Of a DNA stretch of 64,000 nt, positions 1-64,000 are shown piece after piece. How positions within the stretch are numbered: the stretch's first letter is position 1; each line of letters opens with the position of its first letter. The stretch comes from Palleronia sp. THAF1 (lineage in GTDB: Bacteria > Pseudomonadota > Alphaproteobacteria > Rhodobacterales > Rhodobacteraceae): positions 3,081,001 to 3,145,000 of the forward strand of contig NZ_CP045420.1 of assembly GCF_009363795.1 (NCBI RefSeq), in the 5' to 3' direction. The notes beneath the pieces were generated by a model that saw only the letters and a program-made list of their open reading frames with translations, had not been told where the DNA came from and ran no database searches. Both the position numbers and the translations under genes were made by a program.

Positions 1-1497
1 GCGCACCTTGCACTGACCGAAGCGCTCGCTGGTGAAGGTGGCACCCTTTGGGACCGGGCAGAGGGGCGCAAGGCGCTGGACGCCATGCAGGCCTTGCAGG
101 CCGAAGCCGACGCGGGCGGGACGATTTCCACCGGCGACTACGCCCGCCTGATCGACTCTGTCCTCTTGGCCGAAGAGGTTCGCCGCCCCGACGATGGCCG
201 CCCGGACGTGGCGATCTGGGGCACGCTGGAAGCGCGCGTTGGGGGGGCCGATCTGGCGATCCTTGCCGGTTTGTCCGAAGGCACGTGGCCAGAACCGCCG
301 ACGCCCGACCCATGGTTGAACCGCACGTTGCGGCATCAGTTGGGTCTGTTGCTGCCAGAGCGTCGCATCGGTCTGTCCGCCCACGACTTCCAGCAGGCGG
401 CTTGCGCGCCGCAGGTCGTGTTCTCTCGCTCGATCCGTGATGCAGAGGCCGAGACCGTCATGTCGCGCTGGCTGAACCGCCTCACCAATCTGCTGAGTGG
501 ATTGGCCGAAACCAACGGCCCAGAAGCGTTGGACGAGATGCGAGAGCGCGGCAACGTCTGGGTCGAACAGGCCCGCCGCGCCCGCGCTTTGACGATCGCA
601 AGCCCGCCTGCGCATCGCCCCTCTCCGCGCCCGCCGGAGAACGTGCGACCGACGCGCTTTTCCGTCACGCGGATCGAAACGTTGGTGCGCGATCCTTACC
701 AGATCTACGCACAGAACATTCTTGGCCTCTATGGCCTGAACCCCCTGCGCCCTGACGCCGATGCCCGAATCCGGGGCACGCTGTTTCATGGGATATTGGA
801 AGAATGGCTCAAGGCAGGGCCGGACCTGACCGAAACAACAGCCCGCAACGGCCTGCTGAAGATCGCGCGTGCCCATCTGGCAGACCTGCCGTGGGCCACA
901 GCCCGCGTCACATGGATGGCGCAGATTGAAGGCGTCGCGGACTGGCTGATTGAAGGTGAAAGCAAGCGGCAGGCCAGCGCGACACCCATCGCCTTCGAAC
1001 GCACCGCGATGTTCGAGGTGCCGGGCACCGGCGTCACCCTGAAAGGCACCGCCGACCGGATCGACCGGGCAGAGGATGGCCAGCTTACGGTCATCGACTA
1101 CAAGACCGGCGCGATCCCCAGCCCGAAGCAGATCATCCGCTTCGACCGACAGTTGCTGCTGGAAGCAATCATGGCAGAGGCCGGCGCCTTCCCCGATGTG
1201 CCTGCGGCACCCGTGGCTGCCATCTGCCACATCGGCCTTGGCAGCGCGCGACGAGACGATCCGCACCCGTTGCGCGAAGAGATCGGGGCCACGAAGAATA
1301 GCGAAGGCGTTACGCTCGACCCCGACGCCGCCCTGTTGGACCTGCAGACACTGCTAACCGCTTACGGCAAGCGCACACGGGGCTACAGTTCGATGCGGGC
1401 GATGGAATCGCGCCTTGATTGGGCGGAAACGGCGCATCTGGCGCGGTTCGGGGAATGGGACCTGTCCGACCCCGCAAAGCCAGAGGATGTCGGATGA
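1..1497 (+). CDS. addB: AddB, double-strand break repair nuclease (3' part)
   Basis: The gene enters from the left edge in frame 1, so only the last 498 residues are present. AddB is the inactivated-helicase and nuclease subunit of the AddAB complex, which processes DNA double-strand ends for RecA recombination. The visible part ends in a PD-(D/E)XK (RecB-like) nuclease domain: GTLFHGILEEWLKAG, then LKGTADRID and VIDYKTG with the catalytic D and K. The stop codon overlaps the ATG of the next gene (ATGA), so AddB and AddA are translationally coupled, as in other alphaproteobacteria. Confidence 0.95.
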   Translation, partial: AHLALTEALAGEGGTLWDRAEGRKALDAMQALQAEADAGGTISTGDYARLIDSVLLAEEVRRPDDGRPDVAIWGTLEARVGGADLAILAGLSEGTWPEPPTPDPWLNRTLRHQLGLLLPERRIGLSAHDFQQAACAPQVVFSRSIRDAEAETVMSRWLNRLTNLLSGLAETNGPEALDEMRERGNVWVEQARRARALTIASPPAHRPSPRPPENVRPTRFSVTRIETLVRDPYQIYAQNILGLYGLNPLRPDADARIRGTLFHGILEEWLKAGPDLTETTARNGLLKIARAHLADLPWATARVTWMAQIEGVADWLIEGESKRQASATPIAFERTAMFEVPGTGVTLKGTADRIDRAEDGQLTVIDYKTGAIPSPKQIIRFDRQLLLEAIMAEAGAFPDVPAAPVAAICHIGLGSARRDDPHPLREEIGATKNSEGVTLDPDAALLDLQTLLTAYGKRTRGYSSMRAMESRLDWAETAHLARFGEWDLSDPAKPEDVG

Positions 1498-4400
1498 ACG
1501 ACGCCAACGCCCGCCAGATCACCGCCGCTCAACCCGCGCTGTCCACGTGGCTGTCGGCGAACGCGGGTTCGGGCAAGACGCGCGTATTGACCAACCGCGT
1601 CGCCCGCCTTTTGCTGTCGGACGTGGACCCGACGCGCATCCTGTGCCTGACCTATACGAAGGCCGCCGCGTCCGAGATGCAGAACCGCCTGTTTGCCACA
1701 TTGGGCCGCTGGGCGATGATGCCGGACGACAGCTTGCGCGCTGAACTCGCCGATCTGGGAGAGTCCGCCGCCGCAGATCTGGCCAAGGCGCGGCGCCTGT
1801 TCGCCAAGGCCATCGAGACTCCGGGTGGCCTGCGCATCCAGACCATCCACTCTTTTTGCGCCGTTTTGCTGCGCCGCTTCCCGCTGGAAGCAGGCGTCAC
1901 CCCGCGCTTCACCGAAATGGACGACCGCGCCGCCGCGCAGTTGCGGGCCGATTGCCTGGAAGAGTTGGCCGAAACGCAGCCTGATCTGATGCATGCGCTG
2001 GCGCGGCAGACGGGCGATATCAACGGAATCGTGGGAGAGATCACCGGGCGGCGCGACGCGGTCCGCCCCGCGACAGAGGCAGACCTGCGTGCCGCGTTGG
2101 ACCTGGGGCCAGACATCACGTTGGACAGCGTTCTTGCGCAGGTGTTCGATGCCGACACCGAATCCGTCCTGACCGACCTGCGCGCCGTCCTCGCCAGCGG
2201 CAGCAAGACAGACATGGCCGCGCAGGCCAAACTCCAGTCCCTTCGCCCTCCCTACGCGACCGGCACGCTGGCGGTTCTGGAAGACGTGATGATTACCGGA
2301 GCGAGCGCGAAAGCTCCCTTTTCGGCCAAGATCGGGAGTTTCCCCACCAAGGCCAGCCGCGCGGCGCTGAACGAGGACACCCGCACCGCGCTCGACGCCC
2401 TGATGGAGCGCGTCGAAGCCGCACGCGCGACGCGCCTTGCCCTTGCTACGCTGGACCGCAGCCTGACGCTGCACGCTTTCGCAGACGCCTTCCTGACCCT
2501 CTACGCCAAGGCGAAAGAGGCGCGCGGTTGGCTGGACTTCGACGACCTGATCTTGGGTGCGCGCACCTTGCTGTCGAGATCCGAAGTGGCCGAATGGGTG
2601 CTCTATCGTCTCGACGGGGGAATCGACCACATCCTTGTCGACGAAGCGCAGGACACCGCACCGGCACAGTGGGACGTGATCGAGGCGCTGTCGCGCGAGT
2701 TCGCGTCCGGTCAAGGCGCGCGGGACGCTCATCGCACGATCTTCGTGGTCGGCGACAAGAAGCAATCGATCTATTCCTTCCAAGGCGCGGACCCCGAAGG
2801 CTTTGACCGGATGCACGATCATTTCGCCGGGCAACTTGGCGCCGACGCGCTGCAACGGCTGGAATTGCAGCATTCGTTCCGCTCTGCCCCCGCCATCCTG
2901 CGGGCCGTGGATGCCGTTTTCGCCGACGGACTGGGCGGAGATGTGCAGCACATCGCGTTCAAGGATACGATGCCCGGCCGCGTTGATCTGTGGCCCCTGA
3001 CCGAAGGCGATCCGCCCACCGATCCGCCCGATTGGCAAGACCCGGTGGACCGCGAAGATCCCGAAAGCGCCATAGCCAAACTGTCGCGCCAGATCGCCAA
3101 GACGGTGCGCGGCTGGCTGGATGCGGGCGAGACGATCCCCGATGGCAAGGGCGGTCAGCGCAAGCTGGGTGCGGGCGATATCCTTGTGCTCGTCCGCTCT
3201 CGCTCTGGTCTGTTCCACCCGCTGATCCGGGCCTGCAAAGCAAAGGGCATCGAGATCGCAGGTGCCGATGTGCTGGAGCTGGAAAGCGATCTGGCGGTGC
3301 GCGACCTGCTGTCCCTGCTCCGCTTCTTGGCTCTGCCCGATGACGACATGTCGCTGGCTGAAGCCCTGCGCTCGCCCCTGTTCGGTCTGTCAGAGAGCGA
3401 TCTTTATCACTTGGCCCAAGGTCGTACTGGCACCCTGTGGAAAGCCCTGCGTGAAAGCGATCACGATCCAGCGCGCGAGACGATTGGCGATTTGCTGAAT
3501 AACGCGGATTTCCTGCGACCCTACGAGCTGCTCGACCGGATCCTGCTGCGCCACCGGGGCCGCGAACGGCTGCTTGGGCGGTTGGGTATGGAGTCCGAGG
3601 ATGCCATCGACGCCCTGCTGGCACAGGCGCTGGGATATGAGCGCACGGATATCCCTTCGCTGACCGGCTTTCTGGCCTGGTTCGACGCCGAAACCGTCAA
3701 GATCAAACGCCAGTCCGACAGCGCGGGCGGGCGGTTGCGCGTGATGACCGTGCATGGCGCGAAGGGTCTGGAAGCGCCAGTGGTGATCCTTGCCGACACC
3801 ACCAAGGTTCCGCGCAACGATGAGCGCAAGCTATTGGCGATCCCCGGTGGACCGACTTTGTGGAAGCCTGCCAAGCCGGAGCTTCCGCCGGTTCTGACAC
3901 CGATAACCGACGCGCTGGATGCCGCTGCCGCAGCCGAACGTGACCGCCTGCTTTATGTCGCGATGACCCGCGCGGAAAGCTGGCTGGTGGTGTGCGGGGC
4001 GGAGCTGAACACACTGAAGAACACCTGGTACGAGCAGATCGCAACCGGTTTGGAAGCTCTCGATCATGAACCATTGGACGTCGAGCCCGGCACCGCAAAA
4101 CGCTTTGCCAGTGGCAACTGGGGTGGACTGGAACAACGCGACGGCGCAGTGACAGACGTGGAACCGGCGCCGTTGGAAGGCTGGTTTCACGAGATGCCGC
4201 CCGCGCCCGACGTCGTGGCCCCATTACTGACGCCCTCGTCTTTGGGTAGAGCCAAGGCACTATCCGGCGAGGTCGATCCCGATGACGATCCCGACGCGGC
4301 GTTGATCCGGGGCACGCGCATTCACCTGCTGTTAGAGCACCTGCCCCCGGATCGCCCTGACGATTGGCCAGCACTCGCTCGCCGCCTTTTAGGTGCCGAA

Positions 4401-4799
4401 CAACTAAGCGATGCAACGCAGGCCGACCTTTTGGCCGAGGCAGCGGGTGTGCTGACGAACCCAACGCTCGCCGCCCTGCTGCAAAAACCCGCACTCACGG
4501 AAGTGGACCTGACCGCGCCGCATCCCTCTGGCGCGCGCATCGCCGGAACGGTGGACCGGCTTGTGATCACACCGGACCGTATCACCGCGATCGACTACAA
4601 ATCGAACCGCCTGATCCCTGATCGACAAGAAGATGTGCCCGACGGATTGCTGCGCCAGATGGGTGCCTATGCGCACGCGCTGGCCGCGATCTATCCCGAC
4701 AGGCAGATCGAAACCGCCCTGCTCTGGACCCGCGCCCCGCGCCTGATGCCGATGGACCCGGACCGCGTAGCAGCAGCCTTCGCCAGCGCGCTGCCTTGA
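1494..4799 (+). CDS. addA: AddA, ATP-dependent helicase/nuclease subunit
   Basis: AddA is the UvrD-type motor and nuclease subunit that works with AddB on double-strand ends. From the ATG at 1494, which overlaps the addB stop, the protein is 1101 aa. The Walker A motif ANAGSGKTR is near residues 22-30, helicase motif II appears as DHILVDEAQDT and motif VI as LLYVAMTRAE. The C-terminal nuclease domain shows RGTRIHLLLEHL, AGTVDRL and AIDYKSN. An in-frame start 75 bp upstream would lie deep inside addB and is unlikely. Confidence 0.96.
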   Translation: MNDANARQITAAQPALSTWLSANAGSGKTRVLTNRVARLLLSDVDPTRILCLTYTKAAASEMQNRLFATLGRWAMMPDDSLRAELADLGESAAADLAKARRLFAKAIETPGGLRIQTIHSFCAVLLRRFPLEAGVTPRFTEMDDRAAAQLRADCLEELAETQPDLMHALARQTGDINGIVGEITGRRDAVRPATEADLRAALDLGPDITLDSVLAQVFDADTESVLTDLRAVLASGSKTDMAAQAKLQSLRPPYATGTLAVLEDVMITGASAKAPFSAKIGSFPTKASRAALNEDTRTALDALMERVEAARATRLALATLDRSLTLHAFADAFLTLYAKAKEARGWLDFDDLILGARTLLSRSEVAEWVLYRLDGGIDHILVDEAQDTAPAQWDVIEALSREFASGQGARDAHRTIFVVGDKKQSIYSFQGADPEGFDRMHDHFAGQLGADALQRLELQHSFRSAPAILRAVDAVFADGLGGDVQHIAFKDTMPGRVDLWPLTEGDPPTDPPDWQDPVDREDPESAIAKLSRQIAKTVRGWLDAGETIPDGKGGQRKLGAGDILVLVRSRSGLFHPLIRACKAKGIEIAGADVLELESDLAVRDLLSLLRFLALPDDDMSLAEALRSPLFGLSESDLYHLAQGRTGTLWKALRESDHDPARETIGDLLNNADFLRPYELLDRILLRHRGRERLLGRLGMESEDAIDALLAQALGYERTDIPSLTGFLAWFDAETVKIKRQSDSAGGRLRVMTVHGAKGLEAPVVILADTTKVPRNDERKLLAIPGGPTLWKPAKPELPPVLTPITDALDAAAAAERDRLLYVAMTRAESWLVVCGAELNTLKNTWYEQIATGLEALDHEPLDVEPGTAKRFASGNWGGLEQRDGAVTDVEPAPLEGWFHEMPPAPDVVAPLLTPSSLGRAKALSGEVDPDDDPDAALIRGTRIHLLLEHLPPDRPDDWPALARRLLGAEQLSDATQADLLAEAAGVLTNPTLAALLQKPALTEVDLTAPHPSGARIAGTVDRLVITPDRITAIDYKSNRLIPDRQEDVPDGLLRQMGAYAHALAAIYPDRQIETALLWTRAPRLMPMDPDRVAAAFASALP

Positions 4800-4856
4800 C
4801 CGCCCCCAGGCGCGTCCTTACCTCAGACGAAACCCCACGCTCCAAAGGAGAACACC

Positions 4857-5177
4857 ATGGCCACCGTTGCCGTCACCGATGACACCTTCGACGCCGAAGT
4901 CCGCCAATCCGACATCCCTGTCGTCGTGGATTTCTGGGCCGAGTGGTGCGGCCCCTGCAAGCAGATCGGCCCCGCGCTGGAAGAGATCTCGAACGAGATG
5001 GACGGCCAGGTCAAGATCGTGAAGGTCAACGTGGACGAGAACCCGAACGCCCCCGCACAGATGGGCGTCCGCGGCATCCCGGCCCTGTTCCTGTTCAAGA
5101 ACGGCGAAGTCGTGTCGAACAAGATCGGCGCTGCGCCCAAAGCCTCGCTGGAAAGCTGGATCAAGGAAGAGATCTGA
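4857..5177 (+). CDS. trxA: Thioredoxin
   Basis: A 106-aa thioredoxin, the cytoplasmic disulfide reductase recycled by thioredoxin reductase. The active site WCGPC is at residues 30-34 and the cis-proline loop reads VRGIPAL. A good ribosome binding site, AAGGAG, lies 6 nt before the ATG. It follows addA by 57 bp and is probably in the same transcription unit. Its natural terminator just downstream has been split by a transposon, so trxA transcripts may now run into the transposase gene. Confidence 0.97.
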
Positions 5178-5199
5178 TCCTGATCTTTCGACCAAAAGC

Positions 5200-5217
5200 A
5201 AAGGGCACCCCGGCGGT
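5200..5217 (+). terminator. Left half of the split trxA terminator
   Basis: Removing the inserted element and one target copy restores a textbook intrinsic terminator: stem arms AAAGGGCACC and GGTGCCCTTT, a 5-nt loop, and a T run that also overlaps the stop codon of the leftward KpsS-like gene. The stem would have served both strands. After insertion the left junction can still form GGCACC/GGTGCC, but it is followed by AGCCCC rather than T residues, so intrinsic termination should be lost. Confidence 0.8.
5210..5217. repeat. Target site duplication, left copy
   Basis: The 8 bp CCGGCGGT directly precede the left terminal repeat of the element and recur directly after the right one at 7850-7857. 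An identical 8-bp direct repeat at both outer edges shows that the element arrived by transposition and has not been rearranged since. Confidence 0.9.
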
Positions 5218-5243
5218 GCCAGCCCCTGACGCTAAATGTTGAA
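5218..5243 (+). repeat. Left terminal inverted repeat of the element
   Basis: The left end begins GCCAGCCCCTGACG and matches the reverse complement of 7824-7849 at 25 of 26 positions; the mismatch is the base after GCCAGCCCCTGACG. It is the presumed transposase binding end. Confidence 0.92.
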
Positions 5244-5254
5244 AAAGTTCTTCG

Positions 5255-5275
5255 GTTGGCCGCATTGCGGCCAAC
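5255..5275. repeat. Subterminal hairpin inside the element's left end
   Basis: Perfect 9-bp arms GTTGGCCGC and GCGGCCAAC are separated by ATT. It lies between the left terminal repeat and the transposase start. It might limit read-through translation into the transposase, as seen with hairpins near the ends of some insertion sequences, or help end recognition. There is no T run, so it is not an intrinsic terminator. Confidence 0.6.
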
Positions 5276-5322
5276 TTTCTCTTCGACACCACGCTTGACC
5301 GTCATCCGAATGGAGAACAAAG

Positions 5323-7038
5323 GTGTCGAGTGTCTCGAAGATATCTTCGGGAGCAGCGGTCGTGCCGCTGGCCCGGAGACTGCCTGCGCCCGCGGCAGGT
5401 GTCGATCTCAACTTCTGCCGCAACCCGGCCTGCGCCCAGTATGGCGTATTGCCAGATCCGTTCAAGCGGCCGAACGGCTCTCCGCCCGCGCCACCTGGCG
5501 TGCCGCGCGGAGCGGTTCCGGGTGGTAAGCACAGAGAGTTCTACAAGTGTCCGGCTTGCCGCACAACCTCCCGGGTGAAGAACAACCGTGCAGTCGTGGA
5601 GGAACACGAGCGGCTACGCCGCCTGCGCGATGTTGATCCCTGTGCGCCGGCCTGCCGCGCTGCGGACTGCGCGAACCAAGGTCTCCCCGTCAGAGAGCAT
5701 CCTGAGCTCTACCAGCGCTTTGGCAGGACGGAGGGTGGCGATCCGCGCTGGCGGTGCAAGGGCTGTGCGAAGACCTTCTCAAGCGGTAAGGCGGCCCGGC
5801 GCCATAAGCGGTCGGACAAGAACCGGCTGGTTCTCGACATGCTGTGCAACGACCTGTCGCTCGCCAAGACCTCGAAGATCTCCGGGTTGTCCTACCGCGA
5901 CATCTATCGGCGGATAGAGTTCTACCACGACCAAGTCAGGAGCTTCGTGGCGCGCCGTGAGGACTTCTCCCGGATCGACTTCGCAGAGGCGGGCTCACGC
6001 TTCGCCACCGATAGCCAGGCACTCACCATCAACTGGCCCAGCCGTAAGCGGCGCTTCCCGGTCGTGTTCCAGCATCTCTGCACCGCGCACGCGCGCTCAG
6101 GGTTCATCATGGAGGCTTCATTCCAACTCGACCCAGAGATCTCGCCGGCAGAAGCAGAGGCCCAGTCTTTTGCGGCCCAAGAGGACCACATCTCGACCGC
6201 CTTCCGGCGCCATGCCCGCATCTGGACGAAGAGCGAGTTCGACGCCCACCTCTTCCGTCTGGCCAAGGCCGCAGGGCTGACGCAGGTGGAAGAATATGGG
6301 CTGCCCGCCACCGGCTCGATGCTGCGCTACGATGTAATGCAGTTTGCGCACGCGATGCGGCTGCGCGATCATATCGGCCAGACGGACGCGCCGTTGATCT
6401 TCGTGATGGATGGAGACGCTGGGCTCAAACAATCCTTCACGACCGTCTTCCAGCCGGCAGTGTCGGCTGGGCGCGCGCATCTGGCTATCATCGACTTCGA
6501 CAAGGCGATGACGAACGACATGCGCAACTGCGTGGTCGCCGACGGTCGCACCGATCTATGTGCCTCTACGGGGCTAACCCCAAATGAGATCAGCTTGATC
6601 CCGTCGGAGTTCTTCGCGAAGATCCTCGACGAGGAGGTCGCTGTCCGGCTTGTCGGGGAGCCGGTCGGAGAATGGTTCCAGTATCCGTTCCCGACAAAGA
6701 GCGAACCCAACAAGCGGGTGCTGTTGATCACCGATCATCCCGGGCTGGAGGCGCGGGATAAGGCGAAGCTGATGCGCCTGGCCACGCTCCGCAGCGTCGA
6801 CAGCTACTTCCACCGCTTCCGCTCGAATGTGCGTTTCGCGAGCCGACCGCAGATCTCGACGAACGGCCCCGGCCGCGTCTGGGGTCGACATCACCTCTAC
6901 GACCCCGTCGTTCTGTCGAAGCTCGTGGAGGTTTACCGCTTCTACCATAACTGGATGGAGCCGGGTGTGGATGGGAAGACCCCCGCGATGCGGATTGGGC
7001 TGGCTCGTGGGCGCATCTATGAGCGAGACCTACTGTAG
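5323..7038 (+). CDS. DDE-type transposase with two zinc ribbons
   Basis: The 571-aa protein has two C4 zinc-ribbon-like pairs: C32/C37 with C76/C79, and C111/C116 with C145/C148 (WRCKGCAKTFS). A helix-turn-helix region follows at about 172-200 (SLAKTSKISGLSYRDIYRR). Probable catalytic acids are D230 (FATDSQ), D363 (FVMDGD) and E536 (LVEVYRFYHNW). The C-terminal GKTPAMRIGL resembles the GKTPAEAAGL end of IS1/IS6-like integrase cores. The start is GTG, with GGAG 7 nt upstream. At about 570 aa it is nearly twice the size of typical IS1595 or IS6 transposases. The transposase role is inferred from domains and from its place within intact inverted repeats. Confidence 0.8.
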   Translation: MSSVSKISSGAAVVPLARRLPAPAAGVDLNFCRNPACAQYGVLPDPFKRPNGSPPAPPGVPRGAVPGGKHREFYKCPACRTTSRVKNNRAVVEEHERLRRLRDVDPCAPACRAADCANQGLPVREHPELYQRFGRTEGGDPRWRCKGCAKTFSSGKAARRHKRSDKNRLVLDMLCNDLSLAKTSKISGLSYRDIYRRIEFYHDQVRSFVARREDFSRIDFAEAGSRFATDSQALTINWPSRKRRFPVVFQHLCTAHARSGFIMEASFQLDPEISPAEAEAQSFAAQEDHISTAFRRHARIWTKSEFDAHLFRLAKAAGLTQVEEYGLPATGSMLRYDVMQFAHAMRLRDHIGQTDAPLIFVMDGDAGLKQSFTTVFQPAVSAGRAHLAIIDFDKAMTNDMRNCVVADGRTDLCASTGLTPNEISLIPSEFFAKILDEEVAVRLVGEPVGEWFQYPFPTKSEPNKRVLLITDHPGLEARDKAKLMRLATLRSVDSYFHRFRSNVRFASRPQISTNGPGRVWGRHHLYDPVVLSKLVEVYRFYHNWMEPGVDGKTPAMRIGLARGRIYERDLL

Positions 7039-7040
7039 AT

Positions 7041-7727
7041 CTACCCTTGGTTCGGCGGCATCGTCGCGTGGTTCTGTCGCGCCAGCACGATGTTCGCGCG
7101 ATCCTCATCGGTTGCTCGTCGTGCAGGCATCCATTGGAACTCGGCCACGCCGATATCTGCCGCCCTCAACGCCTCGACCAGGCGCGCGCTTGCGAAGAGT
7201 CCAAAGTCCCACATCGGGTCGCGCCACAGCTCGACGCCAGTCTCAGCCTCCTCCTCGACGGGGATCGCACCGGGCTTGGTGTCCGGCCACCCTGACACAA
7301 GACCACGGGGACGGTTAATACCCTGGAACATATCCTCCTCCAGCGGCACCAACGTGTCCTTCCGCTCCGAGACATGCAGGTGGTGAAGCGGCCCGAGATC
7401 GCCCGTCGGAATATCCCGTCCGTCGGCATCAACCAGCGGCACGGGCGTGAGGCGGGAGGACCCGAGGTCGAAGTTCCTGAGGACATCCGCCGCCCTTGCG
7501 GAGAAGATGAAGTGCCATTCCATGCGGCGCACATCACCCAGCGCATCCGGGTCGAAACCCGGCGCCGCCACGAGGCGGGTCGGCACTTGGTCATCGCTGA
7601 GTGGCCAGCCGAAGAAGCCTGCATCCATACTGGCGTAGGGACACGGGGACGGGCTTTCGGGGCGGATCGCGAGCTTGAGAGCGGTCTTCCCGCTGACCTG
7701 GCTGAAGTGGATGGTAGAAAGAGTCAC
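7041..7727 (-). CDS. Imm11/DUF1629-like passenger protein
   Basis: A 228-aa protein starting with GTG, convergent with the transposase and inside the same inverted repeats. It has no signal peptide or membrane segment and is acidic. The central part (HFIFSARAADVL, then a stretch ending in LHHLHVSE) recalls Imm11 (MXAN_0049, DUF1629) immunity proteins, which protect against polymorphic toxins; this is a pattern resemblance, not a tested assignment. No toxin gene is nearby. It could be cargo that protects the host, an orphan antitoxin or an unrelated accessory factor of the element. Confidence 0.5.
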   Translation of the reverse strand: MTLSTIHFSQVSGKTALKLAIRPESPSPCPYASMDAGFFGWPLSDDQVPTRLVAAPGFDPDALGDVRRMEWHFIFSARAADVLRNFDLGSSRLTPVPLVDADGRDIPTGDLGPLHHLHVSERKDTLVPLEEDMFQGINRPRGLVSGWPDTKPGAIPVEEEAETGVELWRDPMWDFGLFASARLVEALRAADIGVAEFQWMPARRATDEDRANIVLARQNHATMPPNQG

Positions 7728-7803
7728 GGCGATCGTTTCCAGTAATCGGGATCTGAAGATAGATAGGTAGGAACCAGGTGACGTTCCCCGAAATGAAGAA
7801 GCC

Positions 7804-7820
7804 CGCGAGTTTTGCTCGCG
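7804..7820. repeat. Subterminal hairpin inside the element's right end
   Basis: Arms CGCGAG and CTCGCG are separated by five T/G bases, and next to them GCTCGCGAGC at 7814-7823 is a perfect 10-bp palindrome. It mirrors the hairpin inside the left end, which suggests that both ends carry structured DNA next to the terminal repeats. Confidence 0.5.
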
Positions 7821-7823
7821 AGC

Positions 7824-7849
7824 TTCAACATTTACCGTCAGGGGCTGGC
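7824..7849 (-). repeat. Right terminal inverted repeat of the element
   Basis: The sequence ends CCGTCAGGGGCTGGC and pairs with 5218-5243 with one mismatch in 26. It defines the right boundary of the element. Confidence 0.92.
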
Positions 7850-7857
7850 CCGGCGGT
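7850..7857. repeat. Target site duplication, right copy
   Basis: A second copy of CCGGCGGT, identical to 5210-5217. It is followed by GCCCTTTTT, the right arm and T run of the original terminator. Confidence 0.9.
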
Positions 7858-7865
7858 GCCCTTTT

Positions 7866-8759
7866 TCATGCGCGCCACCCGCATCGCGTCAACGCGGCGA
7901 TGATTTGTGCCTCTGCGTCGGGCGCGGCGGCGCTGATAGCCATTTGGCGGAAGAACCAAAACAAGTAGCGGTCGTAGTCAGGAGGCGCTGAGCGGGCCGC
8001 TTCGAACGCCTGTTCAACCCCCAGATCGACCACGTTCGCAGCGATGTGGTGGAAATCGATCCGACCGAACAGAACCGCCGGTTTGTGAAGGAAGTAACCC
8101 ATCAAGGCGACGGACGAATTCTGGGTGACGACGAGCGAGGCCTTGGGCAGCAGACGGTCCATATCCCCCATGACGATGTTCAAATTGGGATGCGCCGTCT
8201 GCAAATCACGCAGCGTTGCATGGTCAGCCTCATCGTAGTCTTCCTTCGGATGCAAACCCGCAACCACGGGCGCATCGCCGACCTGTTCCAAAGCCCTACG
8301 CAACATCTCGACCGGCGACATCGTCTGGAAGGAACGGGATTGCCGGATGCGCCCTTGCAAGGGAACATAGACCGTTCCATCCCCCGGCCCCGGCGCGGCA
8401 CCGTTCAGATGCTGCTTCCGACGCCGGTCACAAAATGCGGCAGCCTGCGCGCCATCGACCACAACGGGATCGAACCGCGCACGCGCAACCTCGAACTCCC
8501 ACCGCTTGGCCGTCGTCTCGATCCGCCAGAACGGATATAAATAGGCCAGCCGCAGAACGAATTGCCGCGGCCCCAAGGGCGCGTGCATCAGCACCAACGA
8601 ATGGCCGGGACGCTCGGCACTCTTCCGCCGCTCTGCCGCACCATCACCGCACAACTCGATGGCCCCACCCAAAGCGCTACGCAAACGCTCTGTGAAGTTG
8701 TGTTTCCCTGCATGCGCACGCGCCAACAAGGTCGGGTGATAGTGAACGCGCAGGACCAT
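7866..8759 (-). CDS. KpsS/LipB-type capsule polysaccharide domain protein
   Basis: A 297-aa cytoplasmic protein with the hallmarks of the KpsC/KpsS (capsule polysaccharide synthesis) fold, related to Kdo-transferases that build the lipid linker of capsules. Visible signatures are VYVPLQ near residue 131, [13 protein letters not shown] and [24 protein letters not shown]. It stands alone, with no kps transport or other glycosyltransferase genes nearby, so its acceptor is unknown. Its stop codon lies in the T run of the old bidirectional terminator that the upstream element disrupted. It is divergent from hslV. Confidence 0.6.
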
Positions 8760-8786
8760 GTCGCCACGCTACGACACGTCGTCCGG

Positions 8787-8814
8787 TTGGCAAGTGCGCT
8801 TACGCTCTCCATAT
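8787..8814 (+). promoter_or_regulatory. Possible heat-shock (RpoH-type) promoter of hslVU
   Basis: TTGGCA at 8787-8792 is followed, after 14 nt, by CTCCATAT at 8807-8814, similar to the CTTG / CCCATNT pattern of alphaproteobacterial RpoH promoters. It lies 26 bp before the hslV start. hslVU is a heat-shock operon in many bacteria. The match is by eye only. Confidence 0.35.
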
Positions 8815-8840
8815 CGGGGCGAGCAGACAAGGAGACGGAC

Positions 8841-9398
8841 ATGACCGCGCACTCAGGCCCCGGCTGGCACGGCACCACGATCATCGGCGTTCGCAAAGGC
8901 GGGCGTGTGGTCATTGCAGGCGATGGGCAAGTGTCCATGGGCGACACTGTGATGAAGGGCACGGCGCGCAAGGTGCGTCGGCTGTTCCCCGGCGGGCAGG
9001 ACGTGATCGCGGGCTTCGCGGGATCGACCGCCGACGCGTTCGCGCTTCTGGAACGTCTGGAAACCAAGCTGGAAGCAACGCCCGGCCAATTGCAGCGCGC
9101 AGCTGTCGAGCTTGCAAAGGACTGGCGGACCGACAAGTACCTGCAAAAGCTGGAAGCCATGCTGATCGTATCCGATGGCCGCGACCTCTATGTCGTTACC
9201 GGCGCAGGCGATGTGCTGGAACCCGAGCATGACGTGGCCGCCATCGGATCGGGCGGCAACTACGCGCTCGCCGCCGCACGCGGTCTGTATGACACCGACA
9301 TGGACGCCGAAGCGATCGCACGCCGCGCCATGGGGATCGCCGCAGACATCTGCGTCTACACCAATGGCAACCTGACGGTGGAGATGCTGGGCGAGTAG
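8841..9398 (+). CDS. hslV: HslV, ATP-dependent protease peptidase subunit
   Basis: HslV is the threonine peptidase of the HslUV (ClpQY) protease. The 185-aa product carries the N-terminal-nucleophile signature [23 protein letters not shown]. The catalytic Thr is not residue 2 but T12, after an 11-residue leader ending in HG, which must be removed to expose it; such a pro-segment is common in alphaproteobacterial HslV. The start at 8841 has a strong AAGGAG 6 nt upstream; a much longer in-frame reading from 8562 has no such support. hslU follows 69 bp later. Confidence 0.96.
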
Positions 9399-9467
9399 CC
9401 CTCTCTCTTTGCTTTCCAAATACCCAAACAGCCTCAACCATCCGCGCCGACCGCGAAGGACTGATCC

Positions 9468-10772
9468 ATGACCGACCTGACCCCCCGCGAAATCGTTTCC
9501 GAGCTTGACCGTTTCATCATCGGCCAAGCCGACGCCAAGCGCGCCGTATCTGTCGCGCTGCGCAATCGCTGGCGCCGCAAGCAACTGCCGCAGGCGATGC
9601 AGGACGAGGTGTATCCCAAGAACATCCTGATGATCGGGCCCACGGGAGTCGGCAAGACAGAGATATCGCGACGCTTGGCCAAGCTTGCGCGCGCGCCGTT
9701 CCTGAAGGTGGAGGCCACCAAGTTCACCGAGGTCGGCTACGTGGGCCGCGACGTCGAGCAGATTATTCGCGATCTGGTCGAGCAGGCAATCACCATGACT
9801 CGTGATCACATGCGCGACGACGTGAAGACCCGGGCCGAAGCCAACGCCGAAAACCGAGTCTTGGACGCCATCGCCGGAGAGAACGCACGCGAGGGCACGC
9901 GCGAGATGTTCCGCAAGAAGCTGCGCTCGGGCGAATTGGACGGGACCGAAATCACGCTGGAGGTCGCCGACACGTCGAATCCTCTTGGTGGGATGGAGAT
10001 GCCGGGAATGCAGCCCGGAGCGAACATGCCGAACCTTGGTGATCTTTTCGGAAAGGCCTTCAAGGGTCGGACAGAGCGCAAGACACTGACGGTCGCGGAA
10101 AGCTACGAAGTGTTGTTGGCCGAGGAAGCAGACAAGCTGCTCGACGACGAGAGCGTGACGAAAGCCGCGATCGAAGCGGTCGAGCAGAACGGCATCGTAT
10201 TCCTGGACGAGATCGACAAGGTCTGCGCCCGGCAGGACGCCCGTGGCGGCGAAGTCAGCCGCGAGGGCGTGCAGCGTGATCTGTTGCCCCTGATCGAAGG
10301 CACCGTAGTCGCAACCAAGCATGGCTCGGTGCGCACGGACCACATCCTGTTCATCGCCTCTGGTGCGTTCCACGTCGCCAAACCGTCGGACCTGCTGCCC
10401 GAACTGCAGGGTCGTCTTCCGATTCGGGTCGAGCTGCGCGCCCTGACCGAAGCCGATTTCGTGCGTATTCTGACCGAAACCGACAATGCCCTGACGCGGC
10501 AGTACACGGCGCTTCTTGGGACAGAGAAGGTAACCGTGGACTTCACCGACGAAGGTATCGCGGCCCTCGCGCGGATCGCTGCCGAAGTGAACACATCGGT
10601 CGAAAACATCGGCGCGCGTCGGCTGTACACCGTCATGGAACGTGTCTTCGAAGAGCTGTCTTTCGACGCGCCCGACAAGGGTGGGGAAACGATCACCGTC
10701 GATGGAGACTTCGTCGAAACCCATCTGGGAGAGCTGTCGCGGTCGGTGGATATGAGCCGGTACGTTCTGTAA
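9468..10772 (+). CDS. hslU: HslU, ATPase subunit of HslUV protease
   Basis: A 434-aa AAA+ unfoldase that feeds substrates to HslV. Walker A is GPTGVGKTE (about residues 57-65), Walker B is [10 protein letters not shown], the pore motif GYVGRD is present, and the C-terminus ends with hydrophobic RYVL, as needed to dock on HslV. The variable intermediate (I) domain lies around residues 110-225. AAGGA is 7 nt before the ATG. Confidence 0.97.
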
Positions 10773-10844
10773 CCGGCTGGCTCTCTGTCGGATCTAGGGA
10801 AAATTCGCTCTTCCCTTTCCCGTCGGGCACGTCACCTATCGCGC

Positions 10845-12083
10845 ATGTCTTTCCTGACCTTCCTGCGCGCGAACGCCCCTTTCCTTGCCGTCGGCGTTCT
10901 GCTGACCTTCTGCTCGTCCTTCGGGCAGACCTTCTTCATCTCTGTCTTCGCCGGAAATATCCGGGGCGAGTTCGCTCTGACGAATGGGGACTGGGGGCTG
11001 CTTTATTCCATCGGAACCACGGCCTCTGCCGCCGTGATGATATGGACGGGGATCCTGACCGACACGTTCCGCGTGCGCATTCTGGGGCCCGTGGTTCTGG
11101 CGATGCTGGCGCTGGCGTGTCTGTCCATGTGGGCGGCGTCGGGTTGGTGGTCGCTGGCGTTCACCATCTTCGCGCTGCGCTTTGCCGGACAGGGGATGGC
11201 GACATTGGTCGCGACGGTCGCGATGGCCCGTTGGTTCGTCGCCTCTCGGGGAAAGGCGCTGTCCGTCAGCAAGATCGGTGTATCACTGGGCGAGGCGTTC
11301 CTGCCGTTGATCTTCGTTGCCCTGATGGCGGAGATCGACTGGCGCACGCTGTGGCTGATCTCTGGCGGGATCATCGTCGCGCTGATCCCCCTTCTGTGGC
11401 CGTTACTGCGGCTGGAGCGGACGCCGAAATCCATCGCCAGCGACAGTCAGGCAGTCGGAATGCGGGGTCTGCAGTGGACACGCAAGATGATGCTGTCCCA
11501 CCCGCTGTATTGGCTGATTGTGCCGATGCTGATCGCGCCAGCCGCCTTTTCGACGGCATTCTTCTTTCACCAAGTGCATCTGGCCGAAGCGAAAGGGTGG
11601 AGCCACCTTGGCCTTGTTGCCACATTCCCCGTCTTCACAGCCGCAGCCGCCGTGTCGATGTTCACATCGGGGCCAATCATCGACCGGGTCGGCACCGCGC
11701 GGTTGATGCCGATTGTCTTGCTGCCGATGGGCGTCGGGTTCGCAGGCTTCGCCTTCGCGCCAAGCCTTGCGACGGCAACGATCTTCACCGGCCTCATGGG
11801 GCTATCGCAGGGTTTGAACAGCACCGTCCCGGCGGCGTTCTGGGCCGAGTTTTACGGCACGCGCTACCTTGGCGGGATCAAGGCGTTGGCGGCGGCTGTA
11901 ATGGTGTTCGGGACGGCAATCGGTCCGGCACTCACCGGCATCTTGATCGACGCCGGCATCGCGTTTCCGCAGCAGATGTGGGGGATCGGGGTCTATTTCT
12001 TCGTCGCGGCCGGTCTGGTCTGGATCGGGATCAAGGGCGCGCGCGGCTCACTTCCGGCGCAGGTAGACGTAGAACGCGCCTGA
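10845..12083 (+). CDS. MFS transporter
   Basis: A 412-aa inner-membrane protein with about 12 hydrophobic segments and the two-half layout of the major facilitator superfamily. A motif-A-like stretch (GILTDTFRVRILGP) follows the second helix and a counterpart (GPIIDRVGTARLMP) lies in the second half. The substrate cannot be told from sequence. Its last 36 bp overlap the 3' end of the convergent smr gene. Confidence 0.85.
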   Translation: MSFLTFLRANAPFLAVGVLLTFCSSFGQTFFISVFAGNIRGEFALTNGDWGLLYSIGTTASAAVMIWTGILTDTFRVRILGPVVLAMLALACLSMWAASGWWSLAFTIFALRFAGQGMATLVATVAMARWFVASRGKALSVSKIGVSLGEAFLPLIFVALMAEIDWRTLWLISGGIIVALIPLLWPLLRLERTPKSIASDSQAVGMRGLQWTRKMMLSHPLYWLIVPMLIAPAAFSTAFFFHQVHLAEAKGWSHLGLVATFPVFTAAAAVSMFTSGPIIDRVGTARLMPIVLLPMGVGFAGFAFAPSLATATIFTGLMGLSQGLNSTVPAAFWAEFYGTRYLGGIKALAAAVMVFGTAIGPALTGILIDAGIAFPQQMWGIGVYFFVAAGLVWIGIKGARGSLPAQVDVERA

Positions 12084-12629
12084 CCCGCCGTGGCGGCGGT
12101 GTGCTTCGGTGATCTGAAGTACGATGGGCCGCAGGGGGCCGCCCGTCAGCCACGCAGGCACCTGATGACGCAGAACGCCACGCCGCTCCGGGATCGGCCC
12201 GCCATCGTCGCGGTCGCGTCCCTTGCCGGTGATCACCAGCACCAGCCGCTTGCCCGCCGCATGGGAAGAAAACACGAAGGACATCAGCCGCGGATGCGCT
12301 TCGGCCAGCGTCAGACCGTGCAGGTCGATACGGCCTTCGGGAACGATCTTCCCCTGCTTCAGCCGCTTGTGCGCCTTAGCGTCCATTGTCAACGGCTGGT
12401 GAGCCAAAGAGTGCGACAGGGACGGCTGGATGTCGTTCCCCGGTGCGGACCGCGCGCCCATCGTCAGCCGAGACAGATCCGCTTTTGGCTGCTCCGGATG
12501 AACATGAACGCGGGGCGCAGGTGCTTTCGGCATTTCCACGCGACGCGGGGGATGCAGGGGCTTGGCACTGCGCTCTACCCGGTCCCACAGCTCACGCTCG
12601 TCCGGTCGAAGATCACGGCGGCGGGCCAT
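12048..12629 (-). CDS. Smr/MutS2-domain protein
   Basis: A 193-aa protein with a C-terminal Smr domain: GRIDLHGLTLAEAHPRL, then RLVLVITGKGRD and a GAFYVYLRRK end. Smr domains are DNA/RNA endonuclease-like modules. The N-terminal half is basic and low in complexity. The ATG shares one base with the mltA stop (TAATG), which fixes the start and indicates coupling in a timA-mltA-smr operon; a longer upstream reading would run through mltA and is rejected. Confidence 0.88.
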   Translation of the reverse strand: MARRRDLRPDERELWDRVERSAKPLHPPRRVEMPKAPAPRVHVHPEQPKADLSRLTMGARSAPGNDIQPSLSHSLAHQPLTMDAKAHKRLKQGKIVPEGRIDLHGLTLAEAHPRLMSFVFSSHAAGKRLVLVITGKGRDRDDGGPIPERRGVLRHQVPAWLTGGPLRPIVLQITEAHRRHGGSGAFYVYLRRK

Positions 12630-13660
12630 TACAGGGGTTCGGCTTGCGCGTAAGCCCGCTGGATCGGCAGCAGGACGACCATGCGCCCGCCCTCTTTCAC
12701 CGTACCCGCGCGCTTGCCCGCTGCAGCGCCTGTTCCGAAGAAGATATCCGCCCGTTGCGCCCCCTTGATCGCGGAGCCAGTGTCTTGTGCAATCATCAGA
12801 CGACGTAGATCCTGCGCACCATCTGTCTCTATCCACACAGGCGCACCCAGTTTGGTAATCGATGGATCGACGGCGATAGAGCGCATTGCGGTGATCGAGC
12901 GATTCATCGCGCCCAGCGGACCATGCTCGGCCGGGACGTGGCTGACCTCTCTGAAGAACACGAACGATGGGTTGTGGTGCAGCAGCTTGCGCCCCTCTTC
13001 CCCATTGGAGCGGACCCAATCCTTGATGCGATCTGCGCTGGCTTCGTGCGCGTCCATCTCGCCACGTGCGATCAACTCCTGACCGACCGAACGATAGGGG
13101 TGGCCGTTCTTGCCGGCATAGCCAACACGGATCGCGGTGCCATCGTCCAGAGCGACCCGGCCAGACCCCTGCACCTGCAGGAAATAGGCGTCGACCGGAT
13201 CGTCAATGTAAGCGATTTCCAGGCCCCTGCCGCGCAGGGCGTCGGTCTCGTCGATCTCGGCACGGGTCAGGAAGGGGCTGCCATCGGGCGCATCGTCCGG
13301 AAGGGCGTAAAGTGGGTGCTGATACGCGCCGCCGCGATAGCGAGAGCCTTTCAGTTCCGGCTCATAATAGCCGGTGAACAGCATTGGCTGGCCGTCTTCG
13401 ATCAGAACCGGGGCGAAGTGCAGTTCGAAAAAACGGCGGGGGCTGTCAGTCCAGTCGGCGGCTGTCAGGCACAGCGTGCGCCAGTCTGGCTCTGGCAGAT
13501 CACCGCATGTTTCACGGAAGACAGACAGGGCGGCCCCGTGATCGTCTGTATCCCATCCCTGCAGGTCAGAAAATTCCAGAACGGTCTGCTTGGTCACGCT
13601 TGCCTCCGCGCCGGTCATCGACGCGATCGCAAGGAACACCGAAGCCAGACCGGCACGCAT
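12629..13660 (-). CDS. mltA: MltA, membrane-bound lytic murein transglycosylase A
   Basis: A 343-aa exported enzyme that cleaves peptidoglycan glycan strands, forming 1,6-anhydro ends. An N-terminal signal sequence of about 20 residues ends near ASA/EAS. Family motifs include FTGYYEPELKGS and, near the C-terminus, AQDTGSAIKGAQRADIFFGTG with the catalytic Asp. There is no lipobox Cys, so it may be periplasmic rather than lipid-anchored. It overlaps both timA (1 base) and smr (1 base). Confidence 0.95.
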   Translation of the reverse strand: MRAGLASVFLAIASMTGAEASVTKQTVLEFSDLQGWDTDDHGAALSVFRETCGDLPEPDWRTLCLTAADWTDSPRRFFELHFAPVLIEDGQPMLFTGYYEPELKGSRYRGGAYQHPLYALPDDAPDGSPFLTRAEIDETDALRGRGLEIAYIDDPVDAYFLQVQGSGRVALDDGTAIRVGYAGKNGHPYRSVGQELIARGEMDAHEASADRIKDWVRSNGEEGRKLLHHNPSFVFFREVSHVPAEHGPLGAMNRSITAMRSIAVDPSITKLGAPVWIETDGAQDLRRLMIAQDTGSAIKGAQRADIFFGTGAAAGKRAGTVKEGGRMVVLLPIQRAYAQAEPL

Positions 13661-14322
13661 TACTCGCCCGTGGCGATCAGCAGCCAGTTGGGATCGTCCG
13701 CACCCATTGTCCGTCCGAAGGTCCAGGTGTCGCGCTGGCGCTTGATCTCGTTTACGTCGCCTTCGACGATCTCGCCGTCGGCGTTGGTCACGACCGTCGT
13801 CATCTCGGCCAGGAAACGCACGGTCACTTCGCCGTACTTGCTGTCGCGGTCGAAGGTGGCACGATACAGCTCTACGTCGCGTACGCCGACGATCTCGCTT
13901 TGGATCGACAGGCCTTGGGCCTTGCGCTCCGCGATGACCTGATCGAAAGCGTCGGCCACATCGGGGTCAAGAAAGCCACGGACGTCCGAGATGTCGCCGC
14001 GCTCGAACGCTAGAAAGATCATTTCGTAGGCCTGGCGTGCGCCCGACAGGAATTCACCGACATCAAAGCCCGGCTCTGCCATCTTCATGGCGGCCAGGGC
14101 CTTGGCACTATCGGACCCGTCTTCGACATGATCGGTGATGTCCCGATCCGGGCCACCTTCGATCACTTCGAACTCAGGCCGTTTGCGCGCGGGCGCATCG
14201 GGCTGCGAGGTGACGGGCGGTTTTTCGAAACCGTCGCGCGTGCCCAGCACGTTCTTCAGACGCAGGATCAGGAAGACGGCGATCCCGGCGAGGACAAGAA
14301 GCTGTATCAATGAGGAACTCAT
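13660..14322 (-). CDS. Tim44/TimA family protein
   Basis: A 220-aa protein with one N-terminal membrane segment (about residues 4-20) and a C-terminal Tim44-like domain ending DTWTFGRTMGADDPNWLLIATGE. In alphaproteobacteria these TimA proteins are inner-membrane relatives of mitochondrial Tim44; their role is not settled. It is the first gene of the timA-mltA-smr operon and divergent from fxsA. Confidence 0.88.
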   Translation of the reverse strand: MSSSLIQLLVLAGIAVFLILRLKNVLGTRDGFEKPPVTSQPDAPARKRPEFEVIEGGPDRDITDHVEDGSDSAKALAAMKMAEPGFDVGEFLSGARQAYEMIFLAFERGDISDVRGFLDPDVADAFDQVIAERKAQGLSIQSEIVGVRDVELYRATFDRDSKYGEVTVRFLAEMTTVVTNADGEIVEGDVNEIKRQRDTWTFGRTMGADDPNWLLIATGE

Positions 14323-14426
14323 GGGCTCTCTGGTGGATGGGATGGCAAGAAGGACGTTCGTTCCTATCTAGGGACCGGGTGGGTGCAAGTCCACCGCTCG
14401 ACCCGTGACAAAAAAGGACCCGCCCC

Positions 14427-14939
14427 ATGTGGCTGCTTGCCGCCTTCATCGCCGTACCCCTGATAGAGATCGCCCTGTTCATCCAGGTGGGGGGAGCCAT
14501 CGGCTTGTGGCCGACCCTTTTGATCGTGATCGTTACCGCGATCCTGGGCACGACGCTGGTGCGCAGCCAGGGCGCGCAGGCCTTGGGTCAGCTGCGATCC
14601 AGCTTCAACGAATTGCGCGATCCGGCCGAGCCACTGGCAAACGGAGCGATGATCCTGTTCGCGGGCGCGCTTCTGCTGACGCCGGGGTTTTTCACCGATG
14701 CCTGCGGGTTCGCCCTGCTGGTGCCGGGCGTTCGCAAACGGCTGTTCACCGAACTGAAGTCTCGGGTGAAGGTACAGACGATAGCTTATGGCGACGCTCA
14801 GCCACAGCGCCGACCGCAGGGGCGTGGCGATGTGATCGACGGAGAGGCACAGGAAGTCGAAATCAAGCCACGTGATCCCAATCAGCCCGCGTCTGGCTGG
14901 ACCCGCGATGGGGGCGGTGATAGGCCCAAGACCGACTGA
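14427..14939 (+). CDS. fxsA: FxsA family membrane protein
   Basis: A 170-aa membrane protein with hydrophobic segments at about 2-20, 25-45 and 75-95 and the family signature LIEIALFIQVGGAIG near the start. FxsA in E. coli relieves F-plasmid exclusion of phage T7; its normal role is unknown. The C-terminus is a charged cytoplasmic tail. AAGGA lies 8 nt upstream. secB follows after 17 bp, suggesting cotranscription. Confidence 0.9.
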   Translation: MWLLAAFIAVPLIEIALFIQVGGAIGLWPTLLIVIVTAILGTTLVRSQGAQALGQLRSSFNELRDPAEPLANGAMILFAGALLLTPGFFTDACGFALLVPGVRKRLFTELKSRVKVQTIAYGDAQPQRRPQGRGDVIDGEAQEVEIKPRDPNQPASGWTRDGGGDRPKTD

Positions 14940-14956
14940 ATTTCAGGAGAGCCCCG

Positions 14957-15463
14957 ATGGCCGAAGAGACCCCCGCAGCCACCCCAAACGGTGCGCAACA
15001 GCCCACCATGCCACAGATCCGCCCTATGGCGCAGTATATCCGCGACATGTCTTTCGAAAACGCGCTGGCCCAGCGTGGCCTGGGTGAAAAGGTGCAACCC
15101 GATGTGAAGGTGCAGGTCAGCCTGGACGCCAAGAAGCGCGAAGGGCAAGAGGACCAGTACGAGGTCGTCGGAAAGTTCACGATCCGCTCGCAGAACAAGG
15201 AGACCGACGCTGCGCTGTTCCTGCTGGAGCTGGAGTATGGCGGTGTGTTTCACGTGACGAACGTGAAGGACGACCAATTGCACCCGTTCCTACTGATCGA
15301 AGCGCCGCGCCTGATGTTCCCTTACATCCGCCGCATCGTCGCCGATGTGACCCACGACGGTGGCTTCCCGCCCCTGAACCTGGAGCCGATCGATTTCGTG
15401 CAGCTCTACCGTCAGGGTCTGGCGCAGCAGAAAGCGGCGCGAGAGGCGCAGGGCACTGCCTAG
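14957..15463 (+). CDS. secB: SecB, protein-export chaperone
   Basis: A 168-aa cytosolic tetrameric chaperone that keeps preproteins unfolded and hands them to SecA. The core begins IRPMAQYIRDMSFENA and includes LLELEYGGVFHV and LLIEAPRLMFPYIRRIVADVTHDGGFPPLNLEPIDF. AGGAG is 7 nt before the ATG. It is convergent with dnaQ, with 3 bp between the stops. Confidence 0.97.
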   Translation: MAEETPAATPNGAQQPTMPQIRPMAQYIRDMSFENALAQRGLGEKVQPDVKVQVSLDAKKREGQEDQYEVVGKFTIRSQNKETDAALFLLELEYGGVFHVTNVKDDQLHPFLLIEAPRLMFPYIRRIVADVTHDGGFPPLNLEPIDFVQLYRQGLAQQKAAREAQGTA

Positions 15464-15466
15464 ACG

Positions 15467-16150
15467 CTAGGCTTTCCAGACAGCGCCGTCGCCCAGCTTT
15501 TCCACGAAAGCGGCATGGGCGGCGGCCTCCTCATCGGTAACACGCGAGGGCAGGGCGACCGGGCGCGGCTGCGGCCGCCAGTTCGAGTTTTGATCCACGT
15601 TCTTGCCGCCCGATTGCGAAGACAAACCGAAGTCCGGCTGCCGACCACCGATCAGTTCCAGATACACTTCCGCAAGAATCTCGGAGTCCAGCAGCGCGCC
15701 GTGCAGCGTGCGGTTGGAGTTGTCGATCCCGAAACGACGGCAGAGTGCATCCAGTGATGCGGGTGAGCCGGGGAAACGCTGGCGTGCGATGGCCAGCGTG
15801 TCGATGGCCTGATCCCAAGGTAGCTGCCGCAGTCCCAGCCACTTCAGCTCTGCATTCAGGAATTTCATGTCGAAGGCGGCGTTGTGAATGATCATTTTCG
15901 CGTCGCCGACGAAATCCAGAAAGTCCTGTCCGACAGCGGCAAACTTCGGTTTGTCGCGCAGGAAGTCGTCACCCAAGCCGTGCACCTGGAACGCTTCATC
16001 GGGCATCGACCGTTCGGGGTTGATATAGACGTGGAAAGTCTTGCCGGTAGGCACATGACCCATAAGCTCGACCGCACCGATTTCGACGATGCGGTCGCCT
16101 TGCTCAGGCTCGAAGCCCGTCGTTTCGGTATCCAGCACGATTTCACGCAT
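15467..16150 (-). CDS. dnaQ: DNA polymerase III epsilon subunit
   Basis: The 227-aa 3'-5' proofreading exonuclease of the replicative polymerase. ExoI is DTETTG (residues 7-12), ExoII is HNAAFDMKFLN and ExoIII HGALLDSEILAEVYLEL. The C-terminal tail, rich in Gln and Arg, would bind the alpha subunit. Its start overlaps the coaE stop by 8 bp, part of the leftward maf-aroE-coaE-dnaQ operon. Confidence 0.97.
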   Translation of the reverse strand: MREIVLDTETTGFEPEQGDRIVEIGAVELMGHVPTGKTFHVYINPERSMPDEAFQVHGLGDDFLRDKPKFAAVGQDFLDFVGDAKMIIHNAAFDMKFLNAELKWLGLRQLPWDQAIDTLAIARQRFPGSPASLDALCRRFGIDNSNRTLHGALLDSEILAEVYLELIGGRQPDFGLSSQSGGKNVDQNSNWRPQPRPVALPSRVTDEEAAAHAAFVEKLGDGAVWKA

Positions 16151-16730
16151 GGCGCATCCGTTCGATTATCCTGTCTATATGGTCCGCAGTTTCGCTGATC
16201 GACGTGCTGGGCACAACGACGTCGGCACGCGCCCGCTTGTCGGCATCTGGCATCTGTTTCGACAGGATATGCGCGAACTTCGCTTCGGTCATGCCGGAAC
16301 GGGCCAGAACGCGGTCGCGTTGGATATCGGCGGGGGCAGAAACAACGACCGTCAGGTCCATGTCGGCGTCGCCGCCGGTTTCGAACAGCAGCGGGATGTC
16401 GAAAACGACCATGTCAGAGTCCGCGTTTTCATAGAATTGTGCACGATCTTGGGCCACCAGCGGGTGCACGATCCGTTCGATTTTCTTCAGCGCAGTATCG
16501 TCCTGCGCGATCCAGTCGGACAGGACAGAACGATCGACACCATCGGGTCCGACGGCTTGCGGATGGATAGCGCCGATCGGCTCTACCGCAGCGCCTCCGA
16601 TCGAATAAAGTCGATGAACGGCGGCGTCGGCGTCCCAGACAGGCACACCGCGCTGGCGGAACAGATCGGCGGCGGTGCTTTTGCCCATGCCGATGGAGCC
16701 GGTCAAACCGATGCGCTTGGGACGGATCAC
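16143..16730 (-). CDS. coaE: Dephospho-CoA kinase
   Basis: The 195-aa enzyme for the last step of coenzyme A synthesis, which phosphorylates the ribose 3'-OH of dephospho-CoA. The P-loop GSIGMGKST is at residues 11-19 and the substrate motif DADAAVHRLY follows. The GTG start overlaps the aroE stop (GTGA), so it is translationally coupled. Confidence 0.96.
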   Translation of the reverse strand: MIRPKRIGLTGSIGMGKSTAADLFRQRGVPVWDADAAVHRLYSIGGAAVEPIGAIHPQAVGPDGVDRSVLSDWIAQDDTALKKIERIVHPLVAQDRAQFYENADSDMVVFDIPLLFETGGDADMDLTVVVSAPADIQRDRVLARSGMTEAKFAHILSKQMPDADKRARADVVVPSTSISETADHIDRIIERMRHA

Positions 16731-17557
16731 GCCAGAACGACCGCACGCAGTTCGTCGTCCACTTCGGGGCGCTGACCGAACCAGCGTTCGAACCCCGGAA
16801 CAGCTTGGTGTAGCAGCATTCCCAACCCATCCACACAGGTGCAGCCCGCTTCGCGCGCGGTGGCGAGGAAAGGCGTCTCCAACGGTGTGTAGACGATATC
16901 GGTGACGGTCGCGCCCCGTCGTAGACCATCGAGGGGGACGCGAAACGCCGGTTTCCCCTGCATTCCCAACGACGTGGTGTTCACGACAGTCTCTGCATCG
17001 TCAAGGATGTTACCGGCCTGCGACCAGTCCACAACTTCCAACCGGCTACCGAATTCTTGCCGCAACCCTTCCGCACGGCCACGGGAGCGATTGGCGATAC
17101 GGATCTGCGGCACGCCGGCGTCGAGCAATGCAACGACCACGGCACGTGCTGCACCGCCGGCCCCGTAGACCGCGGCGGGGCCGCTGCGTGGCCGCCAATC
17201 CGGGGCGTTCTGGCGCAGGTTTTCGATGAAACCGACGCCATCGGTGTTATCGGCATGAATGGTCCCATCGGCACGGAACGTCACGGTGTTCGCCGCACCG
17301 ATCAAGGCAGCGCGATCCGTGACGTGGTGCGCAATCTGCAGAGCGGCTTCTTTGTGGGGGAGGGTGACGTTGCAGCCGACGAACCCCATGCTCGGCATCT
17401 GCGCGAGGACGGCCCCAAGGTTGTCCGGTGCAACATCGAGCGGGACGTAATGCCCGGCAATACCGTAACGTGCCAACCAGTGGCCGTGCACCCGAGGTGA
17501 ACGGCTGTGGGCGATGGGATGGCCAAGAACGGCGGCGACTGGGATGGTGTCTGTCAT
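16727..17557 (-). CDS. aroE: Shikimate dehydrogenase
   Basis: A 276-aa NADP-dependent enzyme that reduces 3-dehydroshikimate in aromatic amino acid synthesis. Motifs: HPIAHSRSPRVH (shikimate binding), NVTLPHKEAA with the catalytic Lys, DNTDGVGF, and the nucleotide loop GAGGAARAV. The ATG at 17557 overlaps the maf stop as ATGA, which favours it over an in-frame start 30 bp upstream. Confidence 0.96.
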   Translation of the reverse strand: MTDTIPVAAVLGHPIAHSRSPRVHGHWLARYGIAGHYVPLDVAPDNLGAVLAQMPSMGFVGCNVTLPHKEAALQIAHHVTDRAALIGAANTVTFRADGTIHADNTDGVGFIENLRQNAPDWRPRSGPAAVYGAGGAARAVVVALLDAGVPQIRIANRSRGRAEGLRQEFGSRLEVVDWSQAGNILDDAETVVNTTSLGMQGKPAFRVPLDGLRRGATVTDIVYTPLETPFLATAREAGCTCVDGLGMLLHQAVPGFERWFGQRPEVDDELRAVVLA

Positions 17558-18147
17558 GCGGGCAGAGTGCCCCTGACCGTCAGCCACGACAAGAGCGGCA
17601 GCATCGGCAGGCCAAGGATCGCGTAGTGATCACCTTCGATACTGTCGAAGAGACGAATGCCTTCTTCTTCGATCTTATAGCCACCGACACTGTGACGAAT
17701 GCTGTCCCAGTTCCGTTCGACGTAGGCATTGATGTAGTCGTCTGTGAGAGTGCGCATCGTCAGCCAGACGGTCGCGACATGCCGCCAGATGGGGGCTGCA
17801 TCCTCGTAGGCGACAATGGCTGAGTGCAGCCGATGCTTTGACCCGGACAGACGGTGCAGGTGATCGAGTGCCTCTTCCGGCGTTTCAGGCTTAGAGAGGA
17901 TCTTACCGTCGTGGTCCAATACCTGATCGCATCCCAAGACGAGCCGCCCCGGATTGCGACCGGAGACCTTGCGCGCCTTGGCCTCTGCCAGAGCATCGGC
18001 AATATCATGCGGAGTTGCGCCGTCATCGAAAAGCGCGTCGCGCAGGCTTGCTTCGTCGATACGAGCGGGAAGCGCTTCGAAGGGAACGAGGGCGGCGGTA
18101 AGAAGATGCTGACGGATCAAGGATGCAGAGGCGAGGATAAGGGCCAT
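17554..18147 (-). CDS. maf: Maf family nucleoside triphosphate pyrophosphatase
   Basis: A 197-aa protein, with the family start signature MALILASASLIRQHLL, plus CDQVL and the Lys/Glu motif near SVGGYKIEEEG. Maf enzymes hydrolyse non-canonical nucleotides such as m7GTP or dTTP/UTP. The start at 18147 fits the family; a start 81 bp further upstream would run into the origin region. It is the first gene of the leftward operon and directly abuts the putative oriC, as maf does in several alphaproteobacteria. Confidence 0.94.
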   Translation of the reverse strand: MALILASASLIRQHLLTAALVPFEALPARIDEASLRDALFDDGATPHDIADALAEAKARKVSGRNPGRLVLGCDQVLDHDGKILSKPETPEEALDHLHRLSGSKHRLHSAIVAYEDAAPIWRHVATVWLTMRTLTDDYINAYVERNWDSIRHSVGGYKIEEEGIRLFDSIEGDHYAILGLPMLPLLSWLTVRGTLPA

Positions 18148-18155
18148 GATAAACC

Positions 18156-18164
18156 TGTGGATAG
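18156..18164 (-). promoter_or_regulatory. DnaA-box-like site 1
   Basis: TGTGGATAG, the reverse complement of CTATCCACA, matches TTATCCACA at 8 of 9 positions. It lies 9 bp upstream of the maf start. Confidence 0.6.
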
Positions 18165-18171
18165 GACAGGG

Positions 18172-18233
18172 AGGGCATGTGCCTGATATGGCGGACCGAA
18201 ACGTCAGGCGGAACAACTGCCCGTCCATGCCCT
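18172..18233. repeat. Nested inverted repeats in the origin region
   Basis: Outer arms AGGGCATG (18172-18179) and CATGCCCT (18226-18233) enclose inner arms GCCTGA (18181-18186) and TCAGGC (18204-18209). Together they could form a branched cruciform or an RNA fold upstream of maf. Confidence 0.5.
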
Positions 18234-18247
18234 TCGACGGGACGATT

Positions 18248-18286
18248 TGTCCAGTCCGTCGCAGCGCTATCTGGGGCCTCTGGACA
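18248..18286. repeat. 7-bp inverted repeat in the origin region
   Basis: TGTCCAG at 18248-18254 is answered by CTGGACA at 18280-18286. The motif TTGTCC recurs at 18307-18311, and GGACAGG occurs near 18164, so this short word is repeated across the region. Protein binding is possible but not shown. Confidence 0.4.
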
Positions 18287-18317
18287 GATGGCCGTCAAGA
18301 CAAACTTGTCCTCACGG

Positions 18318-18326
18318 ATATCCACA
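18318..18326 (+). promoter_or_regulatory. DnaA-box-like site 2
   Basis: ATATCCACA matches TTATCCACA at 8 of 9 positions. It is next to a GAATC methylation-type site and just left of the AT-rich patch. Confidence 0.6.
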
Positions 18327-18340
18327 GTGAATCCAGGGTG

Positions 18341-18367
18341 TATTACAGAAACTAAGATACTGTAATA
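18341..18367. repeat. AT-rich 8-bp inverted repeat, possible unwinding element
   Basis: Perfect arms TATTACAG (18341-18348) and CTGTAATA (18360-18367) with an 11-bp AT-rich spacer, in the most AT-rich part of the window. It could be a regulator binding site or part of the DNA unwinding element. Confidence 0.5.
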
Positions 18368-18463
18368 TATACCATAATCAGATGTTCTTGATATGTCTTT
18401 CCTTTCCTTCCACTCACAAGTCTCGGTATGCGGAGAAGTCGACGAGAGAGCAGAGTCGTCCCG

Positions 18464-18472
18464 TTATCCATG
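18464..18472 (+). promoter_or_regulatory. Weak DnaA-box-like site 3
   Basis: TTATCCATG matches the DnaA consensus at 7 of 9 positions, with mismatches only in the last two. It lies between the GAGTC site and the AT-rich leader of hemJ. Confidence 0.4.
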
Positions 18473-18529
18473 ACCTCTACTTACAACCATCATCCTTTTC
18501 CTAAATATTAATTAAGATAAGAGAGGCGC

Positions 18530-18979
18530 ATGACGGATTTTCTGATGACCCTCTATCCTTGGCTTCTGACTGGACACATCCTGTCTTTCGTCGCTTGGAT
18601 GGCGGCGCTGTTCTATCTGCCGCGCCTGTTCGTCTACCATGTCGAGAAAGGACGCGGAGATGCCGGGAAGGAAGCGCTGTTCCAAGTCATGGAACGCAGG
18701 CTGCTGAAGGCGATCATGACGCCTGCGATGATCGCGACATTCGTGTTCGGTCTGCTGTTGATCGGTACGGGTGTGGTCGACTGGTCCAGTGTGTGGCCCT
18801 GGACGAAGGCGGCGGCGGTTCTGGCGATGGCCGGGTTTCATGGATGGTGCGCGAAGACGCGTAAGGCGCTTGCGGCGGGGCAGTTTGAGCGGAGTGGGCG
18901 TCACTATCGAATGATGAACGAGGTGCCGACGCTGCTTCTGATCGTCATCGTCATATCCGTGATCGTCCGTCCGTTCTGA
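18530..18979 (+). CDS. hemJ: HemJ-type protoporphyrinogen IX oxidase
   Basis: A 149-aa membrane protein with four hydrophobic segments. The start motif WLLTGHILSFVAWMAALFYLPRLFVYH contains the conserved His, and FHGWCAKTRK and RMMNEVPTLLLI are further family signatures. HemJ oxidises protoporphyrinogen IX to protoporphyrin IX in heme synthesis. It is the first gene right of the putative origin. GAGAGG lies just upstream of the ATG. Confidence 0.92.
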   Translation: MTDFLMTLYPWLLTGHILSFVAWMAALFYLPRLFVYHVEKGRGDAGKEALFQVMERRLLKAIMTPAMIATFVFGLLLIGTGVVDWSSVWPWTKAAAVLAMAGFHGWCAKTRKALAAGQFERSGRHYRMMNEVPTLLLIVIVISVIVRPF

Positions 18980-19008
18980 TTGACAAATCCGACAGCGCCG
19001 CTTAGCTG
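18980..19008 (+). promoter_or_regulatory. Possible promoter of rho
   Basis: A perfect TTGACA at 18980-18985, starting directly after the hemJ stop, is followed after 17 bp by TAGCTG. The -10 match is weak, so this is only a candidate. Confidence 0.3.
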
Positions 19009-19092
19009 CCCACAACCCGCCGTCCGGTGGTGTGATTTCATTCGATGACTGCGATGATGCTTCCGGCCCCGTGTCGGGACGAGGGATATGTG

Positions 19093-20361
19093 ATGAGCGA
19101 CCGTGTGAACCTTGCCGATCTGAAGGCGCAAAGCCCCAAGGATCTTCTGTCTTTGGCGGAAGAGCTGGAGATCGAGAACGCCTCGACCATGCGTAAGGGC
19201 GAGATGATGTTCTCGATCCTGAAGGAGCGCGCGGACGAGGATTGGACGATTGGCGGCGATGGCGTGCTGGAGGTTCTGCAGGACGGCTTCGGGTTCCTTC
19301 GCTCGACCGAGGCCAACTACTTGCCCGGCCCCGATGATATCTACGTCAGCCCCGAAATGATCCGCCGTTTTGCACTGCGCACGGGCGACACGGTGTCGGG
19401 TGTGATCCGAGGGCCGGATGAGAACGAACGTTACTTCGCGCTGATGGACGTGGAGAGCATCAATTACGAAGATCCCGCGAAGGCGCGGCACAAGGTGGCG
19501 TTCGACAACCTGACGCCGCTGTACCCCGATGAGCGTCTGAACATGGAAACGGATGATCCGACCGCAAAGGATCGGTCGGCGCGTGTGATCGATCTGGTGG
19601 CGCCGATTGGAAAGGGTCAGCGGTCCTTGATCGTGGCACCACCCCGAACGGGTAAGACGGTTCTGCTGCAGAATATCGCCCATTCGATCGCAACCAACCA
19701 CCCAGAATGCTACCTGATCGTTCTGCTCATCGACGAGCGGCCCGAAGAGGTCACGGACATGCAGAGGTCGGTTAAGGGCGAAGTTGTATCCTCGACTTTT
19801 GACGAGCCGCCGTCGCGCCACGTGGCCGTCAGCGATATGGTGATCGAGAAAGCGAAGCGACTGGTTGAGCATAAGCGAGATGTAGTAATCTTGCTCGACT
19901 CGATTACCAGACTTGGTAGGGCGTTCAACACGACGGTTCCGTCCTCGGGCAAGGTTCTGACGGGTGGTGTGGATGCGAATGCGCTTCAACGTCCCAAGCG
20001 GTTCTTCGGTGCAGCGCGGAATATCGAAGAGGGTGGATCGCTGACCATCATCGCGACGGCGCTGATCGACACCGGCAGCCGGATGGACGAGGTGATCTTC
20101 GAAGAGTTCAAAGGTACCGGTAACTCTGAGATCGTTCTGGATCGTAAGGTCGCCGACAAGCGTGTGTACCCGGCGATGGATATTCTGAAATCTGGTACGC
20201 GTAAGGAAGAGCTGTTGGTTGATAAAATGGACCTGCAGAAGACCTATGTCCTGCGTCGTATTCTGAACCCGATGGGGACGACGGATGCTGTGGAGTTCTT
20301 GCTTGGTAAGCTGAAACAGACCAAGACCAACTCCGAGTTCTTCGATTCGATGAACACCTAA
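19093..20361 (+). CDS. rho: Transcription termination factor Rho
   Basis: A 422-aa hexameric RNA helicase that ends transcription. The N-terminal RNA-binding domain contains DGFGFLRS; Walker A is APPRTGKTV, followed by [12 protein letters not shown] and the Q/R loops. The start at 19093 has GAGGGA 6 nt upstream and gives the family's usual length; a start 48 bp earlier is less likely. Confidence 0.97.
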
Positions 20362-20376
20362 GGATCAAATACGGCC

Positions 20377-21642
20377 ATGGACACGATCTTTGCCCAGGCC
20401 ACGGCGCCCGGCAAAGCGGGTGTGGCCGTGGTCCGTATATCCGGCCCGGACGCCTTTTCCGGCGTGTCAAAGTTGTGCGCGCTTCCACAGACACGAAAAG
20501 CGGGATTGCGGCGGATACGAGATCTTGATGGTGGGATCCTGGATACCGGGCTGGTCATTGTGTTCGAAGCAGATGCCAGCTTTACCGGCGAGCCGGTTGT
20601 CGAGTTGCAGCTTCACGGCTCGATTGCCGTTATGGCGGCTGTGTTGCGAAGCTTGGGGACTCTGGACGGTTTTCGCCCGGCTGAGCCTGGTGAGTTTACG
20701 CGTAGGGCGCTGGAGAATGAAAATCTCGATCTCTCACAGGTAGAAGGTCTTGCCGATCTTATTGACGCCGAGACCGAATTTCAGAGAACGCAGGCGCAGA
20801 CAAACTTGGGCGGCGCTCTGACAGATGCGGTTCAAGAGTGGCGTAGCGATCTTGTCGAAGCGAGCGCCCTCCTGGAAGCAGCCTTGGATTTTTCGGACGA
20901 AGATCTGCCAGTCGATGTGGCGCCTGATGTCCTTCAGCGGCTTGAACGTGTTCGTAGTGCTCTTCGCGCGCAGATGGACGGTTACTCAAAGGCCGAGCGG
21001 GTGCGGAACGGCTTTGAAGTCGCTATTTTGGGGGCACCCAATGCGGGGAAGTCCACTCTGCTGAACGCGATTGCGCAGCGGCCTGCAGCTTTGACATCGG
21101 AGATAGCCGGGACGACACGGGACGTGATCGAGGTGCGGCTGGATCTGTACGGGCTTCCAGTCACGTTGCTCGATACGGCTGGTCTGCGTGACACAGACGA
21201 TCCGCTGGAAGCAGCCGGAATTTCTCTGGCGAAACAGCGTGCGGCTGCCGCAGATTTGCGAATTTGGTTGGCTACAGATGAGGTTCAGCCGCCGGTGGCT
21301 GTTGATTTAGTGTATCGGGCGAAGGATGATGATGGCGACTTCGGTGGCGTTTCCGGTTTGACCGGGTCCGGTGTATCCGAAATGTTGTCTGCGATTACGG
21401 AGCGTCTTCGCGAAGCAGTTCCATCTAACCAGATGGCAACCCGTGACCGGCATTTTTATAGTATGCAGCGTGCAGTTGGCTATATGGATGTGGCGAGCGC
21501 CAAGATAGAGGCTGGGTTACTTGATGAGCTCACCGCCGAAAATTTGCGATTGTCCGCGCAGTTGCTGGGAGAACTCATCGGCGCGGTGGACGTCGAAGAT
21601 TTGCTGGACCATATCTTCTCAAGCTTTTGTATTGGAAAGTAG
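20377..21642 (+). CDS. mnmE: MnmE, tRNA modification GTPase
   Basis: A 421-aa GTPase that works with MnmG to make cmnm5U at the tRNA wobble position 34. The N-terminal tetrahydrofolate-binding domain begins DTIFAQATAPGKAGVAVVRISGP; the G domain has GAPNAGKST near residue 220 and DTAGLRDT, and the protein ends in the conserved CIGK. GC content is clearly lower than in the flanking genes (about 52% in a sampled 60-bp stretch). The stop abuts the mnmG start. Confidence 0.97.
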   Translation: MDTIFAQATAPGKAGVAVVRISGPDAFSGVSKLCALPQTRKAGLRRIRDLDGGILDTGLVIVFEADASFTGEPVVELQLHGSIAVMAAVLRSLGTLDGFRPAEPGEFTRRALENENLDLSQVEGLADLIDAETEFQRTQAQTNLGGALTDAVQEWRSDLVEASALLEAALDFSDEDLPVDVAPDVLQRLERVRSALRAQMDGYSKAERVRNGFEVAILGAPNAGKSTLLNAIAQRPAALTSEIAGTTRDVIEVRLDLYGLPVTLLDTAGLRDTDDPLEAAGISLAKQRAAAADLRIWLATDEVQPPVAVDLVYRAKDDDGDFGGVSGLTGSGVSEMLSAITERLREAVPSNQMATRDRHFYSMQRAVGYMDVASAKIEAGLLDELTAENLRLSAQLLGELIGAVDVEDLLDHIFSSFCIGK

Positions 21643-23517
21643 GTGTTTCACGTGAAACATTATGATGTGATTGTCGTGGGCGGTGGGCATGCTGGGGTAG
21701 AAGCTGCTGCTGCCGCTACCCGTATGGGCGCAACTGTGGCACTCGTAACAATGAAGCGCGAAGCCATCGGCGCCATGTCCTGCAATCCTGCAATCGGTGG
21801 TTTGGGGAAAGGTCATCTTGTCCGCGAGGTTGACGCCTTGGATGGCCTTATGGCGCGTGCAGGTGATCGTGCTGGTATTCAGTATCGCCTGCTAAACCGC
21901 TCAAAGGGACCGGCTGTCCAAGGACCTCGCGCCCAAATGGACCGCGAACTCTATCGCGCTGCAGTTCAGGAGGGGTTAAGCGCAACCGACATCGATATTG
22001 TCGAAGGGCAGGTGGCCGATCTTGTAGAACAATGCGGTGTCATTGTGGGGGTTAGGCTGTCAGACAATCAGGCTCTGTCGTCTGACGCTGTAGTCCTGAC
22101 GACCGGGACCTTTCTGAACGGAGTCATCCACATCGGCGATCAGACGCGCGCTGGTGGTCGTGTAGGCGAGGAAGCGTCGATCGCCTTGTCTGAGCGCCTT
22201 TACGGTGCTGATCTTCCGATGGGTCGTCTGAAGACAGGAACGCCGCCGCGATTGGATTCGGCTTCAATCAACTTCGATGTCCTCGAACGACAGCCCGGAG
22301 ACACCGCGCCGGAGATGCTCTCGTTTTTGTCCGCTGCTCCAAATGCCCGGCAGGTGCCTTGCCATATTACGCACACCAACCCGGAGACGCATGATATCAT
22401 TGCTCAGAATCTTCATCGGTCCGCGATGTATTCAGGCAATATCGCAGGAACAGGCCCAAGATACTGTCCGTCAATTGAGGATAAAATTGGTCGGTTCGCC
22501 GATAAGACATCCCATCAGGTGTTTCTAGAGCCCGAGGGCCTGAAATCGCGCGCCGTCTATCCAAATGGGATTTCCACGTCATTACCAGTTGATGTTCAAG
22601 AACAGTATGTGCGTTCTATCAAGGGCTTGGAACACGCTCTTATTCTACAACCAGGGTATGCGATTGAATACGACTACGTTGACCCGCGCGCCTTGGATGG
22701 GTCTCTTGCGGTGAAATCCATGCCGGGTCTGTTCTTGGCGGGTCAAATCAACGGGACGACTGGATATGAGGAGGCAGCCGCCCAAGGTCTCGTGGCGGGC
22801 GTTAACGCTGTCTGCAGGTCGCGCGGCAATGAGCCGTTCATACCCTCGCGTACTTCGTCATATATCGGCGTGATGATTGATGATCTTGTGTGTCGTGGTG
22901 TGACCGAGCCCTATCGCATGTTCACATCGAGGGCAGAGTTCCGTCTTTCATTACGGGCAGATAATGCCGATCAGCGGCTGACGCCGATTGGCATGGCTCT
23001 CGGTTTGGTTCATTCACCGCGAGTAGAGAAGTTCGAGCGAAAGCTGGAAGCCCTGGAAGAGGGTTACTGCACGTTGCGTGGTGTGACCGCCAAACCAAAG
23101 GCAGCCATAGCAGTGGGAATCGGTGTCGCTGCCGATGGACCAAGCCGGACCGCTTTGGACTATCTGAGTATCCCGGGCGTTGATGCATCCAAGATTGCCA
23201 AGCTTGATCCGAAATTGGACTCGATAGACGCAGAAACCTGGATGCAGATCGAGAAAGAAGCAATCTATATCAACTATATGGATCGCCAGACCCTTGATGT
23301 TGCCCGTCTTCGAAAAGCTGAGACGACGCCGATTCCGAACGATTTTCGGTTCGAAGATGTGGCCAGCTTGTCCAACGAATTGAAAGATAAACTCTCCCGT
23401 TCCCGCCCGTCGACCTTGGCTGCGGCGCAGAAAATCGAAGGAATGACACCAGCGGCTTTGAACGCAGTGATCTTTGCTTTGCGTCAGCGGGAAACCACGC
23501 GCTCTCGAAGTGCATGA
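21643..23517 (+). CDS. mnmG: MnmG (GidA), tRNA uridine-5-carboxymethylaminomethyl synthase
   Basis: A 624-aa FAD enzyme, partner of MnmE. The FAD motif [12 protein letters not shown] is at residues 11-22, and [24 protein letters not shown] and [22 protein letters not shown] are family signatures. The GTG start follows the mnmE stop directly, and the first six residues MFHVKH are encoded by a parS site; no other start is available before the FAD motif. Codon use is AT-richer than elsewhere. Confidence 0.97.
21644..21659. promoter_or_regulatory. parS: parS centromere site 1 (perfect)
   Basis: TGTTTCACGTGAAACA, the 16-bp ParB binding palindrome, is present without mismatch over codons 1-6 of mnmG. 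It is about 3.3 kb right of the putative oriC and 3.2 kb left of parB, as expected for an origin-proximal centromere. Confidence 0.95.
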
Positions 23518-24095
23518 TGGACGTTTCACGTGAAACAGAAGGCCGTTTGAACGAGTACGCTAAGCTCCTTCGACAGTGGTCTGTGAAGATAAACCTTGTC
23601 GCGCCATCAACCTTAGATGATCTGAAAGAACGACACCTTGCCGATAGCGCCCAACTCAGAACGCACGCCGCGCACTGGAACAAATGGTGCGATCTGGGCA
23701 GTGGCGGCGGCCTTCCTGGCATCGTAATCTCAATCCTTAGTCCTGAGTGTCACGTCTCTTTGATCGAATCGGATAAGCGAAAAGCGGTCTTCCTGACACA
23801 CGTGGTCACGAAGCTTGATCTGAATGCCACGGTATTTGATGGTAGAATCGAAACGATAGACCCGCAGAGAGCAGATGTCGTTTCCGCACGAGCACTTGCA
23901 CCGTTACCACGTCTGATCCCTCTCGCTCTACGGCACGGTCACTCCGGAACTCGATATATTTTTCCAAAGGGACTGCGGTGGCGCGAAGAAATCAATGAGG
24001 CGAAAAAAGTATATCGCTTCGACGTTGACGCCCAGCCCAGCATTACCGACAAACACGCAGTCGTCTTGGTCTTGGAGAATTTTGAACGTGCCTGA
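23514..24095 (+). CDS. rsmG: RsmG, 16S rRNA (guanine-527-N7) methyltransferase
   Basis: A 193-aa SAM-dependent enzyme methylating G527 of 16S rRNA. The SAM motif reads [13 protein letters not shown]. The first ATG (23514) overlaps the mnmG stop; a second in-frame ATG follows directly. Residues DVSRET near the start are encoded by a parS site. The 3' end overlaps the likely parA GTG start. Confidence 0.95.
23522..23537. promoter_or_regulatory. parS: parS centromere site 2 (one mismatch)
   Basis: CGTTTCACGTGAAACA differs from the consensus only at the first base; the 14-bp core palindrome is perfect. It lies in codons 3-8 of rsmG, 1.9 kb from site 1. Confidence 0.92.
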
Positions 24096-24885
24096 TCGGA
24101 TGCTGAACACCCCAAAAATCGTCGCCATCGTCAATCAAAAGGGTGGTGTGGGCAAAACGACGACAGCAATCAACTTGGGCGCAGGCTTGGCGCGTGAGGG
24201 CCACAACGTCGCATTGATCGATCTGGATCCACAGGGAAACGCGTCCACAGGATTAGGAATCGAAGTTGCCCGCAGGGAAATGAACAGCTACGATTTACTA
24301 ATCGAGCAGACCGATTTGGCGGATTGCCTCCAGAGCTCAGAGATAGAGGGTCTCGCCATCGTGCCGGCCACATCTGATCTAAGTTCGGCAGATGTCGAAA
24401 TGGTCGCAATGGGCCACCGCGCAACGCTTCTGAAAGATGTGCTCCAGCCGAACCGCATCGGTAGCCTCGGTCTGGACTATATTCTGATCGACTGCCCGCC
24501 CTCTCTTTCGTTGCTGACGATCAACGCCATGGTATCGGCGCACTCGGTGTTGGTTCCCCTGCAGTCCGAGTTTTTCGCTCTGGAAGGCCTTTCGCAGCTT
24601 ATGCTGACGATCAAAGAGGTTCGTCAAAGTGCCAACCCGAATCTGGGGATCGAAGGCGTCGTTCTTACCATGTTCGACGGGCGCAATCGGCTTGCACAAG
24701 GAGTGTTGGCCGATGCACGCGAGACTCTAGGTGATCTGGTGTTTGACACGATCATTCCCCGGAATGTGCGGGTCAGTGAAGCACCGTCTTATGCGCAATC
24801 GGTTCTGGACTATGATCCGGCATCGAAGGGGAGCTTGGCGTACCGCGCGCTAGCGCAGGAATTTGTTGCGCGAGACCGTATGTAG
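24088..24885 (+). CDS. parA: ParA, chromosome partitioning ATPase
   Basis: A Walker-type ATPase that pulls ParB-bound origins apart. The deviant Walker A KGGVGKTTT, LIDLDPQGNAST and YILIDCPPSLS are clear. The start is uncertain: GTG at 24088 has GGAG 10 nt upstream and overlaps rsmG, giving 265 aa; ATG at 24100 gives 261 aa but has no ribosome binding site. parB follows after 11 bp. Confidence 0.95.
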   Translation: MPDRMLNTPKIVAIVNQKGGVGKTTTAINLGAGLAREGHNVALIDLDPQGNASTGLGIEVARREMNSYDLLIEQTDLADCLQSSEIEGLAIVPATSDLSSADVEMVAMGHRATLLKDVLQPNRIGSLGLDYILIDCPPSLSLLTINAMVSAHSVLVPLQSEFFALEGLSQLMLTIKEVRQSANPNLGIEGVVLTMFDGRNRLAQGVLADARETLGDLVFDTIIPRNVRVSEAPSYAQSVLDYDPASKGSLAYRALAQEFVARDRM

Positions 24886-24896
24886 AAGGAGCCGTC

Positions 24897-25835
24897 ATGG
24901 CCGAGAAAAAAGATCGAAAAGGCGGTTTGGGTCGGGGCCTTTCCGCCCTTATGGCGGACATGGATTCTGGGCAGGCGTCCAATCCCGTGACGGCAGACGC
25001 ATCCGCATCGACCGGCACATCATCGCCGCGTCAGCCCGACACGACTGTCCCCATCGAAAGGATTGAGCCCAATCCGGACCAGCCCCGCCGCCTCTTCGAT
25101 GGTGAGAACCTCGAAGAACTCGCGGCGTCTATCGCCGCACGCGGCATCATCCAGCCTTTGATCGTACGTCCTCACCCCAAGCGCCCGGGTGCTTATCAGA
25201 TCGTTGCCGGGGAACGTCGCTGGCGGGCCGCACAGATGGCCAAGTTGCACGATGTGCCCGTCGTCATCCGCCAGTTCGATGACACCGAGATGCTGGAAGT
25301 CGCAATCATCGAAAATATCCAGCGCGCCGACCTAAATCCGGTGGATGAAGCTGCGGGCTATCGCCAACTGATGGATCGCTTCGGTCACACCCAAGAACAG
25401 ATGGCCGAAGCTTTAGGAAAGAGTCGCCCCCACATCGCCAATACCCTTCGTCTTCTATCCCTCCCAGACACGGTCCAGGAATGGCTGGCCCAAGGGAAAC
25501 TAACAGCGGGCCACGCCCGCGCTTTGATCCCGGCTGAAAATGCCACCGATCTCGCGCGCCAAGTTATCGCCAAGAACCTGTCCGTCCGCCAAACCGAGGC
25601 GCTGCTTCGAAAGCCTGCGACCACGGGCAAGGAGCGTGTAGACAAACAGCGGAAAGACGACAAAGACGCCGACACGAAAGCGCTGGAACAGGATCTGACC
25701 GCTGCGATGGGGGTCAAGGTCACGATTGACCATACGGACGGAAGCGAGCGTGGAAAACTTTCGATTCACTATAACTCTTTGGAAAAGCTGGATGATATCT
25801 GCCAGCTTCTGTCGCGAGGGCTGGGCCTAAGCTAA
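24897..25835 (+). CDS. parB: ParB, chromosome partitioning CTPase
   Basis: A 312-aa DNA-binding clamp that loads at parS and spreads. The ParA-interaction segment GGLGRGLSAL is near the N-terminus; CTP-binding motifs are GERRWRAAQ and ENIQRADLNP; the helix-turn-helix is THTQEQMAEALGKSRPHIANTL-like around residues 160-185, and a C-terminal dimerisation domain follows. AGAAGGAG precedes the ATG. Its last 9 bp overlap convergent hemW. Confidence 0.97.
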   Translation: MAEKKDRKGGLGRGLSALMADMDSGQASNPVTADASASTGTSSPRQPDTTVPIERIEPNPDQPRRLFDGENLEELAASIAARGIIQPLIVRPHPKRPGAYQIVAGERRWRAAQMAKLHDVPVVIRQFDDTEMLEVAIIENIQRADLNPVDEAAGYRQLMDRFGHTQEQMAEALGKSRPHIANTLRLLSLPDTVQEWLAQGKLTAGHARALIPAENATDLARQVIAKNLSVRQTEALLRKPATTGKERVDKQRKDDKDADTKALEQDLTAAMGVKVTIDHTDGSERGKLSIHYNSLEKLDDICQLLSRGLGLS

Positions 25836-26957
25836 TAGCTCCCGCAGGATAGCGTTCAGCAATGGTCGTCCAGCAGCTGTAAGGCGCAAGCGCTCAGACG
25901 TCTGCTTGACGACGCCAATTTCTTCCAAGCTACTGATTTTACTCGAAGAAACGTCGATTTCCGACAATGGCACCCCGTCGAGAACACGCAAACCCATCAT
26001 CAGGCGTTCTGCAATCTGATCATCCGCCGTCAACGCGCTGCGTTCCTCGACCTGGGTCCCGGAGCGCACCCCGGCCAGCCACTTCATAGGAGCCGACACC
26101 GCTTCGGTTGCCCACCGCTTGCCATCAATGGTCACGCGACCATGCGCTCCGGGACCGAAGCCGATGTAGTCCTGTCCTGACCAATAAATCATATTATGGC
26201 GCGATTCCGCGCCCGGACGCGCGTGGTTCGAAATCTCATAGGCTGGGAGCCCTGCTGCAAGGGTCATCTCTTGCGTCAAAGCAAACATGTCTGCGGCCAG
26301 GTCTTCCTCCGGTAACCCCCTCAATCCGCCCGCAGCAAAGCGGGCGCCGAAAGCCGTCCCATCCTCAATTGTCAGCTGATACAGCGACAGATGATCCGCG
26401 GCCAAAGCCAGAGCTGCATCCAGCTCGGTTTCCCAATCGCTCAAGGATTGATCCTGCCGCGCATAGATCAGATCGAAGGACAGGCGGTCGAAGGTTGACC
26501 GAGCCAGATCGACCGCCGCTCGCGCCTCGGCTACCGAATGCAAGCGACCCAACCGCCTCAAATCTGCATCGTTCAAAGCCTGGACACCCAGCGACACCCG
26601 ATTCACTCCGGCAGCGCGATAACCGGCAAAGCGATCCGCCTCCACAGAGGTCGGATTTGCTTCCAGCGTGATTTCCACATCGTTGGTCGTCCGCCACGCG
26701 CGCTGCACGTCGTTCAAGACAGAGGTGACGGTTTCTGCCTCCATCAAGCTCGGGGTTCCGCCGCCGAAGAACACCGACTGCACGACGACGTCCGGCATCT
26801 CTGCGCGATAACGCGCGATCTCGGCAGAGTAGGCGGACCGCCAAGCGGCCTGATCCACCTTGGCAACCACATGGCTGTTGAAGTCGCAGTAGGGGCACTT
26901 GGCCTGACAGAAGGGCCAATGAATATACAGTCCGACCTTATGCAAAACTGCCCGCAA
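25827..26957 (-). CDS. hemW: HemW-like radical SAM protein
   Basis: A 376-aa radical SAM protein with the cluster motif CQAKCPYC at about residues 17-24 (CxxxCxxC), preceded by GLYIHWPF, and GGGTPS. HemW is a heme chaperone related to coproporphyrinogen dehydrogenase HemN. The start is probably TTG at 26957, overlapping rdgB by 20 bp; TTG at 26945 is an alternative, and there is no ATG or GTG before the cluster motif. Confidence 0.9.
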   Translation of the reverse strand: MRAVLHKVGLYIHWPFCQAKCPYCDFNSHVVAKVDQAAWRSAYSAEIARYRAEMPDVVVQSVFFGGGTPSLMEAETVTSVLNDVQRAWRTTNDVEITLEANPTSVEADRFAGYRAAGVNRVSLGVQALNDADLRRLGRLHSVAEARAAVDLARSTFDRLSFDLIYARQDQSLSDWETELDAALALAADHLSLYQLTIEDGTAFGARFAAGGLRGLPEEDLAADMFALTQEMTLAAGLPAYEISNHARPGAESRHNMIYWSGQDYIGFGPGAHGRVTIDGKRWATEAVSAPMKWLAGVRSGTQVEERSALTADDQIAERLMMGLRVLDGVPLSEIDVSSSKISSLEEIGVVKQTSERLRLTAAGRPLLNAILRELLA

Positions 26958-27549
26958 TCATCTTCGCAAAGGCGTCCGCACGATGAGAGATGCGGTTCTT
27001 TTCCCAGCGGTCCATCTCACCGAAGGTCACTGTATACCCATCCGGTTGAAAGATCGGGTCATACCCGTGGCCTTGCGCGCCGCGCATGGGCCAGACGATC
27101 TGGCCTTCCATGGTGCCCGGATAAACCTCGTCATGCCCATCCGGCCATGCCAGGACCAAGGTGCAGCAGAACCGCGCGCGCCACGGCTGCGCGGCCCCTG
27201 CCGCGACCAGCTCATCATGCGCGCGCGTCATCGCCAGCCCGAAGTCCCGTCCCTTCGGCGTTTCCGCCCAATCGGCAGTCCAGACGCCGGGACGATTACC
27301 CAAAGCGTCGATCTCGATCCCGGAGTCATCCGCCAATGCAGGCAATCCGGTCGCCGCAACAGCCGCTCGCGCCTTGATCCGCGCGTTCTCAACGAACTTC
27401 ACGCCATCCTCCACCGGCTCTGGCAGGCCGTGGTCGGCGTTGGACGACAGCGACAAACCGTAGGGCGACAGCAGATCCGCAATCTCTTCCAGCTTGCCGC
27501 GATTGTGCGTCGCCACGATAAGCCGATCGCCGGTGAAGCGCCGTGTCAT
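26938..27549 (-). CDS. rdgB: XTP/dITP pyrophosphatase RdgB
   Basis: A 203-aa house-cleaning enzyme that removes inosine and xanthosine triphosphates. The N-terminal [10 protein letters not shown], the catalytic [24 protein letters not shown] region and the C-terminal [10 protein letters not shown] are diagnostic. The ATG overlaps the rph stop (ATGA), so rph-rdgB-hemW form one operon. Confidence 0.97.
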
Positions 27550-28256
27550 GCGACCGCCGCCGCCTGAGCCGCAACCAGCGTGTCGACGCCAGCTTCGGCC
27601 AAGTCCAACAGCCCGTCCATCTGCGTCCGAGAGAACGTCGCGCTTTCGCCGGACATCTGAACCTCGATCAGCTGTTTGCTGCCCATCATCACGAAGTTGC
27701 CGTCTACCCCGGCTTCGCTGTCTTCCGGATAGTCGAGGTCAAGCACCATCTGCCCGGCATACAACCCGCAAGACACTGCGGCGACGTGATCCAGAATCGG
27801 ATCACTGCGCACATCGCCCGCCTTCATCAGCTTGGCCACCGCCAGCTTCAGCGCCACCCAACCGCCGGTAATAGACGCACAGCGCGTCCCGCCGTCGGCT
27901 TGAATGACATCGCAGTCGATAGTGATTTGCCGCTCGCCCAGCGCCTGCATATCCACCCCGGCGCGCAACGAGCGCCCGATCAGACGCTGGATTTCCTGCG
28001 TCCGCCCCGATTGTCCATTCTTCGCCTCGCGCCGCATCCGCGTGTGCGTCGCGCGGGGCAACATCCCGTATTCCGCCGTTACCCAGCCCTTGCCAGACCC
28101 CTTCATCCAGCCCGGCACGCGCTCTTCCAGCGACGCGGTGCACAGCACATGAGTGTCGCCGCAACGGATCAGGCACGACCCTTCGGCATGGCGCGTGACG
28201 TTCGTTTCGATTGAAACCGGACGCAGTTCGCTTAATTGTCTGCCAGAGGGACGCAT
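27546..28256 (-). CDS. rph: Ribonuclease PH
   Basis: A 236-aa phosphorolytic 3'-5' exonuclease that trims tRNA 3' ends. It begins [27 protein letters not shown]; RGxN-like [17 protein letters not shown] and [17 protein letters not shown] are family hallmarks. The start at 28256 matches the family; a longer reading upstream overlaps the divergent hrcA leader and is rejected. It is divergent from hrcA with 67 bp between the starts. Confidence 0.96.
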
Positions 28257-28323
28257 GAGTATTCTCCTGTGTTTCCTCGCCCTGATATGCCCCCCAAGAA
28301 GCGCGGCGCAACCCCGGGACCCT

Positions 28324-29391
28324 ATGCCAGACACGCCAGACCGCCAGACCCTGATGGCAGAGATGAACGACCGCACCAAAGAGGTGTTTCGCCGCGTCGT
28401 CGAAGGCTATCTTCAATCGGGCGAGCCCATGGGCAGCCGCACCCTCACGCGTGAGATGTCGGAAAAGGTTTCTGCCGCCACGATCCGCAACGTGATGTCG
28501 GATCTCGAACTGATGGGTCTACTGGGATCGCCCCATATCAGCGCCGGGCGGGTGCCAACCCAGATGGGCCTGCGTATGTTCGTGGATGGCCTCCTCGAAG
28601 TCGGCGATTTGGGTGAGGATGATCGTGCGAAGATCGACGAGACACTGGGCTCGAACGAGCGTGACGTTGGCACTTTGCTCGATCGTGTCGGCTCGGCACT
28701 GTCCGGCGTCACATCGGGCGCCAGCCTCGTCCTGGCTCCCAAACACGAAGCGCCCATTCGTCACATCGATTTCGTCAGTCTCGCGCCCGACCGCGCCCTT
28801 GTCGTCCTCGTCTTCGCCGATGGCCACGTTGAAAACCGCGTCTTCGCGCCACCCCCCGGGCAGACGCCATCGTCCATGCGCGAGGCCGCGAACTTCCTGA
28901 ACGCAATGGCCGAGGGGAAAACGCTGTCCGAGCTGCGCGCCCGTATCGGCCACGAAATCGCGTCCCATCGCCGGGATCTCGACACCTTGGCGCAGGTGAT
29001 GATCGACGCAGGGCTTGCCCAGTGGGAGCACGAGGGCGAGCCCTATGAGCGTCTCATCGTCCGGGGCCGCGCCAACCTTCTGGGCGCGGACGAGGCCGAT
29101 CTGGAACGCATCCGTACGCTCTTCGATGATCTGGAGCGCAAGCGCGATATCGCAGAGTTTTTGGAATTGGCCGAAGACGGGCAGGGGGTGCGTATTTTCA
29201 TCGGCTCGGAGAACAAGCTTTTCTCACTTTCGGGTTCCTCTCTGGTCGTCTCTCCTTATATGAACGCTGACCGTAAGATCATTGGGGCGGTGGGCGTGAT
29301 CGGACCCACCCGCCTGAATTACGGACGCATCGTGCCGATCGTGGATTACACGGCCCAGCTGGTGGGACGCCTGCTGTCTGGCCGCAGCTGA
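28324..29391 (+). CDS. hrcA: HrcA, heat-inducible transcription repressor
   Basis: A 355-aa repressor that binds CIRCE elements upstream of chaperone operons. The winged-helix part reads [25 protein letters not shown] and [14 protein letters not shown], and the C-terminus ends [20 protein letters not shown]. The start at 28324 gives family length. No TTAGCACTC CIRCE half site was seen in the upstream gap. grpE follows after 17 bp. Confidence 0.95.
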
Positions 29392-29408
29392 ATAGAATAC
29401 GAGGCATC

Positions 29409-30071
29409 ATGTCTGACGAAAACGAACGCGACATCCAGGCCGCCATCGATGAGATGCTGAAAGGCGAAGACGACGCCGGCGTGTCGGCCGCCGACAAGGT
29501 CAAACGCAAGTCCGCGCCCCGTACCGGGGACGAGGAATTCGACTTGGATGCGCTCGCCAACGGGGACGACATCCCCGAAATCGGCGAAACCGATGGCATC
29601 GCCGCTGAAGTCGAGCAACTCCGGGCCGAGAACAACGAGCTGAAGGACCGCTTCGTGCGGGCCCTTGCCGACGCCGAAAACTCCCGCAAGCGTGCGGACC
29701 GCGAACGGCGCGAGGCAGAGAACTACGGCGGCTCGAAGATGGCGCGCGACATGCTGCCCGTCTACGACAACCTCCAGCGCGCGATGGAAGCGATCCCGGA
29801 AGAGAACCGCGAAGCCAACGCCTCCTTGATCGAAGGTATGGAATTGACCCTGCGCGAATTGCAGAACGTCTTTTCCAAGCACGGCGTCGAAGTCGTGGCA
29901 CCCCAGGTCGGCGACCGCTTCGATCCAAAGATTCATGAGGCGATGTTCGAAGCGCCGGTTCCGAACACCGTCAAAGGTGACATCATTCAGGTGATGACCG
30001 TCGGCTTCATGATCCACGATCGTCTGTTGCGTGCCGCACAGGTCGGTGTCAGCGCCACGCCCAAGGCATGA
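29409..30071 (+). CDS. grpE: GrpE, nucleotide exchange factor
   Basis: A 220-aa co-chaperone that exchanges ADP on DnaK. An acidic N-terminal segment is followed by a long coiled coil (about residues 64-110, EVEQLRAENNELKDRFVRALADAEN) and a C-terminal beta domain (HGVEVVAPQVGDRFDPKIHEA). dnaK and dnaJ are not in the window. The stop overlaps the next gene's ATG (ATGA). Confidence 0.95.
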   Translation: MSDENERDIQAAIDEMLKGEDDAGVSAADKVKRKSAPRTGDEEFDLDALANGDDIPEIGETDGIAAEVEQLRAENNELKDRFVRALADAENSRKRADRERREAENYGGSKMARDMLPVYDNLQRAMEAIPEENREANASLIEGMELTLRELQNVFSKHGVEVVAPQVGDRFDPKIHEAMFEAPVPNTVKGDIIQVMTVGFMIHDRLLRAAQVGVSATPKA

Positions 30072-31234
30072 AGCTCGCCGCCAGCCTGTCGCGTCTGGGC
30101 ACCGAGAGCGCGTTCCAAGTCCTCGCTCGTGCCGGGGAACTGGCCGCGCAGGGACAGGACATTATCAACCTTGGCATCGGCCAGCCCGATTTCCGCACGC
30201 CCGAACACATCGTACAGGCCGGGATCAAGGCCCTCCAAGATGGCGCGCATGGCTACACGCCCGCCAACGGACTGCCCGCCCTGCGCGAAGCCGTCGCCGC
30301 CGACCTGCACCGCCGCCACGGCGCCACGGTCAGCCCCGACAATGTGATCGTCCAACCCGGCGGCAAGCCCACAATGTTCTTCGCGGTCATGGCCTTCGGC
30401 GAACCGGGGGCCGAGATCATGTATCCCAACCCCGGCTTCCCGATCTACGAGTCAGTCATCAACTATACCGGCGCGACGCCCGTTCCCATTGCTCTGTCCG
30501 AAGATCAGGGGTTCGCCTTCGACGCCGAGATGGTGCTGGGCCAGATCACCGACCGCACGCGCTTGATCATCATCAACTCCCCCGCCAACCCCACCGGCGG
30601 CGTCACCCCGAAAGAGCAGATAGACAAGCTGGTCGCTGGCCTCGAAGCCCACCCCCACGTCGCGCTGCTGTCGGACGAAATCTACTCTCAGATGCTCTAC
30701 GACGGGCGCGAACATGTCTCGTTGCTGAACTATCCCAGCATACGCGACCGCCTGATCGTCCTAGACGGCTGGTCCAAGACCTACGCGATGACCGGCTGGC
30801 GTCTCGGCTTCGCCGTATGGCCCGATAAGCTGGTCGAGCCCATCACCCGCCTTTGCGTCAACGACCACTCTTGCGTCAACGCCGCGACCCAGCATGCCGG
30901 CATCGCCGCGCTCACCGGTCCGCAGGATGAGGTGCGCGACATGGTTGCCCAGTTCGACACCCGCCGCCGCTATATCGTGAAGGCCCTGAACGACCTGCCC
31001 GGCGTGCGCTGCGCCGACGCGGGCGGCGCCTTTTATGCCTTTCCGAACATCGAAGGCACTGGCATGGACAGCCGCACAGCGCAGGATCGCTTCCTGACTG
31101 AAGCGGGTGTTGCGACAGTCTCAGGCACCAGCTTCGGCGCGATGGGCGAAGGGTTCGTGCGGTTTTCCTACGCCAACAGTCTGGAACGTATCGAAGAAGC
31201 CATCGGCCGGATCGATAAACTCCTGGCGGGGTAG
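30068..31234 (+). CDS. Class I PLP-dependent aminotransferase
   Basis: A 388-aa fold-type I aminotransferase. INLGIGQPDF, SPANPTGG, and GWSKTYAMTGWRLGF with the PLP-binding Lys (in SKT) are clear. It belongs to the aspartate/aromatic aminotransferase branch, but the substrate cannot be fixed from sequence. Unusually, it is translationally coupled to grpE, which suggests co-expression with the stress genes. Confidence 0.9.
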   Translation: MKLAASLSRLGTESAFQVLARAGELAAQGQDIINLGIGQPDFRTPEHIVQAGIKALQDGAHGYTPANGLPALREAVAADLHRRHGATVSPDNVIVQPGGKPTMFFAVMAFGEPGAEIMYPNPGFPIYESVINYTGATPVPIALSEDQGFAFDAEMVLGQITDRTRLIIINSPANPTGGVTPKEQIDKLVAGLEAHPHVALLSDEIYSQMLYDGREHVSLLNYPSIRDRLIVLDGWSKTYAMTGWRLGFAVWPDKLVEPITRLCVNDHSCVNAATQHAGIAALTGPQDEVRDMVAQFDTRRRYIVKALNDLPGVRCADAGGAFYAFPNIEGTGMDSRTAQDRFLTEAGVATVSGTSFGAMGEGFVRFSYANSLERIEEAIGRIDKLLAG

Positions 31235-31267
31235 GGGGCGCTGCCCCCGCGCGTTCCGCGCTCCCCC
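31234..31267. repeat. GC-rich double hairpin downstream of the aminotransferase
   Basis: Starting at the stop codon, GGGGGC-GCT-GCCCCC (31234-31248) is followed by GCGCG-TTC-CGCGC (31249-31261) and CCCCC. The first G run can pair with either C run. From memory, similar GGGGCGCTGCCCCC...CCCCGAGGTAT words are common after genes in Rhodobacteraceae, so it may be one copy of a dispersed repeat acting as a 3' barrier. There is no T run. It separates this gene from convergent mutS. Confidence 0.55.
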
Positions 31268-31290
31268 GAGGTATTGTCGGAACGGTGAAG

Positions 31291-33912
31291 CTAGGTCGGC
31301 TTCACCAACCCCTTTAGCTCATACACCAGTTCCAAAGCGGCCTTCGGTGTCAACTCGTCGGGATGCAGCTCCGCCAAACGTGCTTCCACATCGGACCTCT
31401 TTGCTTTCGCAGGGGATGTCGGCGCGGCAGAGAACAGTGGCAGGTCGTCCACCAGCGTTGCGCGCTTGCCCTCCGCCTCGCCCTTTTCCAACGCGGCCAG
31501 TACGACCTCTGCCCGCGCGACCACGGCCCCCGGCAACCCTGCCAGCTTCGCCACTTGGACGCCGTAGCTGCGATCCGCCGATCCCTTGCGCACCTCATGC
31601 AGGAAGATGACCTCACCTTCCCACTCCTTGACCGTCACCGTCGCATTGCGCACGCCATCGAGTTTTTCGGCCAGCCGCGTCAACTCGTGGTAATGGGTGG
31701 CGAACAAGGCGCGGCAGCGGTTCACGTCGTGCAGATGCTCCAGCGTGGCCCAAGCGATCGACAAGCCGTCATAGGTCGCCGTACCGCGCCCGATTTCGTC
31801 CAAAATCACCAACGCCGCATCGTCCGCCTGGTTCAGGATCGCCGCCGTTTCGACCATCTCGACCATGAAGGTCGACCGCCCCCGCGCCAGATCATCCGCC
31901 GCGCCCACGCGGCTGAACAACTGGCTGACGACCCCGATGGTCGCCGCATCCGCAGGAACGAAAGCCCCCATCTGCGCCAGCAATGCAATCACGGCGTTCT
32001 GGCGCAGGAATGTGGACTTACCGGCCATGTTCGGCCCCGTCAGCAACCAACACGCGGCCCCGCTACCGTCGGACAGGTCGCAATCGTTGGGGATGAACGC
32101 TCCGCCGCCTTGTGCCTTCAATGCACGCTCGACCACTGGATGCCGCCCGCCCGCGATGTCGAACACACGGTTGTCTTCCACCACCGGACGCACCCAGTCT
32201 TCGGCCCGCGCCAGATCGGCCAGCGCGCTCTGCACATCCAGTTCCGCCAAGGCCCGTGCCGCGCGCCCGACATCCGCCGCCGCCTCGACCACCGCCTGCG
32301 ACAGTGAAGCAAACAGCGTCTTCTCGATCTCCAGCGCCCGCGATCCTGCGTTGAGAATCTTCGTCTCCAGCTCGCTCAATTCGATCGTCGTAAAGCGCAC
32401 GGCACTGGCTGTCGTCTGCCGGTGAATGAACCGGTCCAGCCCATGCATCTTGTCGGCGTGGGTCGCCGTCACTTCGATGAAGTAGCCCAGCACGTTGTTG
32501 TGCTTCACCTTCAGTGCGCTGATGCCGGTTTCTTCCGCGAACTGCGCCTGCATCGCTGCGATCACGCCGCGTCCCTCGTCCCGAAGCTTGCGCGCCTCGT
32601 CCAGATCGGTGTCGTACCCCGGGGCAATGAACCCCCCGTCGCGCACCAGCAAAGGCGGTTCGGCCACCAGAGCGGCATCCAGCATCTCGATCAGCGCGTC
32701 ATGGTCACGACAACCTTCCAAAGCGTCGGCCAGCAGGTCGGGCAAGTCACCGCGCATCCCGTCCGCAATCTCCGCCGCCCGGCTCAGCCCATCGCGGATC
32801 GCTGTCAGATCGCGCGGACCGCCTCGCTCCAGCGCCAGCCGAGACAGCGCGCGGTCCATATCCGGCACCCGGCCCAACGCTGTCCGCAGGTCTGCACAAG
32901 CGCGCCAGTCATCGTGAAACCAAGCCACCGCCGACTGCCGCGCGCGGATCGTGCCCAAATCGCGGGATGGGGCTGTCAGCCGTCGTTCCAATAACCGACC
33001 GCCCGGTGCAGTCACGGTCCGATCCACCGCCCACAAAAGCGATCCCGTGCGTCCACCCGACAGCGCGTGTGTGAGTTCCAGATTGCGGCGCGTCGCGGCG
33101 TCGATCTGCATGACGGCGCTTGGTTCTTCGCGCACCGGGGGGCGCAGCAGGGGCAGCTTCCCCTTCTGCGTGATTTCCAGATAGTCGACCAGCGCGGCCA
33201 TTGCCGACACCTCGGCCCGTGCAAAGGATCCGAACGCGTCCAGCGACCCCACCTTCCAGGTCGCACACAACCGTGCCTCTCCGGTGGTCGAATCGAATGA
33301 TCCGCGCGACAGGGCCGTCGTTGCCGCGCCCATGTCGGTCACCAAGGGGGCCAGTTCACCCTCGACCGTTTCGCTCAGCAAAACCTCACGTGCCGCCAGC
33401 CGAGCGAGTTCCGGGCCAAGTCGGACTCGCGTGCAGGGGGTCACGCGCATCTCACCGGTAGAAATGTCGACCCACGCCAGCGCCCCCTCACCGCGCACAT
33501 CCGCCCAGGCCGCCAGATAATTGTGCCGGCGTGCGTCGAGTAGGGATTCTTCGGTCAACGTGCCTGGCGTCACCAGCCGCACGACGCCGCGTTTCACGAC
33601 CGACTTCGCGCCGCGTTTCTTGGCTTCTGCCGGATCTTCCAGCTGCTCGCAGACCGCGACGCGAAAGCCCTTGCGGATCAGCGTCAGCAGGTAGCCCTCT
33701 GCCGAGTGCACAGGCACGCCGCACATGGCGATATCCTCGCCCAGATGCTTGCCGCGTTTGGTCAGCGCGATATCAAGCGCCGCCGCTGCGGCGACCGCGT
33801 CATCGAAGAACAGCTCGTAAAAGTCGCCCATGCGATAGAACAGCAGCGCATCGGGGTGATCCCTCTTGATCCCCAGGTACTGCGCCATCATCGGCGTTGG
33901 TTGATCGGTCAC
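31291..33912 (-). CDS. mutS: MutS, DNA mismatch repair protein
   Basis: An 873-aa mismatch recognition ATPase. The N-terminal mismatch wedge GDFYELF is near residues 28-34, Walker A is TGPNMAGKSTFLRQ, and Walker B ALVILDEIGRGTATYDGLSIAW. The C-terminal helix-turn-helix ends LKGLVKPT. The start is GTG; AGGGGG lies about 10 nt upstream. An in-frame ATG seven codons later is an alternative. Confidence 0.97.
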   Translation of the reverse strand: MTDQPTPMMAQYLGIKRDHPDALLFYRMGDFYELFFDDAVAAAAALDIALTKRGKHLGEDIAMCGVPVHSAEGYLLTLIRKGFRVAVCEQLEDPAEAKKRGAKSVVKRGVVRLVTPGTLTEESLLDARRHNYLAAWADVRGEGALAWVDISTGEMRVTPCTRVRLGPELARLAAREVLLSETVEGELAPLVTDMGAATTALSRGSFDSTTGEARLCATWKVGSLDAFGSFARAEVSAMAALVDYLEITQKGKLPLLRPPVREEPSAVMQIDAATRRNLELTHALSGGRTGSLLWAVDRTVTAPGGRLLERRLTAPSRDLGTIRARQSAVAWFHDDWRACADLRTALGRVPDMDRALSRLALERGGPRDLTAIRDGLSRAAEIADGMRGDLPDLLADALEGCRDHDALIEMLDAALVAEPPLLVRDGGFIAPGYDTDLDEARKLRDEGRGVIAAMQAQFAEETGISALKVKHNNVLGYFIEVTATHADKMHGLDRFIHRQTTASAVRFTTIELSELETKILNAGSRALEIEKTLFASLSQAVVEAAADVGRAARALAELDVQSALADLARAEDWVRPVVEDNRVFDIAGGRHPVVERALKAQGGGAFIPNDCDLSDGSGAACWLLTGPNMAGKSTFLRQNAVIALLAQMGAFVPADAATIGVVSQLFSRVGAADDLARGRSTFMVEMVETAAILNQADDAALVILDEIGRGTATYDGLSIAWATLEHLHDVNRCRALFATHYHELTRLAEKLDGVRNATVTVKEWEGEVIFLHEVRKGSADRSYGVQVAKLAGLPGAVVARAEVVLAALEKGEAEGKRATLVDDLPLFSAAPTSPAKAKRSDVEARLAELHPDELTPKAALELVYELKGLVKPT

Positions 33913-33969
33913 GCAGCAGCCCCCTGTCCCTGTCGGGACGGTCTAACGCAGGCGCGGAATGGGGTGAAG

Positions 33970-34494
33970 TCAGGCCGCGTCGATGGCCGTCATCAGCATC
34001 TTGCGCGCTTCTTCCGCATTGCCGCGACCCACCAGCTTGAAGGGCCGCTCGATCATGTCGTTGTAGGTTTCAAAGAACTGCTCGATGTCCCACGCAAACC
34101 CGGACCGCAGTTGTTCCAGCTCGGTGATGTCGGAAAAAACTCGGCTCATCGTGGCGACGGCGACAACACGGTCGTTTCGCGTCATCTCTCCGCCCTCGTC
34201 GTTTTCCATCTTCAGCACGCCGATCAGCCGCGCTTGGATCAGGGACCGCGCCGGCACCTCTCCGGCAGTCAGCAGTACGATATCAAGCGCGTCTCCGTCC
34301 GGCGCGATGGTGTTGGGAACGAACCCGAACGAGCAGGGGAACGTCACGCCCTCGGGCATTTCGATCGCAATGCGCACAAGGCCGTGGTCGTCGATATCGT
34401 ATTTGTGCCGCGATCCTTTTGGCGTCTCAACAAAGACGTTCACGGTGTCATCGTCGTTCCGGGGCGAGACGTCTTTCAGGTCGAGCATGGCCAT
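33970..34494 (-). CDS. Divergent inorganic pyrophosphatase family protein
   Basis: A 174-aa protein with the family I pyrophosphatase layout: FVETPKGSRHKYDID, FPCSFGFVPNTIAPDGDALDIVLL with the DxDxxD metal motif, and AVATMSRVFSDI. Several usual active-site positions appear changed: the Tyr of the NYG motif is Phe (CSFGF), the DxK pair before the AVP strand reads NDR, and the Tyr-Lys near the C-terminus is Tyr-Asn. It may be an active variant or a paralogue. AGGAGG is 7 nt before the ATG. It is divergent from the malic enzyme gene. Confidence 0.75.
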   Translation of the reverse strand: MAMLDLKDVSPRNDDDTVNVFVETPKGSRHKYDIDDHGLVRIAIEMPEGVTFPCSFGFVPNTIAPDGDALDIVLLTAGEVPARSLIQARLIGVLKMENDEGGEMTRNDRVVAVATMSRVFSDITELEQLRSGFAWDIEQFFETYNDMIERPFKLVGRGNAEEARKMLMTAIDAA

Positions 34495-34507
34495 GTGTGG
34501 TCCTCCT

Positions 34508-34567
34508 GAAAACTTAAGCGCCCATGCCGCGTGGCGTTCCCTGCAAAGTTTTCACTGGTGCGCTTAA
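34508..34567. promoter_or_regulatory. Interlaced inverted repeats in the malic enzyme leader
   Basis: GAAAACTT (34508-34515) pairs with AAGTTTTC (34546-34553), and TTAAGCGC (34514-34521) with GCGCTTAA (34560-34567); adjacent CCA/TGG extends the second stem by 3 bp past a one-base bulge. The two stems interlock and share two bases, so they are alternative folds or a pseudoknot. Located between the divergent pyrophosphatase and malic enzyme starts. Confidence 0.5.
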
Positions 34568-34609
34568 AAGCCTCATGCGACCAAGAACATCCGCAACATG
34601 GAGGGGACG

Positions 34610-36862
34610 ATGGCCAAGAAATTTACCGATGAAGAGGCGCTACTGTTCCACATGCACCCGCGCCCCGGCAAGTTCGACATCGCCGCTTCCGTCCCGATGG
34701 CCACGCAACGCGATTTGTCTTTGGCTTATTCCCCCGGTGTCGCGGTGCCCTGCGAGCGCATCCACGCCGATCCGGGACAGGCCTACGATTATACGAACAA
34801 GGGTAACTTGGTCGCCGTGATCTCCAACGGCACGGCGGTTCTGGGCCTTGGCAATCTTGGCGCGCTGGCCTCGAAGCCGGTGATGGAGGGCAAATCGGTC
34901 CTGTTCAAACGTTTCGCCGACGTGAACTCGATAGACATCGAATTGGATACCGAAGACCCCGATGCCTTTTGCGCTGCCGTGAAACTGATGGGGCCGACCT
35001 TTGGCGGCATCAATCTTGAGGACATCAAGGCGCCCGAGTGCTTCATCATCGAGCAGCGTTTGAAGGAAGAGATGGATATTCCCGTCTTCCACGACGACCA
35101 GCACGGCACGGCGGTGATATGCGCGGCGGGTTTGATCAACGCATTGCATATCTCCGGCAAGAAGATCGAAGACGTGCGCATCGTCCTGAACGGTGCAGGC
35201 GCAGCCGGAATCGCCTGTCTTGAACTCCTCAAGGCCATGGGCGCGCGGCACGACAATTGCATCATGTGCGACACCAAGGGTGTGATCTATCAAGGCCGCA
35301 CAGAGGGCATGAACCAGTGGAAATCTGCCCATGCCGCCGCCACCGACAGCCGCACGCTGGCCGAGGCCATAGACGGCGCGGACGTTTTCCTGGGCCTCAG
35401 CGTCAAGGGGGCGGTAACGGCGGACATGGTGCGTTCGATGGCCAAGGACGCCGTGATCTTCGCCATGGCCAATCCTGACCCCGAGGTAACGCCGGAAGAG
35501 GTGCACGCGGTGCGTGAGGATGTGATCGTGGCCACAGGCCGGTCCGATTACCCCAACCAGGTCAACAACGTCTTGGGCTTTCCCTACCTATTCCGTGGTG
35601 CGCTCGACATTCACGCCCGCGCCATCAACGACGAGATGAAGATCGCCTGCGCCGAGGCGCTGGCGGCATTGGCCCGTGAAGACGTCCCGGACGAGGTCGC
35701 GCTGGCCTACGGTCAGAACCTGAAGTTCGGACGCGACTACATCATCCCGACCCCCTTCGATCCCCGCCTGATTTGGCGCATTCCGCCCGCCGTCGCGCGG
35801 GCGGGTATGGATACCGGCGTTGCCCGGCGGCCCATCGTGGACATGAACGCCTATGAGCAGGCGCTGAAGGCGCGGATGGACCCGACGAGTTCGATCATCC
35901 AGTCGATCTTCGCCCGAGCCCGCGCGCGTCAGGCTCGCATGATCTTCGCGGAAGGCGACGACATTCGCGTGCTGAAAGCCGCCATCACCTACCGGCGTGA
36001 GGGCTTGGGAGAGGCCTTGGTCGTGGGCCGCGAAAGCGATATCGCGGCGAAGCTTGAGGCAGAGGGTCTGCGCGAACAGATGGGCGCGTTCGAGATCGTC
36101 AACGCGGCTTCGACCCCGCATCTCGATACCTACAAGGCGTTCCTTTACGAGCGCCTGCAACGGCGCGGCTACGACCGGACGGATATCCATCGTCTGGCCG
36201 CGCGCGACCGCCACGTCTTCGCGTCGCTGATGCTGGCGCATGGCCATGGCGACGCGATGGTCACGGGTGCCACGCGCAAGTCGGCGCATGTGCTCGATCT
36301 GGTGGGCCACGTCTTCGACACGCGGCCAGAGGACGGGGCAGTGGGCATCACCGCGCTGATCCGCAACAACCGCGTCGTGCTGATCGCCGATACGCTGGTT
36401 CACGAATGGCCCGATGAGCACGATCTGGCCAACATCGCCGCGCGCGGGGCCGATGTGGCGCGCGCGCTGGGCTTGGAGCCTCGGGTCGCTTTCGTCAGCT
36501 TCTCGACCTTCGGCTACCCGGTGTCCGAACGCGCTGCCAAGATGCATCTGGCCCCCGGCGTGCTGGACGCACGCGGGGCGGATTTCGAATACGATGGCGA
36601 GATGACGGTGGATGTGGCGCTGAACGCCGATGCGATGAAACACTACCCGTTTTGCCGCCTGACCGGCCCTGCCAACGTGCTTGTCGTGCCCGCGCGACAC
36701 TCGGCGTCGATCAGCGTGCGGCTGATGGCGGAAATGGGCGGGGCCACGGTGCTGGGGCCGATCCTGACGGGCCTACGCAAGCCGGTGCAGGTTGCGACGA
36801 CCGGTATGGGCGCCAGCGAGATTTTGAACATGGCAGCCATCGCCGCCTGTGACATGGCGTAG
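34610..36862 (+). CDS. maeB: NADP-dependent malic enzyme with phosphotransacetylase-like domain
   Basis: A 750-aa two-domain enzyme converting malate to pyruvate and CO2. Residues 1 to about 430 are the malic enzyme: SLAYSPGVAVPC, VFHDDQHGTAV and LNGAGAAGIACLELL (NADP loop). The rest is a phosphotransacetylase-like domain (IFAEGDDIRVLKAA, VTGATRKSAHVL), usually regulatory. The start at 34610 has GGAGG 5 nt upstream; an ATG 12 bp earlier overlaps that site. Confidence 0.95.
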   Translation: MAKKFTDEEALLFHMHPRPGKFDIAASVPMATQRDLSLAYSPGVAVPCERIHADPGQAYDYTNKGNLVAVISNGTAVLGLGNLGALASKPVMEGKSVLFKRFADVNSIDIELDTEDPDAFCAAVKLMGPTFGGINLEDIKAPECFIIEQRLKEEMDIPVFHDDQHGTAVICAAGLINALHISGKKIEDVRIVLNGAGAAGIACLELLKAMGARHDNCIMCDTKGVIYQGRTEGMNQWKSAHAAATDSRTLAEAIDGADVFLGLSVKGAVTADMVRSMAKDAVIFAMANPDPEVTPEEVHAVREDVIVATGRSDYPNQVNNVLGFPYLFRGALDIHARAINDEMKIACAEALAALAREDVPDEVALAYGQNLKFGRDYIIPTPFDPRLIWRIPPAVARAGMDTGVARRPIVDMNAYEQALKARMDPTSSIIQSIFARARARQARMIFAEGDDIRVLKAAITYRREGLGEALVVGRESDIAAKLEAEGLREQMGAFEIVNAASTPHLDTYKAFLYERLQRRGYDRTDIHRLAARDRHVFASLMLAHGHGDAMVTGATRKSAHVLDLVGHVFDTRPEDGAVGITALIRNNRVVLIADTLVHEWPDEHDLANIAARGADVARALGLEPRVAFVSFSTFGYPVSERAAKMHLAPGVLDARGADFEYDGEMTVDVALNADAMKHYPFCRLTGPANVLVVPARHSASISVRLMAEMGGATVLGPILTGLRKPVQVATTGMGASEILNMAAIAACDMA

Positions 36863-36900
36863 ATGAGTATTTGCGAAAACTAAGAACCGGGGCGCGGCGC

Positions 36901-38046
36901 CTAGCAGATCTGGGTAATGGCTGCCGCCCAGAGCTTTGCCCCGATGGCGATCAGGTCGTCGGGGAAATCGTAGCGCGGATCGTGCAAGGGCGGCTGCACT
37001 TCGCCTGAGCCAAGGAACAGCATCGCGGCGGGGGCGAGGGCGTTCAGCCGTCCAAAATCCTCTGACGGGCGCCATGGCTGGCCTTCTTCGCTATGCGGGA
37101 TGCCGGCCGCGTCGAGCGCGTGGCGAAGATGTTTCACGGGTTCCGGATCATTCCCGGTGGCCTCGAAAACCTCGTGGTAGGTGATCGTGGCGTCCAAGCC
37201 TTCGCCTTGTGCGGTGTCCCGCACCATGGTTTCGGCTTGTTCAATCAGAAGATCCATCCGCGCATCGGTCAGCGTCCGCAGCGTGGAGCGGATTTCGCCG
37301 TCGCCCGGTGCCACGCCGAAGGCGGTGCCGCCCATCGAGACGCCTGCCACAGTGACCAATGCGAACTCTGGATCGGGGAACGTCGCCTCTGCCAAGTCGG
37401 TCAGCCCTTCCATCAGCGTTGCCAAGGCACGCCGAGGGGAGATGCCGTGTTCCGGCGTGGACGCATGGGCCGCGCGCCCGGTCAGCCGCACTGCCATTCC
37501 GCGTGACGCGCAGGCCATCGGACCTTCTTTCAGGGCCACATGGCCCAAAGCCAGCCCCGGCAGGTTGTGCAGCGACACGACCAGATCGGGTTTCAGCATT
37601 CGGCTGCGGGGATCGTCCAGAACCGCCCGCGCACCTGCGCCGTCTTCCTCTGCGGGCTGCAACAGCAGGATAGCGCGGCCCTTCTCGAAGCCGCGCCCCA
37701 AGGCACGGGCCAAGGCGATCAGGATCGACATGTGGCCGTCATGGCCGCAAAGGTGAGCGGTGCCGGGAGTGTCGGAGGTCCAGTCGACACCGGATTCCTC
37801 GACGATGGGAAGCGCGTCCAGTTCGGCGCGGATCATCAACGTGCGACCCGGCTTGGACCCGTGAAACACGCCTGCGACCCCGGTCCCGCCCAAGCCCGTC
37901 ACTACGTCGGCTGCACCGGCATCGCGCAGTTCGGTGGCGATGCGTTTGGCTGTTTGATGTTCAAGCCCCGAGAGTTCGGGCGCGCGGTGCAGGTCATGGC
38001 GCAGGGCGCGGGCGTGGGTGATGTCGGCGTCGGCAATCTGGATCAT
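36901..38046 (-). CDS. M20 family amidohydrolase/peptidase
   Basis: A 381-aa metal-dependent hydrolase of the M20D type (hippurate, indole-acetyl-amino acid or N-acyl amino acid hydrolases). Metal motifs HDLHRAPELSG, CGHDGHM and QPAEEDGAGA are intact, and SLHNLPGLALGHV is a family feature. No signal peptide, so it is cytoplasmic. The substrate is not predictable. Confidence 0.88.
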   Translation of the reverse strand: MIQIADADITHARALRHDLHRAPELSGLEHQTAKRIATELRDAGAADVVTGLGGTGVAGVFHGSKPGRTLMIRAELDALPIVEESGVDWTSDTPGTAHLCGHDGHMSILIALARALGRGFEKGRAILLLQPAEEDGAGARAVLDDPRSRMLKPDLVVSLHNLPGLALGHVALKEGPMACASRGMAVRLTGRAAHASTPEHGISPRRALATLMEGLTDLAEATFPDPEFALVTVAGVSMGGTAFGVAPGDGEIRSTLRTLTDARMDLLIEQAETMVRDTAQGEGLDATITYHEVFEATGNDPEPVKHLRHALDAAGIPHSEEGQPWRPSEDFGRLNALAPAAMLFLGSGEVQPPLHDPRYDFPDDLIAIGAKLWAAAITQIC

Positions 38047-38082
38047 GGGGCCACCGCATCACGGGCGGCTCCGGATCGCAAC

Positions 38083-38715
38083 TTACTTCACGAAGGGAGC
38101 CGCATCGCCCCACACGGCTTTGACCCGCGCGTCGCGGCCACAGCCCTGCCGGTAACGCACGTAGGCTTCGTTCTTCGGCACAGCGACGCCAAAGCGGGTG
38201 AAGGCCACGCGGTCCTGGGACTTGTAGTAGTCTTGGTGGTATTCGCCGACCGGAGAAAACTCGTTCACTGGCATGATCTTGGTCACGATATCCCGGCCCA
38301 ACTGTTGCTCGGCCGCGGCCTTGGCAGCTTCTGCCGCTTGGCGCTGAGCTGCGGTCTCGTAGAAAATCGCGGTGGTGTATTCCAAGCCGCGGTCACAGAA
38401 CTGCCCGCCCGCATCCAGCGGATCAATCGAGCGCAAAAACATGTCGTAGATCTGGCGGTAGCTGATCTGTGTGTCGTCGAACGGCACGCGCACCGCTTCC
38501 AAATGGTCGCCGGAATTGCCGTACGTCGGGTTGGCCGTGGCGCCGCCTGCAAAGCCAGAGACGACGTCGCCGACGCCGCGCACCTTTTCGAAGTCAGCTT
38601 CGACGCACCAGAAGCAACCGCCGGCCAGATAGGCGGTCTGCTGTGCGGCGGTGGCGTGGCCCGCCGCGAAGATCAGGCCGAATGCGGCCACCAATGGTTT
38701 CAGTGAAAATGTCAT
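38083..38715 (-). CDS. msrA: Periplasmic peptide-methionine (S)-S-oxide reductase
   Basis: A 210-aa MsrA that repairs oxidised methionine. A signal peptide (about residues 1-23, ending ATA-A) precedes the catalytic motif GGCFWCVEADFE; SGFAGG and the C-terminal PFV end follow. Export is notable, since most MsrA proteins are cytoplasmic. AAGGAGG 8 nt before the ATG at 38715 fixes the start. Confidence 0.94.
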   Translation of the reverse strand: MTFSLKPLVAAFGLIFAAGHATAAQQTAYLAGGCFWCVEADFEKVRGVGDVVSGFAGGATANPTYGNSGDHLEAVRVPFDDTQISYRQIYDMFLRSIDPLDAGGQFCDRGLEYTTAIFYETAAQRQAAEAAKAAAEQQLGRDIVTKIMPVNEFSPVGEYHQDYYKSQDRVAFTRFGVAVPKNEAYVRYRQGCGRDARVKAVWGDAAPFVK

Positions 38716-38883
38716 GGATCGTCCTCCTTGCCTGCACCCTTTGCGCCAGATGGTTTGGTTGCAAGCATTGCTGCGCTGTCTCACGCGGGTGTGACGGTGG
38801 ATTGGCGGTGGCCGCGGCAGAGGGTTGCGCTATGATATCCGCCTACGCCGCCGCCGGGTGCGGCCCGATCAAGCAGGTTTTCC

Positions 38884-39864
38884 ATGAGCGGAATCATCGC
38901 CCTTCTCGACGATGTCGCGGCCATCGCCAAGGTCGCGTCGGCTTCTGTCGACGATGTTGTCGGCCAAGCCGTAAAAGCGTCGGGCAAGGCGGCGGGCGCC
39001 GTGATTGACGATGCGGCGGTGACGCCGAAATATCTGCAGGGTTTTTCCGCCAAACGCGAACTGCCTATCGTATGGAAGATCGCGCGCGGATCGCTGTTCA
39101 ACAAGCTGGTGATCCTGCTTCCCGTGGCCCTTTTGCTGGCGACGTTCGCGCCGTTCGTCATTCCTATCCTGCTGATGATCGGCGGCGCGTATCTGTGCTT
39201 CGAAGGGGCAGAGAAGGTCTGGCACAAGATCAACCCGTCGGATCACCATTCCGAAGAGCTGGTGTCCGAAAAGCTGAGCGCCGCGCAGCTGGAAGAGAAA
39301 AAGGTGAAGGGCGCGGTGAAGACCGACTTCATCCTGTCGGCCGAAATCATGACCATCGTGCTGAACGCGTTGCCGCAAGATGTGTCGATCTGGATGACCG
39401 GCGCGAGCCTTGCGGTGGCGGGTATCATCATCACCATCGTGGTTTATGGGGCCGTCGCGTTGATCGTGAAGGCCGACGATGTGGGTCTACACATGGCGGC
39501 AGAGGGCAATAGCGGGTTCGTGCAGTCGCTAGGTCGGGGGATCGTACGCGGTATGCCGACCGTTATGCTGCTGCTGGTGGTCATCGGTACGGCGGCGATG
39601 ATCTGGGTGGGCGGAAATATCATCGTGCATGCGTTGAACGAGCTTGGCTGGCATCTGCCCTATGACGTGATTCACGATCTCGCTGTCGGAGCTGCGGCGT
39701 CCGTGCCGGAGTCGCTGGCGGGCGCCGTCGAATGGGGTGTGACGGCGTTCTTGGACGGGATCATCGGTTTGGTTCTTGGACTTGCACTGATCCCCGTCGT
39801 CACGAAGCTGATCGTCCCTCTGTCGAGTTGGCTGTTTCCCGAAAAGCAGGCGACGCCGCATTAG
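38884..39864 (+). CDS. DUF808 family inner-membrane protein (YedI-like)
   Basis: A 326-aa protein beginning MSGIIALLDDVAAIAKVASASVDDV and continuing AVTPKYLQGFSAKRELPIVWKIARGSL, which is characteristic of DUF808. There are about five hydrophobic segments from residue 72 on, and GAEKVWHKI follows the first pair. Function is unknown. Its 3' end overlaps the convergent BLUF gene by 65 bp. Confidence 0.88.
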   Translation: MSGIIALLDDVAAIAKVASASVDDVVGQAVKASGKAAGAVIDDAAVTPKYLQGFSAKRELPIVWKIARGSLFNKLVILLPVALLLATFAPFVIPILLMIGGAYLCFEGAEKVWHKINPSDHHSEELVSEKLSAAQLEEKKVKGAVKTDFILSAEIMTIVLNALPQDVSIWMTGASLAVAGIIITIVVYGAVALIVKADDVGLHMAAEGNSGFVQSLGRGIVRGMPTVMLLLVVIGTAAMIWVGGNIIVHALNELGWHLPYDVIHDLAVGAAASVPESLAGAVEWGVTAFLDGIIGLVLGLALIPVVTKLIVPLSSWLFPEKQATPH

Positions 39865-40306
39865 GTATTTCCGCGTTCCACGCAGGATCATCCCGCTGGC
39901 CTTTGCCACTGGACGACAGGTGATCAAGGAAGGCCACGAACTCTTCGGTCCTTGCCGTTGAGAGATCGGCTGAACGGCCATGGATGCGTTGAAATACGCC
40001 GAAGAATCCGGTTTCCGTTTCGGTCAGCGCCATGTCCCAACCATCGAACCGACGCGTTTGCAGCGGTCCTTCGGATAAGGTCTGCACATCCCGATGTCGC
40101 CAGTCGGCTTGGATCAAACGTTTGATGTGGGCAACCTGATCGTCAGCGCCCTCCAGATATTGAACGAAATGCGACCCCTCCCGTTGTAGGAACCCCGAGA
40201 TGCCGCATTCGATGTTTCGCTGCCGCGACCGCAGATAGATCATAGCTTCGTCGGTAGAGCGCGACGGAATGCAGGCGACAGATCGATAGAGCCAATAAGT
40301 TAACAT
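39800..40306 (-). CDS. BLUF-domain blue-light sensor
   Basis: A 168-aa protein whose first ~95 residues are a BLUF domain binding FAD. The photoactive Tyr (LTYWLYRS), flavin-contacting Asn (RQRNIECGISGFL), key Gln (HFVQYLEG) and the W/M pair (FDGWDM) all seem present. The short C-terminal tail has no output domain, so it must act through a partner. AGGAGG 5 nt before the ATG at 40306 makes this the start and the GTG 6 bp upstream part of the ribosome binding site. Confidence 0.88.
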   Translation of the reverse strand: MLTYWLYRSVACIPSRSTDEAMIYLRSRQRNIECGISGFLQREGSHFVQYLEGADDQVAHIKRLIQADWRHRDVQTLSEGPLQTRRFDGWDMALTETETGFFGVFQRIHGRSADLSTARTEEFVAFLDHLSSSGKGQRDDPAWNAEIPNAASPAFRETANSTEGRSAS

Positions 40307-40414
40307 CGGCACCTCCTTTTCAGAAAAATTGCTGCCGAATGGTTAATGAACTCCCAACGCGAGAAACCCGTCTTTGAGGTTGCGCAAACGATCAGGCTGC
40401 GGTCCCTTCGCCGC

Positions 40415-41308
40415 ATGACAACGCACACCGCACACGACGACCCGCGCAACGCCGATATCCTGATTTGGGTGAATGGCTCTCTCAGGCCCCGCGCAGAAGC
40501 TGTCGTGTCGGTCTACGACGCAGGCTTCATGCTGGGCGATGGTATCTGGGAGGGAATGCGCCTGCACAACGAGCGCTGGGCGTTCTTGGATGACCACATG
40601 GATCGATTGTTCGAAGCCGCGTTGGCGGTGGACATCGACATCGGTATGTCCCGTTCCGACCTCATCGCCGCGCTAGAAGATACGACCCGCGCCAACGGTA
40701 TGACCGACGACGCGCACTGCCGTCTGATGATCACGCGCGGGATCAAGGAGCGGCCCTTTCAGCATCCAGCGTTCTCGGTCACCGGGCCGACCGTGGTCAT
40801 CATCTGCGAACACTCGGTCCCGTCGCTGCCGAAGCCGATCCGGCTGGCCACCGTTCCGCATCAGCGCGGTCTGCCCATGACGCAGGACCCAAAGCTGAAC
40901 AGCCATTCCAAGTTGAACTGCATCCTCGCCTGCATCGCCGCCGAAAAGGCGGGCGCGGACGAGGCCCTGATGCTTGACGTGCATGGTTTCGTGAACACCA
41001 CCAACGCCTGCAACTTCTTCATCGTGCGTAAGGGAGAGGTTTGGACCAGCACCGGCGACTACTGCATGAACGGCATCACGCGCCAGAAGGTGATCGACCT
41101 GTGTCGCGCCAACGATATCCCGGTGTTCGAGCGCAACTTTAGCTTGGTCGACACATACGGCGCGGATGAGGCGTTCCTGACTGGCACCTTCGGCGCTCAG
41201 GTGCCTGTGGGCAGTATCGACGGGCGTGTGATCGGCACCGAAGCGGGGCCGATGACCCAACGCATCCGTGCGCTTTATGCCGATCTGGTGGTGGAAGACT
41301 GTGCCTGA
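40415..41308 (+). CDS. Class IV PLP aminotransferase (branched-chain/D-amino acid type)
   Basis: A 297-aa fold-type IV aminotransferase or lyase. VYDAGFMLGDGIWEGMRL, the catalytic Lys in LNSHSKLNCILA and VNTTNACNFFIV are typical. It could be a branched-chain, D-amino acid or aminodeoxychorismate-type enzyme. A start 69 bp earlier is possible, but the ATG at 40415 fits the family better. It overlaps the next gene by 8 bp. Confidence 0.85.
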   Translation: MTTHTAHDDPRNADILIWVNGSLRPRAEAVVSVYDAGFMLGDGIWEGMRLHNERWAFLDDHMDRLFEAALAVDIDIGMSRSDLIAALEDTTRANGMTDDAHCRLMITRGIKERPFQHPAFSVTGPTVVIICEHSVPSLPKPIRLATVPHQRGLPMTQDPKLNSHSKLNCILACIAAEKAGADEALMLDVHGFVNTTNACNFFIVRKGEVWTSTGDYCMNGITRQKVIDLCRANDIPVFERNFSLVDTYGADEAFLTGTFGAQVPVGSIDGRVIGTEAGPMTQRIRALYADLVVEDCA

Positions 41309-41993
41309 CCTGATCGCGGCGTGGTCCGGCCCGCGCAACCTGTCCACCGCGATGATGTATGCCTTCGCCACGCGGGGCGATTGCGCTGTGCAGGATGAGC
41401 CGTTCTACGCGCCATTTCTTGCGCGCACCGGCCTTGGTCACCCCATGCGCGACACGATTCTGGCCCGACATGAGACCGATCCAGCGCAGGTCGTCGCGGG
41501 CTTCGACGGTGGGCTGACCTATCTCAAGCTGATGGCGCATCATATGAAGGGGATGCCGCTGGATTGGGCGCATGGCGCACGGCACCTTCACCTGATCCGC
41601 CACCCCGCTCGCGTAATCGCCAGCTACACGGCCAAGCGCGAACGACCCTCGCTCGATGATATCGGCTTCCCGCAGCAACGCGCCTTGTTCGATCGGTTCG
41701 GCGGCGTGATCCTCGACAGCGCCGACATTCGCGCCGATCCCGCTGGCATTCTGTCCCGCGCCTGTGCCGCGCTGGGCTTGCCCTACACCGACCGCATGCT
41801 GGAATGGCCGAGCGGCGGGCATCCCAGCGACGGTGTTTGGGCGGCGCATTGGTACGGGGCGGTCCATGCCTCGACCGGCTTCGCTGATCCCGAAGGGCCG
41901 TTGCCAGTGCTGACCGGCGATGCCACTAAGCTTCTGGAGCGTGCCTTGCCGATCTACGAAGACCTCTACGCCCAGCGCCTCACGCCGGAGTGA
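41301..41993 (+). CDS. P-loop sulfotransferase-like protein
   Basis: A 230-aa protein with the sulfotransferase-type P-loop WSGPRNLSTAMM at residues 8-19 and the partner motif HLIRHPARVIASY, which in PAPS-dependent enzymes binds the 3'-phosphate. The GTG start overlaps the stop of the aminotransferase by 8 bp, so the two are translationally coupled and probably act on the same small molecule. The acceptor is unknown, and it may not be a real sulfotransferase. Confidence 0.72.
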   Translation: MPDLIAAWSGPRNLSTAMMYAFATRGDCAVQDEPFYAPFLARTGLGHPMRDTILARHETDPAQVVAGFDGGLTYLKLMAHHMKGMPLDWAHGARHLHLIRHPARVIASYTAKRERPSLDDIGFPQQRALFDRFGGVILDSADIRADPAGILSRACAALGLPYTDRMLEWPSGGHPSDGVWAAHWYGAVHASTGFADPEGPLPVLTGDATKLLERALPIYEDLYAQRLTPE

Positions 41994-42044
41994 GGGGCGG
42001 CAGCGCGGGGGTGCGCTAGGTGTGTGGGGCAAAGGAGAGCCCTC

Positions 42045-43022
42045 ATGACCGACCTCAATCGCCGCACAGCCCTTGGCATAACCTTCGCCGCATTGCTGGC
42101 CACAACGCTTGCCCCCGGTCGGCTGTTCGCGCAGGGGCAGGGGCCCGTCGTCCTGATCACGGGCTGTTCGTCGGGCTTCGGTCGCCTGACGGCAGAGACG
42201 ATGGCCCGCGCCGGCTACCGAGTGGCAGCCACGATGCGGGACAGGCGTGAGGCGAATTCCGAAGCCGCGCTGGCTTTGACACAGATGGCCGATGACGCTG
42301 GGCTGGAGTTGGCCGTCTTCGACATGGACGTCCGCTCGGACGACAGCGTTGCCTATGGTCACGCCAAGGCGGTGGAACGGTTCGGCCCGGTCGATATCCT
42401 GATCTCCAACGCCGGCATCGGCATCCCGCTGCCCCTCGAGGCGTCGATGGAGGCCACCCGCGAGGTGATGGAAACGAATTTCTACGGTGGCCTGCGCGTC
42501 GCCCAAGCCGTCTTGCCATCCATGCGCGAACGCCGAACCGGCCTGATGATTCAGGTCACCAGCGCGCTGGGCCGCTACTCCATCCCGCTGTACGGTGCCT
42601 ACTGCGCGTCGAAGCACGCGCTGGAAGCCGCGTTCACCGCGATGGCCTATGAGTGCCATCCCTTCGGCATAGAGACGACGATGGTTCAGCCCGGCGGATA
42701 CGACACGCTGTTCAAGGAAAACGCGGCAGAAGATGTGGCCGGCTACTGGCCCGATCTGCCCGAAGCGCTGCGCAAAGCCTACGCCGACCACCGCGACGCG
42801 ACCGACAACATCCTGCGCAATGTGGCGACCCCGCCGTCCCAACAAATTGCAGACGCCATCCTGCGCGTTGCCCAACTGGACCCAGGGAGCCGCCCCCTGC
42901 ACGTCTCCGAAGGGCCGGGCATGTCCGACCTGCCACCCCTGAACGAGCGACTGCAAGCCGTCACCGAGTCCAGCACCCGCAACTACATTCGGCGGCCAGA
43001 GTGGGTGGATCTGGCTACTTGA
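42045..43022 (+). CDS. Exported short-chain dehydrogenase/reductase
   Basis: A 325-aa SDR with a Tat-like leader: NRRTALGI followed by a hydrophobic stretch and LFAQ, about 30 residues in all. The NAD(P) motif TGCSSGFG, SNAGIG and catalytic YCASK are intact. A twin-arginine leader suggests folding with its cofactor before export, which is unusual for SDRs. AAGGAG 7 nt upstream supports the start. The substrate is unknown. Confidence 0.82.
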   Translation: MTDLNRRTALGITFAALLATTLAPGRLFAQGQGPVVLITGCSSGFGRLTAETMARAGYRVAATMRDRREANSEAALALTQMADDAGLELAVFDMDVRSDDSVAYGHAKAVERFGPVDILISNAGIGIPLPLEASMEATREVMETNFYGGLRVAQAVLPSMRERRTGLMIQVTSALGRYSIPLYGAYCASKHALEAAFTAMAYECHPFGIETTMVQPGGYDTLFKENAAEDVAGYWPDLPEALRKAYADHRDATDNILRNVATPPSQQIADAILRVAQLDPGSRPLHVSEGPGMSDLPPLNERLQAVTESSTRNYIRRPEWVDLAT

Positions 43023-43299
43023 GCACCTGCGCCAGCTTCAGCGCGGCCTTCATGTCACCCGATACCTTGATCCGGCGGGTGGCGAAGGCGGTCATGGGAT
43101 TCAGCTTGCCGGACAGCAGCCTCTCCAGATCGGGACGCGAGATGTGCAGCGTGCAGTCTGCGGGGCGGTCTTCGAGATACGCGGTATCCCCGATCAGCGT
43201 GATCGCGCCTTCGTCCCCGCAATCGAACTGGATCGACGCGTCGAGCGGGCGCTTGTTCAGGCCCTTCTGAATCCGGTCGCGCAGCTCTGTCATCGTCAT
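43015..43299 (-). CDS. SCP2 sterol-binding domain protein
   Basis: A 94-aa single-domain SCP2-like protein (lipid or acyl-CoA binding): SIQFDCGDEGAITLIGDTAYLEDRPADCTLHIS and MKAALKLAQVLK at the end. AGGAG 7 nt before the ATG at 43299 supports this start over a much longer reading. It is convergent with the SDR, overlapping by 8 bp. Confidence 0.85.
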   Translation of the reverse strand: MTMTELRDRIQKGLNKRPLDASIQFDCGDEGAITLIGDTAYLEDRPADCTLHISRPDLERLLSGKLNPMTAFATRRIKVSGDMKAALKLAQVLK

Positions 43300-43369
43300 T
43301 TCAGCACTCCTGCCAGTCGGGTCAGCGCAATCTAGACGGCCCGCCGCGAACGGGAAGCGCGAGTCGTAA

Positions 43370-44407
43370 TTACGTTCCGTCGCGCGCCGCTTCGCGAATA
43401 TCGTCGGCTCGTTCGCCGGGGTCCGGGTGGGTCGACGCCCAGCCGCCCTGTGCCCCCTGATCCGCGGCCCAGTCGAAGAAACGCGCCATGCCTTCCGGGT
43501 CGTAGCCCGCATCCATGGTCAGACGCACACCCTTTTCATCCGCCTCACGCTCATGCTGGCGAGAGTGGCGCAGCGACAGCAGCACGCCGCCTTCCAGAAG
43601 CACATCTTCGATGATCGGCCCGGTATCGCCCGCGATCAGGGCGACCAGCACGTAGATCCCGAGTGAGCGGTAAAGCTGCGACAGGCCGTGCTGTTCGGTG
43701 ACGTGCCCCAGCTCGTGCCCCAACACGCCCGCGATCAGGTCGATGTCCTGGAATTCGGACCACAGCGCGTCCGTCATGATGACCGTGCCGCCCGGCAGCG
43801 CCGCGGCGTTCGGACCCATGCCGCCGCCGTCGCGGAACAGCAGGCCATGCTCGAACCGGGTGCGCTCGTTGTCGGGCAGTTCGGCCAGCAGGTGGTTGTA
43901 GACGGTGCGTATTTCGGCCTGCGTGTCTTCAGACAGCGCGGTCTCGTCGAACACCGCGCGGTCCATGATGCTCAGTGTCGAGCGGTCGATGGTGGCTCGC
44001 ACGGATTGCGGGGTGGACCATACCGCGACGGCCACCAGTGCAGGCAAGGCATAAAGACAGATCAACGCGATCCCGGCGACCGACGCGGCAACGACACCGA
44101 TCAGACGTGGAGAGAACGCTTCGGACCGGTGCAACAGGCTGGCGGACGGGCGACTGCCCATCAGCGCCTCTATCCCAGCATGGTCGTCCGTTTCGAACAG
44201 CGTGCCATCGGCGAAGGACACGCGTCGAGAAGTGCGGCCAACCGGATCGGACAGGCGCGCGTCGGTGCGTGCGAAGTCGTGTGGGGCGTCGCTGTCGGAC
44301 ACCAGCCGCAGCCCGTTGTCACTCGCCATCAGGATAGCTGTGCTGGCAGCGGCGCGGCCCGGTGGGAAGGCCCGTCCCTGAACTTTGGTGCCGTCGCCCA
44401 CCGTCAT
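43370..44407 (-). CDS. M48 family metalloprotease
   Basis: A 345-aa protein with a soluble N-terminal segment of about 95 residues, one hydrophobic stretch (IGVVAASVAGIALICLYALPALVAVAVW) and a C-terminal M48 peptidase domain with HELGH (zinc, catalytic Glu) and a distal EREADEKG Glu ligand. It is likely membrane-anchored with a periplasmic protease. It lies 3 bp after the DUF898 gene, so the two form an operon. Confidence 0.9.
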   Translation of the reverse strand: MTVGDGTKVQGRAFPPGRAAASTAILMASDNGLRLVSDSDAPHDFARTDARLSDPVGRTSRRVSFADGTLFETDDHAGIEALMGSRPSASLLHRSEAFSPRLIGVVAASVAGIALICLYALPALVAVAVWSTPQSVRATIDRSTLSIMDRAVFDETALSEDTQAEIRTVYNHLLAELPDNERTRFEHGLLFRDGGGMGPNAAALPGGTVIMTDALWSEFQDIDLIAGVLGHELGHVTEQHGLSQLYRSLGIYVLVALIAGDTGPIIEDVLLEGGVLLSLRHSRQHEREADEKGVRLTMDAGYDPEGMARFFDWAADQGAQGGWASTHPDPGERADDIREAARDGT

Positions 44408-44410
44408 GGC

Positions 44411-45466
44411 TTAGATCGGCAGGCCGACATCCAGCCCCTCGATATCGCCATAGGCGTCGTCGATAGCGCTGCCCTCATGCGCGATCCGACCGGCGATATC
44501 GTTCAGGTCGCCGTTGGGCAGGATTTGGGTGTTGTGGGCCAGATACCGCGCCATGCGGATCTGTGCCCAAGGCAGCATCAGGCCCAGCGTCAGGACCGTG
44601 ACGATGGTGTTCGAGATCGCGATCCAGATATATTTGACCGGCGTGATGGTCGAGCGCAGACGATGGCCGCCCTCAATCTCGGTCGAAGCATAGATCGTGT
44701 TGCGCAGCAGGGCGCTGTAGATCAGCGCAGCGGGGATCAGGCCGAAGATCAGGAAGCCGTAGATGCCGCCAAGGAACGACAGCATGATAGCGGGATCATC
44801 CTCTAGCGCGGCGCTGTTTTGCGCGATCACCCCGATGGCCGGGCCAAGTGTGAAGACGCCGACGACCACGGCCCAGATCAGCGCGATCGCGAAGGCGCGG
44901 TAGAAGGGGCCGATGGGAGCCGCGAAGTGAAAATCGTGGTTGCCGATGCTGTGCCCCGACACAGAGAAGCGTGCCGCCTTGCGCGACCCGAAGGGTAGGG
45001 CCAGGAACGCGGTCAGGAACACGCCGATCGGCACCAGAAGATAAGTGACGAAGGCATTGCCGTAGGTGCCTTGGAAGTCGAACCGCACGTTGGACCAGCT
45101 TGTCACCCGCGCGTTGAAGCGCAGGGAGTGGATGATCAGTTTTGGCAGGTACAGCACCAAGGCAAGCGTCAGGATCAGGCCGACGACCGGCACGACCGTC
45201 AGAACCGTGTTCCAAACGACAAGCGCGACCACGACGATAATCCGCCCGATCAAAATTTGCTTGCCGGTCGCGTGGTAGTCGAAGCTGCGCCCGTCGATGG
45301 CGGTGTTGCGCTTGAAATATTGCTCTTTGCGCACTTTCGCCCAAGCCGAATAGATGCCGAATGTCACGATGGTCAGCAACAGGTTGACGATCCAGATTCC
45401 GAACCACTCCCCGGCTTTTCCGGAAAATTGCACGGGGACGGCGGTGTCGGGCGATGTTTGGCTCAC
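44411..45466 (-). CDS. DUF898 (YjgN-like) membrane protein
   Basis: A 351-aa protein with about six to seven hydrophobic segments and the family signature FSGKAGEWFGIWIVNLLLTIVTFGIYSAWAKVRKEQYF near the start. Function is unknown. In many proteobacteria it pairs with an M48 peptidase, as here. The start is GTG. Confidence 0.88.
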   Translation of the reverse strand: MSQTSPDTAVPVQFSGKAGEWFGIWIVNLLLTIVTFGIYSAWAKVRKEQYFKRNTAIDGRSFDYHATGKQILIGRIIVVVALVVWNTVLTVVPVVGLILTLALVLYLPKLIIHSLRFNARVTSWSNVRFDFQGTYGNAFVTYLLVPIGVFLTAFLALPFGSRKAARFSVSGHSIGNHDFHFAAPIGPFYRAFAIALIWAVVVGVFTLGPAIGVIAQNSAALEDDPAIMLSFLGGIYGFLIFGLIPAALIYSALLRNTIYASTEIEGGHRLRSTITPVKYIWIAISNTIVTVLTLGLMLPWAQIRMARYLAHNTQILPNGDLNDIAGRIAHEGSAIDDAYGDIEGLDVGLPI

Positions 45467-45577
45467 GTCGGGCTTTCAGGTTGAACGATTTGTCACATCG
45501 CTAGCGTTAAGGGTGAGCGCATGGAATGCCGTTCAACACCCCATGCTTACCCATGCGTTAAGCGATGCGAAATCGCC

Positions 45578-46795
45578 TCAATTCAAGCGTCTGTCCCGCG
45601 CTGCCAGAAGCTTCAACCGCAGGGCCTGCAACTGGATGAAGCCCGCCGCGTCCTTCTGATCATAGGCACCGGCATCATCCTCGAACGTCACGTGCGCTTC
45701 GGAATACAGCGAGTGATCCGACCAGCGACCGACGGTGCGCGCGGACCCCTTGTACAGCTTCAGCCTGACGGTGCCGGTGACATGCTGCTGGCTGTGGTCG
45801 ATGGCGGCTTGCAGCATCTCGCGTTCAGGCGAGAACCAGAAACCGTTGTAGATCAGCTCGGCATATTGGGGCATCAGTTCGTCTTTCAGATGCGCCTGTC
45901 CGCGATCCAGCGTGATCTGTTCGATGCCACGATGGGCCTCCAGAAGCAGGGTGCCGCCGGGGGTCTCGTAGATGCCACGGGACTTCATGCCGACAAAGCG
46001 GCCCTCGACCAGATCGAGCCGACCGACGCCATGCGCGCCACCCAACTCGTTCAGCTTGGTCAAGATCGTCGCGGGAGACATCGCTTCGCCGTTGATCGAA
46101 ACCGCATCGCCTTTTTCGAACCCAACCTCGACATATTCCGGCTGATCGGGCGCATCCTCGGGGTTCACCGTGCGCTGGTAGACGTAATCGGGCGCGTCCT
46201 CGGCCGGATTTTCCAGTACCTTGCCCTCGGACGAGGTGTGCAGAAGGTTCGCGTCCACGCTAAACGGGGCTTCGCCGCGCTTGTCCTTGGCGATCTGGAT
46301 CTGGTGCTGTTCGGCGAACTCGATCAGCTTGGTGCGGCTGGTCAGGTCCCACTCACGCCAGGGCGCGATCACCTTGATATCGGGGTTCAGCGCATAGGCG
46401 GCCAGCTCGAACCGGACCTGATCGTTGCCTTTGCCGGTGGCCCCGTGGGCGACGGCATCCGCTCCCTCTTGCGCCGCGATTTCCACCAGACGCTTGGAAA
46501 TCAGCGGCCGCGCGATGGAGGTGCCCAGCAGGTACAGCCCTTCGTACAGTGCATTGGCGCGGAACATCGGGAACACGAAGTCGCGCACGAACTCTTCGCG
46601 CAGGTCCTCGATATGGATGCTGGCGGCACCCATGTCTTCCGCCTTTTTGCGGGCAGGCTCCAACTCTTCGCCCTGACCCAGATCGGCGGTGAAGGTCACG
46701 ACCTCGCAGCCGTATTCGACCTGAAGCCATTTCAGGATGATCGAGGTGTCGAGGCCCCCGGAATAGGCGAGAACGACTTTCTTCGGCGCGGTCAT
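45578..46795 (-). CDS. argG: Argininosuccinate synthase
   Basis: The 405-aa enzyme that joins citrulline and aspartate in arginine synthesis. It begins with the ATP pyrophosphatase motif [31 protein letters not shown] and [20 protein letters not shown]-like stretches are diagnostic (residues 115-260). AGGAG lies just upstream of the ATG. Confidence 0.97.
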
Positions 46796-46869
46796 GGTGT
46801 CTCCTTAATGCTGCCGCGCGGATATCTTGTTCAGAGCGTAGCGACAAGATCGCGGCTGCGGAGGATGTG

Positions 46870-47616
46870 ATGAAGGGTTACCACTTGTTTCGACACGCGT
46901 TGGCCATGGTGCTGCGCGATTTGCCTACGACGACGCGGCTGACAGCGGTTCCCTATGCCATCGGCGCGATCTGGTCCGTGTGGTTCGCAGTGACAGCGCC
47001 GACAGTTAACGGTGTGCTGATGATCCGGGAACCGTCCGGTTTGCTGGGCGTCGGGGCCCTGTGTCTACTTTCAATAGTGTCGATACTGTGGCTCGCTGTC
47101 GTGTGGCACAGGTATGTGCTGTTGGGCGAAGCTCCGAAGCGGTTTTTGCCGGAGGCCAGCGTGAGCCGTATGAAAGGCTATCTTATCAAGGGTATTCTGA
47201 CCGTCCTTGTCACCCTGCCCGTCGCAGGTATCTTTGGTGTCCTCTCTTACCTGCTTTCCTACGGCGGACCGTTGATCGGCGCGGTAATGGGCTGTGGTTA
47301 TATATTCGCCTTGGTGGCGGTCATTGGCCGTGTAAGTGCAATCTTACCAGCCGTTGCAGTTGATAGACCGATTTCTCTGCGAGAGTCGTGGGCGCAGACT
47401 AAGCAAGCCACGCCCGCGATCGTGGTCGCGTTCCTGATGGCCGGTGTCACTATGGCCGTGGCGAGTATGATGGTTCTGGCGGTATTTCTGACTGCCGGTA
47501 AATTGGCCTACCTCGCGATCCCGAATTTCTTGATTCAGTGGTTCAGCACCGTTTTGGGTCTAAGCCTGATTACCACGATCTACGGCCACTACATCGAAGG
47601 CCGCGAATTGACCTGA
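46870..47616 (+). CDS. Hypothetical multi-pass membrane protein
   Basis: A 248-aa protein with about six hydrophobic segments (around 25-40, 55-80, 100-125, 130-155, 185-210 and 215-240). I do not recognise a family with confidence; the pattern resembles uncharacterised YciC-like or glycerophosphoryl-diester-associated membrane proteins. GGAGG 5 nt upstream favours the ATG at 46870 over the adjacent GTG. Codons are AT-richer than in argG and ilvA on either side. Confidence 0.75.
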   Translation: MKGYHLFRHALAMVLRDLPTTTRLTAVPYAIGAIWSVWFAVTAPTVNGVLMIREPSGLLGVGALCLLSIVSILWLAVVWHRYVLLGEAPKRFLPEASVSRMKGYLIKGILTVLVTLPVAGIFGVLSYLLSYGGPLIGAVMGCGYIFALVAVIGRVSAILPAVAVDRPISLRESWAQTKQATPAIVVAFLMAGVTMAVASMMVLAVFLTAGKLAYLAIPNFLIQWFSTVLGLSLITTIYGHYIEGRELT

Positions 47617-47642
47617 GCGTCGAAGCGCGCCACTGCGGTGGC

Positions 47643-48890
47643 ATGACAGATTTCACCGATGCCGCCTTGGCCGTCACCGCGCGTCTGCGCTCGCTGTTTC
47701 CCGCGACGCCCTTGCAACGCAATGCCTACCTGTCCGCGCTGTATGATGCCGACATCTGGCTGAAGCGCGAGGATCTGTCGCCCGTGCGTTCCTACAAGAT
47801 CCGCGGCGCGTTCAACGCGATGCGCAAGGCGCTGGAGGCTGATCCAGATCAGGACCTTTTCGTCTGCGCCAGCGCGGGTAACCACGCGCAGGGTGTGGCC
47901 TTCAACTGCGCGTCCTTCGGCAAGCGTGGCGTGATCTTCATGCCGGTCACAACGCCTGCGCAGAAGATCGACAAAACCCGCGCCTTCGGCGGCACGGGCG
48001 TCGAGATCAAGCTGGTGGGCGACTACTTCGATGAGACGTTGAAGGTCGCGCAGGAGTTCTGCGCAAAGGCGGGCGGGCATTTCCTGGCGCCGTTCGACGA
48101 CCCGCACGTGATCGAAGGCCAAGCCTCTGTCGCGGTAGAGATGATGGACGCGATGGAAGACGCGCCCGACATGATCGTGCTGCCGGTGGGCGGTGGTGGC
48201 CTGTCGGCGGGGATGAAGCGGTACCTGGATGAGGTTTCGCCCGACATCGAACTGCTGCTGGTCGAGCCCTTGGGTGGGGCCAGCCTGACGGCGGCATTGG
48301 CGGCAGGAGAGCCGGTGACCTTGCCGCGCGTCGATTCTTTCGTGGACGGTGCGTCGGTCGCGCGGATCGGTGCGCGCCCATTCGAGGTGTTGCGCGACGT
48401 GCCGCCCGAAAGCGTGCTGATTGCCCCCGAAGACCGCATCTGTACCACGATCCTGACGATGCTGAACGTCGAAGGCATTGTTCTGGAACCAGCGGGTGCA
48501 CTGTCCTTGGATGTGCTGCCGTCCTTGAAAGACCGGCTGCGTGGCAAGCGGGTGGTGTGTATCACCACTGGCGGCAACTTCGATTTCGAGAGGTTGCCGG
48601 AAGTGAAGGAACGCGCGCAACGCTATTCGGGTATCAAGAAATACATGATCCTGCGGATGCCTCAGCGTCCCGGTGCGCTGCGCGATTTTCTGGAGCTGTT
48701 GGGACCAAATGACGATATCGCGCGGTTCGAGTATCTCAAGAAGTCCGCACGCAACACCGGATCGGTGCTGATCGGGATCGAAACGGCAAAGCCCGAGAAT
48801 TTCGATGCGCTGTTCGCGCGGCTGGACGCCGGTGGCTTCGCCTATCGCGACATCACAGACGACCAGACGCTTGCCGAACTTTTGATCTAG
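47643..48890 (+). CDS. ilvA: Threonine ammonia-lyase with ACT-like domain
   Basis: A 415-aa PLP enzyme that deaminates threonine to 2-oxobutanoate in isoleucine synthesis. The PLP Lys lies in SYKIRGAFNAM (about residue 57) and the cofactor loop VGGGGL follows. The C-terminal 90 residues form one ACT-like regulatory domain (KYMILRMPQRPGALRDFLELL). The start at 47643 gives family length; a longer reading would run into the preceding gene. Confidence 0.94.
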   Translation: MTDFTDAALAVTARLRSLFPATPLQRNAYLSALYDADIWLKREDLSPVRSYKIRGAFNAMRKALEADPDQDLFVCASAGNHAQGVAFNCASFGKRGVIFMPVTTPAQKIDKTRAFGGTGVEIKLVGDYFDETLKVAQEFCAKAGGHFLAPFDDPHVIEGQASVAVEMMDAMEDAPDMIVLPVGGGGLSAGMKRYLDEVSPDIELLLVEPLGGASLTAALAAGEPVTLPRVDSFVDGASVARIGARPFEVLRDVPPESVLIAPEDRICTTILTMLNVEGIVLEPAGALSLDVLPSLKDRLRGKRVVCITTGGNFDFERLPEVKERAQRYSGIKKYMILRMPQRPGALRDFLELLGPNDDIARFEYLKKSARNTGSVLIGIETAKPENFDALFARLDAGGFAYRDITDDQTLAELLI

Positions 48891-48896
48891 GCGCGC

Positions 48897-49211
48897 TCAC
48901 GGCAACCCCATGTGGGCAGACAGAGCGCGCAAGCCGTCCGTAAATGCGGCTGTGATGTCTTCAATATCAGGCTCGTTTCCCGCCGCGAACTGGGTTTCCC
49001 CCTGTCGGCACCGCGCCGACAGATCGCATAACCCCATGTTGTCGGCGCTTCCGCGAAGTGTGTGCAGGCCGTCCGCAAGCTCAGATCCCGCGCGATCCGG
49101 CAAAGCGCCAACAATCTCTCCGGCTTCCTCTCGGAACAACTCGATCAGCTCGACGAACTCGACGTCGCCGAACGTGTCCCTCAACTCTTTAATCCGTGCT
49201 TTGTCGATCAT
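48897..49211 (-). CDS. Hpt phosphotransfer protein
   Basis: A 104-aa single-domain histidine phosphotransfer protein. The phospho-acceptor His is in HTLRGSADNMGL, matching HxLKG(S) motifs. It is divergent from a response regulator-phosphatase gene 93 bp away, making it a plausible phosphodonor or sink for that receiver domain. The protein ends HMGLP. Confidence 0.86.
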   Translation of the reverse strand: MIDKARIKELRDTFGDVEFVELIELFREEAGEIVGALPDRAGSELADGLHTLRGSADNMGLCDLSARCRQGETQFAAGNEPDIEDITAAFTDGLRALSAHMGLP

Positions 49212-49304
49212 CGGTTCGGCTTTCGCATGTGCCCGAACGTCTTACCGAACGGAAGTTAAGGTTTCGTTTCCCGCCGATTAACCCTCTCTTTACCGTTGGT
49301 CGGT

Positions 49305-50600
49305 ATGACCGACAGAGTGATGAACTCTTTGGACGACTCCGCCGTGACCGCGACAGCTCCCGCCGAAATCGTATGCCTCGACCCGGCAGGCGCGATCCGT
49401 ATCCTGGTGGTGGACGACAGCCGCCTTCAGCGGCGCATCCTGATGTCCGCGCTGGGCTCTTCGGGTTACATCCTGAGCGAGGCCGCGTCCGGCGAAGAGG
49501 CCTTGGAGTACTGTCGCGTCCAACCACCCGACATCGTCATCAGCGACTGGATCATGCCGGGAATGACTGGCCTTGAACTGTGCACCGCCGTGCGCGCGGA
49601 ACGGTCCGATGACTATATCTATTTCATCATCCTCACCTCGAAGTCGGAGAAAGAGGAACTGGCGCAGGCCTTGAACACCGGCGCCGATGATTTCCTGTCC
49701 AAACCCTTTGCGGCGGGCGAATTACGTAGTCGTCTAGCTGCGGGTGAACGGCTTTTGCGGATGAGTCAGGAGTTGCGGGAAAAGAACCGTCTGATTTCGA
49801 CCACGCTGCACAAAATGCGAGAGATGAACGCCGCGCTAGACCGGGATTTGCTGGAGGCGCGCAAACTGCAAATGTCACTGGCACCGAGTGCGCCCGTGCA
49901 GCGCGATGGCTGGACGGTCAGTTTCGCTTTGCATCCGTCGGGCCATATCGGCGGCGATCTGATCGGCAGTCTTACGACCGGCACTGATAGGCTGGGTATA
50001 TACTGCTTCGACGTCTCGGGCCACGGCATTGCCTCGGCTCTGATCGCGGCACGGCTGGCGACGTGGATGTCTGAAGCGGCGTCCGACCAGCATGTCGCCG
50101 TGCGACCGGGCGCGAACGGCAGACAGATGCTGCCGCCGACTGAGATCTGCACCCGTCTGAACGCGCGGTTTCTGGATCAGGTCGATACCGATCATTATTT
50201 CACGGCGCTGGTTGGCGAACTCGACCTGCAAAGTGGGCACTTCATCTTCGCACAGGCCGGCCATCCGCACCCCGTTCTTCAAACGGCGGAAAATGAGCGC
50301 ACTTTGATCGGTCAGGGTGGCCCTCCGATTGGCTTATTGCCCGATGTAAGTTTCGAACAATTCGATATCGTGATCCCACCGGGAGGGCGGCTGCTTTTGT
50401 ATTCCGACGGCGTCACCGAATGCCCTGATCCCAGTGACGAAATGCTGGACGAAGATGGGCTGCTCGATTTCATGGATCGCCATGCTGCGCTGGTCGGTGA
50501 CATTTTTCTGGATGCGCTCAATCAAGATTTGATCGCGTGGGTCGGAGACAAGGACCTGCCCGACGACATGTCCGCCACCTTGATCGAAAGGCGCGCCTAG
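49305..50600 (+). CDS. Response regulator with PP2C-type (RsbU/SpoIIE) phosphatase output
   Basis: A 431-aa protein. The receiver domain (about 32-155) has ILVVDDSR, phospho-acceptor Asp in VISDWIMPGMTG and the Lys in SKPFA. A coiled coil (about 157-190) leads to a PP2C phosphatase with GGDLIG, CFDVSGHGIASALIA and LYSDGVTECPD. Such proteins free anti-sigma antagonists by dephosphorylation. Start uncertain: ATG at 49305 or 49320, no clear ribosome binding site. No partner anti-sigma or STAS gene is nearby. Confidence 0.9.
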   Translation: MTDRVMNSLDDSAVTATAPAEIVCLDPAGAIRILVVDDSRLQRRILMSALGSSGYILSEAASGEEALEYCRVQPPDIVISDWIMPGMTGLELCTAVRAERSDDYIYFIILTSKSEKEELAQALNTGADDFLSKPFAAGELRSRLAAGERLLRMSQELREKNRLISTTLHKMREMNAALDRDLLEARKLQMSLAPSAPVQRDGWTVSFALHPSGHIGGDLIGSLTTGTDRLGIYCFDVSGHGIASALIAARLATWMSEAASDQHVAVRPGANGRQMLPPTEICTRLNARFLDQVDTDHYFTALVGELDLQSGHFIFAQAGHPHPVLQTAENERTLIGQGGPPIGLLPDVSFEQFDIVIPPGGRLLLYSDGVTECPDPSDEMLDEDGLLDFMDRHAALVGDIFLDALNQDLIAWVGDKDLPDDMSATLIERRA

Positions 50601-51037
50601 GCCCCCAACGCGCGCAGCACCATCGCGGCGTCCCCTCGGTTGGCCAACTTGCTCACGGCGTCTCTGATGGGCATCCAGACAGGCACATGATCCGGCTCTG
50701 ACGGCAGGCCGATCCGCAGCGTGGGCCGGGCCAGATAGACGTGGCAGACCTTTTCTGCGTAGCGGTCGTAGTCCGGCATGAAGGTGAAACGCCGGAACGT
50801 GCCCAACTTGCGCGGCGACGCCATATGCCAGCCGGTTTCTTCGAGCACCTCGCGGTGCAGCGCGGGGATCGGGTGCTCGCCCGCCTCTATCCCGCCGCCG
50901 GGCAGCTGGAACTCGTCGTGGATGCCGCCCTGCCATGTCAGCAGTACATCACCTCCTTGCCAAAGCACGGCATAGGCGCCCGGACGGGCGGGATATGTGC
51001 GGTCGCGCAGGGGCGGTGGGCCATAGCGGCGGATCAT
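50597..51037 (-). CDS. Nudix hydrolase
   Basis: A 146-aa Nudix protein with the box GGGIEAGEHPIPALHREVLEETGW (GX5EX7REUXEEXGU). The substrate is unknown. The ATG at 51037 gives normal Nudix length; longer readings overlap the divergent hslO leader. It is convergent with the phosphatase gene, overlapping by 4 bp. Confidence 0.88.
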   Translation of the reverse strand: MIRRYGPPPLRDRTYPARPGAYAVLWQGGDVLLTWQGGIHDEFQLPGGGIEAGEHPIPALHREVLEETGWHMASPRKLGTFRRFTFMPDYDRYAEKVCHVYLARPTLRIGLPSEPDHVPVWMPIRDAVSKLANRGDAAMVLRALGA

Positions 51038-51119
51038 GGGCGTCCCTTCGGGGTTCAAGGCGGCATTGCCGCACCTATATGGACGCGGTATGCCGAAAAC
51101 CTGACGCGTGAGGAAGCCC

Positions 51120-52121
51120 ATGACCCTGGGACAGACCATTGCCTGGGACGATACCGTCCTGCCCTTCCAGCTTGACCGCTCGGACATCCGCGGCCGCGTC
51201 GCGCGGCTGGACGGTGTGCTGCAGCAGGTTCTGTCGCAGCATGACTATCCCCCGGCGATCGAGGCTTTGGTGGCCGAAGCCGTGACCCTGACCGCGTTGA
51301 TCGGGCAGACCATAAAGCTGCGCTGGAAGCTGTCGCTTCAGGTGCGCGGCGATGGTCCCGCGCGTCTGATCGCCACCGATTACTACGCGCCGGGCGAGGA
51401 TGGCTCTCCCGCCCAAATCCGTGCCTACGCAAGCTATGATGCCGACCGTATCGCCGACGATTCCGTGCCGTTCGACCTGATCGGCAAGGGATATTTCGCG
51501 ATCCTGCTAGATCAGGGCAACGACATGAAGCCGTACTCCGGGATCACGCCCATCGCCGGTGGCTCGCTGTCGTCCTGCGCTGAAACCTACTTCGCGCAGT
51601 CCGAACAGCTGCCCACGCGTTTCGCTATTTCCACCGGCATCGCGCAGGAGCCGGGCGCCGCGCCCCATTGGCGTGCGGGTGGCGTGATGCTGCAGCACAT
51701 GCCCGAAGCATCGCCCCTGCGCGCGGATGCAGAAACCGAGAGTTCCGACGGCTTGATGCGGGCTGACGACATTCTGGATGGCGACGAGGCCGAGAATTGG
51801 AAACGTGCCAACCTTCTACTGGACACTGTCGAAGAGACAGAGCTCGTCGGCCCTTCCGTGCCGCCGACCGACCTGCTGGTGCGCCTGTTTCACGAGGAGC
51901 AGCCGCGCGTCTTCGATGCCCAGCCCGTGCGCTTCGGCTGCACCTGTTCGGCAGACAAGGTGCGGCAATCGCTGTCGATTTACTCGCAGCGCGATCTGGA
52001 ACACATGACGACGGACGAAGGCATCGTGACGGCCGACTGCCAGTTCTGCGGCGCGCATTACGAATTCGACCCCAAGACGTTGGGGTTCGAAGCGCAAGAT
52101 GCGACCGGAACGGGTGAGTGA
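51120..52121 (+). CDS. hslO: Hsp33, redox-activated holdase
   Basis: A 333-aa chaperone switched on by oxidation. The C-terminal zinc centre is CTC and, 32 residues later, CQFC (CxC...CxxC). The N-terminal domain includes LIGQTIKLRWKLSLQVRGDGPARLIATDYY. AGGA 5 nt before the ATG at 51120 favours it over a GTG 12 bp earlier. Confidence 0.95.
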   Translation: MTLGQTIAWDDTVLPFQLDRSDIRGRVARLDGVLQQVLSQHDYPPAIEALVAEAVTLTALIGQTIKLRWKLSLQVRGDGPARLIATDYYAPGEDGSPAQIRAYASYDADRIADDSVPFDLIGKGYFAILLDQGNDMKPYSGITPIAGGSLSSCAETYFAQSEQLPTRFAISTGIAQEPGAAPHWRAGGVMLQHMPEASPLRADAETESSDGLMRADDILDGDEAENWKRANLLLDTVEETELVGPSVPPTDLLVRLFHEEQPRVFDAQPVRFGCTCSADKVRQSLSIYSQRDLEHMTTDEGIVTADCQFCGAHYEFDPKTLGFEAQDATGTGE

Positions 52122-52698
52122 TCTGCGCGCCCGGCTGGTTACTGCGCTACGGCGTGCCGACCAGCCGACTTCTGACTTCGACCTGAACGCCGGTGCCATG
52201 CCGAAAGGCCAGCGTAGCCTGCGCGGCGCAGGGGTTTTGGTGGCGGTGCGCGAAAGTGGTTCGGTTATCCTGACCAAGCGCGCTGCCCACCTGTCCCAAC
52301 ATCCCGGCCAAGTCGCTTTTCCCGGCGGTAAGATCGACGCGGGCGACGGCTCTGCCCGCGCCGCCGCGTTGCGCGAGGCATGGGAAGAGGTGGGGTTGCC
52401 GCCAGAGTCCGTGGACGTGCTGGGCGAGTTGCCGGGGCATGAGACTGTGACGGGCTATGGGATGACCCCTGTTCTAGGCATGGTCAAAGGCGATCCGCCG
52501 CTACGACCCGAAGAAGGCGAGGTGGCCGAGATATTCGAGGTTCCGCTGTCGTTCCTGGCAAACCCGACCAACTACAGTGTGCAATCGCGCGACTGGCGCG
52601 GGCAGACCCGGCGCTACTATGCGGTACCCTATGGCCCCTATTACATCTGGGGCGCGACGGCGCGGATCCTGCGTGCCTTGGCGGGGCGGTTGGCATGA
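52099..52698 (+). CDS. Nudix CoA pyrophosphatase (NudL-like)
   Basis: A 199-aa Nudix enzyme with the CoA-pyrophosphatase signature LTKRAAHLSQHPGQVAFPGGKID followed by the Nudix box LREAWEEVGL. It hydrolyses CoA or its oxidised forms to phosphopantetheine and 3',5'-ADP. The ATG at 52099 overlaps hslO by 23 bp; GTG at 52114 is an alternative. Its stop overlaps the cca start. Confidence 0.9.
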   Translation: MRPERVSDLRARLVTALRRADQPTSDFDLNAGAMPKGQRSLRGAGVLVAVRESGSVILTKRAAHLSQHPGQVAFPGGKIDAGDGSARAAALREAWEEVGLPPESVDVLGELPGHETVTGYGMTPVLGMVKGDPPLRPEEGEVAEIFEVPLSFLANPTNYSVQSRDWRGQTRRYYAVPYGPYYIWGATARILRALAGRLA

Positions 52699-53840
52699 AG
52701 ATCGACGGCGACTGGCGGCGCGATCCCGATGCGCAACGGCTGATGGCCGCGCTTGCCGACGCGGGCCATAGCGCGCTATTCGTGGGCGGTTGTGTGCGGA
52801 ACGCGACCTTGGGTGCGCCTGTCGCCGATATCGACATCGCCACCAGTGCTGAACCGCACCAAATCATCGACGTTGCGAAAGCGGCTGGCTTCAAGACGGT
52901 CCCGACCGGCATCGACCACGGCACCGTCACTGTGATCGGTGCGCAGCCGCTGGAAGTCACGACCTTCCGTCGCGACGTGGATACCGACGGTCGGCACGCC
53001 ACCGTCGCGTTCACCGACAACGTGGCCGATGACGCCGCCCGCCGCGATTTCACGATGAACGCGCTTTATGCTCAGGCCGACGGCACCATTGTCGACCCAT
53101 TGGGCGGCTGGGACGATCTGCAGGCGCGCCGCGTGCGGTTCGTGGGTGACGCAGGCCAGCGCATTGCGGAAGATTATCTGCGCATCCTGCGCTACTTCCG
53201 CTTCCACGCTTGGTACGGCGACGCTTCCGAGGGGTTGGACGCAGAGGCCTTGGCCGCCTGCGCCGACGGTGCGGAAGGGCTGGAGAGACTGTCCGCAGAA
53301 CGTGTCGGGCGCGAGATGCTCAAGCTGCTGGCCGCCTCTGACCCCGCGCTGTCCGTCGCTGCGATGGGACAGGCGGGCATTCTGGCGCGCGTGCTACCGG
53401 GCGCTGATCCCGCCGGTCTCGCGCCGCTGGTGCATCTGGAAGAGCTGATCGGCGTGGCTCCGGACGGTGTGCGGCGGCTGGCGATCCTTGGCGGTGAAGA
53501 CGTCGCCGATCGCCTGCGCCTGTCCCGAAAAGAAGATGCCCGCCGCGTTCTGCTGCGCGACGGAATCGGCTCTGAAGCGGGGCTGGCCGAACTGGCGTGG
53601 CGGCACGGCACCGACACGGCCCGCGACATCGCCCTGTTACGCTCTGCCACCTTCAGCGCGCCTTTGCCTGCGGATATGGACGCGCGGATCGAAGCTGGAG
53701 CGGGGGCCGTTCTGCCCGTGACCGGCGGGGATTTCGCGCAGACCGCGAAGGGCGCAGAAATAGGTCGCAAGCTGGCCGAGGCCGAGCAGCGCTGGATCGC
53801 ATCGAACTTCACCGCCACGCGCGATGAGTTGCTGCGCTGA
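52695..53840 (+). CDS. cca: CCA tRNA nucleotidyltransferase
   Basis: A 381-aa class II polymerase A head-type enzyme. LFVGGCVRNATLGAPVADIDIAT has the catalytic DxD, and RRDFTMNALY and RIAEDYLRILRYFRF are the nucleotide-selecting motifs. No HD domain is evident. It adds or repairs the CCA end of tRNAs, or acts as a poly(A) polymerase. Coupled to the Nudix gene by ATGA. Confidence 0.94.
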   Translation: MKIDGDWRRDPDAQRLMAALADAGHSALFVGGCVRNATLGAPVADIDIATSAEPHQIIDVAKAAGFKTVPTGIDHGTVTVIGAQPLEVTTFRRDVDTDGRHATVAFTDNVADDAARRDFTMNALYAQADGTIVDPLGGWDDLQARRVRFVGDAGQRIAEDYLRILRYFRFHAWYGDASEGLDAEALAACADGAEGLERLSAERVGREMLKLLAASDPALSVAAMGQAGILARVLPGADPAGLAPLVHLEELIGVAPDGVRRLAILGGEDVADRLRLSRKEDARRVLLRDGIGSEAGLAELAWRHGTDTARDIALLRSATFSAPLPADMDARIEAGAGAVLPVTGGDFAQTAKGAEIGRKLAEAEQRWIASNFTATRDELLR

Positions 53841-53913
53841 CGCAGCCGGTTTCCTTTGCCGTGCGAATGGCTATCTAACAACCTTCGCACCCAGACCGAA
53901 GAAAGCGCCCTTC

Positions 53914-55746
53914 ATGCGCAGGCTCGCCTCTCTGATCGACGCTTTCCGCCCCGCCGACGGTCCCCCGCCGCGGACGCTGGGTGCATTCATGCGCTGGGCA
54001 CTGGCGGGATCGTGGCGTTGGATGGCCGTGGCCGGGGGCCTGTCCGCATTGGCTGGCACCGCAGAGGTCGTGACGGCACTTTTGCTGGGCAAGGTCATCG
54101 ACTCGGCGGTGGACACCGGTGTCGAAACCTACTTCGACGCGAACCTCTGGCTGATCGTCGGCACCGCCGCGTTCTTCCTGTTGCTGCGGCCTTTGCTGTT
54201 CGGATTATCGTCAGCCGCGAATTCGATCATGGTTGCGCCAAATGTGAACCCGATGGTCCTGATGCGCCTGCACCGCTACACGCTGGGGCAGGCCGTCACC
54301 TTCTTCGACGATGACTTCGCGGGCCGCATCGCGCAAAAGCAGATGCAGACCTCGCGCGCGATCACCGATGTCGCCAGCGAATTCATCAACGTGGTGTGCT
54401 TCGCGCTGGCCTCATTGGTCGGATCGGCGCTGTTGCTCACGACGATCAACGTCTGGATGGCGCTGGGCCTGGCGCTTTGGGCCGTCGCCTACCTGTTCCT
54501 GATCCGCTGGTTCATGCCACGCATCCGCAAACGCTCAAAAGCGCGGGCCGCGACGCGGGCGATGGTGTCGGGGCAGGTCGTGGATACGATCACCAATATC
54601 AAGACGGTCAAGCTGTTCGCCCACGACGACTATGAGGACCGCGCCGCCTTCGATTCCATCGCGACCTTCCGTGAAAAGGTGGTGGACTACGGCATTCTGT
54701 CCGCAGGCTTCCGCTTTACGCTGATGGCCGTCGCAGGCGTTCTGCCGGTCCTGTTGATCGGCGGCACGTTGTGGCTGTGGTCGCGCGGCTCGGCCTCTGC
54801 CGGGGACATCGCGGCTGCGGGCGCGATTTCGATCCGTATCGCGCAGATGACGGGCTGGGTGTCGTTCACCTTGATGGCGATGTACGCGAACGTGGGCGAG
54901 GTCGAGGATGGGATGAACACCCTGACGCCGCCCCATGCCTTGCCGGATGCTGCCGATGCGATCCAGTTGCCCGAGGGCAGTGAGGTTGCGTTGAATGATG
55001 TGACCTTCACCTACGGGCGCGGCACAGGCGGCCTGCGGGATGTGTCGCTGACCCTACATGAGGGCGAGAAGGTCGGAGTCGTGGGTGCGTCCGGCGCGGG
55101 CAAGTCGACGCTCGTGGCGCTGTTGCTGCGCTTGTATGATGTGGAACAGGGCGCGGTACGGGTGGCGGGAGCCGACGTGCGCGGTGTGACGCAGGAAAGC
55201 CTGCGGCGCCGTATCGGGATGGTCACGCAGGAAACCGCAATGTTCAATCGTTCGGCGCGCGAAAATATCCTGTATGGCAACCCAGAGGCGTCCGAAGACG
55301 ACATGATCGCCGCCGCCAAGCAGGCGGAAGCGCATGAGTTCATTCTGCAACTTCAAGACTTCAAGGGCCGCACCGGCTACGACGCGCATCTGGGCGAGCG
55401 GGGCGTCAAGCTGTCGGGTGGCCAACGCCAGCGTATTGCCCTGGCCCGCGCTATTCTGAAGGACGCCCCGATCCTTGTGTTGGATGAGGCGACGAGCGCC
55501 CTTGATTCCGAAGTCGAAGCCTCGATCCAGGACGCCTTGGAACGTGTGATGGAGGGCAAGACGGTGCTGGCCATCGCGCACCGCCTGTCGACGATTGCGC
55601 ATATGGACCGGATCGTCGTGTTGGAAGAGGGACGCATCGTGGAAGAGGGGACGCACTCCGAGCTGCAGGCCATGGGCGGCATCTACGCGCGCTATTGGAA
55701 GCGCCAGTCAGGCGGCTTCCTGCGCTATGACGAGGCTGCCGAATAG
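53914..55746 (+). CDS. ABC transporter, fused permease and ATPase
   Basis: A 610-aa exporter half-transporter: six membrane segments (about residues 35-310) and an ATPase domain with Walker A GASGAGKST, signature LSGGQRQRIALARA and Walker B ILVLDEATSALDSE. It is close to the MsbA/multidrug and ATM1-like types; the substrate is unknown. Probably a homodimer. The next gene starts directly after its stop. Confidence 0.93.
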   Translation: MRRLASLIDAFRPADGPPPRTLGAFMRWALAGSWRWMAVAGGLSALAGTAEVVTALLLGKVIDSAVDTGVETYFDANLWLIVGTAAFFLLLRPLLFGLSSAANSIMVAPNVNPMVLMRLHRYTLGQAVTFFDDDFAGRIAQKQMQTSRAITDVASEFINVVCFALASLVGSALLLTTINVWMALGLALWAVAYLFLIRWFMPRIRKRSKARAATRAMVSGQVVDTITNIKTVKLFAHDDYEDRAAFDSIATFREKVVDYGILSAGFRFTLMAVAGVLPVLLIGGTLWLWSRGSASAGDIAAAGAISIRIAQMTGWVSFTLMAMYANVGEVEDGMNTLTPPHALPDAADAIQLPEGSEVALNDVTFTYGRGTGGLRDVSLTLHEGEKVGVVGASGAGKSTLVALLLRLYDVEQGAVRVAGADVRGVTQESLRRRIGMVTQETAMFNRSARENILYGNPEASEDDMIAAAKQAEAHEFILQLQDFKGRTGYDAHLGERGVKLSGGQRQRIALARAILKDAPILVLDEATSALDSEVEASIQDALERVMEGKTVLAIAHRLSTIAHMDRIVVLEEGRIVEEGTHSELQAMGGIYARYWKRQSGGFLRYDEAAE

Positions 55747-56961
55747 ATGCAGGTTACGATCAAACGACTGGGCCATCGTGGTGACGGCATCGCTGACGGG
55801 CCGATTTATGTTGCCGGGGCGCTGCCGGACGAAGTGGTAGAGGGCGACGTGCAAGACGGGCGTATGGCCGCGCCAACGGTCGTTTCCGCATCTGCGGATC
55901 GGGTGCACCCGGACTGTCCACACTATGGCACGTGTGGCGGATGCCAGGTGATGCACGCGAGCGACCCGTTCGTGGGCCGATGGAAGATTGACGTGGTGCG
56001 GCAGGCGCTGGCCGCGCATGATCTGCCTGCGCCGATCAAGGGCATCGCGACTTCGCCGCCGCAATCGCGTAGACGGGCGGTATTGTCGGGGCGGCGCGGC
56101 AAGGATGGTGCTGTTGTTGGGTTCCACGGGCGCAGGTCCGACCAGATCGTCGGGGTGCCCGATTGCCGCGTTCTGCATCCAGACATCATCGCGGCCTTCC
56201 CGCTGCTGCGTGACTTGACCGAGCGGCTTGCACCGCGCGGTGGGGAAATGTCGCTGACCGTCACCACATCGAAGAACGGTTTAGATATCGCCATCACCGG
56301 CGCGGGCGCGGTTGCGCAGAAGACTGCGACCGAACTGGTGCGGATCGTGTCCGAGGCGGGGATCGCGCGGCTGACGGTGGATGGCGACACGCTGCTGCGC
56401 GCCGTCGATCCGGCGCAGACGGTCGCGGGGGTGTCGATGGTGCCCGCGCCGGGGGCCTTCCTGCAGGCGACGCCGCATGGCGAATCCGCTCTGATTGCCT
56501 GCGTCAGCCGCGCGCTTGGCGATGCAGGGCATGTGGTCGATCTGTTCGCGGGCTGTGGCACCTTCGCTTTGCCGATCTCCCGTCGCGCGCAGGTTCACGC
56601 GGCAGAGGGCGACAAGGCGATGACCGACGCGCTGTTGGCGGCGTGGCGCAAGGGGCGCGGCCATCGCCCATTGACGGCGGAAACGCGCGATCTTTTTAGC
56701 GATCCTTTGACGGCGGACGAACTATCACGCTTCGATGCGGCTGTCATCGATCCGCCACGTGCCGGGTCCGAGGCGCAGATGCACCAGATCGCGGCCTCTA
56801 AATTGGGCCGCGTCGCAGCGGTGTCCTGCAACCCGGTGACGTTCGCGCGGGATGCGAAGGTACTGACAGAGGCGGGCTTCGCAATGGAGTGGATACGGGT
56901 CGTGGACCAATTCCGCTGGTCCACGCATGTGGAGCTGGCGGCGGCGTTCACCCGAGCCTAG
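55747..56961 (+). CDS. rlmD: 23S rRNA (uracil-5)-methyltransferase RlmD-like
   Basis: A 404-aa RNA methyltransferase of the TrmA/RlmC/RlmD family. An N-terminal TRAM-like domain is followed by the Fe-S cluster cysteines in DCPHYGTCGGC and PDC, the SAM motif VVDLFAGCGTFALP and the catalytic Cys in AVSCNPVTFARD. It makes 5-methyluridine in rRNA; which position is not resolvable from sequence. Confidence 0.92.
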   Translation: MQVTIKRLGHRGDGIADGPIYVAGALPDEVVEGDVQDGRMAAPTVVSASADRVHPDCPHYGTCGGCQVMHASDPFVGRWKIDVVRQALAAHDLPAPIKGIATSPPQSRRRAVLSGRRGKDGAVVGFHGRRSDQIVGVPDCRVLHPDIIAAFPLLRDLTERLAPRGGEMSLTVTTSKNGLDIAITGAGAVAQKTATELVRIVSEAGIARLTVDGDTLLRAVDPAQTVAGVSMVPAPGAFLQATPHGESALIACVSRALGDAGHVVDLFAGCGTFALPISRRAQVHAAEGDKAMTDALLAAWRKGRGHRPLTAETRDLFSDPLTADELSRFDAAVIDPPRAGSEAQMHQIAASKLGRVAAVSCNPVTFARDAKVLTEAGFAMEWIRVVDQFRWSTHVELAAAFTRA

Positions 56962-57434
56962 TCCGTCGGACAGTCGCCGGTCACGCAGTCCAATACAGTC
57001 TGTTTCTGCGCGTCGGTTGGCGTTGGAAATGCCCATTGAGGACAGGGGCCGAGCTCTAGGATTGGGTCTGCGCCGTCACTACGCAGGAACGCGAGCGTCT
57101 CTACGCCCGATCCGATCCCGCCGCAGCTTTGCATCATGCACGTGACGTTCAGAATCACCTTGTCGCGTGTCGGATCGGTGAAACCGTCCGACGTCAGCGC
57201 ATAGCCGTTGAACTGCGCGGGGATGCTGGCGGCTTCGCCATCGCCGAGCGTGGTCCCGTCGAACGGCGGCGACAGCGTGTCGAACTCGAATTTGCCGACC
57301 ACGATGCGATATGTCTCTGACGAGTCCATCGCCGCCTGCGTGCTGCGTGCCACGTCTGGAACGATGCAGGACAGGGCCAGTGCAGGTTGTGCGGCCAGAC
57401 TGATTGCAGCTGCGGCTAGGACGGACCGGATCAT
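56958..57434 (-). CDS. Hypothetical secreted protein
   Basis: A 158-aa protein with a signal peptide (about 1-20, ALA-LS) and five cysteines after it, suggesting disulfides in the periplasm. No known domain recognised. Its start overlaps the rppH stop (ATGA) and its stop overlaps the convergent rlmD gene. It may act in the periplasm with the downstream-encoded protease cluster, but this is a guess. Confidence 0.75.
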
Positions 57435-57913
57435 AACTTACCCTCGAACTCTTTGAAAACCTGCGCGTAGACATCGCGTTTGAATGGGACGATCTGGCGA
57501 ACCAACTCGTCGGGTGCCATCCAGGTCCAGGCGTTGAACTCCGGGTGGTCGGTGGCGATGTTCACGTCGCTGTCCTGCCCGTTGAAGCGGCAGAGTAGCC
57601 ATTTCTGACGTTGCCCGCGGTATTTGCCCTTCCAGATACGGCCCAGAAGATCGTCGGGCAGGTCATAGAACACCCAATCGTCCAGTTCGGCCTCGACCGT
57701 GACCTGATCGGGCGTAATGCCGGTTTCCTCGGTCATTTCGCGCAGGGCGGCGTCGCGCGGGGTTTCGCCCGGATCGATCCCGCCCTGCGGCATTTGCCAA
57801 GCGCCCTGGTTGTGGTCGATACGCTGCCCCGCGAATACGTTGCCGTCGGCGTTCACCAGCACGACACCGGCGCAGTCGCGATAGGGCAGGTCTTCGCGGG
57901 AATAGCGGGTCAT
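57431..57913 (-). CDS. rppH: RNA pyrophosphohydrolase RppH
   Basis: A 160-aa Nudix enzyme that removes pyrophosphate from mRNA 5' ends, starting decay. The Nudix box is [23 protein letters not shown], and [22 protein letters not shown] is the typical start. It is overlapped by ctpA (ATGA) and by the next gene, so the cluster is tightly coupled. Confidence 0.95.
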
Positions 57914-59253
57914 TGCTCGGACCGAATCGCCATGTATCCCTTGAGGATGTCGATGGCATAAGCCAGCTGGTAATCCTCTATCCGCAGTTCGGCCGCTTGC
58001 TCTGCGGCCTCCTGTTCTTCGCGGATGATCTGCTGCTCGTCTTCCGAAAGGCTGTCGTTCGAAATCGCGCCGCGCAGATCGGCCTCAGAGCGGCGACGGC
58101 GGGCATTGTCCTCTTCTTCGTCCTCCATCACCTCGACCTGCTCGACCGGAGGCTGCTGGACCACGATGTCGGGCGACACGCCCAGCGACTGGATAGAGCG
58201 GCCCGACGGCGTGTAGTAGCGCGCCGTGGTCAGGCGCATCGCACCCTCTCCGCGCAGGGGCATGACCGTCTGGACAGAGCCTTTGCCGAAGGACTTGGTG
58301 CCGACGACGATGGCGCGGCGGTGATCCTGCAAAGCGCCCGCGACGATCTCGGAGGCTGACGCCGATCCGCCGTTGATCAGAACGACCACCGGCTTGCCTT
58401 CGGCCAAGTCGCCTGCAGTCGCATTCACGCGGTCACTGTCGGCTTGATCGCGGCCACGGGTCGAGACGATTTCGCCTTCCTCCAGGAACGCATCGCTGAC
58501 CCGGATGGCCTGTGTCAGCAGACCGCCGGGGTTGTTGCGCAGGTCCAGCACGAAGCCGTTGACGGCGTCGATACCGCCCGCTTCCTCGACCAGATCGTTC
58601 AGCGTCTCCTCCAGCTTGGGGTAGGTCTGGTCAGAGAAGGTGATGACCCGCAGGACGACTGTGTCGCCCTCCAGCCGTCCGCGGACGGCGGTCAGTTCGA
58701 TGGTGTCGCGGATGATCGACACGTCGAACGGCTCATCCGCGCCTTCGCGAACGACGGTGATGACGATTTCCGATCCCACCGGCCCGCGCATCAGTTCGAT
58801 GGCGTCGTCCAGCGTAAGTCCAAGCAAGCCCTCGCCGTCCACGTGGGTGATGAAGTCGCCCGCCTGCATTCCGGCCTCGTCCGCCGGGGTGCCATCCATG
58901 GGCGACACGACCTTCACGAAGCCGTCTTCCTGCGTCACCTCGATGCCCAGACCGCCGAACTCGCCGCGCGTCTGGTCGCGCATACGGTCGGCATCGGTGG
59001 GCGACAGGTAGGACGAGTGCGGATCAAGGGATGTGAGCATGCCGTTGATGGCGGCCTCGATCAGATCCTCTTCCTCGACCTCTTCGACATATTGCGCGCG
59101 GATGCGCTCGAAGATGTCGCCGAACAGGTCAAGCTGTTCGTACACGCTGGTATTGTTCGCGTTTTCCTGCGCAATCAGCGGCCCTGCCACCTGCGTCGTC
59201 AGGACCGCGCCCGCCAGTGTTCCGCCGATCGCGGCCATCGCAAATTTCTTCAT
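57910..59253 (-). CDS. ctpA: Carboxyl-terminal processing protease CtpA (S41)
   Basis: A 447-aa secreted protease. A signal sequence is followed by a PDZ domain (about 90-165, [19 protein letters not shown]) and the S41 core with catalytic Ser in [14 protein letters not shown] and Lys in [12 protein letters not shown] charged, Glu-rich C-terminal tail follows. It lies 10 bp after the envC-like gene and 3' of it in the operon, as in many alphaproteobacteria. Confidence 0.95.
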
Positions 59254-59263
59254 CTCTCGCGCC

Positions 59264-60379
59264 TCATCCTTGATCGAGCACGAACCATTCCGCAGGGTCC
59301 TGCGGCGACCGGTCGTGCCGTATCTCTACATATAGTCTCTGACCGCCTGTTTCGGCCCCGTCGGGTTGGAACCCCGCCATTTCCGCATCCACCGAACCGC
59401 CCATGATACCGATGGGGGCACCGGCGGGCAGGACTTCTCCGGTCGCACCATAAACATCCGCCATCCCGGCGAACACCATCAGATACCCCGGTTCAGGCTC
59501 TAGTATCATCACATTCTTGTAGTCCAACAGCGGCCCAAGGTAGCGGATCGTTCCCGCCCATGGCGTCGTGACCAGCGTGCCGGGGGCTGTGTCGATCACC
59601 CATCCGGGCCGCGCGATACCGGCGGCGTCGGTTTCCTGATAGGCACGGGCCAAGCGACCGGGTACCGGCAGGCCAAGCTGGCCGCGGGCCTCGGCAAAGG
59701 CGGGCAGGCTGTCGGCCAGCGCATCGGGCGGCAGGGTCGATAGGCTTTGCGCGAAGTCCGATAGCGTCTGCGCGTTGGCGGCCAGACGCTCCATCGTGGC
59801 GGGATCTTCGGTCGCGCGGCGCGGCAGGTCCGAGCGTGCCTCGATCGCGGCAGCAAGGCGCGCGCGGGCGTCTTGCCACTCCGAAAGACCTTGCTCCAGA
59901 TCGACCAGGGCACTGTCCTGCAGGCCTCGCATGGTCGAAACCTCTTGCAGATCGCGGCGCAGGTCTTCCACGCGCGACAGCATCGCGGGCGTGACGTCGC
60001 GCATCAGCATCCCGGCGCGCGCGGTGGCCGTGGGGCCAGAGGGATGTAACAGCAGCATCGCCTCGGGTGCCTGTCCCATGGCGGTCAGAGCGTTCAGAAC
60101 AGCGCCCACCTGCGCCGTGTCTGTCGCCAGTCGTTCGGTCACTTGGGACTCGCGGTCACGCGCGGCGCGCAGGCTGGCGCGCATGGCGGCCAATCCGTCC
60201 TCATAGGCGCGGATCACCTTCGTCAGTGCAGCAATCCGCCCGTAGCCATTATCGGCCACGTTCAGCCCGGCGGCGGCCACACGCAACTGCCCTGCGGCAT
60301 TTTCGGCCATCGCCGCCGGATCGGTCTGGGCGTGGGCGGGCAGCGCCAGCGCAAGGGTCAGAACGGTGGCCCGGATCAT
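59264..60379 (-). CDS. EnvC-like murein hydrolase activator (degenerate M23)
   Basis: A 371-aa exported protein: signal peptide (1-17), coiled-coil region (about 25-260) and a LytM/M23-like domain at the C-terminus. The catalytic signature is degenerate: LYVEIRHDRSPQDPAEW has lost the first His of the LHFE-type motif, and the first zinc His is not seen. It therefore probably activates an amidase rather than cutting peptidoglycan itself. The stop of gpmI overlaps its ATG. Confidence 0.82.
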   Translation of the reverse strand: MIRATVLTLALALPAHAQTDPAAMAENAAGQLRVAAAGLNVADNGYGRIAALTKVIRAYEDGLAAMRASLRAARDRESQVTERLATDTAQVGAVLNALTAMGQAPEAMLLLHPSGPTATARAGMLMRDVTPAMLSRVEDLRRDLQEVSTMRGLQDSALVDLEQGLSEWQDARARLAAAIEARSDLPRRATEDPATMERLAANAQTLSDFAQSLSTLPPDALADSLPAFAEARGQLGLPVPGRLARAYQETDAAGIARPGWVIDTAPGTLVTTPWAGTIRYLGPLLDYKNVMILEPEPGYLMVFAGMADVYGATGEVLPAGAPIGIMGGSVDAEMAGFQPDGAETGGQRLYVEIRHDRSPQDPAEWFVLDQG

Positions 60380-61899
60380 CGACGGATCAGGCTTTCGCCG
60401 GTCATCTCGTCCGGCTTCGGCAGGCCCATCAGTTCCAGAAGTGTCGGCGCCAGATCACCCAGCTTGCCGTTCGCCAAGGGCGCGCCATCAGGCCCACCCA
60501 CAAGGATGCAGGGCACAAGGTTCGTCGTGTGCGAGGTATGCGGCCCGCCCGTTTCGGGATCGACCATGGTTTCGCAATTGCCATGGTCGGCGGTCACGAT
60601 CATCGCGCCGCCCGCCTTTTCCAGCGCCGCCAGCACCCGGCCGAGCCCCTGATCCACAGCCTCACAAGCGGCGATGGCAGCATCCAGATCGCCGGTGTGG
60701 CCCACCATGTCTGGGTTGGCGTAGTTGCAGACGATCAGATCGTAACCGCTCTCGATAGCCTTCACGAAATGGTCCGTCACTTCGCCCGCGCTCATCGCTG
60801 GCTGCATGTCATAGGTGGCGACCTTCGGAGACTTCGGCATCTTGCGGTCTTCACCCTCTTCCGGCGTTTCGCGACCGCCGTTCAGAAAGAACGTGACGTG
60901 CGGATACTTCTCTGTCTCAGCCACGCGGAACTGTCGCAGACCATGCTTGGCCACCCATTCGCCCAGCGTGTTCACCAGCTTGCGCTTGGGGAAGACGGCA
61001 GAGAACCAGTCGGCGTGGTCGTCAGAGTATTCGACCATCCCCAGCCGCGCGTTGAAGTCGGGGCGGCCCGAGACATCGAATTCGGCGAACCCCGGCTGGC
61101 CCATCGCGCGGAGGATCTCGCGGGCCCGGTCAGCGCGAAAGTTGAGGCAGAAGATACCGTCGGTGTCGTGCATTCCCTTGTAGTCGTCGATGACGGTCGC
61201 GGGGATGAACTCATCCACCTTGTCGTTGTCGTAGGACTGCTGAACAGCGGTCTTGGCGTCCGGGGCCGTCGCCTTGCCCGTGCCGTCCACCATCGCGCGA
61301 TAGGCGGTTTCGACCCGCTCCCACCGATTATCGCGGTCCATGGCGTAGTAGCGCCCCGTCACGGTCGCGATGGAGCAGCCATCCGGCAGCTTGGCCAGAA
61401 GATCGTCCAGAAACCCCAGCGCGGACTGTGGGGCTACGTCGCGTCCGTCGGTGATCGCGTGGATGACGACCGGAATATCCGCGTCACGGATCGCCTTCGC
61501 GGCGGCAACGATGTGATCCAGATGCCCATGGACCCCGCCATCGGACACAACGCCCATCAGGTGCGCCGCACCGCCGCTGGCGTTCAGGTTCGATATGAAG
61601 CTTTGCAGCGCGCCGTTTTCGAAGAACGACCCATCTTCGATGGCCAGGTCGATCTGCCCAAGGTCCATCGCGACCACACGGCCCGCACCGATGTTGGTGT
61701 GACCGACTTCAGAATTGCCCATCTGCCCATTCGGCAGCCCCACATCAGGGCCGAAGGTTACAAGCTGCGACGACGGACCCGCCGCGCGGATGCGGTCGAA
61801 GTTCGGTGTGTTGGCCAACGCGGGGGCGTTGTTGTCACGCGTGTCGCGGTCGCCCCAGCCATCGAGGATACATAGAACGACGGGTTTAGGGGTGCGCAT
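60376..61899 (-). CDS. gpmI: Cofactor-independent phosphoglycerate mutase
   Basis: A 507-aa manganese enzyme converting 3- to 2-phosphoglycerate. The phospho-acceptor Ser is in MGNSEVGHTNIGAGR, the metal motif begins VVLCILDGWG and ADHGNCE is near the C-terminus. It heads the gpmI-envC-ctpA-rppH-secreted cluster, each gene overlapping or nearly touching the next. Confidence 0.97.
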   Translation of the reverse strand: MRTPKPVVLCILDGWGDRDTRDNNAPALANTPNFDRIRAAGPSSQLVTFGPDVGLPNGQMGNSEVGHTNIGAGRVVAMDLGQIDLAIEDGSFFENGALQSFISNLNASGGAAHLMGVVSDGGVHGHLDHIVAAAKAIRDADIPVVIHAITDGRDVAPQSALGFLDDLLAKLPDGCSIATVTGRYYAMDRDNRWERVETAYRAMVDGTGKATAPDAKTAVQQSYDNDKVDEFIPATVIDDYKGMHDTDGIFCLNFRADRAREILRAMGQPGFAEFDVSGRPDFNARLGMVEYSDDHADWFSAVFPKRKLVNTLGEWVAKHGLRQFRVAETEKYPHVTFFLNGGRETPEEGEDRKMPKSPKVATYDMQPAMSAGEVTDHFVKAIESGYDLIVCNYANPDMVGHTGDLDAAIAACEAVDQGLGRVLAALEKAGGAMIVTADHGNCETMVDPETGGPHTSHTTNLVPCILVGGPDGAPLANGKLGDLAPTLLELMGLPKPDEMTGESLIRR

Positions 61900-61959
61900 C
61901 GGTAAACCTTGGGCTGCTTTGGGCGGACACTAACCGCATCGCCCGCCATGGCAAACCCG

Positions 61960-62430
61960 TCAGACACGGTGATAGGGGCTTCCCGCCAATATCGACGCGG
62001 CACGGTAGATCTGTTCGGCCAGCATGACGCGGACCAGCATGTGCGGCCAGACCATCTTGCCAAAGCTGATGGACATATCGGCGCGCGCGCGCAGGTCGGG
62101 CGCGATCCCATCCGCACCGCCGATGACGAAGGCGATCTCCGGACGTCCCGCGTCGCGGTAGCGCGCGAGCAATTGTGCAAGGTCAGGAGAGGTCAGCGGC
62201 TTGCCCCGTTCGTCCAGCGTGACAAGAACGGCCCCGTCGGGGATCGCGCGTGCAAGCGCTTCGGCCTCGGCATCCATGCCGCTGGTCTTCCGGGTCTCGA
62301 CCTCTGACTCGGTCAGCGGGCCAAGCGACAACGCGCGCCCGGTCCGGTCGAACCGGGTGACGTAATCGTCGATCAGGGTGCGCTCGGGGCCGGTGCGTAA
62401 CCGGCCCACGGCGCATATGCGAACACGCAT
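61960..62430 (-). CDS. rlmH: RlmH, 23S rRNA pseudouridine-1915 N3-methyltransferase
   Basis: A 156-aa SPOUT-class enzyme with LDERGKPLTS, FVIGGADGI and the C-terminal LVRVMLAEQIYRAASILAGSPYH, all family signatures. It methylates pseudouridine 1915 of 23S rRNA. It begins directly after the rsfS stop, and the rsfS-rlmH pair is common in bacteria. Confidence 0.96.
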   Translation of the reverse strand: MRVRICAVGRLRTGPERTLIDDYVTRFDRTGRALSLGPLTESEVETRKTSGMDAEAEALARAIPDGAVLVTLDERGKPLTSPDLAQLLARYRDAGRPEIAFVIGGADGIAPDLRARADMSISFGKMVWPHMLVRVMLAEQIYRAASILAGSPYHRV

Positions 62431-62796
62431 CTAGAAGCGCGCGGCGGCCTGTTCGGGGCTAAGCCACATCTTTTCAAGCTGGTAGAACTCGCGCACTTCG
62501 GGGCGGAACACGTGGACGATCACGTCGCCCGCGTCGATCAGCACCCAGTCGCCGGCATCTTTGCCTTCGACTTTGGACAGAACGCCGTGCTTTTGCTTCA
62601 GACGCTCGACCAGCTTGTCGGCGATGGACACGACCTGACGGGTCGAACGGCCGGATGCCACGATCATGTGATCGGCGACCTCTGATTTGCCGCGTAGATC
62701 GATCTGCACGACGTCTTCAGCCTTGTCGTCGTCGAGTGAATTGAGGATTTCGGCCAGAAGCGCGTTGCTTTGGGCCATGGTGTCGGTGGTCGCCAT
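62431..62796 (-). CDS. rsfS: RsfS, ribosome silencing factor
   Basis: A 121-aa RsfS/Iojap protein that blocks subunit joining during starvation. SLDDDKAEDVVQIDLRGKSEVADHMIVASGRSTRQV spans the core. The start is ATG at 62796; an overlapping GTG 3 bp upstream and an ATG at 62778 are alternatives. It is the first gene of the rsfS-rlmH operon. Confidence 0.94.
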   Translation of the reverse strand: MATTDTMAQSNALLAEILNSLDDDKAEDVVQIDLRGKSEVADHMIVASGRSTRQVVSIADKLVERLKQKHGVLSKVEGKDAGDWVLIDAGDVIVHVFRPEVREFYQLEKMWLSPEQAAARF

Positions 62797-62851
62797 CACA
62801 GGCGCCGACCGGGGAGCAGGCCCGTCATGGGCTGCGATCTCTGCAAGAGAC

Positions 62852-62864
62852 AGGACATTGTCCT
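62852..62864. promoter_or_regulatory. Short palindrome upstream of rsfS
   Basis: AGGACATTGTCCT is a perfect 13-bp palindrome around a central T, about 55 bp upstream of the rsfS start. It may be an operator. The rest of the 264-bp gap between rsfS and the YihY gene shows nothing else I can name. Confidence 0.3.
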
Positions 62865-63060
62865 CCTTGTGCGTCGCGCCGCAAAGCCCCGGCGCAGGGT
62901 ATCATCAGACTAACCGCTTGCGCGTCCGCTGCCAACAGATGTGCGACATCCCGTCACGTCGGGCGGTCGTGACACATTTGATGTGGCCATGAAGAGACAT
63001 TCGCGGCCCGCGTGCACGGGGTGCATGTGGATCGGCGGTCAGACGCCTATATCAATGTGC

Positions 63061-64000
63061 ATGAGCGAAATTGCGACAGATCAAGATGCCGCCACCGCGC
63101 GTCCCGCGAAGTCCACGTTGCGCCGATCCGGTGTGACGTGGCGCACGTGGTGGCAGGCGGGCAAGGCCGTTTTCCTCGACCTGAATGACAGCAACATCGG
63201 GCTGATCTCTGCCGGAATCGCGTTCTACGGCATGTTGGCGATCTTCCCTACCTTGGCTGCGATCATCGCGATCTGGGGCTTCTTTGCTGATCCAGCAGCG
63301 GTCTACGAGCAATTGAACACCATCCGGTCTCTGGTTCCCGCGGATGCCTACGTCATCTTGGACCAACAACTGACGTCTCTTGTCACCGCCAATTCGTCTA
63401 CGGTCGGCTGGACCACTCTGATCTCGCTTAGCTTCGCGCTATGGTCGTCGCGGGCGGGTGTCGCGGCTTTGATCCGGGGTCTCAACGCCATCTACCGCGA
63501 GAAGAACCGCGTCGGCGTCCGCCAGCTTGCGGCCGCGTTCGGCGTGACGTTCCTGCTTATCGGCGTCGCGCTGGTGGCGTTGCTGTCGGTCGTCATCCTG
63601 CCAATCGTGCTGGCGGTTCTGCCGCTTGGCCCGATCACCACGCTGATGATCGCAAGTGTCCGCTGGGTCGTGGCGCTGGGTGTGCTGATCATAGGGATCG
63701 GTGTGCTGTATCGCTATGGACCGAACCGCCGCAAAGCGCGTGTTGCTTGGCTGACGCCCGGTGCGTTGGTCGCCGTTGTGATCTGGGGCGCTATTTCCTA
63801 CGGCTTCAGCTACTACCTGACCAATTTCGGCAACTATAACGAAGTCTACGGTGCGTTAGGTGCCGTGATCGCGTTGCTGATGTGGTTCTACCTGTCGTCG
63901 TTCTCGATCTTGCTGGGGGCGTCGCTGAACGCGGAACTCGAACGGCGGGTGCGCGTCGACACCACAGTTGGTGATGAAAGACCCATGGGCCAGCGCCGCG
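63061..64000 (+). CDS. YihY/UPF0761 (former RNase BN) family membrane protein, 5' part
   Basis: The gene runs off the right edge; 313 codons are present. About six hydrophobic segments and family motifs (NIGLISAGIAFYGMLAIFPTLAA, LSFALWSSRAGVAALIRGLNAIY, NEVYGALGAVIALLMWFYLSSFSILLGASLNAE) identify the YihY family, once mis-called RNase BN. Function unknown. The ATG at 63061 has no ribosome binding site but sits 9 nt after TATAT, so the mRNA could be leaderless; an in-frame ATG at 62989 is an alternative start. Confidence 0.88.
   Translation, partial: MSEIATDQDAATARPAKSTLRRSGVTWRTWWQAGKAVFLDLNDSNIGLISAGIAFYGMLAIFPTLAAIIAIWGFFADPAAVYEQLNTIRSLVPADAYVILDQQLTSLVTANSSTVGWTTLISLSFALWSSRAGVAALIRGLNAIYREKNRVGVRQLAAAFGVTFLLIGVALVALLSVVILPIVLAVLPLGPITTLMIASVRWVVALGVLIIGIGVLYRYGPNRRKARVAWLTPGALVAVVIWGAISYGFSYYLTNFGNYNEVYGALGAVIALLMWFYLSSFSILLGASLNAELERRVRVDTTVGDERPMGQRR

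Follow-up and report, generated by a model that had tools for sequence, protein, structure and literature searches.

A transposon lies between trxA and a convergent host gene in the window, a 64,000-nucleotide stretch of the Palleronia sp. THAF1 genome, and its insertion has split a terminator hairpin. The locus raises the question of whether the terminator was hit by chance or chosen, and what becomes of transcription arriving from either side.

The element and its split target site

The element was delimited by terminal repeats identical at 25 of 26 positions and by a perfect 8-bp target duplication, and a search of its genome found this single copy (Table 1). The first-pass annotation had described a 2632-bp element with an 8-bp duplication and two genes, each collinear with its upstream host gene, and these descriptions were borne out. 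The name KpsS-like for the convergent gene was not confirmed; Pfam and NCBIfam gave no match at E ≤ 1. In the case of the passenger gene, weak homologs (28–35% over part of the protein) were found in 13 other genomes of 292, and PADLOC called no defence system. From its sequence, it is possibly an immunity-type gene.

When the flanks were joined with one copy of the duplication, AAAGGGCACC-CCGGC-GGTGCCCTTT followed by TT was obtained, which forms a 10-bp stem and a 5-nt loop on both strands. Deletion of the element thus restores, as had been claimed, a 10-bp-stem terminator between trxA and the convergent gene. The T run was clean on the plus strand (five T, 7862–7866) and broken on the minus strand (TTTGCTTTT); thus, the earlier description of the terminator as bidirectional was fair, although the minus side is weaker. 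The hairpin score of the site (p = 0.0027) was equalled by 3 of 1500 random positions at the same locus and by none of 600 intergenic positions, intergenic being defined by crude ORF calls. Natural empty sites agreed with the joined flanks. The convergent gene was present at 19 loci of relatives and adjoined trxA in 14 of them, and in 14 of 14 relatives the spacer between the two genes folded into an intact terminator-like hairpin with a T run.

Table 1. Positions in the window of the element, its parts and the neighbouring host features
Feature	Position	Strand	Basis or remark
trxA (host)	4857..5177	+	
Ancestral (split) terminator, 5' arm AAAGGGCACC	5200..5209	.	flank joining; natural empty sites
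Left target-site duplication copy CCGGCGGT	5210..5217	.	loop of the ancestral terminator plus 3 nt of its 3' arm
Whole transposon, 2632 bp	5218..7849	.	terminal inverted repeats 25/26; 8-bp target duplication
Left terminal inverted repeat GCCAGCCCCTGACGCTAAATGTTGAA	5218..5243	+	
Left-end inward-facing terminator-like hairpin, tail TTCTCTT	5254..5276	+	would stop trxA transcripts; paired changes in relatives
Transposase, 571 aa	5323..7038	+	Cys-rich (zinc-ribbon-like) N-terminal part; probable DDE fold of the RNase H-like type; no Pfam family assigned
Passenger gene, 228 aa	7041..7727	-	weak Imm11/DUF1629-like similarity
Right-end inward-facing terminator-like hairpin, tail TTCATTTC	7798..7826	-	would stop convergent-gene transcripts
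Right terminal inverted repeat	7824..7849	-	
Right target-site duplication copy CCGGCGGT	7850..7857	.	
Ancestral terminator, 3' arm GGTGCCCTTT with T run	7855..7866	.	flank joining; natural empty sites
Unnamed host gene convergent with trxA	7866..8759	-	recurrent neighbour of trxA

The transposase family and comparable systems

Transposases of the family were mostly 550–660 aa long and retained their cysteine pairs. Across 59 of them, D230, E461 and eight cysteines were invariant and D363 was conserved in at least 90%; D230, D363 and E461 are the putative catalytic residues. The terminal repeats of most members were of the CCAGCC/CAAGCC type, and related terminal repeats, an 8–9-bp duplication and a hairpin-centred target were found together at the window site and 42 others of the 54 sites surveyed below.

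Assignment to described families was rejected in each case considered. In the case of IS1, NF033558 reached 31.4 bits against a cut-off of 100, and over residues 131–203 only. The zinc-ribbon part is shared with IS1595 and IS1 (NCBIfam IS1 at E 1.6e-7 and IS1_IS1595_Zn, neither reaching its cut-off), and so is the 8–9-bp duplication; however, the hhalign match to IS1595 (91.6%) spanned just 53 zinc-ribbon columns, DDE_Tnp_IS1595 (PF12762) gave no match at E ≤ 1, the catalytic part had no detected similarity to either family and the transposase is much longer. IS1595 elements may carry passengers. The best solved-structure match of the transposase model was the IS256 member ISCth4 (Foldseek E 2.9e-4), and an 8–9-bp duplication is common to both, but this fold match was weak (TM-score just 0.26–0.34) and no profile similarity to Transposase_mut (PF00872) was found (hhalign probability 0.2%). 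IS1182-family elements (IS1272-like) insert bluntly without a duplication, unlike the window copy.

Among the best 60 of 161 matches in a PDB profile search, nearly all were zinc-finger segments and none was a transposase, and a search of viral contigs with the window transposase returned no relative. In ten plasmid records with a relative, it was labelled a hypothetical protein in eight, an insertion element protein in one and was unannotated in one. Judged by its sequence, the window element belongs to a distinct, widespread and little-described bacterial family of DDE-type transposons. A literature search on this family or on terminator-targeting transposons returned precedents only; ISfinder lay outside that search and may already name the family.

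Terminator targeting as such has precedents in IS1272 and group IIC introns. IS1272/TnSha1 (IS1182 family, staphylococci) is reported to target secondary structures, including terminator hairpins, with no primary-sequence specificity, and to cut bluntly at the stem, deleting the stem-loop and leaving no target duplication (PMC4923244). The present family differs by its 8–9-bp duplication centred on the loop and by its own terminator-like end hairpins. Group IIC introns insert at intrinsic terminator motifs (PMC4424553), but they are retroelements and ribozymes, whereas the present elements are DNA transposons with terminal repeats, a duplication and a DDE-like transposase. ISPpu9 and other REP-targeting insertion sequences lie within stem-loop-forming inverted repeats (PMC8450116); that target is one conserved repeat (REP), whereas the present family targets arbitrary terminators.

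Target sites across the family

The ends of relatives were mapped without hairpin information, although the search did require a duplication. Among 112 input loci, 62 scored at least 30.1 and the remainder at most 26.4, which left a clean score gap; the 50 loci whose ends could not be assigned confidently, owing to a contig end, a broken or partial transposase or an unlocated right end, were left out. Removal of eight same-site duplicates gave 54 distinct sites, whose transposases were 21–88% identical to that of the window. The duplications at the other 53 sites were 8 or 9 bp long, 52 being perfect and one (L133) matching at 8 of 9 positions; since the search demanded a duplication, only the window copy and the score gap speak freely on this point.

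A strong hairpin, defined as a score of at least 20 at the duplication, was centred on the duplication at 43 of the 54 sites, compared with 699 of 29,706 intergenic positions (2.4%). Individual sites reached p ≤ 0.05 in 45 of 54 cases against all flank positions and in 43 of 54 against intergenic positions, one site with zero intergenic positions (L160) being scored as a miss in the latter test. As above, intergenic positions were defined by crude ORF calls; the flanking-gene orientation from these calls was unreliable and was not used. The dyad axis lay within 1 nt of the duplication centre in 38 of the 43 strong-hairpin sites, and all 43 had a T run of at least 3 on the right or an A run of at least 3 on the left. 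The earlier proposal that hairpin loops are targeted was thus supported by many independent copies, and it held when the other copies were examined for random, hairpin-free locations, 11 of the 54 sites having no strong hairpin (L022, L026, L070, L096, L109, L126, L130, L133, L147, L156 and L158). By eye, several of these 11 sites resemble weak or decayed terminators.

Control sites were taken from 29 IS256 and 30 IS1595 loci of the same bacterial family with a looser end cut-off (27.5). Ends were found in 7 and 6, respectively, and two IS256 'elements' were dropped as plain palindromes enclosing nothing (element length -8/-9). A strong hairpin was found at 0 of 6 IS1595 and 0 of 5 IS256 sites, both small samples, one IS256 site (L204) scoring 19.2, marginally below the cut-off. 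Terminator targeting is, on these sequence comparisons, a trait of the family and not of the window copy alone.

We infer that DNA shape or dyad symmetry is what the transposase recognises. It is possible, if somewhat doubtful, that a linear motif is read instead, namely an A-tract, two GC arms and a T-tract as B-form DNA, and not a cruciform, a single-stranded hairpin or a transcription-linked structure. The left A run and right T run are indeed the strongest letters shared between sites, but the arm letters differ between hosts, and element-free A/T tracts at the same spacing formed a hairpin at only 225 of 5866 positions (3.8%), compared with 30 of the 35 sites meeting the same tract rule. 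Arm pairing therefore adds information, although shape and palindromic-sequence reading are not separated by this comparison. Every insertion observed in genomes has passed selection, but it is highly improbable that insertion is random and that harmless events merely survive between genes, where terminators are abundant, given the rarity of hairpin centres among intergenic positions, the precise placement of the dyad and the absence of strong hairpins from the small control sets.

Inward hairpins, promoters and cargo

The window element has a terminator-like hairpin facing inward at each end, beginning 36 nt (left) and 23 nt (right) inside the element, the U tracts of both being interrupted (Table 1). 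Across the family, inward terminator-like hairpins exceeded the 95% null at 42 of 54 left and 44 of 54 right ends, compared with only 20 and 17 for outward ones; a comparable level was seen in 8.9% of 1962 windows, mostly intergenic by the same crude ORF calls. Thus, most copies have inward hairpins at both ends as well as a hairpin-centred target. A significant inward hairpin was missing from 12 left and 10 right ends, and from both in L084, L152 and L157.

From these sequence features, the inward hairpins would terminate transcription in vivo, and the element probably substitutes its own terminators for the split one and insulates its own genes. It is rather unlikely that they are instead transposase-binding palindromes or translational hairpins acting against read-through. 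Transposons often have sub-terminal binding sites, and the left hairpin lies at a near-fixed distance from the element end in the clade of the window copy. However, hairpins with T-rich tails are much commoner in the inward than in the outward direction, the stem of the left hairpin varies with paired changes across related elements (AT 15 and GC 8; GC 16 and TA 3), and left and right hairpins were dissimilar in the ten elements compared, which is unexpected for sites of one protein.

The first-pass annotation had held that termination was destroyed on both strands and that the element genes could be expressed by read-through from both convergent host genes. The first part stands for the host hairpin, which is split; a net loss of termination is unlikely because the element has its own inward-facing hairpins. 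Read-through expression itself is quite unlikely. It would suit the split terminator, the collinearity of each element gene with its upstream host gene and the window copy, where no convincing own transposase promoter was found (promoter score against shuffles, p = 0.64). Against it, inward hairpins intervene between host and element genes at both window ends and in most relatives, and the passenger ORFs of relatives share no fixed direction, 31 of 53 being oriented like the transposase and 22 opposite to it.

In distant members, a transposase promoter likely starts within the left hairpin. The best predicted start lay inside this hairpin in 28 of 41 elements, compared with 13.2 expected from shuffles, and in all 12 of the 41 with a shuffle p ≤ 0.05. 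A strong left hairpin was lacking in 13 elements; six of them had a promoter at p ≤ 0.05, whose start fell outside the hairpin scored in L084, L095 and L147. A start inside the hairpin would give self-made transcripts without the 5' arm, which would escape the terminator; the window transposase might still need leaky read-through, since its copy showed no convincing promoter. In IS10 and IS50, outside transcripts fold a structure that is absent from the elements' own transcripts and hides the ribosome site. By comparison, the structure in the present family is terminator-like and present at both ends.

It is considered probable that the family inserts at terminator dyads, replaces the split terminator with its own inward ones and, in distant members, expresses its transposase from a promoter embedded in the hairpin. 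The transposase would cut across the hairpin loop with an 8–9-bp stagger and insert the element at the midpoint of the dyad of an intrinsic terminator. Transcription arriving from the host on either side would then end within approximately 50–100 nt of entering the element, at the inward-facing terminators inside both ends, so that host gene ends would be kept and element genes insulated from their neighbours. In distant members, the inner terminal repeat (TGTTGA) would probably serve as the -35 of the transposase promoter, and self-made transcripts would pass the terminator that stops incoming ones. There is an even chance that the fuller version applies, in which the transposase senses the hairpin as cruciform or symmetric DNA, splits it and substitutes two inward terminators, the embedded promoter letting only self-made transcripts pass. 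The space downstream of the transposase holds varying cargo, of anti-phage type in some copies; room for cargo ORFs was found in 36 of 54 elements, and restriction-modification, methylase or abortive-infection-type genes in ten.

The element may thus land without harm, shielded from neighbouring transcription, which suggests a way of placing insertions neutrally and makes the choice of a hairpin by a DDE transposase testable. If true, such a 'drop-in' insertion would leave the host unaffected and would suit cargo such as anti-phage systems, and genes for restriction-modification and abortive infection would have a carrier that has been overlooked. The family would be one whose safe-harbour target is general, recognised by structure and numerous in bacteria, and which itself makes good the damage that it causes.

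Insertion sites of the transposon family

Direct sequence check bore out exactly what the first-pass annotation described: the 8-bp duplication, an element of 2632 bp and a hairpin that is restored on its removal. The window element, present as one copy in its own genome, carries the terminal repeats GCCAGCCCCTGACGSTAAATGTTGAA (25/26 matching), and its empty site was rebuilt as AAAGGGCACC-CCGGC-GGTGCCCTTT, then TT. Among 19 relatives' loci drawn from 61 genomes, trxA adjoins the convergent gene, for which Pfam and NCBIfam gave no name, in 14; the two thus form a recurrent pair within the bacterial family. As the trxA/convergent-gene spacer folds into a hairpin and then a T run in 14/14 such loci, the ancestral insertion site was very probably a terminator.

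In 112 loci, pairs of element ends were sought by how well their terminal repeats matched and by a duplication of 8 or 9 bp, with hairpins ignored; family members making no duplication would escape this search. Scores were at least 30.1 in 62 loci and at most 26.4 in all others, and removal of eight repeats of the same site left 54 distinct sites. Judged by record title or family label, approximately half of these belong to roseobacter kin or to the same bacterial family as the window. Duplications were perfect at 53 sites and 8/9 at one, and terminal repeats matched at 19-22 of 22 positions.

Each empty site was rebuilt, and hairpins with their centre inside the duplication were scored, the best one being used. 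Compared with a null of at most 1500 positions drawn at random from the locus concerned, p ≤ 0.05 was obtained at 45/54 sites and p ≤ 0.01 at 38/54; against intergenic positions alone, the counts were 43/54 and 30/54, respectively. A score of at least 20 was reached at 43/54 sites versus 699 of 29,706 intergenic positions, leaving 11/54 weak sites. The 43 strong hairpins had loops of 3-6 nt (4 nt in 23) and stems of 8-14 pairs; in 38 of them, the centre of the duplication was no more than 1 nt from the dyad. Every one of the 43 had a right-hand T run or a left-hand A run (both in 31), with no preferred polarity of the T run (T longer in 19, A longer in 18, equal in 6). Correctly spaced A and T tracts are not by themselves a sign of a hairpin, which accompanied them at 3.8% of 5866 positions versus 30/35 sites. 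A Bacillota copy with 21% identity was also inserted in AAAAAAGCAAAGGGGCCCTTTGCTTTTTT.

Controls from the same bacterial family, treated by the same method, gave hairpin-centred insertion at 0/6 IS1595 sites and, after two artefacts were dropped, 0/5 IS256 sites, one of which scored 19.2. Outside the 54 sites, two Jannaschia rubra copies (92% identity) had left flanks resembling half-terminators; their right ends were not found, the contigs stopping soon after the transposase. Insertions present in genomes have already come through selection, and targeting in vivo is predicted from them.

Hairpins and promoters at the element ends

The first-pass annotation proposed that the element genes could be expressed by read-through from host genes. 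The simplest reading of the inward-facing terminator-like hairpins at the element ends contradicts this key inference. Stems with T-rich tails were scored within 115 nt of each end, and inward hairpins exceeded 95% of 3094 random windows at 42/54 left and 44/54 right ends, versus 20/54 and 17/54 for outward hairpins. Because the random windows were mostly coding, the null was redone with 1962 mostly intergenic windows; 8.9% reached the 95% level and 3.5% a stricter level, which was reached by 39 left and 42 right ends of the 54 elements. Neither inward hairpin was found in L084, L152 and L157 by end scoring. In the window's clade, paired changes were observed in the left stem at pairs 12-18 (AT 15, GC 8), 13-17 (CG 11, GT 5, GC 4) and 4-26 (GC 16, TA 3), while the right hairpins of close relatives diverged freely. 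On the simplest reading, the element would replace one split terminator by two predicted terminators. Since the U tracts are interrupted, some leakage is conceivable. Termination, insulation and transposition by the family are predicted from sequence.

Promoters were scored with sigma-70 weights and compared with shuffles. Of the 41 elements whose left hairpin was strong, 28 had the best start inside that hairpin (5' arm 15, loop 5, 3' arm 8; shuffles expect 13.2) and 13 had it beyond the hairpin. In the 12 of these elements with shuffle p ≤ 0.05, the start lay inside in 12/12. Outside the 41, six more elements reached p ≤ 0.05, three with the start inside the hairpin and three not (L084, L095, L147). 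Transcripts begun inside the hairpin would be missing some or all of its 5' arm. No such promoter was found in the window copy by this scoring (p = 0.64).

Features of the window copy and of family elements at other loci (L-numbers)
Feature	Element	Position or motif	Strand	Basis or content
trxA	window	4857-5177	+	
Convergent gene	window	7866-8759	-	
Passenger gene	window	7041-7727	-	
Left inward hairpin	window	5254-5276	+	end scoring, independent scan
Right inward hairpin	window	7826-7798	-	end scoring, independent scan
Promoter	L158	TTGAAA-16-TATAAT		-35 = inner terminal repeat
Promoter	L136	TTGATA-18-TATAAT		-35 = inner terminal repeat
Promoter	L126	TTGAAA-17-TAAAAT		-35 = inner terminal repeat
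Cargo	L103			AbiD/Abi_2
Cargo	L072			Abi_C
Cargo	L143			part of AbiEii
Cargo	L124			NotI-type restriction + methylase
Cargo	L147			BsuBI/PstI restriction + methylase
Cargo	L121, L126, L130, L136			type IIG-like or methylase genes
Cargo	L160			NYN/HEC-09

Transposase, relatives and known systems

The window transposase (571 aa) matched no Pfam family, and its likeness to IS1/IS1595 was confined to the zinc-ribbon part. Aligned with relatives of 23-92% identity to it (59 sequences in all), the protein shared D230, E461 and eight cysteines with every other sequence, and D363 with nearly all. The AlphaFold2 model was confident (pLDDT 89, pTM 0.89); among solved structures, ISCth4 (IS256 family) matched it best, at E 2.9e-4 but low TM-scores, and profile comparison with IS256 gave nothing. 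We read the protein as an RNase H-like DDE transposase with putative catalytic residues, of a family unnamed in the libraries used.

Counting the window's own genome, relatives occurred in 11/198 genomes of the bacterial family (E ≤ 1e-3), 24/390 of the order and 5/385 of the class (both E ≤ 1e-10). Ten plasmid records had a relative, a Pontibacillus (Bacillota) plasmid among them. One pattern scan of a species-genome collection gave 140 relatives, of which 80 were kept; going by record titles, the hosts included a Methylomirabilota bin, desulfobacteria and geobacteria besides Rhodobacteraceae-type genera and other alpha-, beta- and gammaproteobacteria. A Candidatus Methylomirabilota contig (L139, about 5100-8730) showed approximately 3.6 kb of transposase similarity, as if two family transposase genes lay in tandem. 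In L028/L094 (88% relative), the frame shifts mid-protein at codons ~364-365, and the transposase may be broken or made by programmed frameshift. Contig G007:C27 has two different members, both apparently broken: L031 near 30 kb and L032 near 54 kb, some 24 kb from each other.

Targeting of terminators is in itself already known for IS1272/TnSha1 (PMC4923244) and group IIC introns (PMC4424553), while REP-targeting elements such as ISPpu9 use the repeat palindrome (PMC8450116). Compared with these systems, the present family differs in that nothing is deleted and an 8-9-bp duplication is centred on the loop, in a transposase outside every named family of the libraries used, and in terminator-like hairpins at both ends. 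Many members also have a predicted promoter inside one end hairpin, and some have defence-type cargo. We file the window element as a member of a distinct transposon family, which resembles IS1272 in target choice but does not belong with it on the criterion of blunt insertion without a target duplication.

Cargo genes

An additional ORF of 90 aa or longer was present in 36/54 elements, although not every such ORF need be a gene. There were 53 ORFs of 105 aa or longer; Pfam was searched with 41 of them and PADLOC with 20, and defence-type matches were obtained in ten elements. Other ORFs were acetyltransferases, matched DUF6338 or one of a few other domains, or had no match. The window passenger showed a weak likeness to Imm11/DUF1629 immunity proteins (E 0.054; with a DUF1629 protein, 30% over 57%). 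No partner toxin was apparent, since the only other long ORF assigned within the element is the transposase. With restriction-modification and abortive-infection-type genes among its cargo, the family may carry defence genes in a role that has been overlooked.
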